Positions 1 to 38,940 of a stretch of 38,940 nucleotides of DNA are shown here, one piece after another (positions within the stretch are counted from its first letter, which is position 1; each line of letters opens with the position of its first letter). The notes beneath the pieces were generated by a model. It was not told the DNA's origin. It saw only the letters and a program-made list of their open reading frames with translations, and made no database searches. Made by a program: the position numbers and the translations under genes. Source of the DNA: a virus; IMG/VR virus record IMGVR_UViG_3300036828_000804, positions 1 to 38,940 of that record; one strand, written 5' to 3'.

Positions 1-88
1 CCAGCTCCAGCGCCCGGTTGTCGATCAGCGCACTGATGTTGGCCGTGGTGTCCGCCAGTGAGGCGGCGACGGCTTCCAGGTCGGTCAT
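1..88 (-). CDS. Hypothetical protein, C-terminus cut by window edge
   Basis: Only the first 29 codons lie in the window; the reading frame runs off the left edge. The peptide begins MTDLEAVAASLADTT and looks helical. The start is chosen because its ATG overlaps the stop of the upstream gene (ATGA at 85-88), the junction type used throughout this leftward operon. No function can be assigned. Confidence 0.6.
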   Translation of the reverse strand, partial: MTDLEAVAASLADTTANISALIDNRALEL

Positions 89-318
89 CGCGCACCCGCC
101 CCGGCCCGCCAGCGGGTCCAGGCGTCGAGCATGTTGGGGCGCGACGCCCCGGACGCCTCCATGGCCGCCCAGTGGTCGGCGAACTTCTCGGCCGTCCCGT
201 GGGAGCTGGTGCAGGGGTTGCCGTCCTCTTCGTCCATCCGCCCGTAGGCGTAGCCGAAGGCGATGAGGTAGGACGTGCTGTGGCCGTTGGTGACGGCGCT
301 CATTGATTCAAGGCTCAT
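85..318 (-). CDS. Small hypothetical phage protein (77 aa)
   Basis: This 77-residue soluble protein has an aromatic segment near the N-terminus (YLIAFGYAYGRMDEEDG) and one Cys. The ATG at 318 follows a good ribosome site in the shared leader TCAGGGAGAA. It is coupled by ATGA to the next gene. I do not recognise a family; a role in host takeover is only suggested by its place in the small-gene operon. Confidence 0.7.
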   Translation of the reverse strand: MSLESMSAVTNGHSTSYLIAFGYAYGRMDEEDGNPCTSSHGTAEKFADHWAAMEASGASRPNMLDAWTRWRAGAGAR

Positions 319-338
319 GATCCATTCTCCCTGATCGG

Positions 339-434
339 TCAGTCGAACACGAGGGCCAGCAGTACGCCGAGGGCGACCGAGAAGGCCGCTCCGGCCATGA
401 AGAACGCGATGCTGGTAAGAGCGCGGCGGATCAT
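339..434 (-). CDS. Single-helix membrane microprotein (31 aa)
   Basis: The start MIRRALTSIAFFMAG is followed by one hydrophobic helix covering most of the protein, so it is a predicted inner-membrane microprotein with two N-terminal arginines inside. A GGAGG site lies 4 nt before the ATG, which overlaps the stop of the preceding gene (ATGA). Longer in-frame extensions are arginine-rich shadow sequence. Function unknown. Confidence 0.6.
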   Translation of the reverse strand: MIRRALTSIAFFMAGAAFSVALGVLLALVFD

Positions 435-715
435 GGTGCCTCCATGCGTCGTGAGGTGATGTGGATGCTCAGCGAGTGCCGGTCGCAGGTGAACCCGCCG
501 TCCCGCAGGGCGGCCAGGATCTGCTCGGCGGTCTCCTCGCCGCGCTGGGGGTTCACGTCGTCCAGCACGCGCACCGTGGCGGACTCGCCCATCTGCTGGA
601 CGTACCAGCCGGTGCCGCCCCGGAGCGCGGCCTGCTCGGCGCGGTAGCGCCCGCTGGGGCGCAGATCCCGCCTCCGCAGGCACGCGCTCACACTGACCGC
701 GCTCACTGTCGGCAT
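431..715 (-). CDS. Hypothetical protein (94 aa)
   Basis: This small soluble protein is basic at the N-terminus (ACLRRRDLRPSGRYR), with a middle part WYVQQMGESATVRVLDD and a helical stretch EETAEQILAALRDGG. The stop lies 4 nt upstream of the stop-start junction with the neighbour at 720. No family recognised. The open frame, the ATGA overlap downstream and the operon context support it as a real gene. Confidence 0.6.
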   Translation of the reverse strand: MPTVSAVSVSACLRRRDLRPSGRYRAEQAALRGGTGWYVQQMGESATVRVLDDVNPQRGEETAEQILAALRDGGFTCDRHSLSIHITSRRMEAP

Positions 716-719
716 CGGC

Positions 720-1031
720 CTAGCTCTCGGGCGTGAAGAAGTTGATGATCTCGAGCAGCCAGTCAGGACGCTGGTTCGCGTTGTAGCTGACGTACCGGTT
801 GACCTTGTCCTCTTTGCCGCGCGAGCCGTCCTTGTTCCGGCGGACGCCGATCGCGAGGACGGACCACTCCTGCCAGGGCTCGTCGTTCTGCTTGCGGAAC
901 GCCAGCACCAGCTGATCGACGAACATCTCCTGGCCCGTGCCCATCACGGGCACGACCGGAGGGACGACTAGGTCCACCCGGGTCGTGCGCATCAGCACGT
1001 CGTCGATGGTCGGCTTCTTGAGTTCGATCAT
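720..1031 (-). CDS. Hypothetical protein (103 aa), possible paralogue of the next gene
   Basis: The start MIELKKPTIDDVL is chosen because the ATG overlaps the stop of the upstream gene and lies 9 nt after CAGGGAGGAACC. The core (WSVLAIGVRRNKDGS) reads as beta strands, and the end RPDWLLEIINFF resembles WPDWVKVLVG at the end of the neighbour at 1028-1360. The two may come from an old duplication. Longer upstream extensions are shadow translation. Confidence 0.65.
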   Translation of the reverse strand: MIELKKPTIDDVLMRTTRVDLVVPPVVPVMGTGQEMFVDQLVLAFRKQNDEPWQEWSVLAIGVRRNKDGSRGKEDKVNRYVSYNANQRPDWLLEIINFFTPES

Positions 1032-1360
1032 GAATCGGTTCCTCCCTGATCTACGGGCGCCAGCGTGCCCACCAGCACCTTGACCCAGTCGGGCCAGCGG
1101 TCCCGGGTGTACGTGTAGAACTCCCGGGTCTTGATCTCCTGGCCCAGGGCGCCGCTGGCCAGCACGCGGAGTCCGCTGGTGTGCGCCTCGAAGAACTCCC
1201 ACGGCCCGTCGTCCTTGCGCTCCCACACGGCCGAGAACCGCACCGGCGCCATCGACTGCGTGCTGGTGCACTTGGTCACCGGCGCCGGGCCGTCGAGCAG
1301 CCGGACCAGGTCGTCCTCGTTCAGGCCGACCGTGTACCGGTGCAGCTGAGTGATCTTCAT
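1028..1360 (-). CDS. Hypothetical protein (110 aa), possible paralogue of the previous gene
   Basis: It begins MKITQLHRYTVGLNEDD and ends with a beta-rich part (FYTYTRDRWPDWVKV) similar in order and spacing to the protein at 720-1031. Both ends overlap neighbours by 4 nt (ATGA), so the three genes are probably translated together. No known domain seen; the fold is probably small alpha/beta. Confidence 0.65.
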   Translation of the reverse strand: MKITQLHRYTVGLNEDDLVRLLDGPAPVTKCTSTQSMAPVRFSAVWERKDDGPWEFFEAHTSGLRVLASGALGQEIKTREFYTYTRDRWPDWVKVLVGTLAPVDQGGTDS

Positions 1361-1767
1361 GCCTGCGCCCCCTTGTAGAACTTGGCCTTCAGGGCGTCCC
1401 ACTCGGCCGGGTGCAGCTGGCGCATGGCCAGGTCTGCCTCGTCGGCGGCCTTCTCCCACCGGCGCGCCTCCGCGGCGTCCGCCACTTCCTTGAGCTTGGC
1501 CGCCTGGAACTCGGCGGTCATGTAGTAGGTGCTGGTCGCCAGCTTGCCGTGGAACCGCCAGGGGACGTCGGACCCCCTGGCCGCCACGACGGCGCCGGAC
1601 TCGAGCAGCGGCTCCAGGGCCTTCTTGATCCGGCCCTCACTGGCGTTGATATGGCTGAACGCCAGCTTCCACTTCAGCCAGCCGGTGGTCCGGGGCGCGG
1701 TGTTCCACTTGCTCACGGCCTGCTCGGCCAGTGCGTCGAGCACGTCCTGCGAGAGGTCTTCGGTCAT
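1357..1767 (-). CDS. Putative winged-helix protein (136 aa)
   Basis: The start is the ATG at 1767, 7 nt after GATCAGGGAGAAAG. Residues of about 20-75 look like a winged helix: a helix with TTGWLKWKLAFSHI, then EGRIKKALEPLLESGAVVAAR, where the phrase 'leucine, glutamate, serine, glycine' before a hydrophobic strand is typical of the recognition helix and wing. The C-terminal half is a charged, Ala-rich helix. It may be a regulator; DNA binding is inferred, not shown. Confidence 0.6.
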   Translation of the reverse strand: MTEDLSQDVLDALAEQAVSKWNTAPRTTGWLKWKLAFSHINASEGRIKKALEPLLESGAVVAARGSDVPWRFHGKLATSTYYMTAEFQAAKLKEVADAAEARRWEKAADEADLAMRQLHPAEWDALKAKFYKGAQA

Positions 1768-1795
1768 GTGATCTTTCTCCCTGATCTTGTGTCGG

Positions 1796-2113
1796 TCAGA
1801 CGTACCGGACGTGGACGGGCACGGCGGGCAGCACGTACGCGCCGTCGATGATCTCGTGCGATGCGGCCGAGTCGGCCTCGTCCGCGAGCAGCTGGATCTC
1901 CCAGTCGGCCAGCGGGGCCGGGGCCGGGACCTCGACGTCCGCGTGCGCGGTGTCGTAGTCCGCAACGGCCCGGTTGCAGTAGATGCAGGCCTGCTCGCCG
2001 TCGGCCGGGGTCATGTCGTCCACGCCGGTCGAGGTGTCGAGGCAGTCGCCGCAGCGGTACGACGCGACGAAGCCGTTCCACTCGTTGCTGATCTTGTAGC
2101 CGGTCACGGCCAT
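1796..2113 (-). CDS. Zinc-ribbon hypothetical protein (105 aa)
   Basis: Two CxxC knuckles (CGDC near residue 23 and CIYC near residue 47) suggest a zinc ribbon; the C-terminal half is acidic and helical. The ATG follows GATCAGGGAGGACGACACC. It is the first gene after the strong leftward promoter at 2261-2298, with an untranslated leader of roughly 150 nt. Function unknown; a DNA- or protein-binding adaptor is possible. Confidence 0.65.
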   Translation of the reverse strand: MAVTGYKISNEWNGFVASYRCGDCLDTSTGVDDMTPADGEQACIYCNRAVADYDTAHADVEVPAPAPLADWEIQLLADEADSAASHEIIDGAYVLPAVPVHVRYV

Positions 2114-2260
2114 GGTGTCGTCCTCCCTGATCGGATCTTCCAGTGCTGCGAGCGGGCCGCCGACCCCGAGTTGAACGGGGAACCGCATTCGCCGATTCCG
2201 GCCGTTTGAGCATTGGCCGGGGGACGGGCCAGAAGGTGTTCCACTACTTCCGGCGGCCCT

Positions 2261-2298
2261 ACTGATGACAACTCTACCGCATCCGGGCGCCCTGTCAA
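2261..2298 (-). promoter_or_regulatory. Leftward promoter with overlapping 13-bp operator
   Basis: Read on the minus strand: TTGACA (2298-2293), a 16 bp spacer, TAGAGT (2276-2271), then TGTCATCAGT. The 13-mer AGTTGTCATCAGT (2273-2261) matches the repeated element ACTTGTCATCAGT at 12 of 13 positions and shares its first three bases with the -10 box. It sits directly after a terminator and drives the genes from 2113 leftward. Confidence 0.75.
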
Positions 2299-2302
2299 GC
2301 GG

Positions 2303-2330
2303 AACGGCCCCCGGGGAGACAGGGGCCGTT
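2303..2330 (-). terminator. Hairpin terminator after the MazG-like gene
   Basis: A perfect 9-bp stem (AACGGCCCC at 2303-2311 with GGGGCCGTT at 2322-2330) lies 5 nt past the stop of the gene at 2335-3027. There is no long T tract, as is common in actinobacteria. The next promoter starts 5 bp further on, giving a terminator-promoter boundary. Confidence 0.6.
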
Positions 2331-2334
2331 CGGA

Positions 2335-3027
2335 TCATGCAGCTGCCGGAGCCGGGGGTGATACGGGTATGAACACGTCCCAGTCGACACCGGCGTCGTA
2401 CTCCCAGCCCGAGTCGGTCCAGTACTTCGAGTCCCAGGCCGCGATGGTGTACTCGCCGATCTCGTCCGGCCAGCCGTTCTCCATCCGGTCCTTCCCGGAC
2501 ACGTCCAGCGCGCACTTGACCCCGTAGGGCAGTCGGTCGCACTCGGGCGTGTGCGCCAGCTCGTAGAGCGGCGCCAGCTGGCCCTGCTCGTTGACGTGGT
2601 GGGACACGGTGAGCCGGTGGTACGTGCGGTAGCGGACGCCGTCCGTCGGCTGCTCCGCCTGCCGGGCGAGTATGCCCGCCACGTCGGGCTTGCGGTAGTT
2701 CGGGCCCTTCTGGACCTTGCCGTCCACGGTGTCGCCGCGGGACTTGGTCATGTTCGCCGCGTGCACCGCCTCGATCACCTCGTCCAGGCCGATGCCGTAC
2801 GTCAGCGCGGTGCCGTAGAGCACGTACACGCAGTCGGCGAGCTCCAGCGCGATATCCGGCAGCTCGCCGTAGAGCACCGCGTCGCCGAGCTCGCGCACCT
2901 CGGACTGGTATATCCGGGTGCGGATCCCAGCCAGGTTCGGCCCGGGCTGCCGGGGTGTCTCGGACATCGGCAGGCTGAACGTCTCGTGGAACTCGCGCAC
3001 CATGTCGGCTGCGCTCTGTCCGTTCAT
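2335..3027 (-). CDS. MazG/HisE-like nucleotide pyrophosphohydrolase with extra C-terminal domain
   Basis: The N-terminal ~130 residues resemble all-alpha NTP pyrophosphohydrolases: acidic helices with ELPDIALELADCVYVLYG and a following GIGLDEVIEAVHAANMTK, the classic E-rich Mg-binding helix pair and the 'H-x-x-N-M-x-K' signature of the phage/HisE-like branch. Such enzymes split (d)NTPs to NMP plus pyrophosphate. The remaining ~100 residues form a second, aromatic and acidic domain (WPDEIGEYTIAAWDSKYW) with a Cys pair that I do not recognise. The start MNGQSAADMV is preferred; upstream extension is shadow sequence. It ends at a terminator. Confidence 0.75.
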   Translation of the reverse strand: MNGQSAADMVREFHETFSLPMSETPRQPGPNLAGIRTRIYQSEVRELGDAVLYGELPDIALELADCVYVLYGTALTYGIGLDEVIEAVHAANMTKSRGDTVDGKVQKGPNYRKPDVAGILARQAEQPTDGVRYRTYHRLTVSHHVNEQGQLAPLYELAHTPECDRLPYGVKCALDVSGKDRMENGWPDEIGEYTIAAWDSKYWTDSGWEYDAGVDWDVFIPVSPPAPAAA

Positions 3028-3212
3028 CCCCAGACTCCCATCTTCGTGTTCTGATCCTTCACGTACTTCCACATGGTCACCGGCCCGCAGACGAACAGGT
3101 GCCCCTCGAGCATCCGGCGCCGGTGCTTGAACCGGGCCACGGCGTACCGGCCGCGGACGCCCTGCGGGTCCACCGGCGGCTTGTCCAGCAGCGCCCTGCA
3201 CGGGTCCCTCAT
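3024..3212 (-). CDS. Small basic hypothetical protein (62 aa)
   Basis: A 62-residue, Arg/Lys-rich protein (FKHRRRMLEGHLFVCG) coupled to both neighbours: TGATG with the upstream gene and ATGA with the MazG-like gene. No family recognised. Charge and size would suit a nucleic-acid-binding or host-inhibiting peptide, but that is inference. Confidence 0.55.
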   Translation of the reverse strand: MRDPCRALLDKPPVDPQGVRGRYAVARFKHRRRMLEGHLFVCGPVTMWKYVKDQNTKMGVWG

Positions 3213-3523
3213 CAGGCCCCCTCGACCGGCAGCGTCCGGCGCAGGCCTTGGCCGACGGCGTGCTTGACGTCGCGGTCGTGCGATCCGAGCTCGTCGCATA
3301 CGGCCTCGATCACCGCGGTGAGCAGCTCCGGCCCGATGCTCTGGTGCGTGCGCATGCGCTCGAGCTCGGCGCGCACGTCCGCCACGTCCTCGACGACGCC
3401 GCGGATCGGCCCGCACACCTCGCCCAGCGCTGCGGCGTGCATGTCGGCGATGGTCCGGCACGCGCCCGCGTAGTTGGCCCGCATCTCGGCCAGCTCTGCC
3501 TCGACGATCTGCAGGGACGTCAT
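3212..3523 (-). CDS. Hypothetical helical protein (103 aa)
   Basis: Starts MTSLQIVEAELAEMRANY and is almost entirely helical, with a heptad-like stretch VEDVADVRAELERMRTH suggesting a coiled coil. The ATG overlaps the stop of the gene upstream (ATGA) and its own stop overlaps the next ATG (TGATG). No catalytic motif seen. Confidence 0.6.
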   Translation of the reverse strand: MTSLQIVEAELAEMRANYAGACRTIADMHAAALGEVCGPIRGVVEDVADVRAELERMRTHQSIGPELLTAVIEAVCDELGSHDRDVKHAVGQGLRRTLPVEGA

Positions 3524-3993
3524 GCCGTCATCTCCCCGACCACCGCGTCGTGCTGGTCGGCCGGGTGCTCCTCGTGCGACCACCAGCCGCCATAGGGCGA
3601 GTCGACCCACCGGACGGCGCCGGAGCACGCCGAGCAGGTGGCGACGTCGCCTTCGACGGGTCCGGGCTCTGCCTCCTCGGCCTGGCCCGGCGCGTCCCAG
3701 TCGGCGCCCATGGGCGCGTTCTCGGTAAGGAACGGCTCGAGCGCCCGGAACACCGGCATCACCTGGGTGACGGCCGCGTTCCACAGCGCCTCGATGACCG
3801 GCGACAGCTTGGCGATCATGTCGCGCAGCGTCAGGATCTGCCTGCGCAGCGCGTCGTTGTCCTTGATCGCGTCCCGGACGATTGCAGCCGCCAGCGGGCT
3901 GATGCCGGACTGATCAGGGTCCTGATCGAGCAGGACCAGGAGCCTCTGGATGCGCTCCGGCCTCTCGATCGGTGTCGGCTCCTGCTCGGTCAC
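3520..3993 (-). CDS. Hypothetical protein with C-terminal Cys/His cluster (157 aa)
   Basis: The start is a GTG at 3993, seven nt after GGAGG and overlapping the previous stop (GTGA). The middle is helical (DNDALRRQILTLRDMIAKL). The C-terminus carries CSAC followed by HEEHPADQH, a likely zinc site. Function unknown. Confidence 0.6.
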   Translation of the reverse strand: MTEQEPTPIERPERIQRLLVLLDQDPDQSGISPLAAAIVRDAIKDNDALRRQILTLRDMIAKLSPVIEALWNAAVTQVMPVFRALEPFLTENAPMGADWDAPGQAEEAEPGPVEGDVATCSACSGAVRWVDSPYGGWWSHEEHPADQHDAVVGEMTA

Positions 3994-4220
3994 GTCCGTA
4001 CCTCCTCGAGCTCGCCCGGCGCGGGCACCACGGCGCCGTAGTGGGTGATCAGATCGACGGCGTGCCAGTCGCAGACCCGGGTGGCCACGCCGTAGTTCCG
4101 CAGCTTCGGGAACTGAGGCTTGGATACGGCGACGATGACGATGCGGGCCGCCGCGTTGTCGCACTGGCCAAGCAGCCCGGTGACCGGGTTGCGGCCGTTG
4201 AACCCGCAGCGCTCAGCCAC
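3990..4220 (-). CDS. Hypothetical protein (76 aa)
   Basis: The sequence MAERCGFNGRNPVTGLLGQC at the N-terminus and VCDWHAVD further on place three Cys and two His in positions that could bind one zinc. It overlaps the upstream gene by 8 nt and the downstream GTG by 4 nt. No family recognised. Confidence 0.6.
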   Translation of the reverse strand: MAERCGFNGRNPVTGLLGQCDNAAARIVIVAVSKPQFPKLRNYGVATRVCDWHAVDLITHYGAVVPAPGELEEVRT

Positions 4221-4575
4221 GGCCGTTCATCCCCGGCCCCATCAGGCCCATGCCCTGTCCGGGCGCGGGCAGGTGCAGGCCACCGGCGGACTTGAGCTGG
4301 ATCGCGTTCAGGTGCGACCAGCACAGGTCCATCGGGCCCATGTGCATCAGGGGCGCGTACAGCCCCGTCGCGACGGCCGCGAACAGCGGGGGCAGGCCCT
4401 GCGCGTCCGTGGTGTCCACCAGCACCGGGTCACCACCCTCCGGCAGCTCCATCGACTCCTTGATCTTGTCGGCGAACATCTCGTTCGCGGCTCCCTTCCA
4501 GGTGTACGCGCAGACCATGCACCACTTCTCGCCTGACGCGGGCTTAGGCCCGGTGTAGATCACTTCAACGGCCAC
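4213..4575 (-). CDS. Hypothetical protein (120 aa) with CxxC motif
   Basis: A GTG at 4575 (MAVEVIYTG) is preferred because GGAAGGAAG lies 7-15 nt upstream; an in-frame ATG at 4593 would place that site inside the gene. The protein has WCMVCAYTW, an acidic helix, and a Gly/Met/Pro-rich tail. No function assigned. Confidence 0.55.
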   Translation of the reverse strand: MAVEVIYTGPKPASGEKWCMVCAYTWKGAANEMFADKIKESMELPEGGDPVLVDTTDAQGLPPLFAAVATGLYAPLMHMGPMDLCWSHLNAIQLKSAGGLHLPAPGQGMGLMGPGMNGRG

Positions 4576-4681
4576 GGTGTGGCTTCCTTCCATAGGGGCG
4601 GTGACGCCGCCGGAACAGGCGCAGTGGGCCGCTGACGCCGAAACGGAACGGCCAGCAGCCCACTGATATGAAAAACCTCAT
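4565..4681 (-). CDS. Arginine-rich short ORF (38 aa)
   Basis: A 38-codon frame begins MRFFISVGCWPFRFG and ends in a strongly basic tail (RRRHRPYGRKPHRGR). Its ATG overlaps the stop of the gene at 4678-4947 (ATGA) and its end overlaps the start of the next gene, which supports real translation. High-GC shadow frames are also Arg-rich, so this remains uncertain. Confidence 0.4.
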   Translation of the reverse strand: MRFFISVGCWPFRFGVSGPLRLFRRRHRPYGRKPHRGR

Positions 4682-4947
4682 GAGGCCGACTTCTCCCGGA
4701 CCTCGAACACCACCAGGTCGCGAGCCCGCGGGTGGCGCTCCATGGCCGCCTCGCCGCACGGCTGGCACATGACGATCTCCTTGCGCCCCTCGGCCTCCAT
4801 CCGGGTACCGGCGGTGTCCAGCGACAGCAGCGCGCGCGGCGCCGCGTAGTCGCAGACCCACAGCCGCGGGTGCACGGCCTCGCACAGGCAGTGGCAGATG
4901 ATCGGCTCGGCCTCTTCCTCGGCCCACTGCTCTTCGATCTTGCTCAT
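4678..4947 (-). CDS. Cys-rich hypothetical protein (89 aa)
   Basis: Begins MSKIEEQWAEEEAEP after GATCAGGGAGGAAG. CHCLC near residue 15, another Cys and CQPC near residue 66 suggest a zinc-binding fold. The Cys spacing does not match a family I know. It is coupled to both neighbours by 4-nt overlaps. Confidence 0.6.
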   Translation of the reverse strand: MSKIEEQWAEEEAEPIICHCLCEAVHPRLWVCDYAAPRALLSLDTAGTRMEAEGRKEIVMCQPCGEAAMERHPRARDLVVFEVREKSAS

Positions 4948-5324
4948 TGATCTTCCTCCCTGATCCCTAGCGTGCGCAGAGCTTCCTGCCACGCGTCATA
5001 CAGCCTGGCGTGTTCGGTGCACCCGTGCTCGCTGTAGTCCGGCTCGCCGGTGTACCAGCACTCCTCGCGGTGTCCGCGGTACGCCGACTCGGCCCGGTTC
5101 GCAGCCCACTCCATCTCTTCCAGCCTGTCCGCCAGCGTCGCCGGGTCCAGGCCGAGCGCGTCGAAGATCTCGACGCAGTCCTTGGCGTCCGCCGCCACGT
5201 CCCCGGCCACGAACCGGGTCACCTTGATCTGCTTGCGCAGGGGCACGCCGGGCAGGTAGCCGTGCGCGCGGTCCTTGCGCGACATGAACGGGTACACGCC
5301 AGTGGGCGTGCCGGGAGCGGCCAT
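4944..5324 (-). CDS. Hypothetical protein (126 aa)
   Basis: Start MAAPGTPTGVYPF overlaps the upstream stop (TGATG). A helical middle (DPATLADRLEEMEWAANRAE) is followed by a segment with Cys/His (CWYTGEPDYSEHGCTEHA) that may bind metal. Function unknown. Confidence 0.6.
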   Translation of the reverse strand: MAAPGTPTGVYPFMSRKDRAHGYLPGVPLRKQIKVTRFVAGDVAADAKDCVEIFDALGLDPATLADRLEEMEWAANRAESAYRGHREECWYTGEPDYSEHGCTEHARLYDAWQEALRTLGIREEDQ

Positions 5325-5560
5325 CACGCACCTAGCCGCTCGACCTCGAGGAATGTGCCGTTCTCCGTGGTGCGCGCCCTCATCCGGTACTTGCCGGGCA
5401 GCACGCTCACGTCCTGCCTGATGAAGGCGTTCATCGTGCGGCAGCCCGGGTCGAGGCAGCCGACCTCGCATTCGCCGGAGGAGCTCAAGACCTGGGCGTG
5501 CCCGAACATCTCGGTGGGCACGGTCTCCAGAGGGTGCCAGGGCTCGATGATCGCGCTCAT
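5324..5560 (-). CDS. Hypothetical protein (78 aa)
   Basis: Small protein with a Cys triplet CEVGCLDPGC in the middle, followed by beta-strand-like sequence (YRMRARTTENGTFLEV). ATGA coupling with the upstream gene fixes the start at 5560. No known family. Confidence 0.6.
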   Translation of the reverse strand: MSAIIEPWHPLETVPTEMFGHAQVLSSSGECEVGCLDPGCRTMNAFIRQDVSVLPGKYRMRARTTENGTFLEVERLGA

Positions 5561-6081
5561 TCCGCACCTCCGGGGAGTTCGAACTCGTACATGCTGGTGT
5601 CGTCCAGCGCCAGCCGGGCGAGCCCGGCCGGTACCGTGTCGTCGCGCTTGATCGGGATGCCGAACGCGCTGAGGATCTTCTCGGTGATCCCGAAGCGCTC
5701 GGCCTCGGCCTCGTTGATCGTCAGGGACTGCGGAGCCCGGCGCTGCCGCTCGACCTCGCCGATATGCCACTTCAGGATGCGCAGGAACGGCTCGGACTTC
5801 ACCGCGTTGTCGGCGGGCGCCATGGTGGCGCCGTTGATCCGCCCGACCCATTCGGGCAGCCGCTCGTCGAAGGCCGCGATGGCGCAGCCCTGTCCGCCGA
5901 GCAGCGCCCGGCGCATGTAGCCCGCGACGAGGTGCCAGCGCTGGCCGGACTTGGGGTTGCGGGCGTCGTTGGCCTGCTTCTCGAACAGCTCGGCCTGCCG
6001 GACCGCCCACTTGACCTTGGAGCGCGCCCAGGCGATGGCCTCCGGGTCGGAGTCGAAGCGGGAGAACTTCTGCTCGCTCAC
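5557..6081 (-). CDS. Hypothetical protein (174 aa)
   Basis: A GTG start at 6081 overlaps the upstream stop (GTGA). The N-terminal ~80 residues are helical and charged (SKVKWAVRQAELFEKQAND); the rest is mixed alpha/beta. The gene lies in the middle of the leftward operon. No motif identified. Confidence 0.65.
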   Translation of the reverse strand: MSEQKFSRFDSDPEAIAWARSKVKWAVRQAELFEKQANDARNPKSGQRWHLVAGYMRRALLGGQGCAIAAFDERLPEWVGRINGATMAPADNAVKSEPFLRILKWHIGEVERQRRAPQSLTINEAEAERFGITEKILSAFGIPIKRDDTVPAGLARLALDDTSMYEFELPGGAE

Positions 6082-6704
6082 GATTCGGTCACCCCGACGC
6101 GCTGCTCGTCCAGGAACCGGACGTAGTCGTTCAGCGCCTTGGCCAGCTGGCGCAGGTTGGCGGGCTCGATGAAGGCGTGGGTCACGCCGCCGTCGTCACC
6201 GGCGAGCGCCACCCATGCGCGCGGTCCGGCGTGCGGCAGGATGATGTGGTTGCCCCGCTGGTCCTCGTCGCCGTCCAGCGCGATGACCAGGTTCTGGCCG
6301 TTGCGCAGCGTGACGATGTTCGATCCAGGGCCGTCGTCCCGCTTGCTGTAGTCGCCGTCCACCGTCCGAATCGACTCGGCCACCTGGGCGACCGCCTTCG
6401 CGTTCAGCCGGTCCACGGCCGCGTCCAGTAGATCACGCAGTTCGGCGAACCCCGTTGCGGTCGCCTGCACGTGCCAGTTGGTGATGTCCTGGCGGGCCAG
6501 GCCGGACGGGCCTTCGTAGCACTTGCCGACCTTGTAGTCGTAGACCTCCCAACCCACCGCGTCGTCAACCCACTGCGCCATCGACTTGTGGTCGTCGCGC
6601 GGGTTGTCACCGTCGTTGCCGAACGCCTCGACCAGCAGCGTGTACGGCGCGGTCAGTTGGTCGATGCCGTGCGTACCCGCGAGAAGCTCGTATGCCGCCG
6701 TCAT
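6078..6704 (-). CDS. Hypothetical protein (208 aa)
   Basis: Begins MTAAYELLAGTHGIDQL, coupled by ATGA to the upstream gene. The C-terminal half reads as a beta sandwich (VALAGDDGGVTHAFIEP) followed by a helix. It is one of the longer leftward genes but shows no catalytic signature that I recognise. Confidence 0.65.
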   Translation of the reverse strand: MTAAYELLAGTHGIDQLTAPYTLLVEAFGNDGDNPRDDHKSMAQWVDDAVGWEVYDYKVGKCYEGPSGLARQDITNWHVQATATGFAELRDLLDAAVDRLNAKAVAQVAESIRTVDGDYSKRDDGPGSNIVTLRNGQNLVIALDGDEDQRGNHIILPHAGPRAWVALAGDDGGVTHAFIEPANLRQLAKALNDYVRFLDEQRVGVTES

Positions 6705-6958
6705 GATCCCGCCTCTACCCGGTCGCTGTTGCGCAGAGCGCTCTTGAAGGCGTCGGCCAGCTCCTCCGGCGTGGCGCCGCCCTTGGCCGCCAGGTGCTCC
6801 AGGCACCCGCATAGGTAGGCGAGCGCAGCGCTGTTGCGGTCGCCGCGCGCGCACTGCTTCTGGAACGGATCCAGCTCGGGCGCCGGGCGCCAGTCGATGA
6901 ACTCGCTGAACGCGGCCTCGATCTGGTCATGCGCCGCGGTGGCCGTCATGTTGACCAT
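6701..6958 (-). CDS. Hypothetical helical protein (85 aa)
   Basis: First gene after the leftward promoter at 6980-7018. The ATG at 6958 follows GTTCAGGGAAGAGAGG. The protein is helical with three Cys (one in YLCGCLEH) and ends in the helix TPEELADAFKSALRNS. Function unknown. Confidence 0.6.
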   Translation of the reverse strand: MVNMTATAAHDQIEAAFSEFIDWRPAPELDPFQKQCARGDRNSAALAYLCGCLEHLAAKGGATPEELADAFKSALRNSDRVEAGS

Positions 6959-7124
6959 GGTGTGTCCTCTCTTCCCTGAACTTGTCCTCAGTTAGCAGAA
7001 TACACTTGTCCGCGCCAAGCGCCAGTGTTTCCGGCAGCCTTTTTTCCCGGATCAGCGCCCGGTACGCGAAGGCGATGACCACGGCCTCGCCGACGCCCAC
7101 GGCGCAGACGCCGCAGGCGAGCAC
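6927..7124 (-). CDS. Possible small membrane protein (65 aa)
   Basis: A GTG-initiated frame gives MLACGVCAVGVGEAVVIAF, a hydrophobic N-terminal helix, followed by a charged tail. It overlaps the next gene by 32 nt and contains the 6980 promoter and operator in its 3' half, and no clear ribosome site precedes it. It fills an otherwise empty 190 bp, so I list it with low confidence. Confidence 0.35.
   Translation of the reverse strand: MLACGVCAVGVGEAVVIAFAYRALIREKRLPETLALGADKCILLTEDKFREERTHHGQHDGHRGA
6980..7018 (-). promoter_or_regulatory. Leftward promoter with 13-bp operator
   Basis: On the minus strand TTGGCG (7018-7013), 17 bp, CTAACT (6995-6990), then GAGGACAAGT. The 13-mer ACTTGTCCTCAGT (plus 6980-6992) matches the repeat at 12 of 13 positions and overlaps the end of the -10 box. 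It would drive the genes from 6958 leftward. Confidence 0.65.
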
Positions 7125-7152
7125 GGCCAGGAGCGTATCCGTCCGAGCCCCC

Positions 7153-7341
7153 TCAGGGCTGGCAGGGCGTGATGACGGCCACCCGCTGGCCGTCCTCGAC
7201 CAGGTAGACCTCGTCGCCGTCGTCGACCACGCGGTCCACGGCGTCGCACAGCGCGCCCTCCCAGCGCACCCGCCGCTCGAGCACGACGTCGGCTCCGTCG
7301 GTGTCGTCGAGCTCTGAGATGGGACGGAAGACCCCTGACAT
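7153..7341 (-). CDS. Small acidic protein, weakly antitoxin-like (62 aa)
   Basis: Begins MSGVFRPISELDDTDGAD. The end, DDGDEVYLVEDGQRVAVITP, recalls the strand pair at the end of the Phd/YefM antitoxin N-domain, but the DNA-binding helices are not convincing and no toxin gene is adjacent. It starts 2 nt after the stop of the upstream gene. Confidence 0.5.
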   Translation of the reverse strand: MSGVFRPISELDDTDGADVVLERRVRWEGALCDAVDRVVDDGDEVYLVEDGQRVAVITPCQP

Positions 7342-7343
7342 GC

Positions 7344-7865
7344 TCACAGTGCTGCTCCTACTGGTAGTGCCTTGCGCTGCGCGTCCATCCGCGCCAGCAC
7401 GGCGGGTGTCATCTTCTCGACCAGGTCGGTTCCCCCGGCCGCGTATGCGGCGGTCATGGCGCCTGCCACGACGCGCCCGTTCTCCAGCGCGATCCACTCG
7501 CGCTGCCTGGCGGCGAGCCGCTCCAGGCGCTCCTCCAGCTCGCAGATCCGCGCGCGGTTCTCGTCGACCATCCGGTTCAGGCCCTTCGCGAAGGACTTGG
7601 CCAGGGCGTCGCGGTCCCGATCGATCTGCGCGAATCCGGCCCGCACCCAGTCGGCGAGGCGGTGGAAGGTGAACGGCATCCGGGACACGCCCGCCACGTC
7701 GTCCGGCCCGGTGTTGGGCGGGCGCCAGGGCCCTTCGTCCTGCACCTCGTCCGGCCGCCGGAACACCAGCATGAACGCGGCCCGCAGCCCCGAGGGGCGC
7801 TCGTCGATCTCGCGGCCGTCCTGGTCGATCACGCGGCGGCGCGCCCGTACCGGGATCCTGATCAT
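7344..7865 (-). CDS. Hypothetical protein with central coiled coil (173 aa)
   Basis: Start MIRIPVRARRRVIDQDGRE follows GGAGGG with a 5-nt gap. The middle is a long charged helix (ENRARICELEERLERLAARQ) that looks like a coiled coil. The N-terminus has two strand-like segments. No family recognised; oligomerisation through the coil is likely. Confidence 0.65.
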   Translation of the reverse strand: MIRIPVRARRRVIDQDGREIDERPSGLRAAFMLVFRRPDEVQDEGPWRPPNTGPDDVAGVSRMPFTFHRLADWVRAGFAQIDRDRDALAKSFAKGLNRMVDENRARICELEERLERLAARQREWIALENGRVVAGAMTAAYAAGGTDLVEKMTPAVLARMDAQRKALPVGAAL

Positions 7866-8068
7866 AAGTGCCCTCCTACGTTCCTCGTCACGACGGACGC
7901 GCGCACCACGCGCGACACCTCTGCGCTGCCGCCCTCGGCCTGCAGCGCGATGTTCAGCCGACCGACCGCGGCCACCACGGCGTCGAGCATCTCGCCCTCG
8001 GTCGCGGTGTCCGTGATCTTGACCTGGATCTGTGCGAAGACATCCGCCGTGCGTGCCTGTCCGCTCAC
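7862..8068 (-). CDS. Hypothetical protein (68 aa)
   Basis: GTG start (MSGQARTADVFAQIQ) and an ATGA overlap with the next gene. A strand (FAQIQVKITDTA) precedes a helix (EMLDAVVAAVGRLNIALQ), a small alpha/beta pattern. Function unknown. Confidence 0.55.
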   Translation of the reverse strand: MSGQARTADVFAQIQVKITDTATEGEMLDAVVAAVGRLNIALQAEGGSAEVSRVVRASVVTRNVGGHL

Positions 8069-8072
8069 AGCC

Positions 8073-8678
8073 CTAGTCCTCTCTGGTCAGCAGGCCGAGC
8101 GACACCAGGTCGTCGCCCTCGGGCACAGTATGATCCGCCGCGCCGTAAAGGGAAGCCCAGTCCATCGAGCCGTCCGGCCGCATCGCTGGCACCGGCGGCG
8201 CCTGCGCATCCGGCTCGTCCTCGCTGATCATCGGCACGCAGGGGGCCAGCACATACCGCTTGCCCGCCTCCAGCAGCAGCTCCACGCCCTCTACCACGAG
8301 CACCGCGTACCGGGTCACCTGCTCCTGATCCATCGCGAGCGTGCCGGTGTTGTCCGCCGACTGCGCGTACTGCGCCAGGGTCTCGCCAGCGGCGCGGTCC
8401 TGCACCATGTAGCCGATGGTCTGGTACCCGTCGGGCGCCGGATCCGCCTCGCCCCTGGCCCACTCGTTCTCGGCGTCCATGATCACCTGGTCGCCGCCGA
8501 GGCGCTCCCAGTCCTCGCCGAGCCGGGCACTCAGCAGCTCGCGGATCGACTTCGCCCGGGTGATCCGGCCGTGCCCGCCCGCGTCCCTCAGCTGCTTCCA
8601 GGCGCGCGAGAGCGCCCCGATCGCGTCCGTCCGGTCCTTCTGGTCGAGCAGCCATGCGCCGAACGTCTTCTCACTCAT
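8073..8678 (-). CDS. Hypothetical protein (201 aa)
   Basis: Begins MSEKTFGAWLLDQKDRTD. The first ~45 residues form a small helical unit whose pattern (FGAWLLDQ, then a charged helix) recalls YozE/SAM-like domains found in other actinobacterial proteins; this is a weak resemblance. The C-terminal half is acidic and disordered. The frame in the other register at 8065-8655 is a shadow. Confidence 0.65.
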   Translation of the reverse strand: MSEKTFGAWLLDQKDRTDAIGALSRAWKQLRDAGGHGRITRAKSIRELLSARLGEDWERLGGDQVIMDAENEWARGEADPAPDGYQTIGYMVQDRAAGETLAQYAQSADNTGTLAMDQEQVTRYAVLVVEGVELLLEAGKRYVLAPCVPMISEDEPDAQAPPVPAMRPDGSMDWASLYGAADHTVPEGDDLVSLGLLTRED

Positions 8679-8693
8679 CAGTTCCCTGTCTCT

Positions 8694-8912
8694 CTACTTG
8701 ATCCATCCGGCGCGCAGCGCACCGGCTACCAGGTGCGTCGCGTTGGACGCGCCGACGCGTGCCAGCATGCGGGACACGGACGTGTACAGCGAGCGCTCCT
8801 TGACGAGCATCTCCCGCGCGATCCGCGAGCGCGTCTCCCCGTCGGCCAGGCGCCGCAGCAGCTCGAGTTCCTTGTCCGTGAACGGGCATGCGGCATGCCG
8901 GGGCGGTGTCAT
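8694..8912 (-). CDS. Stand-alone LuxR/GerE-type helix-turn-helix protein (72 aa)
   Basis: The whole protein is one LuxR-type DNA-binding domain: FTDKELELLRRLADGETRSR starts the first helix pair at residue 11, then IAREMLVKERSLYTSVSRML gives the turn and recognition helix, and THLVAGALRAGW is the final helix. There is no receiver or ligand domain, so it must act through its own expression level or a partner. The ATG overlaps the stop of the gene at 8909-9361. A regulatory target is not evident from sequence. Confidence 0.75.
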   Translation of the reverse strand: MTPPRHAACPFTDKELELLRRLADGETRSRIAREMLVKERSLYTSVSRMLARVGASNATHLVAGALRAGWIK

Positions 8913-9361
8913 CCCAGGTCACCTGCCTCCCAGGATCGCTGGGCCTTGAGGAGCTCGAACTTGAGGTTGATCCGGAGCGGGCGCTCGAACTGCGCGACGG
9001 CGCCCCGGGCATCCTCCAGCGCCGTGAGCAGCTTCTGGTAGGCGGTGGCCTCGGCCTCGTCCAGGTGCCGCAGCGTGACCATGTCCCAGTCGATGGCGGC
9101 GTGCCGCCCCATGTCCTCCCACAGCGCCACCACGCTGCCGTCGGACTTGCGTATGTCGTCGGCGACCCCGTGCCTCACGTGCCCGCCGACGGCCGTGGAG
9201 AACGGCACGTGCACCTCGGGCCTGTGCGTCGCCACACGCACCTTCGAACGCAGGTCGGCCAGGGTGTCGGCGGTGTACAGCTGGCCGTCCACGATGACCC
9301 GGAACATCCCGTCGCCGTCCACCAGCACGACGTGCTCGACCCCTTGGACATCGATTCTCAT
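8909..9361 (-). CDS. Hypothetical protein (150 aa)
   Basis: First gene after the promoter at 9388-9426, with GATCAGGGAAGGAAG just upstream of the ATG. The N-terminus is a beta hairpin (MRIDVQGVEHVVLVDGDG); the second half is helical (EAEATAYQKLLTALEDARGA). It is coupled to the LuxR-type gene by ATGA. Confidence 0.65.
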   Translation of the reverse strand: MRIDVQGVEHVVLVDGDGMFRVIVDGQLYTADTLADLRSKVRVATHRPEVHVPFSTAVGGHVRHGVADDIRKSDGSVVALWEDMGRHAAIDWDMVTLRHLDEAEATAYQKLLTALEDARGAVAQFERPLRINLKFELLKAQRSWEAGDLG

Positions 9362-9387
9362 CTGATCTTCCTTCCCTGATCCTGACT

Positions 9388-9426
9388 ACTTGTCAGCAGG
9401 CTACACCGTGTCTGCCTGCTACGGAA
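9388..9426 (-). promoter_or_regulatory. Putative leftward promoter with degenerate 13-bp operator
   Basis: The 13-mer ACTTGTCAGCAGG (plus 9388-9400) matches the repeat at 11 of 13 positions. On the minus strand TAGCCT overlaps its end as a -10 box; the -35 (TTCCGT, 17 bp away) is weak. It lies 27 bp before the start of the gene at 9361. Confidence 0.5.
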
Positions 9427-9439
9427 CCCCGCCGGGTCT

Positions 9440-9526
9440 TCAACGTCCGACCGCCAGCACGAGCACGCAGATCGGCGCCACGACGACCAGCAGGAACGAG
9501 ATGATGATGCTGCCGACCCGGCTCAT
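9440..9526 (-). CDS. Single-helix membrane microprotein (28 aa)
   Basis: MSRVGSIIISFLLVVVAPIC begins a protein that is nearly all hydrophobic helix, with one Arg at each end. Its ATG overlaps the stop of the DUF397 gene (TGATG). It could be a membrane-active peptide, but nothing shows its role. Confidence 0.55.
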   Translation of the reverse strand: MSRVGSIIISFLLVVVAPICVLVLAVGR

Positions 9527-9726
9527 CACCGCACCTCGCCGTCGAACTCGCCCTGCGCCACGCCCGCCAGGAACGCCTCCCATTCGGCCCTGGTGAACGC
9601 CAGCTCCGGCCCGGCGCCGCCGTCCTTCGAATCGCGCACCCGGAACCCGTCCTCGGTCTCCATGACCTCGACGCAGCACTGGCCGCCCTCCGATCCGGCG
9701 GGCTTGTGCCACTCGTTGATCTTCAT
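9526..9726 (-). CDS. DUF397 domain protein (66 aa)
   Basis: The full length matches the DUF397 pattern: an N-terminal W (NEWHKPAGSEGGQCCVEV), then GFRVRDSKDGGAGPELAF, then TRAEWEAFLAGVAQGEFDGE. In Streptomyces such small proteins are encoded next to XRE-type regulators (the WhiJ-like and abaA-like clusters) and modulate or antagonise them. Here the partner lies immediately upstream (9723-10001, ATGA overlap). The family is common on actinobacterial chromosomes; in a phage it may act on the host's paralogues. Confidence 0.85.
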   Translation of the reverse strand: MKINEWHKPAGSEGGQCCVEVMETEDGFRVRDSKDGGAGPELAFTRAEWEAFLAGVAQGEFDGEVR

Positions 9727-10001
9727 GCTGTCTCCCGGGTGAGTGAGATGTCGGTCCCGTCTATGATCGTCCCTCGCCAGCGCTCGCGTCCCAGCAACAC
9801 GAGCGGGCACACGTCGTACAGGTCCGCGAACTCGAGCAGCACGTCGATGCTGATCAGGTAGCGGCCTGCCTCCCAGAAGCTGATCTGCCCCTGCTTGTAT
9901 CCGGTTCTCGCCGCGGCCTGCGCCTGGGTCAGGCCCGAGTCCAGGCGCGCTTCGCGCAGGTGCATGCCGATCTCGACGGCGAGGCCGCGGTCCCTGGCCA
10001 T
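9723..10001 (-). CDS. XRE-family helix-turn-helix regulator (92 aa)
   Basis: Residues 11-65 form a Cro/C1-type HTH: GMHLREARLDSGLTQAQAA, then TGYKQGQISFWEAGRYLISI, then VLLEFADLY. The protein stops soon after the HTH, unlike the roughly 280-residue WhiJ-like partners of DUF397 proteins, which carry a DUF5753 sensor domain. It overlaps the DUF397 gene by 4 nt. A repressor or anti-repressor role is likely; the target could be the 13-bp repeats, but that is only a hypothesis. Confidence 0.85.
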   Translation of the reverse strand: MARDRGLAVEIGMHLREARLDSGLTQAQAAARTGYKQGQISFWEAGRYLISIDVLLEFADLYDVCPLVLLGRERWRGTIIDGTDISLTRETA

Positions 10002-10002
10002 G

Positions 10003-10428
10003 TCAGGGCTCTTCCACGACGTCGTGCCACTCGCCGACGGGGCGCACCATGACCTTGCCCGGATACTCGAGGTAGGCGCGGGCCTCCTCGGCGGTGGAGA
10101 AGCCCCATACGGTGTGCCAGGTGGCGGAGTCTTTCGGGTCGCGCCAGCGGACGCCGTACTCGTCCGTGGAGGACTCGATGCGCTTCGCCAGCGCGCGGCT
10201 CGTGGCCTCCGCCTGGTCCCGCTCGCGGGTGAGCCGCTCGACTCCCTCCACCAGCACGCCCAGGTCGCCGACGGTCGGCTTGTCGATGCCGATCACGGGC
10301 TCGGAGCAGTGCTTGATCGGGACGCGGCCGTATCCGTCGTCGTACTGGCCGTACCGCTTCACCCAGGCGTCGAACCAGGTCCGGCAGCGTGCCAGTGATT
10401 CGTCGAGAGCGGTCAATGGCCTGGTCAC
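10003..10428 (-). CDS. Hypothetical protein (141 aa)
   Basis: GTG start (MTRPLTALDESLARC) overlapping the stop of the RHH gene (GTGA). The middle contains a helix with GVERLTRERDQAEATSRALA, and the C-terminus is beta-rich with W residues. It links the RHH gene and the XRE-DUF397 pair in one transcription unit. Function unknown. Confidence 0.6.
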   Translation of the reverse strand: MTRPLTALDESLARCRTWFDAWVKRYGQYDDGYGRVPIKHCSEPVIGIDKPTVGDLGVLVEGVERLTRERDQAEATSRALAKRIESSTDEYGVRWRDPKDSATWHTVWGFSTAEEARAYLEYPGKVMVRPVGEWHDVVEEP

Positions 10429-10703
10429 GGCTTCCCCACGGGCGTCGCGTAGTGGCTCTGCGGCTCCTCGTGCACCCATTCGGGTCCGTCGGCGGTCGGG
10501 ATCTCGACGGTCGGCAGGCCGCACTCGCCGCATACGGACCGGCGGGGCGGGGGCGGCGTCTCCGGCACCCCCGCGTACCGCTGCTCGAGCGCCTCTATGA
10601 GGATCTTGCTCATGGGGCGGTAGTTCTCGAATGACTCACGGCGGAGGTTGGCATAGACCTCATGCGGTAACCGAACCGTGAGTGATCGGGTCTCTTCACT
10701 CAT
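10425..10703 (-). CDS. Ribbon-helix-helix regulator with CxxC tail (92 aa)
   Basis: Residues 7-44 fit the CopG/Arc ribbon-helix-helix fold: strand SLTVRLPHEVYANL, helix RESFENYRPMSKILIEALEQ. A proline linker leads to CGEC (58-61) and an acidic tail that could form a small zinc knuckle. Directly upstream of the ATG is the element TGATACCGTGGG, which recurs at the start of the gene at 28628-28888, so self-regulation is plausible. No partner toxin is seen. Confidence 0.75.
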   Translation of the reverse strand: MSEETRSLTVRLPHEVYANLRRESFENYRPMSKILIEALEQRYAGVPETPPPPRRSVCGECGLPTVEIPTADGPEWVHEEPQSHYATPVGKP

Positions 10704-10706
10704 GCA

Positions 10707-10718
10707 CCCACGGTATCA
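10707..10718 (-). promoter_or_regulatory. Start-proximal element TGATACCGTGGG, copy 1
   Basis: TGATACCGTGGG on the minus strand ends 3 nt before the ATG of the RHH gene. The same 12 bp, at the same distance, precedes the ATG at 28888. There is no Shine-Dalgarno sequence here, so it could be an operator or the -10 region of a leaderless transcript. Confidence 0.45.
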
Positions 10719-10913
10719 GTCGCGAGGGTGCTTGTCGCGCCATTCGGCCAGCAGGCCGTCAGCCGACACCCACTGCGGGTTGGGCAGGTCGTCTCTGAAC
10801 ACTGATACGCCGCAGACCTCGCCCTTCACGACGCCCATGAGCTTGTCGAACGAGTCGGCCTCGTCCGCGAGCAGCCCACGGGCGTCCGCCACGTACACCT
10901 TGAACCGGGCCAC
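10716..10913 (-). CDS. Hypothetical protein (65 aa)
   Basis: GTG start (MARFKVYVADARGLLADEA) overlapping the previous stop (TAGTG). The sequence is alpha/beta with WVSADGLLAEWRDK at the end. The stop overlaps the TGATAC element of the next gene. Longer frames upstream are shadow. Function unknown. Confidence 0.55.
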   Translation of the reverse strand: MARFKVYVADARGLLADEADSFDKLMGVVKGEVCGVSVFRDDLPNPQWVSADGLLAEWRDKHPRD

Positions 10914-11146
10914 TAGATCGCGACCTCGAACACGTAGCCGCGCTCGTTCGTCTCGACCACCTGCACCGCCGGAGCCGCATAGGACCCGCACAGCTTCTGG
11001 GCCATCCGCCGGGCCGCGTAGGCGTGCATGTCCTCCGCGTTCATCCCGTAGTCCCACGGAACCCGCAGCTGGCTGCCCATGGCCGCGGCCGTGACGAACT
11101 CGCCCTTTGTCTCCGTGGCCTGGATCTTCCTCGTCCTGATCTTCAT
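10913..11146 (-). CDS. Hypothetical protein (77 aa)
   Basis: The second ATG (MKIRTRKIQATETKG) at 11146 is preferred over that at 11155 because GGGAGG lies 9 nt before it and only 0 nt before the first. A helix (DMHAYAARRMAQKL) is followed by strands (VQVVETNERGYVFEV). It is first in the unit driven from 11173-11211. Confidence 0.6.
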   Translation of the reverse strand: MKIRTRKIQATETKGEFVTAAAMGSQLRVPWDYGMNAEDMHAYAARRMAQKLCGSYAAPAVQVVETNERGYVFEVAI

Positions 11147-11172
11147 ACCGGTCATCCTCCCTGAACTCGACT

Positions 11173-11211
11173 GCTTGTCATCAGTCTACCGCACCTCGAC
11201 CGTTTCCACAC
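11173..11211 (-). promoter_or_regulatory. Putative leftward promoter with 13-bp operator
   Basis: Plus strand GCTTGTCATCAGT (11173-11185) matches the repeat at 12 of 13 positions. On the minus strand the -10 box TAGACT (11188-11183) overlaps it and also contains the stop codon of the upstream gene. The -35 is poor. The leader GTTCAGGGAGG follows. Confidence 0.6.
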
Positions 11212-11848
11212 CGTCTTCCGAGGCCAGGATCTCCGCTCGCAGCACCCGCCGGATGGTGCGCTGCGTCTCGGTGTTCACCCCGGCCTGGGCCAGCGCGTTG
11301 TCCAAGGCCCGATCCAGCAGCGCCAGTTCCTTCTCGCGCAGCTGCAGGCCGCGCTGGTCCAGGCCGAGGCGCATCGCCTTCTCGGCGTGCGATCCGGCCA
11401 TGTCCATCGACTTGAGCATCGCGCCGACCTCGCCGCGCACGTGGATGTTGCCGAACGAGTCGAAGTAGGTCAGCTTCTCCTGCTCGGCCAGCTCGGCCTG
11501 CAGCCGTCCGGCCATGGCGCGCGAGATCGCAATCACCCACTGCAGGGTCTCGGCCGGGTTGCCGTACCGCTCGACGATCTCCGTGTCGGTCATCTCGAGG
11601 ACGCTTTTCCGGGCGTTCATGATCGTCTGGCGCTCCACCGTGCGCCGGTCGGCCGCCTCGATCGTCGTCTGCGCCTTGCCGCCGTGCATATGGCACACCG
11701 ACGCGCCGGGCACCGGCCCGTTGGTGCACCGCTCCCCGCTCTGCTTGCTATTCGCAGTGCACTGATGCACCGGAACGGGGCCCAAAAGCTTGGCCATCAC
11801 GTCGTCCAGAGCCCGATACTCTTCCTTCTCGTCCATGTTCGACACCAT
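11186..11848 (-). CDS. Cys/His HGG-motif protein, possibly small-terminase-like
   Basis: Near the N-terminus Cys, Cys, Cys and His lie in CTANSKQSGERC and VCHMHGG, a putative zinc site that phage proteins often carry ahead of a helical body, some of them annotated as small terminase-like. The rest is helical (AGRLQAELAEQEKL, REKELALLDRALDNALAQ). The frame is open to an ATG at 11980, but codons 1-44 of that version use rare low-GC3 codons and contain a GGGTGACGCA repeat and a 17-bp palindrome, so I prefer MVSNMDEKEEY at 11848. Neither start has a clear ribosome site. It faces the repeat region, so DNA binding there is an attractive guess. Confidence 0.6.
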   Translation of the reverse strand: MVSNMDEKEEYRALDDVMAKLLGPVPVHQCTANSKQSGERCTNGPVPGASVCHMHGGKAQTTIEAADRRTVERQTIMNARKSVLEMTDTEIVERYGNPAETLQWVIAISRAMAGRLQAELAEQEKLTYFDSFGNIHVRGEVGAMLKSMDMAGSHAEKAMRLGLDQRGLQLREKELALLDRALDNALAQAGVNTETQRTIRRVLRAEILASEDGVETVEVR

Positions 11849-11883
11849 ACGCACCGCATGATCCCTCGTCCATGGGGGGTCAC

Positions 11884-11900
11884 CAAGATCATGGATCTTG
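11884..11900. repeat. 17-bp perfect palindrome
   Basis: CAAGATC and GATCTTG flank a central ATG. It lies 36 bp upstream of the preferred start of the gene at 11848 and would suit a dimeric repressor. Confidence 0.5.
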
Positions 11901-12171
11901 AAACGGTCGGACAACTCTCTGACCTGCACGGACAACTCAGCACCCCTGGGTGACGCAGAATCGCACACCTCTATCTGCATGCGTCACCCGCTGCGTCACC
12001 CGCTGCGTCACCCACCAGATACGGTGACGCACACGTACGTCACCCGATGACGCGGGAGACGCAGGGTGACGCATATTTTCACAGGTTTTCTGTCACAACC
12101 TATGACGTGGGAGACGACATTCGTCACCGGGTGACGCAGCGGTGACGAAGGCAATTTGGCACCTGACCTGC

Positions 12172-12177
12172 GATAAT
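12172..12177 (+). promoter_or_regulatory. Extended -10 promoter candidate
   Basis: GATAAT preceded by TGC gives an extended -10 box reading rightward. A transcript would start near 12184, run through the large inverted repeat and reach the gene at 12315. No good -35 box is present. Confidence 0.4.
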
Positions 12178-12190
12178 GACAGCACGACGA

Positions 12191-12271
12191 CGGGTGACGC
12201 AGGTTCTATACTCTCTGGATACCTGAAGAGAAAGGGCAGGGGCAGAGAGAGTAGAAAACCTGCGTCACCCG
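12191..12271. repeat. Inverted repeat with 26-bp arms
   Basis: Arms 12191-12216 and 12246-12271 pair over 15 bp (CGGGTGACGCAGGTT with its complement), then 3 mismatches, then 8 bp (TACTCTCT), around a 29-nt centre. Each outer arm contains one GGGTGACGCA copy. It could form a cruciform or an RNA stem-loop in the leader of the gene at 12315. Confidence 0.7.
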
Positions 12272-12302
12272 ATGCCACCGCATCGTTGTCATCGACGTCA
12301 TG

Positions 12303-12318
12303 TAGACTGATGACATGT
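12303..12318 (+). promoter_or_regulatory. -10 box and 13-bp operator over a start codon
   Basis: TAGACT (12303-12308) overlaps ACTGATGACATGT (12306-12318), a 12 of 13 match to the repeat read in reverse. The ATG of the next gene is at 12315, seven bases after the -10 box, as for a leaderless transcript. A partial copy (TTGTCATC) lies at 12286-12293. Confidence 0.55.
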
Positions 12319-12668
12319 ACCGACCGACCAAGTACGAAATCCGGAACCGAGAGGCCCGCGACGCCGCGGTTCTCGCCGCCCTGCAATCCAAGATCACACG
12401 ACCGTGGTGGGGCACGTCCACCGAGCTGCACGCACTGCTCGACGTCCATGCGTCGTTGGGTGCGCAGCCCAGGCCCGTCCCCCGGCAGGGCTTCTCCTGC
12501 TCCCTCGAATCGCTGGAGCGCGGCGAGTTGCGCGAACGCGGCTGGACCGTCCACCGATGGAGGACCGCCAGTGCCCGCCGGATCGGCCTCGTACCGCCTG
12601 GATGGGTGTGGGATGACGAAGCCAGCCTGTGGGTCGTGCACGGCGTCCCGCTGCCCCCGCAGGCGTGA
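12315..12668 (+). CDS. Stand-alone wHTH protein related to the helicase C-terminus (117 aa)
   Basis: The C-terminal two thirds, WWGTSTELHALL ... SLESLERGELRERGWTV ... ARRIGLVPP, follow the same order as the last ~75 residues of the convergent helicase gene (WEGTATELLHYL ... SLSDRIERTSQALGALGW ... KRIIRITPP). Such wHTH domains end many phage primase-helicases and touch origin DNA. A free copy next to the repeat region could be an origin-binding protein, a competitor of the helicase or a repressor. The N-terminus (EIRNREARDAAVLAALQSK) is a helix. Start: no ribosome site, but TAGACT sits 7 nt upstream. Confidence 0.7.
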   Translation: MYRPTKYEIRNREARDAAVLAALQSKITRPWWGTSTELHALLDVHASLGAQPRPVPRQGFSCSLESLERGELRERGWTVHRWRTASARRIGLVPPGWVWDDEASLWVVHGVPLPPQA

Positions 12669-12670
12669 CA

Positions 12671-12706
12671 GCGCCCCCGTCTCCGGCATACGGCTGGCGG
12701 GGGCGC
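12671..12706. terminator. Bidirectional terminator between convergent genes
   Basis: GCGCCCCCG (12671-12679) pairs perfectly with CGGGGGCGC (12698-12706). It lies between the stops at 12668 and 12715 and can serve both strands. Confidence 0.65.
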
Positions 12707-12719
12707 ACTTGTCATCAGA
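12707..12719. promoter_or_regulatory. 13-bp operator at a gene end (stoperator-like)
   Basis: ACTTGTCATCAGA matches the repeat at 12 of 13 positions. It abuts the terminator stem and covers the stop codon of the helicase gene. No promoter is expected here, so a bound protein would block elongation rather than initiation. Confidence 0.5.
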
Positions 12720-14127
12720 CGACGGGAGGCGTTATCCGGATGATGCGCTTGCCTCCGTGCAGCCGGGTCTTGTCGATCCGCCAGCCGAGCGCTCCCAGGG
12801 CCTGTGAGGTGCGCTCGATGCGGTCCGACAGCGACCGCGCCGTCCAGTGCGAGCGTCCCTCGTCCTGGAGGTTGCCGTGCATGACGAGGTAGTGCAGCAG
12901 TTCGGTCGCGGTGCCCTCCCAGGTGCCGCGTACGGCTGCCGTCAGGGCCATGGCGACCGTGTCCCCCTCGACGATGTCCTCCAGGGCGTTGAACCGGCCC
13001 ATGCGCCACGAGGCCATGGCGTTGGTGCGCCAGCGCCGGTCGACCAGCGAGACGATCTGCGAGAACCGCGTGAGCCGGTCCGATCCGGCCGGTGACGGCA
13101 GGGACTGCATATCGGCCAGGATCTGCACGGTGCGGTCCAGCAGCCACGCCAGCGCACTCGGATGCGCCAGCGCCCACGTGGCCGCGACCTCGTCGTCCGA
13201 GCGGAACGCGGTCAACCGTGACAGCCTGTGCGCCGCCAGCCGGTCGGCCAGGTCTCCCTGCAGCCCGCCGAGCGTGATCCCGTTCAAGATGATCACGCTT
13301 TGAAACGAGGTCACGAACAGGTCTCCGTCGGTGTACAAGGCCCTGTCCACCCAGCCGTCACCGGATGCCGCCTTGCACAGCGCGTCCGACCACCAGCGCG
13401 AGACGCCGGAGACGTTGTCCATCGCCATCACGTACCGGCCGCCAGCCATGGCCGCCCAGGTGCGCTCGTCCCGCGGCACCGGCTGCATCGCGGGCGAGGC
13501 GTCGATCCAGTTCGAGGTGATCCGGGTCGTACCGGTCTTCGCCGATCCGGGCGGTCCTGAGATGACCTCGATCGGGTGCGTAATGCCCGGGAACAGCGAG
13601 GCGATCCGGCAGGCGACATACAGGGCCCAGTCGTTGTCGTCCACGATGTTGATCAGGTCGCGGACCCTGTCCAGATCCCCCTCCTCCGCTGGCACCGGCA
13701 GCTCGCCGGTCAGCGCAGTGCGGTGGAACAGCACCGGCGGCCGGTTGATCACCCGCCAGTGACCCGGCCGGATCTCGACGGCCTTGCCGTCCGGCCGTCC
13801 AAGGTCCAGGAACACCGAGCCGCTGTGCGAGGCGAGGCGGAGGTTCGGAGTGACCCGGCTGTGCCCCATCGCGGCGCCCTCGGCCAGGTTCAGCACCGTG
13901 GTCAGGGCCTCGTTGTTGGCCGCCCGCCCGGTGTGCCGATACATGTCCGTGGCCAGCCGGATACGGAGTCCTGAGTTGCCGCGCAACGGGATCATGACCG
14001 AGGGCACGTCGTTGCGCACGGCGAATGGCCGTCCGTCAGCTGTGGCCGCCAGGTAGTAGTCCCGCTGCAAGATCCCCATCAGGGTGTCGACCGCGGACGG
14101 CGCCTGCACGGCGGCCGTGCCGGTCAT
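12715..14127 (-). CDS. AAA/SF3-like replicative helicase (470 aa)
   Basis: Walker A GPPGSAKT lies at 191-198, a Walker B-like strand RYVMAMDN at 231-238, a sensor-like VIILNGI at 278-284, and ADRLAAHRLSRL with candidate arginine-finger residues after it. The N-terminal 170 residues read as a beta-rich domain and the last 75 as a winged helix (WEGTATELLHYL onward). This order fits the helicase half of phage primase-helicases of the D5/P4 alpha type; the primase is a separate gene at 15388-16308. The start at 14127 overlaps a 12-codon leader ORF (ATGA). It should unwind DNA at the phage fork. Confidence 0.8.
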   Translation of the reverse strand: MTGTAAVQAPSAVDTLMGILQRDYYLAATADGRPFAVRNDVPSVMIPLRGNSGLRIRLATDMYRHTGRAANNEALTTVLNLAEGAAMGHSRVTPNLRLASHSGSVFLDLGRPDGKAVEIRPGHWRVINRPPVLFHRTALTGELPVPAEEGDLDRVRDLINIVDDNDWALYVACRIASLFPGITHPIEVISGPPGSAKTGTTRITSNWIDASPAMQPVPRDERTWAAMAGGRYVMAMDNVSGVSRWWSDALCKAASGDGWVDRALYTDGDLFVTSFQSVIILNGITLGGLQGDLADRLAAHRLSRLTAFRSDDEVAATWALAHPSALAWLLDRTVQILADMQSLPSPAGSDRLTRFSQIVSLVDRRWRTNAMASWRMGRFNALEDIVEGDTVAMALTAAVRGTWEGTATELLHYLVMHGNLQDEGRSHWTARSLSDRIERTSQALGALGWRIDKTRLHGGKRIIRITPPVV

Positions 14128-14162
14128 GTCCGCACCTGGGCTGCCGTGTGTATGCTTCTCAT
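14124..14162 (-). CDS. 12-residue leader ORF before the helicase
   Basis: MRSIHTAAQVRT is preceded by GAGAGAGGA and ends in TGA overlapping the helicase ATG. The helicase has no good ribosome site of its own, so it is probably translated by re-initiation after this peptide. Confidence 0.5.
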   Translation of the reverse strand: MRSIHTAAQVRT

Positions 14163-14198
14163 CGAGTGGTCCTCTCTCTGGTAGGGGAAGAGCGCTCC

Positions 14199-14226
14199 GG
14201 ACGTCCCGGGGATAGGCGGGACGTCC
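14199..14226. repeat. Hairpin in the helicase leader
   Basis: GGACGTCCC (14199-14207) pairs with GGGACGTCC (14218-14226) around a 10-nt loop. The arms are themselves nearly palindromic. In the untranslated leader it may tune expression or act as a weak terminator. Confidence 0.45.
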
Positions 14227-14299
14227 ACACTCCTGTGCAGGTCGCATCGCCGGGGTCGGCGGCCAGGTCCCACCAACCTAGCGCGGTAGCACAGGACCG

Positions 14300-14334
14300 G
14301 CGAGGGACCCGATGACGCCACTCGGGTCCCTCGC
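14300..14334 (-). terminator. Hairpin terminator after the Toprim gene
   Basis: A perfect 13-bp stem (GCGAGGGACCCGA at 14300-14312 with its complement at 14322-14334) and 9-nt loop lie 18 bp past the stop at 14352. No T tract follows. Confidence 0.65.
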
Positions 14335-14351
14335 GGACTATACGGCGACAT

Positions 14352-15335
14352 CTAGTCGACCGCGTCCAACTCGTCACGCAGGTACCGCTCGACCGACTCC
14401 CAGTTCTCCGCCGCCGCGGTCAGCACCGCGCGCTCGCGATCCCCTCGGGCGAGGCGAGCGTCGTACAGCTCGGGCACCAGGTGGCGCCGGATGCTCGTGT
14501 CCACCAGCTCGACCAGGGTCTGCGGCTCCAGGGCGTCCAGCTCCCAGCAGTCGGTGCCGTACAGCTCGACGTATCCGGCGAACCGGCTGTCGGTCTCCTT
14601 GGCGTAGTTGGGCGGCGGGTTGTACGCCCGCACCTGGTCCAGGGTCAGCGCGATCCGGTCCACCGTGCAGTCCGAGCGGAACAGCGACAGCCGCTCCTGG
14701 ATGTCGCGCGGGATATCTATCCCGGTCGGGTCGTGGTCTCCCAGGTAGAGGATCGTGGTCTTGCGACCGTTCCGCTCGTACGCGCGCAGCCGCTGCGCCG
14801 CGTCGTGCACGAGGGAGTGCGACGGGCTGCCCTTGCATGCGGTGTAGCCGACGTTCAGCGGGCCCGCGGCGCGGGCGATGACGTCGACCAGCGCGTCCTT
14901 CTCCACCCACACCTCGACGTGCTCGGGCTGGCCGTCCCAGTGCGTGATGTCGTACTGGTTGGCCACGGCGTCCAGCGCGCTGGCCGGGGAGTCGAACCCG
15001 TAGTCGCCGCCAGCCGATTCCCGGCCGCGGTCCTCGATGTGCGACCAGTCGATCAGACCGGCTACGCGTGCGTCCGCGATCAGCGATCCCAGCCACTTGT
15101 AGTTGGCCTGGCAGTTCTTGGTGCCCTGCCCGCTGGTGTTGCCCGGGTCGCGCCGGTCGCCGGTGAAGTACCGGCTGTCCGGGAACGCGTCGGTGGCGAT
15201 GAACCGGTAGTAGAGCTGACGCAGCGTCAGGCGGTAGCCCTCCGCGGCGTACTGCTGGCAGATCGCGTCCGCGGCCTGCACGACGGCCCGTCCGGCCTCG
15301 CTGAACGTCCGGCCCTCATATCTGATCTTGCTCAT
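14352..15335 (-). CDS. Spo11/Top6A-like Toprim protein (327 aa)
   Basis: The N-terminal domain holds YRLTLRQLYYRFIAT (34-48), where the Tyr pair at 42-43 corresponds in pattern to the catalytic tyrosine motif of Spo11 and topoisomerase VI A. The next helices (KWLGSLIADARVAGLIDW) continue that resemblance. A Toprim domain follows with VWVEKDAL (Glu145) and ILYLGDHDPTGIDI (Asp200, Asp202). Top6A cuts both strands and needs a GHKL ATPase B subunit; none is seen here. Free-standing A-like proteins (Mini-A) are known from mobile elements. It lies between helicase and primase, so a role in replication or recombination start is likely. The start follows GTTCAGGGAGGAGC. Confidence 0.75.
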   Translation of the reverse strand: MSKIRYEGRTFSEAGRAVVQAADAICQQYAAEGYRLTLRQLYYRFIATDAFPDSRYFTGDRRDPGNTSGQGTKNCQANYKWLGSLIADARVAGLIDWSHIEDRGRESAGGDYGFDSPASALDAVANQYDITHWDGQPEHVEVWVEKDALVDVIARAAGPLNVGYTACKGSPSHSLVHDAAQRLRAYERNGRKTTILYLGDHDPTGIDIPRDIQERLSLFRSDCTVDRIALTLDQVRAYNPPPNYAKETDSRFAGYVELYGTDCWELDALEPQTLVELVDTSIRRHLVPELYDARLARGDRERAVLTAAAENWESVERYLRDELDAVD

Positions 15336-15359
15336 GTTGCTCCTCCCTGAACGGTGCTT

Positions 15360-15398
15360 ACTGATGACAAGTTAGCACGGCGCGCGGTCATCTGCCAT
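15360..15398 (-). promoter_or_regulatory. Leftward promoter with exact 13-bp operator
   Basis: Plus strand 15360-15372 is the exact complement of ACTTGTCATCAGT. On the minus strand CTAACT (15375-15370) overlaps it as the -10 box, with ATGGCA 17 bp upstream as a fair -35. It would drive the Toprim gene; the -35 lies in the 3' end of the primase gene. Confidence 0.65.
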
Positions 15399-16308
15399 GG
15401 CCTCTGAGCCATGCGTCGCGCTGGGCGCGTTCCTTCTGCTTCTGCCCGTCGATGAACTTGCGGGCCGACTCGTTGATCGTCATGACCTCGCGCCAGGGCA
15501 TGCCCATCTGGTCCCCGGCCAGCCAGATGACCATCAGCTCCTCGAGCACGTCGTCGGCGGTCATCTTGCGGTGCAGTGCGCACGCCGCCCGGTACATCTC
15601 CCGGTTGCGGGTGCCGACCTGTGCCCCATGTGTCTTCAGCTCCTCGAGGTCTACGTCCTCATCCGATCCGTTGCCGCCGCCGGATCCGGGCCCGGGGCCC
15701 GCCGAGGCGATCCACTGCAACACCCATGGCGGCGCGTCCCCGGCGTCGCAGAAGCACCCACCGGTCCACCGGTACGGTACCGGCACGGACTCTCCGCTAC
15801 GCGACGCGACCAGCGCCGAGGAAGGCGGGGCCACCACGAGGTTGCCGTCTCCCAGGACGTCCACGCCGGGCAGGATGCCGGGCCGCGCCGGTACGCGCAC
15901 GCCGCGCTCGGTGCGCAGCCACAGGTGCACGCCGCCGGACGGGGTCGCGGCCACGGACGCGCCGGGCAGCCCGTATCCGCGCTCCCGCATGAAGGTCCAC
16001 AGCTCGCCCGGCCCGTTGTGCCCGTTCTTCACGTCCAGATCCAGCACGACCAGGCGGGACGGCGACCCGCACGCCACACCCAGGTTCGCGGCCTTGTCCT
16101 GTGACCAGCACCACTTTGCGGCCTTGGCGTCCTTCGACGCCCAGTGCACGCCGCCTGAGTCCCCGAGCATCCGGTGCGGCCTCTTACGGCCGCGGGCCAG
16201 CGGCAGCACCGCGAACCCCTGCCCCTGGTAGCGCAGCGCGGCGGCGCCGATCCCGAGCGCGCGCACGACGGAGTCGGCCGAGTCGAAATCTTGATGTTGA
16301 CAATCCAT
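15388..16308 (-). CDS. AEP primase-polymerase (prim-pol), 306 aa
   Basis: The N-terminal ~200 residues carry the prim-pol signature: GFAVLPLARGRKRPH, the metal-binding strand LVVLDLDVKNG (Asp90, Asp92), the SGGVHLWL motif with His128, and a GNLVVAPPS strand. A Gly/Ser/Asp-rich linker leads to a helical PriCT-like tail (THGAQVGTRNREMYRAAC onward). Such enzymes synthesise primers and can extend them. The partner helicase is encoded separately at 12715. The ATG at 16308 (MDCQHQDF) is preferred because GGGAGGAA lies just upstream; an in-frame ATG at 16353 would precede it inside the promoter. Confidence 0.85.
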   Translation of the reverse strand: MDCQHQDFDSADSVVRALGIGAAALRYQGQGFAVLPLARGRKRPHRMLGDSGGVHWASKDAKAAKWCWSQDKAANLGVACGSPSRLVVLDLDVKNGHNGPGELWTFMRERGYGLPGASVAATPSGGVHLWLRTERGVRVPARPGILPGVDVLGDGNLVVAPPSSALVASRSGESVPVPYRWTGGCFCDAGDAPPWVLQWIASAGPGPGSGGGNGSDEDVDLEELKTHGAQVGTRNREMYRAACALHRKMTADDVLEELMVIWLAGDQMGMPWREVMTINESARKFIDGQKQKERAQRDAWLRGHGR

Positions 16309-16319
16309 GTGTTCCTCCC

Positions 16320-16364
16320 TGACCTTTGCCCGGATTCTACTGTAGAGTGTCACTGATGACTAGT
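16320..16364. promoter_or_regulatory. Divergent promoters with shared 13-bp operator
   Basis: Rightward: TAGAGT (16343-16348), then ACTGATGACTAGT (16352-16364), a 12 of 13 match; the -35 is weak. Leftward: TAGAAT (16339-16334) with TAGTCA 17 bp upstream, inside the same operator. One bound protein could shut both the primase gene and the polymerase operon. Confidence 0.6.
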
Positions 16365-16387
16365 TCAGTTCAGGGAGGAAGGGAACG

Positions 16388-16894
16388 ATGGAACGTCACT
16401 GCATCCAAGATCACTCCGGCCGTACGGTGGCCGAGTTCGACGGCGAGCTCTACGCCGAGTCGACCAGCGACGACGGCCAGCGGGCTCGGTGGATCGAGCT
16501 CAACCTGTTCCGCACCGAGACCGGATGGGCCGTGCACCGCGCGTCCCGCTCGATCCTGTACCACCGCGCGGACACCACCTGCCGCACGCCCAAGCAGGCC
16601 CGCCCGGGCATCCGGTCCACCGCGGAGCGACTGCCCGAGGACGCCGAGCCGTGCGGCCAGTGCCGCCCGCCGGAGGCGGACGTCATGGCGCCGGACTCGC
16701 CGGTGCGCATCGAGGTGCCCCGGCACAACGTGCACTTCATGGACACCGAGGCGCAGGTGGTGGGCGACCTGACGATGGACCGGCGCACCGGCACCCCGTA
16801 CTGGTCGCAGCCGGTCGTGGAGCTGCTGCTCGCCGCTGGTAAGCGGCACCCCGAATTCCTCGCCCTGATGCCGCAGCAGGGGGTGGTCCGATGA
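16388..16894 (+). CDS. Hypothetical protein (168 aa), first gene of the polymerase operon
   Basis: The ATG follows GTTCAGGGAGGAAGGGAACG. The first half is beta-rich with two W and a Tyr-rich patch; TCRTPKQ and CGQC could form a four-Cys metal site. The end is helical (PVVELLLAAGKRHPEFLAL). It is coupled to the next gene by ATGA. I do not recognise a family. Confidence 0.7.
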   Translation: MERHCIQDHSGRTVAEFDGELYAESTSDDGQRARWIELNLFRTETGWAVHRASRSILYHRADTTCRTPKQARPGIRSTAERLPEDAEPCGQCRPPEADVMAPDSPVRIEVPRHNVHFMDTEAQVVGDLTMDRRTGTPYWSQPVVELLLAAGKRHPEFLALMPQQGVVR

Positions 16895-17073
16895 CCGCGA
16901 AGGAGACCTGGGCTCCGCGGAGCATCTACGGCAACACCTTCCACGCGGTGCGCGACGGCAACACGGCGCTGTGCGGCGTGAAGATCAGCCCCCACTCGCT
17001 GCACTGCCCCGAGGTGCCCAGGGGCGGCCGTACGTGCCCCAGGTGCGTGGCCAAGGGAGGGACGCCGCGATGA
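16891..17073 (+). CDS. Small zinc-ribbon protein (60 aa)
   Basis: After an N-terminal segment comes FHAVRDGNTALCGVKI and then TCPRCVAKG, giving a single Cys, another Cys and a CxxC knuckle. A similar order (LPVSGDGTTVLCGKQ then CAIC) occurs in the protein at 17213-17383, so the two are likely paralogues. It is coupled to both neighbours by ATGA. Confidence 0.65.
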   Translation: MTAKETWAPRSIYGNTFHAVRDGNTALCGVKISPHSLHCPEVPRGGRTCPRCVAKGGTPR

Positions 17074-17216
17074 TCAGGCTCAAGTTGCACCGGCGGGCAG
17101 GGCACAGGGTGTCCATCCCCGGCCGCGGATATGCGCACTTCTACCGCTGCTGGACATGTAGCAAGGGCTGGAACGGGTTGTTCTTCCGTGCCGGGAAGCA
17201 CTGGTGCGCGCGATGA
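17070..17216 (+). CDS. Small basic CxxC protein (48 aa)
   Basis: Starts MIRLKLHRRAGHRVSIPG at an ATG overlapping the previous stop. CWTC and a final HWCAR could hold a zinc. The longer frame from 16971 is a shadow of the gene before it. Function unknown. Confidence 0.6.
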   Translation: MIRLKLHRRAGHRVSIPGRGYAHFYRCWTCSKGWNGLFFRAGKHWCAR

Positions 17217-17383
17217 CACCTAAGCGTGTTTACATGTTCCCGAACACCCAGGCGCACCTGCTGCCCGTGTCCGGCGACGGCACCACCGTCCTGTGTGGCA
17301 AGCAGTCCGGCTCCATGCGCTGGCGCGACGACGAACACGCCGCCAGCCTGAAGGTGTGCGCCATCTGCCGGTCGGCGGCCTGA
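17213..17383 (+). CDS. Small zinc-ribbon protein (56 aa)
   Basis: MTPKRVYMFPNTQAHLLPVS starts this 56-residue protein; LCGKQ and CAICR supply three Cys. It resembles the 16891-17073 product. Its stop is 1 nt before the polymerase GTG, so it is probably translated together with the polymerase. Confidence 0.6.
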   Translation: MTPKRVYMFPNTQAHLLPVSGDGTTVLCGKQSGSMRWRDDEHAASLKVCAICRSAA

Positions 17384-17384
17384 G

Positions 17385-19172
17385 GTGGCCGGGGGCGTGC
17401 TGGACGGGGTGACCCTGCGCACCATCACCTCGATCGACGAGCTGGCCGAGTGCAAGCGCTGGGCCGGTGAGCGCCGTGAGGGCATCCTCGCCTTCGACAC
17501 TGAATCAGCAGGCTTATCCCCGTACCGGGACGAGTGCCGCCTGATCCAGATCGGCGACATGCGCACCGGATGGGCCGCACCGGCGAAGCTGTGGGGCGGC
17601 GGGATCCTGGAGATCCTGCGCGATTACCAGGGCGACCTGGGCGCGCACCAAATGGGCTACGACCACCGGGTGATCTACCAGTTCAGCGGATTGAAGCTGA
17701 ACTGGGCGAAGATCCACGACACGCTGATGAGCTGCCACCTGCACGACTCGATCATGCCGCACGGGCTGAAGGCCGCCGGATCGCGCATGGTAGACCCGCG
17801 CGCCATGGAGGGCGAGCGGATCCTGCAGGAGGCGATGGCCGCCAACCACTGGACGTGGGCGACGGTGCCGATCGACTACCCGGGGTACACCGCGTACGCC
17901 GCGCTGGACCCGGTGCTCACGGCGCATCTGTGGCACAAGACCGGCCCGGCCGCGATGGGCTCGTTCCGGGAGGCATACGACCTCGAGCGCGCCACCGCGC
18001 GGATTGCGGCGGCGATGATGGACGCCGGGATGCTGCTCGACGTGCCGTACATCGAGCGGCAGATCGAGCATCTGGAGGCGTGGGAGCGCGGGGCCATGGC
18101 GTGGCTGCACGAGCAGTTCGGCATGACCTCGGTCAACTCGGCCGCGCAGGTCGAGCGCGTGCTCGCCAAGCTCGGCATCCCCGTGATGATGTTCACCAAG
18201 ACCGGGCAGGCGTCGATCGACAAGGACACGCTTCGGGTCTACGCCACCGCGTACCCGCAGCACCGCCAGGTGATCGAGACGATCTCCTACGCCCGCAAGA
18301 CGTACAAGATCGTGAACACGCACCTGCGCAAGTTCCTCGCGCTGCGCGACGCAGACGACGTGATCCACGCCTCGATCAACACCTGCCAGGCGCGCACGTC
18401 CCGGCAGTCCGTGACGGACCCGCCGATGCAGACCTTCGACCGGGACGTGCCGATGATCAGAGGCGCGTACCGGCCGCGGCCGGGCAACGCGTTCGTGACG
18501 GTCGACGCCGACCAGATCGAGGCGCGCATCACCGCGCACTTCTCCGAGGACCGGGGCATGATCGAGATGTTCCGCCAGGCCGAGGAGACCGGGATCGACT
18601 TCTTCCGGCTGATGGCGGGCCGGATCTACCAGGACGATCCGGAGAAGATCGCCAAGAGCGACATCCGGCGCCAGCTGACCAAGAACTCCACCTACGCGCG
18701 GATCTACGGCTCCGGCCTGGACCGGATGGCCCTGACCGCCGGTGTGCCGGTCGAGCAGGCAGCCCCGGTCTACCACGCGTTCGGCCAGATGTATCCGGGC
18801 CCTGACAGGCTCATGCACCAGATCACCCAGCGGTGCCGGGCTGAGGAGCGCGCCGGGCGCCGCGGGTTCGTCACCACGCCTACCGGCCGTGTCCTGTTCA
18901 CCGACCGCAACCGCGGATACGCGGGCCTGAACTACAAGGTGCAGGGGCATTCCGCCGAGATATTGAAGAAGGGCGTGATCGACCTCGACGCGGCCGGACT
19001 CACCCCGTATCTGCGCCTGACGATTCACGATGAGGTACTCGGAGAATTCCCGAAGGACACCGCCAAGGAAGCCCTGGCCGAGATGTCGAGGATTCTCACC
19101 GACCGCACGACGTATGCCGTTCCCATCACCTGGGACGGAAAGGTTCTATCGGAGAGGTGGGTGAAAGGATAA
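17385..19172 (+). CDS. Family A DNA polymerase with 3'-5' exonuclease (595 aa)
   Basis: Exonuclease motifs: LAFDTES (Asp38, Glu40), GYDHRVI (Asp93) and YAALD (Tyr171, Asp175). Polymerase motifs: A, VTVDADQIEARITAHFSED with Asp374 or 376; B, RRQLTKNSTYARIYGSG with Arg429, Lys433, Tyr437, Tyr441, Gly442; C, LTIHDEV with His548, Asp549, Glu550. Tyr437 stands where E. coli Pol I has Phe762 and T7 polymerase has Tyr, so ready ddNTP use is expected. There is no 5' nuclease domain. It is the phage replicative polymerase. The GTG start has no other good candidate nearby and follows directly on the previous stop. Confidence 0.92.
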   Translation: MAGGVLDGVTLRTITSIDELAECKRWAGERREGILAFDTESAGLSPYRDECRLIQIGDMRTGWAAPAKLWGGGILEILRDYQGDLGAHQMGYDHRVIYQFSGLKLNWAKIHDTLMSCHLHDSIMPHGLKAAGSRMVDPRAMEGERILQEAMAANHWTWATVPIDYPGYTAYAALDPVLTAHLWHKTGPAAMGSFREAYDLERATARIAAAMMDAGMLLDVPYIERQIEHLEAWERGAMAWLHEQFGMTSVNSAAQVERVLAKLGIPVMMFTKTGQASIDKDTLRVYATAYPQHRQVIETISYARKTYKIVNTHLRKFLALRDADDVIHASINTCQARTSRQSVTDPPMQTFDRDVPMIRGAYRPRPGNAFVTVDADQIEARITAHFSEDRGMIEMFRQAEETGIDFFRLMAGRIYQDDPEKIAKSDIRRQLTKNSTYARIYGSGLDRMALTAGVPVEQAAPVYHAFGQMYPGPDRLMHQITQRCRAEERAGRRGFVTTPTGRVLFTDRNRGYAGLNYKVQGHSAEILKKGVIDLDAAGLTPYLRLTIHDEVLGEFPKDTAKEALAEMSRILTDRTTYAVPITWDGKVLSERWVKG

Positions 19173-19469
19173 ATGGAAGATTCGAATACCAGCCCCGTGC
19201 TGTTCCTTGCCAGGGCGCTCGAGGAATACCTGGACGAGCACTACCCGTATTGGCAGGGGGACTCCTCGAAGATCCCGGAAGACCTGGTCATCGAGATGCA
19301 CCCGTACACGCAGCACATGATCCTGCGGGATCCGGATCGGCTGCACATGGAGCCGGGCAGGATCGGCAAGGTGTGGATCCCCACGAAGATCAACCTGGAT
19401 CTCCAGCCGGGTGAGTGGGCGCTCGTCATGGTCACTAAGGACCGCAAGATCGGCGGAATGCTGCCATGA
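19173..19469 (+). CDS. Hypothetical protein (98 aa)
   Basis: The ATG directly follows the polymerase TAA. The sequence is acidic and rich in aromatic residues (LEEYLDEHYPYWQGD), then beta-rich with VWIPTKINLDLQPGEWALVM. It overlaps the next gene by 4 nt. It might be a polymerase accessory by position only. Confidence 0.6.
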   Translation: MEDSNTSPVLFLARALEEYLDEHYPYWQGDSSKIPEDLVIEMHPYTQHMILRDPDRLHMEPGRIGKVWIPTKINLDLQPGEWALVMVTKDRKIGGMLP

Positions 19470-19687
19470 GGTACCCCGGGGCGCAGACCGACATGAAGCT
19501 GCACGAAGGTGACGTCTGGAAGGTCGTCGTCGACAGCGCGGACGAGGAGCACGGACAGCGGTATTTCGCCACGCTGCGCCGGGTAGGCTGGCTCGACCAG
19601 AAGGGGCGTGTGTGGACCAAGCTCCCACCGTCCGACCAGTTCGACGGCGGATCCCTCACGCCGCTGCTTATCGACGCGAGGGAATGA
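19466..19687 (+). CDS. Hypothetical protein (73 aa)
   Basis: Begins MRYPGAQTDMKLHEGDVWKV and looks like a small beta barrel (WKVVVDSADEE, YFATLRRVGW, GRVWTKLPP). The stop overlaps the resolvase ATG. No family recognised. Confidence 0.6.
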   Translation: MRYPGAQTDMKLHEGDVWKVVVDSADEEHGQRYFATLRRVGWLDQKGRVWTKLPPSDQFDGGSLTPLLIDARE

Positions 19688-20154
19688 CCATGCTGGCACA
19701 AGCAGTGATGTTCATCGATCCAGGCGGCATGACCGGCCTGGCTACGCTGTCCGGCGCACAGGAGTTCTGGGCCGACGAGTTCCCGCCCGATCGGGCCGCG
19801 GAGATCATCGCGTCATTCTGCGAGCGGTGCAACTACGCGGGCATGATCGGGTGGGAGAGGTTCCACATCGGGCCGCAGACGCACAAGCTCACGCAGGAGC
19901 CGGTGCACCAGACGATCGAGATGATCGGCGTAGCCCGGTACCTGGCCGTGACGCATCACGTGCGGATCATCACACCGGCCGCGCCGGACGACCGCAAGGT
20001 GGCCAACCCGGCCATGTTGCGTGCCCTGGGCATCTGGCCGTCCGGCAAGGACGACGCGCAGTCCGCGGCCCAGCACCTGGTGGCCTGGTGCCTGCGGACC
20101 GGAGACATGCCAGCTCACTGGCGTGCTAAGCTCACGACTGCTGACATCTTGTAG
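19684..20154 (+). CDS. RuvC-like Holliday-junction resolvase (156 aa)
   Basis: An RNase H-fold nuclease pattern is clear: FIDPGGMTGLATL (Asp12) as first strand, IGWERF (Glu58) as the second acidic site, and GKDDAQSAAQHLVAW (Asp123, Asp124, His131) in the last helix. Such proteins cut four-way junctions and branched DNA before packaging. The ATG at 19684 overlaps the previous stop; in-frame sequence upstream is shadow. The stop overlaps the -10 box of the promoter for the helicase at 20192. Confidence 0.8.
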   Translation: MTMLAQAVMFIDPGGMTGLATLSGAQEFWADEFPPDRAAEIIASFCERCNYAGMIGWERFHIGPQTHKLTQEPVHQTIEMIGVARYLAVTHHVRIITPAAPDDRKVANPAMLRALGIWPSGKDDAQSAAQHLVAWCLRTGDMPAHWRAKLTTADIL

Positions 20155-20157
20155 AGT
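20137..20157 (+). promoter_or_regulatory. Putative promoter before the SNF2 helicase
   Basis: TAGAGT (20152-20157) is a -10 box like those of the other promoters; a degenerate operator ACTGCTGACATCT (10 of 13) lies just upstream. The leader GATCAGGGAAGAG follows at 20166-20178. No clear -35. Confidence 0.45.
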
Positions 20158-20191
20158 CGGCGGAAGATCAGGGAAGAGAGGGACGGCGGAT

Positions 20192-22075
20192 ATGGCATGG
20201 GCTGAGATATCCAACCATGGATACCCGAACCAGCAGATCGTGATCGGATGCAGCACGGTGGAGAACCACCTGGCCACCCAGATGCCCGGTTGCAATTTCG
20301 ACAAGAAGGCAGGAACCTGGCACGCGCCGCTGTCCTGGGCGACGGTCGCCACAATGCACATGCTCTGGCGCGGCCAGCCACTCGACATCGGCCCCGAGCT
20401 CACGGCGTGGTCCAAAGAGGCGTACGAGGACGTCCTGTACGCCTGGACGTTGCGCACCGCGATGGACGACGACGAGGCGGAGGGGATCAGCGACGCGCTC
20501 GACGAGTTCGATGCCGCCAGCCTGCCGTTCCCGGACGGCCGCCCGCGCAAGCTGTACCCGTTCCAGCGCGCCGGGGCCGCCTACCTGTACGAGCGGCGCC
20601 ACGGCATCCTCGGCGACGAGCAGGGCCAGGGCAAGACCATGCAGCTGATCCGCGGGATGCAGCTGGCCCGCGCGCTCGGCGGGGTCAACGGCGACCCGTT
20701 CCCCGCGCTGGTCGTGTGCACGGCAGCGGCCGTGCGCAACTGGGAGCGGGAGATCGCGAACTGGGCGCCGGAGCTGCGCACGGCCGTGGTGGACGGCACC
20801 TCGCTGCGCCGCCGTCAGGCGATCGAGCGGACCGACGCGGATATCTGGATCATGGCCTGGCCGAACGTGCGGTCGCACACCCGGCTCGAGGCCTACCCCG
20901 GCGTGCGGTTCGTGCGCTGCAAGGCGTGCGGGGGCATCGACGACGGCATCGCGTCCGCCCGTTGCGAGGTGCATCCGAAGGAGCTCAACCTGACCGGCCG
21001 ACCCTGGCGCACGGTGATCGCGGACGAGGCGCACCGGATGCAGGACGCGCGCTCTAAGCAGACCAGGGCGCTGTGGTGGCTGCTGCACCAGGCGGAGTAC
21101 CGCTGGCTGGTCACCGGCACCCCGATCGCGGACCACATCGGCCAGCTGTGGCCGCTGCTGCACGGCCTCGACGCCGCCTCCGCGCCGAGCCGCAGCCGGT
21201 ACCTGGACCTGTTCGCGATCAAAGAGATCAACTTCCACGGCGGCTCGACCGTGCTCGGCATCCGGCCGGACACCGAGCAGACGTTCCACAGCTTCGTGCA
21301 GCCGTTGATCCGGCGCATCCCGCGGGAGCTTGCGCTGCCGTTCCTGCCCAAGCGACTCGAGCCGGTGTTCCGCTACCCGGCCATGACCCCGGCGCAGAAG
21401 CGCGTCTACGACAAGATCGCCAAGCAGGCCATGGTCGAGCTGGAGGGGCGTCTCGTCGTCGCGCAGAACGATCTCGTGGCGTTCTCCCGGCTGTGCCAGC
21501 TGGCGTCGTCCATGCTGGAGGTCGTCGAGGGCGAGGACGCGGACGGCTTCACCACGCAGAACCCGCGGATGGTCATGCCGTCCTCGAAGGTGGCCGACCT
21601 GATCGACTTCCTGGAGGACGAGGAGGGCCAGCTGGTCGTGGCCGCCAACTCCCCGCAGCTGGTCGCGCTCGCGGAGAAGGCCCTGGCCGTCAAGAAGATC
21701 ACGAACTGCAAGGTCGTCGGCGGCATGAGCTCGGACGCCATGGACCAGTCGGTCGACTGGTTCCAGCGCGGGGCCTGCCGGGTCATCCTCATCACCGCGG
21801 CCGGTGCCGAGTCGATCACGCTGACCGCGGCGCACACGATCTTCTTCATGCAGCCCGACCCGAGCTGGCGGTCCCGCGAGCAGAAGATCGGCCGCATCGA
21901 CCGCATCGGCCAGCGGGGCCACCCGCAGGGCGGCGTGCGCGTCGTCTACTCGATCACGCCGAAGACGGTCGAGGAGCGGCTGTTCGCCCTGGGCGAGCAG
22001 AAGGGCGAGCGCGCCGCCCAGGTGACCCAGGACGCCGAGATGCTGCGCTGGATGATCGGCGGCGGCGATGAGTAG
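20192..22075 (+). CDS. SNF2-type DNA helicase/translocase (627 aa)
   Basis: Motif I is GDEQGQGKT (141-149), motif II ADEAH (277-281), motif III LVTGTPI, and the C-terminal lobe ends with ITAAGAESITLT and KIGRIDRIGQRG (motif VI). A zinc-like insertion CKACGG...CEVH lies at 243-261 between motifs Ia and II. Phage SNF2 proteins translocate on duplex DNA and are thought to help recombination and replication restart. The start at 20192 follows the GATCAGGGAAGAG leader. The N-terminal ~120 residues hold a beta-rich accessory domain also seen in SMARCAL1-like phage enzymes. Confidence 0.88.
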   Translation: MAWAEISNHGYPNQQIVIGCSTVENHLATQMPGCNFDKKAGTWHAPLSWATVATMHMLWRGQPLDIGPELTAWSKEAYEDVLYAWTLRTAMDDDEAEGISDALDEFDAASLPFPDGRPRKLYPFQRAGAAYLYERRHGILGDEQGQGKTMQLIRGMQLARALGGVNGDPFPALVVCTAAAVRNWEREIANWAPELRTAVVDGTSLRRRQAIERTDADIWIMAWPNVRSHTRLEAYPGVRFVRCKACGGIDDGIASARCEVHPKELNLTGRPWRTVIADEAHRMQDARSKQTRALWWLLHQAEYRWLVTGTPIADHIGQLWPLLHGLDAASAPSRSRYLDLFAIKEINFHGGSTVLGIRPDTEQTFHSFVQPLIRRIPRELALPFLPKRLEPVFRYPAMTPAQKRVYDKIAKQAMVELEGRLVVAQNDLVAFSRLCQLASSMLEVVEGEDADGFTTQNPRMVMPSSKVADLIDFLEDEEGQLVVAANSPQLVALAEKALAVKKITNCKVVGGMSSDAMDQSVDWFQRGACRVILITAAGAESITLTAAHTIFFMQPDPSWRSREQKIGRIDRIGQRGHPQGGVRVVYSITPKTVEERLFALGEQKGERAAQVTQDAEMLRWMIGGGDE

Positions 22076-22319
22076 GCAACAGACCGAGTGGCTGCTGGAG
22101 ATCACGTTCCCGCGCCCGTACAGCGGCGTGGAGATCAGCCTCCAGAACGACGGGGAGCTCGTGATCGCGATCCCGTTCCAGTCCAAGACGTCGGCCGGTA
22201 TCGCCGCTGGCGAGCTGGAGACCCGCATCCGACCCCGCATCCGGGTGATCGACGGCGAAGTGGTGGACGAGTCCCGGATGGTCGAGGGCGAAGTGGTGAA
22301 GGGAGAGTCAGAGCTATGA
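22068..22319 (+). CDS. Hypothetical protein (83 aa)
   Basis: The ATG overlaps the helicase end by 8 nt. Residues 1-45 are beta-rich (WLLEITFPRPYSGVEISL); the end is acidic (VIDGEVVDESRMVEGEVV). It sits between helicase and nuclease. No family recognised. Confidence 0.6.
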   Translation: MSRQQTEWLLEITFPRPYSGVEISLQNDGELVIAIPFQSKTSAGIAAGELETRIRPRIRVIDGEVVDESRMVEGEVVKGESEL

Positions 22320-23290
22320 CACTGATCTCGCAGTCGGAGATCTACGCGTGGACGAGGTGCCGTCGCAACTGGTACCTGACGTACTACCTGGGTTTCGTGC
22401 CCGCTGACGAATCGCCGGTCGGCATCCGCCAGTTGGGCTCGCGGGTACACACCGCGCTCGAGGCCTACTACGGCTACCAGCTCGACCCGGTGGCGGTCCT
22501 CGCCCTGCTCTACAGGATCGAATCGTCCAAGGCGCCCGACTACGCCGAGGAGCTGTCCAAAGAGGCGAACATGGCCGAGGCCATGGTGTCCGGCTACCTC
22601 GAGTGGCTGGCCGAGGAGGGGGCCGACGCGGACTTCGAGACCGTCGCCACCGAGACGGACATCCGCGTCGACCTGCCAGGGGTGCCCGGCGCGCAGCTGC
22701 GCGCCCGCATGGACCAGGTCTCCCGGCGCCTCTCGGACGGCGCGCTGTTCTTCCGCGACTACAAGACCGGAAGCAACTTCGACGTAGCCGAGCAGCTGAA
22801 GATGAACCCGCAGATGAAGATCTACACGCTGGTCCAGCACCTGGCGTCCCCGCCGGACGGCCCGAAGATCGCCGGATTCACGATCGACACGCTGCGCCGG
22901 GTCCTGCGGACGGCGAAGGCCAAGCCTCCGTACTACCGCCGGGATGCCTTCATATACACCCCCGAGGAGATCGAGTCGACGCTGCTGCGGGTGCAGAGCG
23001 TGGTCACGGAGATCCTCGGCGCCCGTGCGATGCTCGACGAGGCGTATGCGCGCAGCGGCGGCGACCTGTCCGTGATCGATCGGATCCAGCGCAGCCATCT
23101 GCGCGAGACGGTGATCTCAAACAACTGCGAATGGTGGTGCAGCTTCAAAGAAATCTGCCCGATGATGGGTGACGGGAGCGACTGGTCTGGTAGTCTTGTC
23201 CGCAGTGGGCGCTTCCGCCAGGCGGACCCGTACGAGTACTACCGGGACGACGCCCTCCGTACGATCAGGGAAGAGATGGCGAAGATCTAA
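22316..23290 (+). CDS. Cas4/RecB-like Fe-S exonuclease (324 aa)
   Basis: PD-(D/E)XK motifs: GSRVHTALEA (His45), RMDQVSRR (Asp133), FFRDYKTGS (Asp148, Lys150) and QMKIYTL (Gln166, Tyr170). Cys15 (TRCRRNWYL) and Cys271, 275 and 281 (CEWWCSFKEIC) bracket the fold in the way of Cas4 and AddB proteins that bind a 4Fe-4S cluster. It should degrade or resect DNA ends; with Sak4 and SSB it would complete a recombination pathway. ATGA coupling gives the start at 22316. Confidence 0.87.
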   Translation: MTLISQSEIYAWTRCRRNWYLTYYLGFVPADESPVGIRQLGSRVHTALEAYYGYQLDPVAVLALLYRIESSKAPDYAEELSKEANMAEAMVSGYLEWLAEEGADADFETVATETDIRVDLPGVPGAQLRARMDQVSRRLSDGALFFRDYKTGSNFDVAEQLKMNPQMKIYTLVQHLASPPDGPKIAGFTIDTLRRVLRTAKAKPPYYRRDAFIYTPEEIESTLLRVQSVVTEILGARAMLDEAYARSGGDLSVIDRIQRSHLRETVISNNCEWWCSFKEICPMMGDGSDWSGSLVRSGRFRQADPYEYYRDDALRTIREEMAKI

Positions 23291-23601
23291 TGATCAAACC
23301 GACGGTAAAACCCAAGACCATCATGCCGAAGATCGGCAAGTGGCGACGGGCCGGGCTGGTCCAAGACGGCTGGCAGATCCTCGAGCTCGACAAGTTCGAG
23401 GAGACCGGTGTCGAGGGGTGGCTCACGGTCGAGCGCGCGTTCCAGATCACCGCTCCGCTGCGCGTCGTCAGCCTCGTCCTGTCCGACGGATCACGGCGCG
23501 GCTGCTCGGCCGACCCGGCGGACGGCCTAAGCTTCTTCACCCGCACCCCCGCCGAGATCGAGCGCGCCAAGGAGGCGGCGAGTCATGACTCAGAACACTG
23601 A
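23290..23601 (+). CDS. Hypothetical protein (103 aa)
   Basis: The ATG shares its A with the nuclease TAA, and a GATCAGGGAAGAG copy lies 15 nt upstream within the nuclease gene. The protein begins basic (KPTVKPKTIMPKIGKWRR), then alpha/beta. Function unknown. Confidence 0.6.
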   Translation: MIKPTVKPKTIMPKIGKWRRAGLVQDGWQILELDKFEETGVEGWLTVERAFQITAPLRVVSLVLSDGSRRGCSADPADGLSFFTRTPAEIERAKEAASHDSEH

Positions 23602-23830
23602 GGACCAGCCGAAGAAGCCGAAGAGCATCCTCGAGGCCGTCATCGGCCAGCAGAACGCACGCACCATGGAGAAGACGCGGGAGATCGCGCTACGCCAGGT
23701 CGCTTCACAGGAGCGTCACGACAGGATCCACAACATCATGTCGACGCTGTCCATGACGGTGTTCACCCTGGCGATCGTGTTCGGCCTGGCCATCGGCTGC
23801 CTGGCCATGTGGGACGCGGTAGTCGGATGA
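23585..23830 (+). CDS. Tail-anchored membrane protein (81 aa)
   Basis: A charged helical part (residues 1-50) is followed by one transmembrane helix (about 52-76, TLSMTVFTLAIVFGLAIG) and a short end. The ATG overlaps the previous gene by 17 nt, and the stop overlaps the Sak4-like ATG. A membrane anchor for replication proteins is possible. Confidence 0.65.
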   Translation: MTQNTEDQPKKPKSILEAVIGQQNARTMEKTREIALRQVASQERHDRIHNIMSTLSMTVFTLAIVFGLAIGCLAMWDAVVG

Positions 23831-24594
23831 CCGTGACGCAGCCCTACCAGCCCGCTCCGACGCCCGCCGCGCTCCGACGCCAGAGCCAGGGCCTGTCGTT
23901 CCTGATCCACGGTCTGCCGAAGGCCGGTAAGTCGACCTTCGCCGACTCCGGCCCGGCGCCCCGCTTCACCCTCGACGTCGAGGGGTCCTCGTTCTGGACC
24001 CCGTCCCGGAAGATCTACTGGGATCCGATGCGCGAGCCCGTGCCACGGCCCGACGGAACCTGGGACACCGCTACCGTGCTGGTGCGCGAGGCGCGCACCG
24101 TCATGGAGGTCTACCGGATCCTGAACTCCGGGCAGCACCCGTTCAACTCCGGCTCGATGGACTCGGTCACCGAGGTGCAGCAGCGAATCATCGACGACCT
24201 GACCCGCGGCCAGCAGATGGACCGGGACAAGTGGGGCGCGCTGCTCCGCCAGGTGAATGCGATGGTCCGCGCGTACCGGGACCTGATCACGCACCCGATC
24301 CGGCCGCTGTGGACGATGACCTTCGTGGCCGGGTCGCAGCAGAAGGAAGGCCGCTGGCGCCCCATGCTCCAAGGCCAGGCGCAGGACTACCTGCCCTACT
24401 ACGTGGACGTGCTCGGCTATCTCAACGCGCAGCCCAACGGCCTGCGCCAGATGCTGATCGGGCCCAATCCGCAGTTCGAGACCGGCGAGCGCCTGGGTGG
24501 GCGCCTGCCGTACGTCATGCAGATCGGGGACGCATCACACCCCGGATACACCGCCGAGACCATGCTCACGCAGGTTCTCCAGGGAAGGAAGTAA
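23827..24594 (+). CDS. Sak4-like RecA-fold ATPase (255 aa)
   Basis: Walker A LIHGLPKAGKST (27-37) begins a RecA-type core; VLVREARTVMEVYRIL and MDSVTEVQQRIIDDL follow in the manner of phage AAA_24/Sak4 recombinases, and WTMTFVAGSQQ is the later core strand. Sak4 proteins assist single-strand annealing and are usually encoded beside an SSB, as here. The ATG at 23827 overlaps the previous stop; the 23809 ATG is inside that gene. Confidence 0.78.
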   Translation: MTVTQPYQPAPTPAALRRQSQGLSFLIHGLPKAGKSTFADSGPAPRFTLDVEGSSFWTPSRKIYWDPMREPVPRPDGTWDTATVLVREARTVMEVYRILNSGQHPFNSGSMDSVTEVQQRIIDDLTRGQQMDRDKWGALLRQVNAMVRAYRDLITHPIRPLWTMTFVAGSQQKEGRWRPMLQGQAQDYLPYYVDVLGYLNAQPNGLRQMLIGPNPQFETGERLGGRLPYVMQIGDASHPGYTAETMLTQVLQGRK

Positions 24595-24601
24595 CTTACT
24601 C

Positions 24602-25705
24602 ATGGGTCAGTACGATTTCGGTGCCCTGTACGGGCAGGCCGACGCCTCGATCTTCGTCTACGAGCCTGGCTTGGTCGACGCCGTGGTGGAGGCGAGCACG
24701 TGGGGCCGTACCAAGGACGGTAGCAAGGGCCAGTGGGATGTCAGGTTCCGCGTGACGACCGGCCAGGACGCCGGGCGCGCGCAGATCAAGTTCCCGATGA
24801 CCGTGACCACGGAAGGCGCGAGCGCCGCGCAGTCGCTCGGGATCATGTTCCGGCACCTGGAGAGCATGGGGGTTCCGTCGGAGTGGGTGCGGACCAACCC
24901 GCCGGAAGAGCAGATCGCCCAGGCCATGGTCGGCAAGCCGGTCCAGCTCAAGATCATCGTGGACGAGTATGAGGGCGTGCAGCGCAACAAGGTGCGCGAC
25001 GTGCGCCCGCCGCGCCCGGGCGCCCCGACGACCTGGCCGCAGTACCAGCCGCAGATGGCCGCCACGCCGCAGTACGGCCAGGCGCAGTACGGCCAGCCCG
25101 CCTATCCCGGCGGCGTGGACCCGTGGCAGACCCCCGCCCCGGCGCAGCCGCAGCCGCAGTACGGCGGCCAGATCGCGCCGCAAGCGTACGGCCAGCCGCA
25201 GGCACCGGCTCCGATGTATCCCGGGCAGCCGACGTTCCAGCAGCCCGGCCAGGCGCCGCAGCCTTACGCCGGGCAGCCGCAGCAGGCACCGGCGCCGCAG
25301 CAGCCGCAGTCCGCTCCGCCGTGGGCGCAGCCCGGCCAGACCCAGCAGCAGTACGAGCAGCAGTCGCAGGCGCCGCAGCAGCAGGCCCCGCAGTTCCCGG
25401 GCACGGCGCCGTACGCGCCGCCGCAGGCGCCGCAGCAGGCCGACCCGTGGGCGACCCAGGCGCCGACCGCCCAGGCGAACGGAGCCGACCCGTCGGCGCC
25501 CCCGTGGGCGCAGCCGGGCGCTCAGCAGGCCGCCCAGCAGCAGCCCCCGTGGGCCCAGCAGCAGCCCCCGCAGGCGCCCCAGGCGCCCTTCACTCCGCCC
25601 GCCCCGTCCCAGGCGCCCGCTGCGCCGTGGAACGGCCAGCAGGCGCCGCAGACCGACCAGCAGACCGGACCGCAGGGCGCACCGCCCCCGCCCTGGGCTC
25701 AGTAA
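24602..25705 (+). CDS. SSB-like protein with long PQ-rich tail (367 aa)
   Basis: Residues 1-135 look like an OB-type domain (VVEASTWGRTKDGSKGQWDV, RAQIKFPMTVTT, VQLKIIVDEYEG), as in the DUF669-like single-strand-binding family found next to Sak4. The remaining ~230 residues are low-complexity Pro, Gln and Ala with Tyr and Trp. The motif PPWAQ recurs four times, the last copy at the C-terminus (PPPPWAQ), where bacterial SSB carries its DDDIPF partner-binding tip. The tail is therefore likely an interaction hub. A strong terminator follows. Confidence 0.72.
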   Translation: MGQYDFGALYGQADASIFVYEPGLVDAVVEASTWGRTKDGSKGQWDVRFRVTTGQDAGRAQIKFPMTVTTEGASAAQSLGIMFRHLESMGVPSEWVRTNPPEEQIAQAMVGKPVQLKIIVDEYEGVQRNKVRDVRPPRPGAPTTWPQYQPQMAATPQYGQAQYGQPAYPGGVDPWQTPAPAQPQPQYGGQIAPQAYGQPQAPAPMYPGQPTFQQPGQAPQPYAGQPQQAPAPQQPQSAPPWAQPGQTQQQYEQQSQAPQQQAPQFPGTAPYAPPQAPQQADPWATQAPTAQANGADPSAPPWAQPGAQQAAQQQPPWAQQQPPQAPQAPFTPPAPSQAPAAPWNGQQAPQTDQQTGPQGAPPPPWAQ

Positions 25706-25716
25706 GCTGACCGGTA

Positions 25717-25765
25717 CCCGGCCGCGCGATCTAACCCCCCGAGTCGCGCGGCCGGGCTTTTTCTT
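25717..25765 (+). terminator. Strong intrinsic terminator
   Basis: CCCGGCCGCGCGA (25717-25729) pairs perfectly with its complement at 25744-25756, loop 14 nt, followed by CTTTTTCTT. It ends the replication operon. Confidence 0.9.
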
Positions 25766-25771
25766 GCCCGC

Positions 25772-25810
25772 TTGACACCGGGCCCGGCTGCTGCCATAGT
25801 TGTCATCAGT
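25772..25810 (+). promoter_or_regulatory. Best rightward promoter, with 13-bp operator
   Basis: TTGACA (25772-25777), exactly 17 bp, CATAGT (25795-25800), then TGTCATCAGT. The operator AGTTGTCATCAGT (25798-25810) matches at 12 of 13 positions and covers the -10 end and the start site. The leader GATCAGGGAAGATG follows. Confidence 0.8.
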
Positions 25811-25858
25811 GAGGCCCCCGCAGCGGGCGGAGGCCCCAGGCAAGGGAGATCAGGGAAG

Positions 25859-27115
25859 ATGACCGTTCAGCTCACCGCACGCAACGCCAGCGCCCAGGAA
25901 TTGATCCAGATCCTCAACTCGCAGAAGGCCCGCAAGCTCGACGTGGTGGCACCGGCGCGCTCCATCTGGAGCCGCGACGGCAAGCTCGTGGTCGCCAACA
26001 CCGTGGCCGAGGTCACCGAGGACGGCGTCACCCCCGCGGCGGGCACCTACTCGCTCACCGACATCGCCGACCGCGGCCTGGCCGACAAGCTCAACATCGG
26101 CCAGACCTACTTCCGGCGCATGCGCGAGGCGGGCCGCAACGACCTGATCGACGGCAACGTCAACGGCTGGCTGCACGGCAACAAGTCCCACGAGGGCGAG
26201 CTGCTGCACCCGTCCGACGAGCGCAGCTTCCTGCTCCGCCTGTTCCAGGGCGAAGAGGGCCAGCCGGGCGTGGCCCGCGCGGTCCTTAGCGACCGGTTCA
26301 ACCTGTCCATGGACAACCTCGACATGCTGCTGGCGGTCACGCAGGGCATCCAGGCCGCCGGTGTGCAGCCGGTCGTGAACGTCTCGGACCTGTCCGAGTC
26401 CCGGATGCGCGTCCGCTTCGAGTTCCCCCAGGTCTCCGGCCTGGCCGAGGGCCTGCTCGACGGCTACCGCAGCCCGTTCTCCGGCCCTGGCGGCATGGAC
26501 AACGGCCTCGTCCGGGCCGGTCACCGTGACCTGTCCGCGCTGCGCCGCCAGTACGGCGACCACCACATCTTCAACAAGGGCGACGAGCCGATCGCCTACA
26601 TGGGCCTGGACTTCGACAACTCGGAGACCGGCTCGGGCGCCTACAACCTGACGCCGGTGGTCGTGCTGGTGCGCTGCACCAACGGCTGGACCGACACCCG
26701 GCGCGGGATCCGCAAGGTCCACCTGGGCAAGACCCTGTCCGAGGGCGTCATCCGCCCCTCGCTCGAGACGGTCCGGGCCGCCGGTCAGCTGATCAAGTCG
26801 GAGACCACCGACGCCGTGACGCAGTGGCTCACCCCCGACTACCTGGCCAGCATGATCGCCGGGTTCGAGGAGAAGGCCGCCGTGCCGGTCACCAGCGCGA
26901 CCGAGGTCGTGCCGAAGGTCTGCGCAGGGCTCGGCTTCACCGCCGAGGAGTCCAAGAGCGTGATGGACTTCTTCATCCTGTCCGGCCAGCCCACCGCGGG
27001 CGGCGTCGCCAACGCGATCACCGCCTACGCCCAGACCCTGGAGGACCCGGACCGGGCCTACGAGGTCGAGCGGCTGGCAGTGCCCGCTCTGGAGGCCGTC
27101 GCCGTCCGGCGATAG
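25859..27115 (+). CDS. DUF932 protein (418 aa)
   Basis: The protein matches the DUF932/phage-plasmid family: LADKLNIGQTYFRRM near the N-terminus, FLLRLFQGEEG and VVVLVRCTNGWTDTRRG in the middle, and a helical C-terminus. Members are common in phages and plasmids; their role is not established. The gene forms its own unit with the strongest promoter here, a short leader and hairpins on both sides, so high expression is likely. The ATG at 25859 is part of the leader GATCAGGGAAGATG. Confidence 0.8.
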   Translation: MTVQLTARNASAQELIQILNSQKARKLDVVAPARSIWSRDGKLVVANTVAEVTEDGVTPAAGTYSLTDIADRGLADKLNIGQTYFRRMREAGRNDLIDGNVNGWLHGNKSHEGELLHPSDERSFLLRLFQGEEGQPGVARAVLSDRFNLSMDNLDMLLAVTQGIQAAGVQPVVNVSDLSESRMRVRFEFPQVSGLAEGLLDGYRSPFSGPGGMDNGLVRAGHRDLSALRRQYGDHHIFNKGDEPIAYMGLDFDNSETGSGAYNLTPVVVLVRCTNGWTDTRRGIRKVHLGKTLSEGVIRPSLETVRAAGQLIKSETTDAVTQWLTPDYLASMIAGFEEKAAVPVTSATEVVPKVCAGLGFTAEESKSVMDFFILSGQPTAGGVANAITAYAQTLEDPDRAYEVERLAVPALEAVAVRR

Positions 27116-27130
27116 TCTGTAGTTGACCGC

Positions 27131-27158
27131 AGGGTCGCCGCCGCTAGGCGGCGGCCCT
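27131..27158 (+). terminator. Hairpin terminator after DUF932 gene
   Basis: AGGG-CGCCGCC and GGCGGCG-CCCT pair around GCTA, with one opposed base (T against G) that can still wobble-pair. It lies 16 nt past the stop; no T tract. Confidence 0.6.
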
Positions 27159-27185
27159 GTATCCATGTAGGGAAGGAGGCAGGCG

Positions 27186-27506
27186 ATGCCTGTCGGCAGA
27201 CTGTGGGAGGAGCGAGACGGCCTGGTCGGCTTCCAAGGGCTGGCGTCCATCATCTCGGAGAAGTACGCCTTGGACCCGCCGCTGGACCGGCGGCGCATCC
27301 GGGACTGGTGGCAGCGCGGCACCGTGAACGCGGCCGGTGACCGCTTCCCGCAGCCTGTGGAGACCACCTACAAGACCGAGGGCTCGAGCCGCGGATACCG
27401 CTGGTTCAGCATCGAGGAGGTCGACGCGTGGGTGCGCCGGGGCATCCCCGGCTACTGCGGGTCCGGCTGGAAGTACCCCGCCGACGAGAGTTCTGCTAGG
27501 GTGTAG
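27186..27506 (+). CDS. Excisionase/MerR-like DNA-binding protein (106 aa)
   Basis: Strong ribosome site GGGAAGGAGG. The fold pattern is that of an AlpA/Xis-type winged HTH: helix FQGLASIISEKYALDPP, recognition helix DRRRIRDWWQRG, wing PQPVETTYKT with RGYRWFSIEEVDAWVRRG. In phages such proteins act as excisionases, repressors or activators. No integrase gene is in the window, so the role stays open. The operator at 27505 overlaps its stop region. Confidence 0.65.
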   Translation: MPVGRLWEERDGLVGFQGLASIISEKYALDPPLDRRRIRDWWQRGTVNAAGDRFPQPVETTYKTEGSSRGYRWFSIEEVDAWVRRGIPGYCGSGWKYPADESSARV

Positions 27507-27517
27507 TTGTCATCAGT
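27479..27517 (+). promoter_or_regulatory. Putative rightward promoter with 13-bp operator
   Basis: AGTTGTCATCAGT (27505-27517) equals the copy at 25798. TAGGGT (27497-27502) or TGTAGT (27502-27507) may serve as -10; the -35 is weak. The leader GATCAGGGAAGAG (27544-27556) precedes the next ATG. Confidence 0.55.
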
Positions 27518-27561
27518 TGGAGGGCCCGGACCACGGGCCAGAAGATCAGGGAAGAGGAACA

Positions 27562-27753
27562 ATGATCAACGACGATATGGACGGATTGCTGGATCTCATC
27601 CTGGCGTACGAGCAGGGCGAAGCCACCGAGGAGCAGGTCGTCGACCTGTTCCAGCGGTTGGTGAACACCGGCCTGGCCTGGACGCTGCAGGGGTCGTACG
27701 GCCGCACGGCGGTGGACATGATCGACGCTGGCCTGGTCGAGGTGGCACCGTGA
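27562..27753 (+). CDS. Small conserved-type phage protein (63 aa)
   Basis: MINDDMDGLLDLILAYEQGE, then VDLFQRLVNTGLAWTLQGSY. This acidic all-helical pattern recurs in many actinobacteriophage small proteins that I know only as hypothetical. The GTG of the next gene overlaps the stop. Confidence 0.7.
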   Translation: MINDDMDGLLDLILAYEQGEATEEQVVDLFQRLVNTGLAWTLQGSYGRTAVDMIDAGLVEVAP

Positions 27754-28040
27754 CCGAGGCCCCGGACAATGGCGTGGTATTCATGGCGGACGGATCAGCG
27801 ATCGAGGTGACAGGGAACATCGCAGTGAGCCCGGACAACGACGACATCACCCCCGCCTGGATGAGCGGGTACGCCTACGCCATGCGGCTGCACACGCGCT
27901 ACGGCTTCGACGGCGGACAGATCCGGGACGCCGCCAGCGCGTACCAGCGGGACATGTACGACGCGCTCCCTGAGCGCCTCGACTACGACGCCGGAATCTC
28001 CGCCTACCTGCACCTCACCTTTGTGAAGGGGCGGGCGTGA
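27750..28040 (+). CDS. Hypothetical protein (96 aa)
   Basis: GTG start (MTEAPDNGVVFMADGS) overlapping the previous stop. A beta N-terminus is followed by helices (WMSGYAYAMRLHTRYGFDG). The end overlaps the next start (GTGA). Function unknown. Confidence 0.6.
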   Translation: MTEAPDNGVVFMADGSAIEVTGNIAVSPDNDDITPAWMSGYAYAMRLHTRYGFDGGQIRDAASAYQRDMYDALPERLDYDAGISAYLHLTFVKGRA

Positions 28041-28399
28041 TGGCGATCCACAGGCATTACCCCGTATTCGCCGGAGAGCGGCGTGTCCAGGTGGGGATGC
28101 GCCCGTTCCTCAATTCTGAGCTGACGTCCGACGACGGCCTCATTGATTTCGTCGCGGTGGATCAGGCGCTGCGCGGGCGCCGGGTGGAGCTCAACAAGTA
28201 CGAGATGGACGAGGTCTGCCGGGCCCTGAACGAATTGAGCATCAAATACGACGGCAAGGTCCACGACGAGCGGTCGCCGTTCTGCATCCTCAAGAAACTA
28301 CTGGTCGAGGCATACGGACAGGAATTCGAAAGGAAGTATCGGCTGTACCGGGAGAAGAGCACTCTCCGGAGACGGCGCGATGCGGCCATGGCCGGGTAG
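28037..28399 (+). CDS. Hypothetical protein (120 aa)
   Basis: The GTG at 28037 or the adjacent ATG at 28040 may be the start. A helical protein with ELNKYEMDEVCRALNELSIK and a basic C-terminus (REKSTLRRRRDAAMAG). GC at third positions is a little lower than in the neighbours. It is the last gene of the rightward half. Confidence 0.62.
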   Translation: MMAIHRHYPVFAGERRVQVGMRPFLNSELTSDDGLIDFVAVDQALRGRRVELNKYEMDEVCRALNELSIKYDGKVHDERSPFCILKKLLVEAYGQEFERKYRLYREKSTLRRRRDAAMAG

Positions 28400-28409
28400 A
28401 GTAGGACGT

Positions 28410-28437
28410 GAGCCGGACGGTTGCCCCCGTCCGGCTC
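28410..28437. terminator. Bidirectional terminator between convergent operons
   Basis: GAGCCGGACGG (28410-28420) pairs perfectly with CCGTCCGGCTC (28427-28437), loop 6 nt. It separates the rightward replication half from the leftward late genes. Confidence 0.75.
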
Positions 28438-28443
28438 CGTCGT

Positions 28444-28668
28444 TCACAGCTTGCGCGCGTACCCGTGGCTCTCGAGCAGGGCCGCGTCGAGCGGCTCGAG
28501 GCGGACGGAGTCCCCGGGGCTGAGCTCCTCGCCGTCGACCACGACCGACTGCAGCACCTCGTGCGTCGCGTCCTCGGCCTTGGCCTTGGCCTTCGGCTTG
28601 GCCTGCGCTGCCTTCCGGGCAGGCTTGTCAGCCGCGGAATCCGCGGTGTCTTTCCTCGGTGTCGCCAT
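28444..28668 (-). CDS. Lys/Ala-rich small protein (74 aa)
   Basis: GGAGGG precedes the ATG. The N-terminal 33 residues are a Lys/Ala/Pro tract (ARKAAQAKPKAKAKAED); the rest is a small beta-like domain (VLQSVVVDGEELSPGDSV). The basic tail suggests nucleic-acid binding. It is last in the late leftward region. Confidence 0.6.
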   Translation of the reverse strand: MATPRKDTADSAADKPARKAAQAKPKAKAKAEDATHEVLQSVVVDGEELSPGDSVRLEPLDAALLESHGYARKL

Positions 28669-28888
28669 CGTGCCCTCCTGGGGCTGTCACGGGCATACAG
28701 CCGGTCAACGGGTCTGCCCTGGGGTCAACGGGCGCGGGCTTGTCTGCGGGCTTGTCTGCGGGATCCGTAGCGGCCCGGCCGAGCAGCTGCAGCACGCGCG
28801 CCACACTCACCTGCGCCACGCCCTCGGCGGCCAGCGTCTCCAACGCCGCCAAGGTGCGCTCAACCGCCCTGCTGTCCTGCCTGCTCAT
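28628..28888 (-). CDS. Hypothetical protein (86 aa) under the TGATACCGTGGG element
   Basis: An N-terminal helix (VERTLAALETLAAEGVAQVS) leads to a small disordered part with a DKPADKPA repeat. It overlaps the next gene by 41 nt. The start at 28888 is supported by the element TGATACCGTGGG at the same 3-nt distance as before the RHH gene. Confidence 0.5.
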   Translation of the reverse strand: MSRQDSRAVERTLAALETLAAEGVAQVSVARVLQLLGRAATDPADKPADKPAPVDPRADPLTGCMPVTAPGGHDGDTEERHRGFRG

Positions 28889-28891
28889 ACG

Positions 28892-28903
28892 CCCACGGTA
28901 TCA
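28892..28903 (-). promoter_or_regulatory. Start-proximal element TGATACCGTGGG, copy 2
   Basis: Identical over 12 bp to the element at 10707-10718, with the same 3-nt gap to an ATG. It ends just before the stop of the gene upstream. Confidence 0.45.
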
Positions 28904-29233
28904 ACTCGTGGGCAATTTGTAATACGCGGCCCAGTGCGTGAACGACGGATCCGCAGGCTGCTCCATGCCTGGGCAGCCGAGCTGGTGCCAGGCCACTCTG
29001 GCATCCGAGACGAGCTCGACGCCGAGCAGAGACGGCTTGCCGGTCGCCGGATTGAGAGTGATCGGCGCGACACCCAGATCATCGTAGAACCTGCACTGCG
29101 CATGCTGCTGGGTCGTCAGGCTGTTGACGGACCGGGCGAACAGGTAGAACTCCGCGGCGTCGATGATCAGGGCCAGCAGGAGAAGGTACACCAGCCCTCG
29201 CCGTGCTCCGCTGGTCATCGGTCCCAGGCGCAT
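28901..29233 (-). CDS. Membrane-anchored protein (110 aa)
   Basis: The start MRLGPMTSGARRGLVYLLLL gives a positively charged N-terminus and one transmembrane helix (about 13-33); the rest is probably outside, with two Cys. It follows the holin-like gene, so it may be a spanin- or lysis-related protein, though no lipobox is present. Upstream in-frame ATGs are shadow. Confidence 0.6.
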   Translation of the reverse strand: MRLGPMTSGARRGLVYLLLLALIIDAAEFYLFARSVNSLTTQQHAQCRFYDDLGVAPITLNPATGKPSLLGVELVSDARVAWHQLGCPGMEQPADPSFTHWAAYYKLPTS

Positions 29234-29249
29234 GTGTTCCCATATACCC

Positions 29250-29552
29250 CTAAACGGTTTTCTCACCAACGCCAGCCTCCGACGGATGCACGGAGGGCGA
29301 TGAAGAAGGCGCTGGCCCAGGAGGCGCCGATGGCGAACCAGACCCACCCTCGGTACCAGAGGCGTCGAGCAAGATTTCCCGGATCTTCACGTAGGTGGAC
29401 GGGAAGGTGAGGCTGAGACCCGCCCCTATGAGATATGGGTTGGGCTGCTTCGACACGACCTGGCTTCCGATCACCGCCAGTCCCGCTCCCGTGAGAAGGA
29501 TGTCTCTGAGGAGTTCGCGCCAGAGCCGCGCCAGTCGGGTCAGCCATTCCAC
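29250..29552 (-). CDS. Holin-like protein (100 aa)
   Basis: GTG start (MEWLTRLARLWRELLR). Two hydrophobic segments, about residues 17-34 (DILLTGAGLAVIGSQVV) and 38-56, are followed by a Ser/Pro/Gly-rich tail, a layout common among actinobacteriophage holins. Holins form membrane holes that time lysis. The competing ATG frame at 29547 gives a less plausible protein. No endolysin lies beside it. Confidence 0.65.
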   Translation of the reverse strand: MEWLTRLARLWRELLRDILLTGAGLAVIGSQVVSKQPNPYLIGAGLSLTFPSTYVKIREILLDASGTEGGSGSPSAPPGPAPSSSPSVHPSEAGVGEKTV

Positions 29553-29582
29553 TGATGCCTCTCTCTCGTGTCCAGCGTCTGT

Positions 29583-29981
29583 TCAGTACACATGCTGGAC
29601 GCCCACGAAGACCATTGGGATCTCAGGTGCCCCCTGGATCTGGGACCACACGTCGTAATCGTTCCCGGCGGCGAGGGTCACCACTCCGCTAGGGCCTACC
29701 AGGCACTGTGCAACCCACCCCTTGATCGTAGTGCCGTTCAGCCAGCTGGCGGTATACCAGGTAACCGGCTGTGCAGGGGCGTTGGTGTTACCGCTGGAGA
29801 GCGGGAACGCCATCTTGACGGGCAGCGGGCCGACCGTCGGGTCGATGAGCGTACCGGCGAGATCCGACGTCCACAGGACGTTGATCTCCTGCAGGCTGAT
29901 TGCGGCGATCGGGGTGTATCCGGAGAAGCCCATGGGCGATGCCTTCCATCTCGGGCCGAGGGACCGCGCCAGCCACGTCAT
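29583..29981 (-). CDS. Hypothetical virion-region protein (132 aa)
   Basis: A beta-rich protein starting MTWLARSLGPRWKASPMG, with VTWYTASWLNGTTIKGWV and WSQIQGAPEIPMVFVGVQ. Position after the minor tail genes suggests a tail or fibre accessory. The ATG sits 1 nt after the previous stop. Confidence 0.65.
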   Translation of the reverse strand: MTWLARSLGPRWKASPMGFSGYTPIAAISLQEINVLWTSDLAGTLIDPTVGPLPVKMAFPLSSGNTNAPAQPVTWYTASWLNGTTIKGWVAQCLVGPSGVVTLAAGNDYDVWSQIQGAPEIPMVFVGVQHVY

Positions 29982-29982
29982 G

Positions 29983-30309
29983 TCAGCTCAGCGGGCCGAT
30001 GACGGTGCGCTGGCTGGCGCCGAACTTGTACGTGCCCGGCGTGGTGTAGCCAGACGGCGGGCTGACCAGCGCCCCGGTGTTGTAGAGCTGGTAGAGCGCG
30101 CTGGCGTCCGCGAAGGCTCCGAGCAGCGCCGCCGCCGACACGGCGTCGAGGTTGATCGGCGCTGCCTCCAGGTCGGCCGCCGAGTAGGCGGACAGCCACT
30201 GGTGGAAGTCGTCGCAGACCTTCAGAGAATTGCGCAGGGCGACCAGCGCGTTCTGCGCGGTCGCGATGACCTGGGACTCGTTGGTCCCGGCCGGGAATCC
30301 TACAGCCAT
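29983..30309 (-). CDS. Hypothetical tail-region protein (108 aa)
   Basis: AAGGAG lies 7 nt upstream of the ATG. The first half is helical (VIATAQNALVALRNSLKV), the second a short beta region (TTPGTYKFGASQRTVIG). Likely a late structural or assembly protein by context. Confidence 0.65.
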   Translation of the reverse strand: MAVGFPAGTNESQVIATAQNALVALRNSLKVCDDFHQWLSAYSAADLEAAPINLDAVSAAALLGAFADASALYQLYNTGALVSPPSGYTTPGTYKFGASQRTVIGPLS

Positions 30310-30319
30310 GTCAATCTCC

Positions 30320-31666
30320 TTACTGATCGATGAGCAGGGCGGTGATGCCGGTGTTCGGGTGGGCGACTTTATTGTTTACGCTGGCGGTGCTGCAGAAGGC
30401 ACGCAGCTTCGCCACGTACGTGCCCGCAGTGACCCCGGTGATGCGCCAGGTGCGCGCGACGCTGGCAATTGCGCCGTTGAAGTTGCCTTCGAAAATGACC
30501 TGCTGGAGTTGATCGACGCCGTTCCAGTTGAGATACCCGATGAACTCGATCGGCTGTGCTGTGTTCGCGTCCACGAATGTGAAATCGCCGGTGACGATCA
30601 CGGTGGCGTTGGAGCCGGTGACGACGACGGAGACGGTGGCGCCGGTGACGTCGGTCTCGGCGCCGAAGTTAGTCAGGTCCGCGGTCGAGTCCGCGCTGTA
30701 GCTGCGGACCATGCCCAGGGTCCTGCTCCCGGAGTCGGTCCACGTCGGCACGCTGCTCGCCACGGTCAGCCCGCTGTTGCGGGATGCGTTGTAGAGACCG
30801 GCGGCAAGCTGGCCGTCCTGCAGGGACATCCAGTGGTCGTACTGCGTGGCGGGAGCGCTCAGGTAGTTGTACGTCGTCAGCCCGTGGATGAGCGGGATGC
30901 CGTTGGCGTCGGTCTGGTCGGGGGTGATCGCGCTGAAGGCCACGTGCGGGTTGGCGCCCGGGTTGGCCGTCAGGAGATCTATTTCCATGAGCGTGGAGAT
31001 GGCACCCAGGTTCACGTTCGCGGTCAGCGACTCCGGGTCGCTCACCGTGGCCGTGCCGTAGATGGTCATGACCGTGGAGCCCTGGAGGAACTCGGTGAAC
31101 ACCGCGGGCGCGTTCTGCGACGGGGACCAGGAGAAGGTCTGTGTCTCGTTGGGGCCGGGTGTTCCGTAGCCCGCCAGGTTGCCGTGGTTCGTGGTGAGCG
31201 TGGCCAGCCCGCTGATCGACGTGCCGCTCGATGTGTTGGACGTGCCCAGGGTCAGGCCGCCGCCGAGCACGTTGAGTGACAGGGACGTGCTGGTTCCGGT
31301 CGTGCTCTGGCGGACCGGAAGGGACGTCTTGGCGCCGTTGTAGACGGACACGCACACGGTCAGCTCGCTGGCGGTCGGGATGTTCACCGTGACCGAGGAG
31401 AGGTTGTGGCTGACGTTGCAGTACCCGACGAACGCCCCGGACCCGCCGGTGTACTCGGCCAGGTTGCTCGAGTAGCTCCCGGGGTAGCCCCAGCTGTTGC
31501 CGCCGTTGTCCGTGATTGAGCTGACCGGCGTGCTGGACGATCCGCCGGACGGGAACCCCTGGACCAAGACCATCTGCCCCGCCGACGCGCTGATGCTGAG
31601 CGTCATCGAGGATACCGAGCCGGTGGAGACCCGGTTGTTCGTCGATCGGACGAAGGTCACGCCCAT
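30320..31666 (-). CDS. Putative tail fibre or surface protein (448 aa)
   Basis: The start MGVTFVRSTNNRVSTGS follows AAGGGGG. The protein is rich in Ser, Thr, Gly and beta strands, with repeated short strands and no helices of note. The final ~120 residues form a separate jelly-roll-like module (VIVTGDFTFVDANTA onward). A receptor- or surface-binding role is plausible. Sequence upstream of 31666 is shadow. Confidence 0.65.
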   Translation of the reverse strand: MGVTFVRSTNNRVSTGSVSSMTLSISASAGQMVLVQGFPSGGSSSTPVSSITDNGGNSWGYPGSYSSNLAEYTGGSGAFVGYCNVSHNLSSVTVNIPTASELTVCVSVYNGAKTSLPVRQSTTGTSTSLSLNVLGGGLTLGTSNTSSGTSISGLATLTTNHGNLAGYGTPGPNETQTFSWSPSQNAPAVFTEFLQGSTVMTIYGTATVSDPESLTANVNLGAISTLMEIDLLTANPGANPHVAFSAITPDQTDANGIPLIHGLTTYNYLSAPATQYDHWMSLQDGQLAAGLYNASRNSGLTVASSVPTWTDSGSRTLGMVRSYSADSTADLTNFGAETDVTGATVSVVVTGSNATVIVTGDFTFVDANTAQPIEFIGYLNWNGVDQLQQVIFEGNFNGAIASVARTWRITGVTAGTYVAKLRAFCSTASVNNKVAHPNTGITALLIDQ

Positions 31667-31677
31667 GGCAGACCCCC

Positions 31678-32076
31678 TTAGATCTGCACGGTGACGGCTC
31701 CGGCGGACACCGTGAAGGTGTTGCCGTTCGCCACGGCTACCGGCTGGCCGTTCCAGGTGCCGAACCACCAGCGCACAGGTGTACCGGCCGAGTCCCAGAT
31801 CTCGATGCCCACGATGGACCATGATCCGCCGGAGCTGTTGGTCCACGAGATGGTAGACGTCGGGCCTGTCGTCGAGTTCGTGGACGTCGTGCTGAAGGAC
31901 ACGGCCTGCCCACCTGCGGTGTATCCGGTGCCGGTGAGCTCAGTGCCCGCCGTCGCGGCCGTCGGGGCGTTGGTCGTCAGACGGATCTTGGCCGACCCGG
32001 AGAACGCGGTCAGGGTCGCCACTCCGAGTGACGCCTTCAGCAGTGCCGCCGCCTGTGCCGTCGTCAATGCGGTCAT
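31678..32076 (-). CDS. Putative tail protein (132 aa)
   Basis: GGAAAGGAAG precedes the ATG. A short helical N-terminus (LTTAQAAALLKASLGV) is followed by beta strands with ISWTNSSGGSWSIVGIEIWD. Similar small beta proteins accompany minor tail proteins in actinophages; the exact role is unknown. Confidence 0.65.
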   Translation of the reverse strand: MTALTTAQAAALLKASLGVATLTAFSGSAKIRLTTNAPTAATAGTELTGTGYTAGGQAVSFSTTSTNSTTGPTSTISWTNSSGGSWSIVGIEIWDSAGTPVRWWFGTWNGQPVAVANGNTFTVSAGAVTVQI

Positions 32077-32130
32077 CGTGGCCTTCCTTTCCAGCGAGTG
32101 TCAGGGTGATCGGTGGAGCGAAGATCTCGG

Positions 32131-33906
32131 TCATGTGCTGTATCCGATCAGCGCGCCCTGTGAGGGTCGGATAATGATGTCTGCTCCAATGATGGTCCCG
32201 TTGTTGGTGACCGCGATACCCGCCGGGTAGCTGTTGCCGAACTGGTCGATCCCAGCCGTTCCGGCGATGGAGACGAACAGCGTTCCGGACGCCGCCACTC
32301 CGTTGTAGACCAAGATCTGCCCATGTGACCCGGCCACGGTGAGCGTACCCGTGTTGATGTCGAAGGCGTCGATGGCACCGGCCGCGATGAGCCCGGCCAC
32401 GATGGCGTTCGCGGCGATGGTGTTGGACGTCACGGCGCCGGTCTGGATCGCGCCGGGGTACACCGCGCCCGCAGCCAGTTCGGAGGCGCCGACGGACAGG
32501 GCGGCGAGCTGTCCGGATGTGATGGTGTCATCGGCGATCTGGACGGCCGTGACCGCCTCATTGGCCAGGGCTGTTCCGAGGAGCGTGCCGGTGACGATGC
32601 TCGACCCGTCGATGGCCCCGTACCCGGGGGCAACGATGATGCCCTCCGCGTAGACGTTCCCGTACGCGTCCGTGCCCGCCTGGCCCGCCAGGGAGATGAC
32701 CAGGTTGCCGGAGTTGGGCACGCCGTCGTAGACGAAGACCCCGTTGTCGGTGCCCGATGCACCGACCTCGAGCGTGGCGGTGTGCATCGTGGTGCCGTCC
32801 ACGATCCCGGCCACCACGATCCCGGCGGCGACCTGGACGGCTGTGATGGTGCCTGCCTGGATCAGCCCTCCGGGGACCTGCGGGAGGGCGATGACGGCCT
32901 GGCCGTACATGGTGTACGTGCTGACCTCGGCGTCCGTCTGGAACACCGGCCCGGCGCTGTCGACTCCGGAGGATGGCGCGGTGATCACCGCGGTGATCTG
33001 TGTCCAGGTGTTCGGGGTGATCGGGATGTTCTGGGAGACGTTCGTGACCCACACACCGGCGAGCAGGAACGACAGCCCCAGGTCGATCGATGTTCCCGGC
33101 GTGTAGAACAGGCCGCTGACGAGGTACTGCGATCCGAGCAGCACGGGGAACGCTGGCGGCCCCTGCTCCCAGGCGACCCCGCTGCCCGAGGAGTCCGAGA
33201 CGAGTTTCAGCGCGTAGGCGTAGGGGGAGCCCGCCGGTTGGGTGTTGACCACGCTGACGGCTGCGCCCACGCTGCCCCCGGCTGCCCAGCCGGTGCCGTC
33301 CCCACCGGTGAGGTACGGGTTGGCGTTCAGCACGCCGATGTACCCGATCTCGCTCGCGGTGACCGGGCTGATGAGGGTCGCCAGGGGCACGCCGGACGAC
33401 TGGGCGCTGGCCGCGGACTTGACCCCGGACGTGTTCACGGCCAGCAGGACGACGTAGTAGGTGGTGCCCGCGGTCAGCGGCGCCACGGTGGTCTGCCCGG
33501 CCTTCAGCAGGGCTCCGCGCAGCGTGAGCACGCTCGGGGTGAAGCCCGTCGAGGTGGACACGTGCACCTCGACGTCCGCGAAGTCCATCAGCTGGGCCGA
33601 GCCGTCGGAGTATGTGCCGTCCCAGGCGACGGTGAGACCGGACGGCGTGGCCGTCACGGTGGGTGCGGACGGGGACACCGGCGCTGGCCCGCTCTGGTCG
33701 ACGGTGGTGACGGTCCCGTCCGGCTGGAGCCCGATGATCTGGCGGACCGTACCTCCGCTGACCACGGTGAGGAATCCGTTGTCGATGCTCGAGCGGCCGA
33801 GCTGGCTCGTCGTCTGCGACTGCCGGAGCAGCTTGACGTCCTGCTGGGTCTTGGCCACCTGGGCGGCGAGCTGTGCGACGGCCTTGGCCAGGGCGTAGTC
33901 GGTCAT
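32131..33906 (-). CDS. Minor tail / fibre protein with duplicated C-terminal module (591 aa)
   Basis: An N-terminal coiled helix (AKAVAQLAAQVAKTQQDVKL) is followed by a fibronectin-III-like domain (about 80-175), a carbohydrate-binding-like beta sandwich (200-350), then short Ala/Gly/Ile/Thr repeats resembling a beta-helix fibre. A module of about 45-60 residues starting VFVYDGVPNSGNLVISLAG at 388 is repeated at 529 (ILVYNGVAASGTLFVSIAG). The architecture fits a trimeric receptor-binding tail fibre. The start overlaps the previous stop (ATGA). Confidence 0.8.
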   Translation of the reverse strand: MTDYALAKAVAQLAAQVAKTQQDVKLLRQSQTTSQLGRSSIDNGFLTVVSGGTVRQIIGLQPDGTVTTVDQSGPAPVSPSAPTVTATPSGLTVAWDGTYSDGSAQLMDFADVEVHVSTSTGFTPSVLTLRGALLKAGQTTVAPLTAGTTYYVVLLAVNTSGVKSAASAQSSGVPLATLISPVTASEIGYIGVLNANPYLTGGDGTGWAAGGSVGAAVSVVNTQPAGSPYAYALKLVSDSSGSGVAWEQGPPAFPVLLGSQYLVSGLFYTPGTSIDLGLSFLLAGVWVTNVSQNIPITPNTWTQITAVITAPSSGVDSAGPVFQTDAEVSTYTMYGQAVIALPQVPGGLIQAGTITAVQVAAGIVVAGIVDGTTMHTATLEVGASGTDNGVFVYDGVPNSGNLVISLAGQAGTDAYGNVYAEGIIVAPGYGAIDGSSIVTGTLLGTALANEAVTAVQIADDTITSGQLAALSVGASELAAGAVYPGAIQTGAVTSNTIAANAIVAGLIAAGAIDAFDINTGTLTVAGSHGQILVYNGVAASGTLFVSIAGTAGIDQFGNSYPAGIAVTNNGTIIGADIIIRPSQGALIGYST

Positions 33907-35198
33907 GGCGTCACCGTCGTGCCGGACGGGTCGTAGGTGAACGAGTCGCTGCGCGCCAGGGTGAGCGTGCCGGTCCTCGTCGCTGGCTCGTAGGTGAACG
34001 AGGTGATCCGATGCCAGATGGACCGCCCGGCCATCCACCCGTTCATGACCGTGACCAGGATGTCGTCGCCCTGCTGGAAGCTGCCCAGCGGCGCGTTCGG
34101 GTGGTTGAGCCAGGTGCAGCTGGCGATCTGCCCCGCCAGCGGTGCCTGCAGCGAGGTGAGGGCCCGCTGAGCCAGCGAGGTGAGCTGGTTGGCGCCGTTG
34201 ATCCCCGAATTGACGACCGACCCGCACCGCCGCAGGCGGTTCTGGTCCGGAGATCCGAGGTTCACCCGGACGGCGGCCGACCCGGTACCGGCTCCGACTG
34301 CCAGGATCTCATTGGCGTACTTCGTCCCGTCCCGGGACGTGTCGACCAGCTTTGTGATGTTCTCGCCCTCGACGAACCGCAGATCCGACTCTCTGCTGCC
34401 GACCCGCGGGTACCCGAGGATCAGCCGGTGGGAGACGGTGTTCTGCGTCGCGTCGGTCCACGTGTGCGACTCGGTCATGTCGAACGGCGCGCCCTGCGCG
34501 AGGTTGGTCAGCTCCTGGCCGCAGTCGGTGGCGTTGTACCAGGCCAGTACGTGCGGGGCGGAGCCGGTGAGGACCGGAACCCCGGCCGGTACGTTGCCGG
34601 TCTGCGGCAGCGTCTGCACCGTGAACCCGTTGGCCTTCCGGCGCGCCACCGTGTTCAGAGAATTGATCTTAGCCAGGGTCAGGTTGGCGGTCGCGGCCAT
34701 CTGGGCCAGCGTCTGGTTGCCCGGCGCCACGACGTACGCGTCCGCTCCGACCACCGTGGTGCTCTTCGTGGCGTCCACGGTGAGCCCGAGATTCCCGTTG
34801 GGCTGCGACTGCAGGTATGACCAGAGGTATCGGACGACGTCCAGCGGATCGACGGTGCTCTGAGAGTAGTCGGCGCCGGTGTACATGTTGCCGTTCGCGT
34901 ACCCGCGGAACCCGATGGCGCTAAGGGCCCACCCCGGGCCGGTGAACTCGGAGTCGACCAGGATCCCACCCCAGCGGATGACCCCCGACTCGACGGCGTA
35001 GATCGCGGTGGACCACTCGTTGAACAACGGTGATCCGTCGGCGGCGATCCGGTCCCTGTCCATGGGTGTGATCGTGCCCTGGAACTGGTCGGTGGCCAGG
35101 TCCCAGGTCATCGAGACGGACGACATCTGCGCACCGACCCGGTCCAGCCAGGTGCCGTCGAGGATGCGCTGGGCGAAGTACTGCCATTGCTCTGCCAT
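33903..35198 (-). CDS. Minor tail / baseplate hub protein (431 aa)
   Basis: A beta-rich N-terminal domain (WDLATDQFQGTITPMDRDR) and later LRRCGSVVNSG and GDDILVTVMNGWMAGRSIWH fit the hub-type minor tail proteins of siphoviruses (Gp27/Tal-like order). A segment YVVAPGNQTLAQMAAT recalls a LysM repeat but lacks the usual core, so I do not call one. The position after the distal tail gene supports the call. Confidence 0.7.
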   Translation of the reverse strand: MAEQWQYFAQRILDGTWLDRVGAQMSSVSMTWDLATDQFQGTITPMDRDRIAADGSPLFNEWSTAIYAVESGVIRWGGILVDSEFTGPGWALSAIGFRGYANGNMYTGADYSQSTVDPLDVVRYLWSYLQSQPNGNLGLTVDATKSTTVVGADAYVVAPGNQTLAQMAATANLTLAKINSLNTVARRKANGFTVQTLPQTGNVPAGVPVLTGSAPHVLAWYNATDCGQELTNLAQGAPFDMTESHTWTDATQNTVSHRLILGYPRVGSRESDLRFVEGENITKLVDTSRDGTKYANEILAVGAGTGSAAVRVNLGSPDQNRLRRCGSVVNSGINGANQLTSLAQRALTSLQAPLAGQIASCTWLNHPNAPLGSFQQGDDILVTVMNGWMAGRSIWHRITSFTYEPATRTGTLTLARSDSFTYDPSGTTVTP

Positions 35199-36170
35199 CT
35201 ACTGCGGAGCCTCGAGGAAGTAGCAGGTCAGGGTCTCCGTGGACGAGGAGTTGATCGTGACCGTGCCCTGGGGGGTGCCTGCCTGGGCGATCCTCGCCTG
35301 CGGCTGGACGGCGATGGTCTGTCCCTGCAGGCTCGAGACGTTCACGGTGTCGCCGACCACGCCCACCGACTGGAAGCCGACGTTGGAACCCACCGCCGGG
35401 TCGCCCATGCCGCCGCTCTGGGACAGGATCGAGGAACCGACCTTCAGCTGGATGACGATGGCGCATCCGTGCGACGCGCCTCCGTTCGAGCTGGCGGCCA
35501 CGGAGAAGACGAAGCGCATCAGGACGGCCCACGTCGGGATGTAGACCGCGGGGAACGAGGGGCCCCAGTTGCGGAACACCGTGTTGCTGTCCGTGCTGGC
35601 GTTCATCGCGTCGGTGGACACCGGGGTGTTGACATAGAGGTCTGTCTGGCGCGTCGGGTTGGCCAGCGCCCGCAGATCGGTGATCATAGCGTTGGTGATC
35701 GCCGACGTGCTGATCGGGATGTCGATCCTCGCCAGGGGGATCCCGGTGGTCCCGGCGGGCACGAGCACCGTGCCACCGGCCACGCCGGAGATGTCGCGCG
35801 AGTAGATCATGTTCTGGGTGGCCGGGTTCCAGGACCACGGCGAGCCGCTGAACGTGGGGTCCTCGACCCTGGCGATGATCAGGTCGGATCGGATGGACCC
35901 GCCGGTGGCGGCCACGGACACGGTGTCGGTGCCGTTGTTGAAGCCGTAGTAGCTGCCCTGCTGGCCGCCGGACAGCTCCTTACCGGCGATCACGCAGGAC
36001 CCACCGGCGATGTTGACGCCAGCGCCGGGCGTCCCGAAGGCCGTGACCTTGAGGTCGGTCGGCGACATGATCCCGGAGTTCTTCATGCTGGCCGCGTACA
36101 GCTGCTGTCGCCACAGCGATGCGTCGAGGGTGTTTCCGTCAACGGCCCAAAGTCCTTGCGTCCAGGTCAC
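35199..36170 (-). CDS. Minor tail protein (323 aa)
   Basis: The start is a GTG at 36170 overlapping the previous stop (GTGA); upstream sequence is shadow. The protein begins TWTQGLWAVDGNTLDASLWR, a pattern found in phage tail proteins with a small N-terminal base, and continues as a beta structure with Gly-rich loops. A tail tip or fibre role is likely. Confidence 0.72.
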   Translation of the reverse strand: MTWTQGLWAVDGNTLDASLWRQQLYAASMKNSGIMSPTDLKVTAFGTPGAGVNIAGGSCVIAGKELSGGQQGSYYGFNNGTDTVSVAATGGSIRSDLIIARVEDPTFSGSPWSWNPATQNMIYSRDISGVAGGTVLVPAGTTGIPLARIDIPISTSAITNAMITDLRALANPTRQTDLYVNTPVSTDAMNASTDSNTVFRNWGPSFPAVYIPTWAVLMRFVFSVAASSNGGASHGCAIVIQLKVGSSILSQSGGMGDPAVGSNVGFQSVGVVGDTVNVSSLQGQTIAVQPQARIAQAGTPQGTVTINSSSTETLTCYFLEAPQ

Positions 36171-37576
36171 GGTACTGACCCTCCGATCATCTTGAAAGCG
36201 TTGCGCCAGGAGACCGTGCAGCGCGACGTGCCGCTCAGATCCTGCGCCGAGTAGGTGACCGGAATCAGGGTTCCGGGCGGGATCATGAAACTGTCCAGCG
36301 GGTTGCCGCGCACGGACCCGCTCAGGGACGCGGCTACGGCGGTCGACCCGTACGGGTCGGCCCCGATCGAGCTGGTGATTCCGACGTACCGGTTCCACGG
36401 TACCGTGGAGATGACCGCAGTCTGGGACGGTGCCAGTGTCGTCTGTATGGTCAGGGACGCCGAGTTGCCCGGGAAGACGATCGACGGATTGATGCACGGA
36501 CCGGTGATCGTGATGACCGGCCAGGTGTCCGTCGTCCCCGAGTTCAGGATGGCGCTGCCGTAGTAGACACCCTGGGTGAGCACGACCGTGTCCGTGTAGA
36601 AGCTGACGGCCCCGGACGCGGCGTAGCTGACGGACAGGGCGAGGTACGCGGCGCCGGTGGGCGCGGCCTGCAGCCCGCTGACCGCTACGCCGCCGGTCGT
36701 CGCGGTCACCGTGCCGAAGGTGACCGGGGAGCCGATGGCCCCCAGCGCGCCGTTGAGCCACTGGCCGCTCAGCGTGGCGGTCCCGCTGCCCGAGCTGACC
36801 CGTACCTTTGCGCTGGCCGAGTAGGACAGCCCGGCGATGACCGGGATGTTCGCGTAGCTGGCCGACGCGGTACCGGCCCCGGTGATCACGGCCTTCATCG
36901 AGTGCGTGCCGATCGAGGCCCAGTCGGTCGACGGACCGAGGGACGAGATCAGCGTGATCGGCGTCCAATTCCCGGTCCACGGCAGCTCGAAGTCGGAGTC
37001 CGCCGCGGGCACCAGGTTGCCCGCCGTCTGCACCGCGGCCAGCGCCACCGGCGGGGTCAGCGGAGGCGCCACGCCGCCGCCGGAGAAGGCGTAGGCGGTG
37101 CCCAGGGTGAACGACTGCAGGGTGTCCCCGTAGAACACGTTGTCGGCGCATTCGAAGTCCGCGGTGAACGGCACGTAGCCTTGGTTCACCATGCCGAGGA
37201 CCGGGTTCCAGTTCCGGCCGCGCCCGTAGGCGCGCCGGGTGACGGAGCTGCCCGGGTACATGGCCCGCAGCGTGCTGACCGCTCCCGGGGTCCACCGAAC
37301 CGACTTCTTCTCCCACGCAGCGGCGAAGGCGTCGAGCGCGTTCAGCTGTGCCAGGCCGGTGTCGCCCTGGGTGAACGCCTGGCCGGTGAAGGAGACCATC
37401 ATGCCAGGCAGCACGTCGAAGCCGAACCGGCGTCCGTCGTTGTTGATCAGCTGGTTGTCCTGCGCCACCGGGCTGCCCGGGGTAACCGTCGTCTTGGCGA
37501 TCGAGACCACCTGGCCCCTGCCGAACACCAGGCCGTCGATGGAGTACTGGCCCGAGCTGAGGATCGGATCGCTCAT
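36167..37576 (-). CDS. Distal tail protein, Dit-like (469 aa)
   Basis: The N-terminal ~170 residues fit siphovirus tail component family proteins: SIDGLVFGRGQVVSI, RFGFDVLPGMMVSFTGQAF and VPFTADFECADNVFYGD. A carbohydrate-binding-like insertion (about 190-330) and a return to the Dit fold (VITITGPCINPSIVF, WNRYVGI) complete it. It links tape measure and hub. The ATG overlaps the tape measure stop. Confidence 0.85.
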   Translation of the reverse strand: MSDPILSSGQYSIDGLVFGRGQVVSIAKTTVTPGSPVAQDNQLINNDGRRFGFDVLPGMMVSFTGQAFTQGDTGLAQLNALDAFAAAWEKKSVRWTPGAVSTLRAMYPGSSVTRRAYGRGRNWNPVLGMVNQGYVPFTADFECADNVFYGDTLQSFTLGTAYAFSGGGVAPPLTPPVALAAVQTAGNLVPAADSDFELPWTGNWTPITLISSLGPSTDWASIGTHSMKAVITGAGTASASYANIPVIAGLSYSASAKVRVSSGSGTATLSGQWLNGALGAIGSPVTFGTVTATTGGVAVSGLQAAPTGAAYLALSVSYAASGAVSFYTDTVVLTQGVYYGSAILNSGTTDTWPVITITGPCINPSIVFPGNSASLTIQTTLAPSQTAVISTVPWNRYVGITSSIGADPYGSTAVAASLSGSVRGNPLDSFMIPPGTLIPVTYSAQDLSGTSRCTVSWRNAFKMIGGSVP

Positions 37577-38940
37577 GATCCAGCCACCACCGACTGCAAC
37601 TCGGTGTTGCGCAGCGTCCTGGCCAGCTCGCGCATGGCGTATTCGACGTCTCCGGTACCGTAGAACGCCGTCTGATATGTGCCGATCATGGGCCTGCTAC
37701 CGGCGATCATCGCGACGAGCCTGTCGAGCGTGTCCTTGCTGCTTCCCCGCTTGCCGTAGGAGGCCAGCGGAGTGACGCTGACATGCTCGGCCCCCTTCTC
37801 CCCCACGCCGATGACGGTCGGGTGCGAGAAGACCCCGTCGAGCCCGTTGCCATACCAGTTGTATGCCATCTCGTGGCCCCACGCGGCCTCGGGGGTGCCG
37901 TAGCGGCCGAGGATGTACTGGTACATCCACCAGATCTGCACCGCCGGGTCCGCGGAGCCGCCAGCCGACGCTGGCCAGCCCATCTTCGGCATCTTGGTGT
38001 ACGGCAGCGCCTGGGCGATGCCGAACGCGCCGGAGGACGGGTTCATAGCGAGGTTGTTCCAGCCAGCCTCGCGCATCTCCAGGTTGTTCCAGCTGGCCCA
38101 GTTCGCGCCGGTGGCCCACGCCGGGACCAGAACCTTGGCCAGGGCGGCGTTAGCCGCCGGGCCGGACCCGACCGGACCGCCTCCGCCTCCGCTGAACCCT
38201 CCGCCTGATATGCCGGACAGGAGACCGTTCTTGATCTGGTCCAGGGCGAAGTGGACGGCGGTGTTGATGATCGTCTTGGGGATGCCGATCATCATCGTGG
38301 CGAGCTCGCCGACCGTGTTCGCATCGGTCTTGACGAACTTCATCAGCTCGCTGGGCAGCGATCCGAGGCCTCCGCCGCTGGCGATGGAGGACACGACGTC
38401 GCCGACGATCCCGCCGACCGAGTACCCGGGCACGCCCGCGGCTGCGAAGATCGGCGCGAGCATCTTCGAGTGGGCGGCCGAGACGACGGTCTCGCCGCGG
38501 CTGGCCCGGATCAGCACGTCGTCGGCGGTCGGCCCGGTGCCAGACGTGATCTTCCCACCCGCCGCCAGCCCCTTGACGTCGGGCAGCTTCGGTCCGTTGA
38601 CCGCGCTCATCACGAAGTTCCAGAGCTTCTCGATGCCGATCGTGTACACGGTCTCTATCAAGAAGTTGACAGGCGTTTTGAAGATGTCCTCGAGCACGTT
38701 CCACGCCTTCTTGATCCCGGCGACCGCCGAGTCGAAGGCGTTGGGCAGGGTAACGGTGAGAAAGTTGGCGATCTTGGCGCCGAAGTCGGTCCAGATCCAC
38801 TGGTAGAAGTCGAGGCCGACCTGCTTTATGGCGCCCCAGATCTGCGACCAGTGCTTAGAGAGCAGGTCCACCGCCAGGGCGATCATGCCGACCGGGCCGA
38901 GCAGCGGCAGCAGCCATTTGCCGAACCCGTTCCAGATGAA
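37573..38940 (-). CDS. Tape measure protein, C-terminal part, with transglycosylase-like domain
   Basis: The frame stays open to the window edge, so 455 C-terminal residues are present and the N-terminus is missing. Amphipathic segments (LSKHWSQIWGAIKQVGLDFY, TVTLPNAFDSAVAGIKKAW) are typical of tape measure proteins. The region MREAGWNNLAMNPSSGAFG with IAQALPYTKMPK and WWMYQYILGRYGTPEAAW fits a lytic transglycosylase-like (SLT) fold, with the Glu in REAGWNN as catalytic residue; it would help cross the cell wall. The end (GVGEKGAEHVSVTP) matches phage tape measure termini. Confidence 0.88.
   Translation of the reverse strand, partial: FIWNGFGKWLLPLLGPVGMIALAVDLLSKHWSQIWGAIKQVGLDFYQWIWTDFGAKIANFLTVTLPNAFDSAVAGIKKAWNVLEDIFKTPVNFLIETVYTIGIEKLWNFVMSAVNGPKLPDVKGLAAGGKITSGTGPTADDVLIRASRGETVVSAAHSKMLAPIFAAAGVPGYSVGGIVGDVVSSIASGGGLGSLPSELMKFVKTDANTVGELATMMIGIPKTIINTAVHFALDQIKNGLLSGISGGGFSGGGGGPVGSGPAANAALAKVLVPAWATGANWASWNNLEMREAGWNNLAMNPSSGAFGIAQALPYTKMPKMGWPASAGGSADPAVQIWWMYQYILGRYGTPEAAWGHEMAYNWYGNGLDGVFSHPTVIGVGEKGAEHVSVTPLASYGKRGSSKDTLDRLVAMIAGSRPMIGTYQTAFYGTGDVEYAMRELARTLRNTELQSVVAGS

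Follow-up and report, generated by a model that had tools for sequence, protein, structure and literature searches.

The window, the whole stretch of DNA that was analysed, is a record of 38,940 bases from an uncultured actinobacterial phage that carries on its minus strand a short XRE-family gene directly upstream of a DUF397 gene, in the same order and orientation as in canonical XRE-DUF397 pairs, and the two genes overlap by 4 bp (ATGA). The locus and its surroundings comprise:

8694 to 8912, minus strand: LuxR-type HTH protein of 72 aa (GerE 33.8 bits, cut-off 23.5), in the next operon
9389 to 9399, minus strand: another operator-like site (CTGCTGACAAG), just downstream of the pair and in front of the next operon (8909-9361)
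9440 to 9526, minus strand: hydrophobic ORF of 28 aa (MSRVGSIIISFLLVVVAPICVLVLAVGR), its start overlapping the DUF397 stop (TGATG)
9526 to 9726, minus strand: DUF397 protein (PF04149) of 66 aa, ATG at 9726, stop at 9526
9723 to 10001, minus strand: XRE-family lone-HTH protein of 92 aa, ATG at 10001, stop at 9723
10425 to 10703, minus strand: candidate Arc-like ribbon-helix-helix protein (weak match to PHROG 2639, E 0.0031), in the same operon as the pair
11174 to 11184, minus strand: operator-like CTGATGACAAG, which follows directly on a -10-like TAGACT and lies 19 nt ahead of the first gene in the pair's operon

The minus-strand run to which the pair belongs extends leftward from 11155 (10913-11155, 10716-10913, 10425-10703, 10003-10434, XRE, DUF397 and the 28-aa ORF), and every junction in it is an overlap or a gap of at most 12 nt. 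As all of the operon's junctions are equally tight, the overlap between the XRE and DUF397 genes does not point to a particular tie between them, and we rejected it as a sign of a functional pair. The 28-aa ORF at the end of the run likely encodes a putative single-pass membrane peptide. Short hydrophobic ORFs (26-38 aa) also lie directly 3' of the viral DUF397 genes of L164, L034 and L143, and the most hydrophobic ORFs following DUF397 in the locus set are viral in every case.

The 66-aa product matches PF04149 at 65.5 bits (E 4.9e-18; gathering cut-off 24 bits) over profile positions 2-54 of 55 and PHROG 10815 at 4.1e-16, and contains the CVE (CxE) and RDS motifs, so that the similarity whose absence from a profile search had been set to overturn the original prediction is present. 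Its predicted structure of three strands and a helix (pLDDT 84.9, 31-row alignment) agrees with a published description in which strands are combined with a helix at the terminus and with the CxE and RDS motifs (PMC7159879); a PDB fold search gave no significant match for it (best E 0.91), and PADLOC gave none. The protein is a genuine DUF397, most similar (58-61% identity) to DUF397s that belong to canonical pairs on chromosomes.

In the 92-aa XRE, Pfam finds HTH_31 (49.6 bits, 5e-13) and HTH_3 (47.2 bits, 2.3e-12), both over residues 10-67, and no second domain, so both domains of the predicted pair are real. The tail after the HTH is 32 residues long. DUF5753, the C-terminal domain of WhiJ-type XREs (Sco1979 family), was found neither in the protein (Pfam, NCBIfam) nor anywhere in the record, by a search that was positive in three of three canonical phage control records. 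The solved structure nearest to the XRE is that of the ICEBs1 Xre regulator (7t8i, E 1.3e-4), and the short HTH of the window XRE, with a brief tail, resembles ImmR-type and generic lone-HTH XRE regulators, which to our knowledge do not normally stand beside DUF397. No close relatives were found among phages or viral contigs; the relatives are distant chromosomal and plasmid XREs only, and those examined (L169, L170 and the two Aeromicrobium genomes of L005/L006) are not accompanied by a DUF397. A sequencing frameshift was rejected as the cause of the short XRE: the HTH and the stop are only 32 codons apart, which leaves the gene about 180-200 codons short, and no DUF5753 was detected anywhere in the record.

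Elsewhere the record encodes a DNA polymerase, a helicase, an exonuclease, a primase, a topoisomerase-like protein and tail genes. Relatives of its polymerase and tail genes are spread over many actinophages and beyond, and a Streptomyces host is therefore not established. The topoisomerase-like phage protein (14352-15335, minus strand; PHROG 6247, 286 bits) has relatives in phages of unrelated hosts, and the gene at 11186-11980 has relatives only in distant contigs, without DUF397 in the fetched loci. Neither a tyrosine nor a serine integrase was found in the record, which is probably incomplete and breaks off at the tape-measure gene. Rfam gave no matches, nor did sigma-70 and terminator scans of the pair's region; 24 kb of the window had no Megablast match among phages, and no sister phage was recovered via a flanking gene or the promoter/operator string.

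The window XRE and the partners of other DUF397s

XRE-DUF397 pairs are abundant in actinomycetes, with roles in development and antibiotic control (PMC10294661, PMC6262351, PMC10364602, PMC8269248). The original prediction is right that DUF397 proteins partner WhiJ-like XREs in development. We compared the locus with a set of 90 DUF397 loci of actinomycete genomes plus viral loci. In the 83 other XRE partners, phage and chromosomal (59 once near-identical HTHs were removed), 206-247 residues follow the HTH, as against 32 in the window XRE; where scanned, this region is DUF5753, which is present in the partners of L010, L025 and Picard, and all 15 S. coelicolor XRE partners are proteins of 258-303 aa with DUF5753 (Table 1 of PMC10364602). 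The window thus shares with WhiJ/SCO4542, Scr1/Scr2 and other Streptomyces pairs an XRE directly upstream of a small co-directional DUF397, the latter 58-61% identical to its nearest chromosomal members, but the Streptomyces XREs of 258-303 aa with DUF5753 differ from a window XRE of 92 aa that is HTH only and not demonstrably WhiJ-type.

XRE-DUF397 pairs are already known in phages, namely PIS 136, Picard, Mojorita and several IMG/VR contigs, and PHROGs has a DUF397 family. The genes of Saccharomonospora phage PIS 136 (PIS_120/119) and of the Streptomyces phages Picard and Mojorita (Picard gp25/gp24) overlap and have the same order as in the window, but their XREs, of 282 and 324 aa, extend into a long C-terminal region (Pfam confirms DUF5753 for Picard, and the Sco1979 model matches PIS 136 below its cut-off), and their DUF397s are only about 42-44% identical to that of the window. 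The unusual feature of the window locus is the XRE without DUF5753, not the carriage of a pair by a phage. On a Prauserella plasmid (L174:389-1145) DUF397 overlaps an upstream 187-aa gene without a Pfam match, a non-canonical partner.

That the XRE is shortened to its HTH, as originally described, holds as a description (32 residues against 206-247), while truncation from WhiJ is unsupported: there is no DUF5753 and no Sco1979 match, and the HTH similarity is generic. Against a WhiJ-type profile the window HTH scores 38.6 bits and generic XREs (Pseudomonas, Aeromicrobium) 31-45 bits; with leave-one-out, 54 of the 59 true partners reach at least 54 bits, and because four true WhiJ-type HTHs score only 32-41 the profile test is not final on descent. 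The NCBIfam Sco1979/WhiJ-type model did not match the window XRE, and it matched two full-length phage partners below its cut-off; the NCBIfam matches to the window XRE were generic and sub-threshold only, such as HipB-like and RstR-like. Aligned with the partners of the nearest DUF397s, the window HTH scores a median of 31.5, compared with 60-74 for canonical pairs at equal DUF397 identity, and its percentage identity to these partners stays within the 5-95% range. The recognition region reads ISFWEAG, versus vsriEtG in the WhiJ type. Judged by sequence, descent from WhiJ is unproven and somewhat disfavoured.

Viral DUF397s and their neighbours

Of 42 other viral DUF397 records, which include a few near-duplicates, 33 lack an XRE directly upstream and the remaining 9 have one of full length in that place, and DUF5753 was not detected in nine of ten whole orphan-bearing contigs tested; a DUF397 without a DUF5753 partner is thus the usual state in phages. 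Orphans such as those of IMG/VR contigs L004, L011, L013, L018 and L033 resemble the window in having no DUF5753-type partner beside DUF397, but unlike the window none has an XRE directly upstream. The surroundings vary (a holin gene in L018 and, by inspection, a GntR-like gene in L017 and a metalloprotease in L015 and L028), and inspection of the orphans found no common lysis, tail or early context. With about two short XREs per 214 kb of viral flanks, chance adjacency to DUF397 is expected ~0.2 times in the 33 orphan loci, a rough estimate that has to be read alongside the selection of the window for its XRE-DUF397 adjacency. Coincidental adjacency is possible.

An N-terminal 'KSSFS..CVEV' unit is doubled or tripled in the viral DUF397s of L011, L022, L032, L034, L037 and L145, and some S. 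coelicolor members of the family are also tabulated with split DUF397 matches (PMC10364602).

Candidate DNA targets

The 13-bp element invoked in the original prediction is probably one of two repeated motifs that are truly present in the window:

2262, 6981, 9389, 11174, 12307, 12708, 15361, 16353, 25799 and 27506: repeat sites of CTGATGACAAG
20166, 23263, 25848 and 27544 (plus strand) and 1051, 2132, 4965, 6981, 9381 and 15352 (minus strand): sites of GATCAGGGAAGAG, upstream of many genes

Allowing a single mismatch, the 11-bp CTGATGACAAG or its reverse is found at these ten sites, where 0.4 would be expected in the window. By inspection, nine of them adjoin a -10-like TA(G/A)nnT upstream of a gene start, and the tenth (12708) lies between convergent genes. 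By their position the sites look like putative operators. The repeats resemble a phage-wide repressor regulon. Three small DNA-binding proteins are encoded near the CTGATGACAAG sites of the pair's region, and the ligand could be the XRE, the Arc-like protein (10425-10703) or the LuxR-type protein (8694-8912). The start-associated 13-bp GATCAGGGAAGAG contains a Shine-Dalgarno sequence; when up to two mismatches are allowed, about 0.7 sites are expected and ten are present.

Repeats of GGGTGACGC, in both orientations, cluster at 11948-12270 between divergent genes: 11 of the 30 near-matches in the window fall within 330 bp, the maximum in 2000 random placements being 5. The cluster is possibly an origin or control region.

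Readings of the locus

The reading that we favour, with a probability of roughly 0.48, is that two adjacent early-region genes, probably co-transcribed, work separately, one as a lone-HTH phage regulator and the other as a host-type DUF397 acting on host proteins. It is favoured by the genuine chromosomal-type DUF397, by an XRE that has no DUF5753 and whose HTH scores as generic XREs do, by the mostly orphan viral DUF397s and by the CTGATGACAAG repeats. The 92-aa XRE would act on its own as an HTH regulator of the phage, of Cro/ImmR type, and bind phage promoters, the CTGATGACAAG repeats being candidate sites, one of them at the promoter of its own operon. DUF397 would be a host-type protein that the phage carries with no DUF5753 partner. 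Since SCO4542 is believed to lift repression by WhiJ, and BldB forms hetero-oligomers with its paralogues (PMC4255298, PMC6262351, PMC10294661), the phage DUF397 would most likely bind host WhiJ- or BldB-type proteins and shift that network during infection. Co-transcription, the DNA target, the host target and the direction of the effect are what we infer here. Several points count against two separately working genes: the low scores of four true WhiJ-type HTHs leave room for descent of the XRE from WhiJ, the XRE gene occupies the canonical position and overlaps DUF397 by 4 bp as its counterparts in Picard and PIS 136 do, phage DUF397s are not known to have an interaction or a phenotype, and three small DNA-binding proteins encoded nearby could compete for the repeats.

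It is rather unlikely, though the strongest of the alternatives, that the genes form a true minimal pair in which the lone HTH serves the phage as repressor or activator, with DUF397 as a dedicated co-regulator (antagonist or oligomeriser) that contacts the HTH directly in place of the DUF5753 interface, the two giving the phage its own switch. The canonical gene order with the 4-bp overlap, in the position seen in canonical phage pairs, and the operator-like site at the operon promoter are consistent with such a pair, as are other viral DUF397s that adjoin small DNA-binding genes (L019, HTH_17 sub-threshold; L017, GntR-like by inspection). However, it is a single case whose short XRE has no homologue in phages or viral contigs, chance adjacency is expected at the rate roughly estimated above, and the junctions of this operon are tight throughout. 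The specific proposal of a phage switch made of two proteins at the CTGATGACAAG promoters, with DUF397 working directly on a bare HTH and no DUF5753 involved, we consider doubtful and a little less probable still.

Less probable again is a decayed canonical pair, in which a WhiJ-type XRE has lost DUF5753 by internal deletion, leaving its DUF397 and an HTH-only product that would be a dominant-negative competitor for host WhiJ operators. A DUF397 clearly of the chromosomal canonical-pair type and the canonical gene order speak for decay, but the HTH score to the partners of the nearest DUF397s lies below the usual (while identity is within range), no DUF5753 remnant was detected in the record, and the recognition region is not that of the WhiJ type. 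A type II toxin-antitoxin module serving addiction or immunity, with the XRE as antitoxin and DUF397 as toxin, was proposed for XRE-DUF397 from comparative genomics (PMC2701414) but is very improbable here, since 14 S. coelicolor DUF397 proteins and, earlier, Scr2 were non-toxic on overexpression (PMC10364602, PMC6262351), so that published tests of the 15 S. coelicolor pairs are negative, and the window DUF397 has no PADLOC match.

BldB/DUF397 proteins govern Streptomyces development, and their biochemical action is obscure; if phage DUF397s are routinely partnerless, they offer small, separable proteins for binding tests. If the XRE and DUF397 of the window do not interact, the locus amounts to a captured host-type gene next to a phage regulator of an ordinary kind; if they do, a bare HTH with DUF397 would be the smallest system for testing DUF397 action, and a true minimal pair would reveal the simplest form of that action. 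Routine carriage of partnerless DUF397s by phages, if true, would suggest that phages reach into the developmental control of their hosts.

Follow-up and report, generated by a model that had tools for sequence, protein, structure and literature searches.

The stretch of viral DNA analysed here (the window, an IMG/VR virus record of 38,940 bp) contains a replication-gene neighbourhood that runs leftward in the order Prim-Pol, topoisomerase-like protein, AAA+ helicase, repeat array and HGG/Zn-motif protein. The first gene (15388-16353, minus strand) encodes a Prim-Pol primase/polymerase (PF09250, E 4.6e-26), and the next (14352-15335, minus strand) encodes a topoisomerase-like protein of phrog_6247, homologues of which occur in phages of many hosts. 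The third (12715-14127, minus strand) encodes a Rep/PriRep-like AAA+ (SF3-type) initiator helicase with a C-terminal winged helix (12718-12996, minus strand), a putative origin-binding domain. The array sits behind the 3′ end of the helicase gene and is bounded on its other flank by the HGG/Zn-motif gene (11186-11848, minus strand), the position of which is conserved in four relatives. Between the AAA+ gene and the array, a small gene (12315-12668, plus strand) runs the opposite way and encodes a free-standing protein of 117 residues; the array is located between two diverging genes. Elsewhere, the window encodes the PolA-type polymerase of the phage (17385-19172) and a protein with a long proline/glutamine-rich tail (24497-25705), which arises from repetitive coding sequence.

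The sequence-only reading had described the interval 11849-12314 as an iteron-like control region with eight exact copies of GGGTGACGCA, and all eight were recovered, with none, on either strand, in the rest of the 38,940 bp. The array (11948-12270) comprises these exact copies and five near-copies (two mismatches at most) of TGCGTCACCC/GGGTGACGCA in both orientations. Exact copies start at 11948, 12064, 12129 and 12192 on the plus strand and at 11980, 11992, 12004 and 12261 on the minus strand. Those at 11980, 11992 and 12004 are in direct orientation with the exact 12-bp spacing that had been reported (11980-12013, minus strand), and the five near-copies are interspersed among the exact ones at 12022, 12036 and 12054 (one mismatch) and at 12120 and 12140 (two mismatches). 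In 2,000 first-order Markov simulations of the region, the mean number of copies was 0.004 and the maximum 1, and the pattern read backwards, which served as a control, occurred 0 times. A whole-window tally that allowed up to two mismatches gave 60 occurrences against about 80 expected, which is no enrichment; the signal of the array is the local clustering of exact copies.

Three further features lie within or beside the array. The AT-rich patch of the sequence-only reading was found at 12069-12105 and is a putative unwinding element: the lowest-GC 30-mer of the region begins at 12073 (33% GC), a second one begins at 12204, and of all 200-bp stretches in the window, the one with the lowest GC content begins at 12067. 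Moreover, the inverted iterons at 12192 and 12261 enclose an AT- and purine-rich core and form a long imperfect inverted repeat (12191-12271), with a predicted DNA fold of -28.2 kcal/mol (z -9.6). Counterparts of this dyad were found in the Streptomyces plasmid pFP11 (z -11.1), in a 342-kb Actinacidiphila plasmid (L312, z -7.9) and, more weakly, in the related phage G002 (z -4.3). The dyad was not significant in the related phages G001, G003 and G004 or in one plasmid and is therefore not universal. Finally, TGACCTGC appears to be a second conserved origin element, with one copy at 12164-12171 (plus strand) and another close to the start of the HGG/Zn gene at 11920-11927 (plus strand). It is present, on either strand, in 27 of 30 origins of the family, a count that is inflated by kinship, against a shuffle mean of 0.7 and a maximum of 4. 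Among the 10 most diverse origins, 7 have it. Rfam and simple promoter and terminator scans returned nothing, and the GC-skew check that had been proposed for locating the origin was uninformative, with no clear origin signal in the GC or AT skew.

To place the helicase, we predicted its structure. A first prediction from five sequences was poor (pLDDT 51) and was replaced by one based on an alignment of 23 sequences (pLDDT 76, pTM 0.69). The predicted fold is that of a primase-helicase with a C-terminal winged helix. Its top structural match is the SaPI5 primase-helicase (7ola, Z 14.9), followed by African swine fever virus (ASFV) PrimPol, poxvirus D5/E5 (Z about 13 for D5/E5), PriRep1, NrS-1, SCCmec Cch and SaPIbov1 Rep; the top matches have a large rmsd and differ in domain orientation. 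At the sequence level, the helicase matched no Pfam family at E 0.001, including D5_N, Pox_D5 and VapE, and a sequence-profile search against structures gave no PriRep/D5 match. The helicase is thus related in fold and is not a sequence-level member of the D5 or VapE Pfam families. A protein scan of GTDB genomes revealed no prophage with a close helicase, and among annotated phage records, Microbacterium phage Zeta1847 is the sole one with a relative of the helicase of this group of roughly 70-kb soil phages.

A protein search with the helicase identified five viral contigs, four of them distinct (L009 repeats L010), with helicases that are 72-74% identical: G001 (L010, 71.9 kb), G002 (L011, 72.9 kb), G003 (L012, 68.8 kb) and G004 (L013, 74.6 kb). 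G001, G002 and G004 carry exact direct repeats at their ends (123, 127 and 99 bases, respectively), which suggests that these are complete genomes assembled as circles. In each of the four, a non-coding repeat cluster is located between helicase stop and HGG/Zn start, which answers the earlier concern that the region might be coding in relatives. The search for the repeat in related phages that had been proposed thus found clusters at the same place, with the core kept and the rest of the repeat different: TGCGTCCGCA in G001, CGTCACC in G002, GTGCGTCAGC in G003 and GTRCGTCR in G004, compared with TGCGTCACCC in the window. A GCGTC core or a close variant of it is common to all, and retention of this core with divergence of the remainder is as would be expected if initiator and iterons had changed together. 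The lowest-GC 200-bp window coincides with the array region in four of the five records. A tie between the array and the HGG/Zn gene was considered and rejected, as the other phages that carry relatives of that gene (L014-L022) show no array of this kind.

The sequence-only reading had not recognized the repeat from described phages, and a nucleotide search of an annotated phage collection indeed gave no match; a literature search with the repeat string returned only unrelated papers among the matches listed. The repeat is not without precedent, however, because close repeats occur in Streptomyces plasmids and integrated elements. These were reached from two directions. A blind, repeat-first scan for three copies of TGCGTCAC in viral and GTDB contigs returned both coding repeats with 3-bp periodicity and arrays with both orientations. 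At 22 of the loci, the array adjoins a homologue of the window helicase, mainly in Streptomyces chromosomes (21 loci from genomes and 1 from a viral contig, with one weaker case included). In most of the 22, the array begins about 180 bp behind the helicase stop codon, and in the loci inspected, Prim-Pol precedes the Rep homologue and excisionase/integrase genes follow. An IMG/VR ‘viral’ contig (L056:968-1176) carries the same module of Prim-Pol, Rep and array as the Streptomyces integrated elements and is possibly not a phage but an integrative element.

In the opposite direction, a protein-first search with a Streptomyces helicase homologue as the query, in which the repeat was not used, matched 28 plasmid records. 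Arrays were found behind the plasmid Rep gene in L310 and L312 (TGCGTCACC), in L311 (TGCGTCCCCC), in L314 (TGCGTCCC) and in pFP11 (L309), where the repeats are GTGCGTCCCT (the array is also given as TGCGTCCC). The other five plasmid records examined had no recognizable array within 1 kb behind Rep. Rep homologues with no array within 1 kb behind the gene come from Methylobacterium, Methanothrix, Stanieria and one linear Streptomyces plasmid, so that the presence of Rep is not always a sign of iterons. The order Prim-Pol, Rep helicase and iteron array accordingly recurs in four related phages, some 20 integrated elements of Streptomyces and several plasmids from the same genus, pFP11 among them. 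On the sequences compared, the arrays of this family agree in a (T)GCGTC-type core, and the second half of the repeat varies.

The closest described system is pFP11, a Streptomyces theta plasmid. The helicase of the window is homologous to the pFP11 protein along its length (tblastn E 1e-57, 97% coverage, 33.5% identity), and the C-terminal domains of the two Rep proteins align with an hhalign probability of 93.8%. In pFP11, as in the window, Prim-Pol lies upstream of Rep in the same direction, TGCGTC-core iterons follow Rep, and TGACCTGC and a dyad between inverted iterons are present. The basic replication locus of pFP11 consists of rep and iterons, and RepA binds the iterons (Zhang et al. 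2008, as cited in PMC3583192); the same secondary account gives its replication as bidirectional (PMC3583192, citing Zhang 2008). The RepA of that account is presumably the homologue found here, given its homology and position and since no other rep gene is annotated. By contrast, pFP11 is a plasmid and the window belongs to a tailed phage, the second half of the iteron is CCC in pFP11 and ACCC in the phage, the topoisomerase-like gene between Prim-Pol and Rep is a feature of the phage, and no free winged-helix copy was recognized at the pFP11 array. Actinomycetes also harbour Prim-Pol/RepPP integrating elements, known as AICEs, which include SLP1, with SCO4617/SCO4618 (PMC3218068). Prim-Pol, a Rep homologue and a TGCGTCACC array recur together in about 20 Streptomyces chromosomes, and SLP1 is likened to them by description; unlike in the phage, the module continues with an excisionase and a tyrosine integrase.

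More distant parallels come from other primase-helicases. In SaPI Rep and SCCmec Cch2, the C-terminal domain recognizes a short-repeat origin directly downstream of its own gene (PMC7581432). SaPI Rep/PriRep and SCCmec Cch/Cch2 are the best structural matches of the window helicase and share with it the short repeats behind the helicase gene, but there is no significant sequence match to their structures and their iterons are different (AAGTG for Cch2). Phage P4 alpha is likewise a primase-helicase whose winged helix binds repeats at the origin (PMC4234260); unlike the window phage, it carries a Toprim primase.

The small gene beside the array proved to be related to the initiator itself. The sequence-only reading had listed a free winged-helix protein, the helicase and a helical Zn-motif protein as flanking genes; all three are present, but the 12315 product is not an unrelated neighbour, being homologous to the C-terminal domain of the helicase. 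Profile alignment of the small proteins (three sequences) with the last 93 residues of the five helicases gave an hhalign probability of 96.4% (E 1.4e-9). In the five genomes, an HMM of the small proteins matched only the small proteins and the five Rep C termini, and the reverse search agreed. A peptide-pattern search of viral contigs with the small protein as the query found none, though the array has a homologue beside it in both L012 and L013. The small gene separates the array from Rep in the window, G003 and G004, and ‘directly behind’ applies only loosely to these. Two of the five phages, G001 and G002, have no small protein, and both keep the array at the same place. The small protein therefore cannot be the sole array-binding protein, and it is probably a regulator rather than the initiator. 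A functional parallel to the 12315 protein is Cnr, the small regulator of phage P4; P4-type control is characterized by a small winged-helix protein related to the origin-binding domain of the initiator, by contact between the two and by negative control of initiation. The free copy of the initiator’s DNA-binding domain is the distinctive feature of this replicon.

Taken together, these observations argue strongly that the array is the replication origin of the phage, of the Rep/PriRep type in which the origin lies directly behind the gene of its initiator. The case for this phage is built from sequence: the array, its position behind a Rep/PriRep-type helicase, the same layout in four related phages, the predicted fold, and the homology between the small protein and the Rep C terminus. 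Further support for the origin that the sequence-only reading had offered comes from the presence of this module in integrated elements of Streptomyces and in plasmids of the pFP11 type, as far as the latter are described in the account cited above. Binding of iterons by Rep is published for pFP11 and, by analogy with such relatives, would hold for this phage. The C-terminal winged helix of the helicase (12715-14127) would bind the TGCGTCACCC iterons. We infer the subsequent steps as follows. Multiple iterons in both orientations would nucleate Rep hexamers, and ATP-driven distortion would open the AT-rich patch, the purine-rich dyad core (12192/12261) or both. Prim-Pol (15388-16353) would then prime, and the PolA-type polymerase (17385-19172) would extend. 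The 12315 protein would limit initiation and probably tunes it, either by competing for iterons or by forming heterodimers with Rep.

The arrangement of the array between diverging genes, beside a free-standing homologue of the Rep DNA-binding domain, raises the possibility that the iterons double as operators, with Rep, the small protein or both tuning initiation and local transcription in an autoregulated manner. Such control is common in iteron plasmids. We give this dual role somewhat less than an even chance, as the small protein is not universal; it includes the origin explanation and does not exclude it. The same arrangement, with a DNA-binding-domain protein encoded alongside, could instead reflect a multi-operator switch, in which the 12315 protein binds the repeats to repress both the leftward HGG/Zn gene and the gene that encodes it, and replication starts elsewhere. 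This is unlikely, because G001 and G002 lack the small protein yet keep arrays at the same place, and the array also follows Rep in the Streptomyces elements and plasmids, where this divergent gene pair is absent. A simple scan also found no sigma-70-like promoter, although actinophage promoters may differ.

A partition or incompatibility site is very improbable: short-repeat arrays are typical of centromere-like par sites, and related plasmids carry ParA genes beyond the array, but none of the genes near the array in the window was seen to encode ParA, the array follows Rep in all array-bearing relatives, and the inspected Streptomyces integrated elements continue with excisionase/integrase genes. 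A packaging or recombination site, or a functionless repeat expansion, accounts only for the presence of repeats and a dyad and is scarcely credible given the conserved position despite diverged repeats, the extra TGACCTGC element and the association with Rep.

The scan for TGCGTCAC also returned arrays in unrelated phages and elements that carry other helicase families. These lie close behind VapE-like genes (L049:4153-4426, L068:8184-8477 and L140:8303-8725), D5-like genes (L046:8834-8976, L091:3511-3702, L115:4430-4599, L133:5644-6003 and L150:6549-6837) and a DUF927 gene (L238:3054-3302), and at the 3′ end of AAA_25 genes (L060:1022-1244, L073:6879-6947 and L131). Comparison of the C-terminal domains of the different families by hhalign, with shallow profiles, detected no homology, and a binding domain shared across them is therefore unsupported. 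Viral TGCGTCAC arrays lacking 3-bp periodicity were near a primase-helicase gene in 17 of 57 cases, as against 0 of 12 and 2 of 18 for two other 8-mers of the same composition (pooled p about 0.014), in a small test that is biased because the query proteins were partly picked from the array set. For arrays in both orientations, the corresponding counts, subject to the same bias, were 23 of 112 against 0 of 27 and 2 of 103. A preference of TGCGTCAC arrays for primase-helicase genes across families is thus partly supported. Repeats of the control pattern CGTTCAGC lie beside the 3′ end of AAA_25-type helicase genes in L353 (6111-6163) and L365 (8688-8740), and are probably another iteron origin.

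The kind of replicon described here is already known; the free winged-helix copy and the recurring TGCGTCAC arrays are the interesting leads. The joint proposal that the origin-binding domain of the initiator also exists as a separate protein beside the origin, as a built-in competitor for iterons or co-loader, and that TGCGTCAC arrays recur directly behind several primase-helicase families with no detectable C-terminal homology, in phages and elements of various bacteria, is doubtful as it stands. If true, the recurrence would imply either that a single origin word has been adopted convergently or is of very ancient use, or that TGCGTCAC is recognized by a host factor common to these systems. 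To our knowledge, the origins of Prim-Pol/helicase replicons are rarely annotated, and GCGTC repeats behind a Rep gene offer a usable rule for finding more of them. For these soil phages of roughly 70 kb, a formerly unannotated repeat cluster very probably becomes a concrete origin whose initiator can be named; should the small protein prove to be a regulator derived from the initiator’s own DNA-binding domain, it would provide compact control of initiation. One origin design, with iterons, TGACCTGC and, in some, a dyad, would link the replicons of actinobacterial phages, plasmids and integrated elements.

Follow-up and report, generated by a model that had tools for sequence, protein, structure and literature searches.

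The locus described here raises the question of what a protein of the Top6A/Spo11 kind can do in a virus when it appears to be encoded without a B subunit. The gene lies in the window, by which we mean the whole stretch of DNA that was analysed, a virus record of 38,940 bases. A first-pass annotation of this DNA had read the gene as a Spo11/topoisomerase VI A-like gene lacking its partner and had mentioned the stand-alone Mini-A proteins only as an analogy. The name Mini-A is years old, yet no function has been reported for it, and the primary paper is reportedly that of Takahashi et al. 2020. The review passages that treat Mini-A describe it as a truncated Top6A homologue encoded by bacterial and archaeal viruses, and one such passage gives Pseudomonas phage NP1 as an example; the background on Mini-A, Top6A, Spo11 and JetD/MksG used here comes from PMC8185306, PMC7614492, PMC11302465, PMC13040014, PMC12203943, PMC11922746, PMC8084294 and PMC11746154. 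A search of the open-licence literature found no Mini-A biochemistry, in line with statements in the review passages. If Mini-A cuts DNA alone, it would offer a minimal model of an A subunit without its ATPase, and possibly of the origins of Spo11-like break-making.

The gene is read from the minus strand, with an ATG at 15335 and a stop that ends at 14352; a strong ribosome-binding site, read from the sequence as AGGGAGGAGCAACATG, stands ahead of the start. Relatives in phages, plasmids and an archaeal virus share 26-62% identity with it, so the open reading frame (ORF) originally called is real and did not arise by chance. The RNA fold of 14290-14345, the region of an inverted repeat past the stop, has an energy of -33.8 kcal/mol (z -5.1), and promoter and terminator scans gave approximately background signal. 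The record is probably a fragment, since a simple check found no exact terminal repeat and the right end (37573-38940) lies at a tape-measure-like ORF whose matches fall mostly in the later part of the profiles. Features are collected in the table.

Features of the Mini-A gene, its surroundings in the window and the gene that replaces it in related phages
Feature	Position	Strand	Evidence
Mini-A (Top6A/Spo11-like) gene, 327 aa	14352..15335	minus	ORF and translation; PHROG 6247; AF2 model and fold searches
Mini-A ribosome-binding site AGGGAGGAG	15340..15348	minus	sequence reading
Arg39 codon, putative equivalent of Top6A R102 / Spo11 R131 (Tyr minus 4)	15219..15221	minus	169/169
Tyr43 codon, predicted catalytic tyrosine	15207..15209	minus	169/169; aligned to second Tyr of Top6A TxREaYY; structure alignment offset
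Glu145 codon, Toprim glutamate	14901..14903	minus	169/169; hhalign column match to Top6A
Asp200-His-Asp202 codons, Toprim DxD	14730..14738	minus	D200 169/169, D202 168/169; hhalign
Glu265 codon, proposed Top6A E342 counterpart	14541..14543	minus	169/169; shared E-x-x-A context
13-bp inverted repeat past the Mini-A stop, before the P-loop gene	14300..14334	minus	sequence; strong, without a T run
P-loop ATPase-like ORF, 510 aa, downstream neighbour	12715..14247	minus	GPPGSAKT read from sequence; no significant family
Prim-Pol primase gene, upstream neighbour	15388..16353	minus	PF09250 4.6e-26
SNF2 helicase, the clear helicase of the window	20021-22075	plus	1.5e-31
84-aa PHROG 9722 ORF replacing Mini-A	L211 and L210, 3488-3739		

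The placement of the protein was obtained from PHROG, the fold and hhalign, and from these only. It matches PHROG 6247 ('DNA topoisomerase') with an E-value of 6.2e-85, and this family is common to 19/19 aligned relatives, including Pseudomonas phage NP1 and the archaeal virus HCIV-1. The NP1 protein is 35.9% identical over 94% of the window protein (tblastn, E 7e-47). Given the NP1 homology and the presence of PHROG 6247 in all 19 aligned members, the window protein is by sequence a member of the already described Mini-A family, so that the likeness first offered as an analogy proves to be real membership. Pfam and NCBIfam returned no significant family for it, and TP6A_N (PF04406) had no match in the window while the archaeal controls matched, for which reason the protein is not filed under TP6A_N.

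Relatives were found by tblastn in 75 of 50,697 phage records and in 60 of 72,556 plasmid records; a scan of viral contigs confirmed at least 581 and a scan of genome contigs 237. They occur across bacterial phyla, and the genomes of the named carriers, one of them an archaeal sphaerolipovirus, are of varied type and range in size from 22.5 kb to 87 kb. The plasmid-borne relatives are mostly from Streptomyces (44 of the 60 plasmid records), and three that were read retain R-x-x-x-Y. The window protein itself groups with those of three uncultivated viruses in a small clade.

All three motifs from which the gene had originally been recognised are present: TLRQLYYRF at residues 37-45, with Y42 and Y43, VEKDAL at 144-149 and GDHDPTG at 199-205. 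A chance origin of these motifs was considered and is excluded, as a strict, ordered three-motif pattern was found in one ORF of the window and never when the Mini-A protein was shuffled 100,000 times. Residue conservation was counted over 169 different sequences, drawn from 180 loci and the window with identical proteins counted once; left out were L004 (intein-like insertion), L015 (split ORF), L166 (internal stop) and L019 (annotated start too late), and the tyrosine is present in L004, L015 and L166 when these are read individually. R39, Y43, E145, K146, D200, P203, G205 and E265 show no variation, and the sole exception at D202 is an Asn in Mini-A of HCIV-1 (GDFNPSG; L017 5845-6873), the conservation of the DxD being partly selected because its letters were contained in the pattern with which L021-L180 were scanned. 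Y43, R39, E145 and E265 lay outside that pattern. Tyr42 differs in 8 of the 169 sequences, which makes the second tyrosine, Tyr43, the constant one. Other Mini-A proteins share the PHROG; the window protein adds to theirs an insertion of ~20 residues following the tyrosine helix (residues 53-73), where its residues 55, 56 and 59-63 face a gap in 153-157 of the 169 sequences.

Residues R, Y, E, D, D and E are invariant in 16 archaeal Top6A proteins (those of 25 loci for which a simple centre rule recovered a full ORF), with a spacing of four from R to Y, as in Mini-A. For E265, the shared E-x-x-A context suggests as the counterpart Top6A E342, the fourth acid of the clasp with R102 in M. mazei numbering, and hhalign of the C-terminal stretch gave no independent alignment between the two. 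Q144 of Spo11 is said in a source excerpt to be invariant throughout Spo11 and Top6A; no obvious counterpart stands nine residues past Tyr43 in Mini-A.

An AlphaFold (AF2) model of Mini-A, built with 91 sequences including that of the window, reached a pLDDT of 93.3 and a pTM of 0.86. Foldseek against the PDB gave four chains at E<=1e-3, all of them Top6A, with low whole-model TM-scores of 0.40-0.44. The top match in VIA-align was Top6A as well (1d3y_B, Z 11.5, 226 residues, rmsd 5.1, model 11-285 on chain 71-364), and Spo11 was aligned over both domains (8uru_A, Z 8.5, 199 residues, rmsd 4.5, model 12-283 on 104-398). The N-terminal domain was also predicted alone, from an alignment of 76 proteins; its best VIA match was 1d3y_A over 69 residues (rmsd 2.2, 12-104 on 72-143), with a Z of 6.9 that barely exceeds those of other winged helices (6.1, 6.0), and Foldseek with this domain found nothing significant (1d3y_A, E 6.8). 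If the first helices align gap-free, residue 43 corresponds to residue 103 in 1d3y, which we take to be the catalytic tyrosine, and to residue 135 in Spo11. The catalytic tyrosines reported in the source passages are Y135 of Spo11 and Y106 of M. mazei Top6A. An hhalign comparison with the 16 archaeal Top6A proteins gave E 3.9e-5 over the Toprim part (probability 70.6), and with the N-terminal, winged-helix part alone it set Y43 on the Top6A tyrosine, weakly (E 0.0047-0.038). A search of a viral structure library gave nothing useful, and phmmer and a profile search of PDB sequences found no relative of Mini-A, the sequence similarity to Spo11 being too low for either.

The first-pass annotation had agreed to abandon its reading should the tyrosine fall outside the active-site position of a predicted A-subunit fold. 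This was not the case, and the reading is supported: Tyr43 lies on the catalytic tyrosine in both the profile and the structure alignments, and in its predicted structure the Mini-A gene product is a genuine Top6A/Spo11-like protein, a winged helix with the tyrosine upstream of Toprim. Compared with Top6A, the order of winged helix and Toprim is the same and Arg, Tyr, Glu and DxD are kept, but Mini-A is shorter and no Top6B was found. Spo11 shares the fold and the catalytic residues; it is a eukaryotic meiotic protein with dedicated partners, yet it can break DNA without them, according to a passage of the literature.

From these features a mechanism can be proposed in which a single polypeptide would supply both halves of the chemistry, a winged helix with the catalytic Tyr43 and a Toprim domain with Glu145, Asp200, Asp202 and, in all probability, Glu265. 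The analogy of Top6A and Spo11 suggests that Mini-A would form a homodimer with hybrid active sites, where Tyr43 of one subunit would attack DNA bound in the metal site of its fellow subunit. The breaks would be independent of ATP and reversible and would leave the protein attached to the 5' ends, and such break or swivel activity on DNA would feed phage recombination and replication. Mouse SPO11 is described in PMC11922746 as making double-strand breaks without partners, with active sites shared by two subunits, and as staying on the 5' ends; because Mini-A keeps the same residues, a homodimer with SPO11-like chemistry would be expected. It is very likely that Mini-A is a tyrosine transesterase of the Top6A type, and it probably acts without a partner. 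The combined proposal of a partner-free homodimer, whose reversible, 5'-tyrosyl-linked breaks feed recombination or replication, is one that we favour with reasonable confidence. The chemistry can be argued strongly and the role only weakly: a main role in recombination or replication is a tentative assignment, for which the case is slightly less than even, and a role in competition is the main alternative.

The absence of a B subunit bears most directly on whether Mini-A could instead be a strand-passing type IIB topoisomerase, borrowing a host or unrecognised phage ATPase and relieving supercoils in phage replication. Such an enzyme would suit the database label 'DNA topoisomerase', the full Top6A-like active site and the replication or recombination genes annotated within 6 kb in 12 of the 16 named loci (L005-L020), which is a raw count with no background rate; L016 and L017, among the remaining four, carry no informative annotation there. 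Its partner was nevertheless not detected: HATPase_c and Topo-VIb_trans matched in 0 of 32 other Mini-A records, a subset of the 180 loci in which 16 are genomes of named phages or viruses whose deposits are marked complete, while the positive controls matched, and HATPase_c was not found in the window. Because two Pfam models were used (HATPase_c for the window, both for the 32 records), a divergent or host GHKL partner could have escaped these searches, and because the record looks like a fragment, the negative result applies to the window as searched and may not extend to the whole phage. Topoisomerase VIII carries a GHKL half, and no GHKL domain is fused to Mini-A. Topoisomerase VIII is also a type IIB enzyme of mobile elements, and Mini-A is called close to it in a review passage.

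A dedicated partner is not apparent among the neighbouring genes either. Neighbouring ORFs of 70 aa or more, up to 6 kb away, were clustered over 173 loci, of which some are truncated at a contig end, and no neighbour gene was conserved with Mini-A; the most frequent family, which holds a window ORF that is probably the SNF2 helicase, occurred at 27 of the 173 loci, and other clusters resemble prophage integrases or regulators, as judged by eye from sequence starts. Since Mini-A spans bacterial phyla, a single dedicated partner would need to be everywhere, and Mini-A moves as one gene. We consider a strand-passing topoisomerase unlikely. For the partner-free homodimer, no ATP-driven strand passage would be expected, because no GHKL partner was found.

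The gene had been placed between a helicase and a primase gene. The primase, a Prim-Pol, is confirmed; the 510-aa P-loop ORF on the other side gave no significant match naming a helicase in Pfam, PHROGs, NCBIfam or PADLOC, and the SNF2 helicase lies farther away, together with a family A DNA polymerase and a PD-(D/E)XK nuclease, on the strand opposite to Mini-A. A coupling of Mini-A to its two immediate neighbours was examined and rejected, as relatives of the Prim-Pol occurred in only 2 of the loci then compared and those of the P-loop ORF in 0.

The movement of Mini-A as a single gene can be seen directly among related phages. Mini-A of Salmonella phage SPN19 (L019 5989-6882) is exchanged for an 84-aa ORF of PHROG 9722, a family with no assigned function, in Chi and SeF6b, and the flanks are 94.5-99.0% identical on both sides. 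The SPN19-type Mini-A is present in 6 records, which represent three phages with two deposits each; the 84-aa gene is present in 76 records and the adjacent thyX-like gene in 98. In the Queuovirinae, the gene order of PaMx25 is ligase, small ORF, Mini-A, Sak4, and at the same place in Alteromonas phage R7M the ligase is followed by a RecA-like ATPase. The Chi-like exchange and the difference between PaMx25 and R7M establish that Mini-A is accessory in the Chi-like and Queuovirinae lineages and moves without a partner, and the Chi-like exchange makes it less likely that replication depends on Mini-A. The Chi-like phages provide matched natural pairs with and without Mini-A, whereby its role becomes directly testable in laboratory strains.

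The presence or absence of the gene at one Chi-like locus between nearly identical flanks, its distribution over plasmids and phages, and its position between ligase and Sak4 in PaMx25 would also suit an accessory weapon or a selfish cassette, which would spread by breaking DNA that lacks Mini-A, or damage host or rival genomes, in the manner of free-standing homing endonucleases. The Chi-like Mini-A, however, replaces another gene and does not enter an uninterrupted site, and Spo11-type enzymes have little sequence specificity. On a tree of 83 proteins, members from one host phylum cluster together (20 changes, where shuffling gives 42.4 on average), so that the spread of Mini-A is not rampant at phylum depth. 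Such a weapon or cassette is held to be improbable, and the recombination and replication role of the homodimer is retained as the tentative choice.

Among the plasmid-type relatives, four of the sequences read, L218, L220, L209 and pNO33 (in L208), all from Streptomyces, carry QAEAL in place of the Mini-A ELDAL, and others carry EVEAL. In M. mazei Top6, a source excerpt reports that a Glu-to-Gln change at the proposed counterpart of this position, a clasp, leads to more cutting. The plasmid substitution is a lead only, since the alignment there is uncertain. A wider view, which we regard as speculative and doubtful, would see in Mini-A a self-sufficient prokaryotic Spo11, a partner-free single-gene cassette of phages and plasmids that starts viral recombination without an ATPase, and of which some plasmid members may have lost the clasp glutamate and become prone to cleavage.

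A different chemistry would apply if Mini-A were a metal-dependent Toprim nuclease of the JetD/MksG sort, whose tyrosine forms no covalent link and which hydrolyses host, plasmid or competing phage DNA. JetD/MksG proteins are described in literature passages as distantly related Toprim dimer nucleases, and their VIA-align scores (8b7f_A, Z 10.6; 7til_B, Z 9.8) come near that of Top6A; weak matches to JetD in PADLOC (E 0.0043, residues 187-214) and to DUF2399 in Pfam (E 0.073) point the same way. These structure alignments, however, cover the Toprim half only (model 104-284 and 129-283) and stop short of the tyrosine-bearing domain, while those with Top6A and Spo11 span both domains, and a nuclease would leave unexplained why Tyr43 is invariant while Tyr42 varies. 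A nuclease of this kind appears quite unlikely, and the Top6A-type transesterase remains our preferred assignment. Least probable is a replication initiator that would act as rolling-circle Rep proteins do, nicking an origin so that a 3'-OH serves as primer and the protein stays bound to the 5' end. Cleavage would be expected to give just such a tyrosyl-bound 5' end and free 3'-OH, and the gene adjoins a Prim-Pol in the window; but the carriers are diverse in genome type and size, near-identical Chi-like phages do without Mini-A, and the Prim-Pol of the relative L021 is encoded on the strand opposite to Mini-A.

Several individual copies and one further window gene deserve mention. In L004 (8525-10591), a 210-kb uncultivated virus contig, an intein-like insertion stands directly before the Toprim VEKDAL, with matches to LAGLIDADG (PF14528, 1.7e-7) and Hint_2 (0.001). 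Mini-A of Parabacteroides phage PDS1 (L015 5914-6800) is split into two overlapping ORFs that are annotated as topoisomerase and primase, and the related AS73P1 is intact; a Marinobacterium copy (L166, ~6001-6900) has an in-frame stop in the Toprim region. In the window itself, the ORF at 2335-3201 on the minus strand matches the PRA-PH/MazG-like family PF01503 (7.5e-14).
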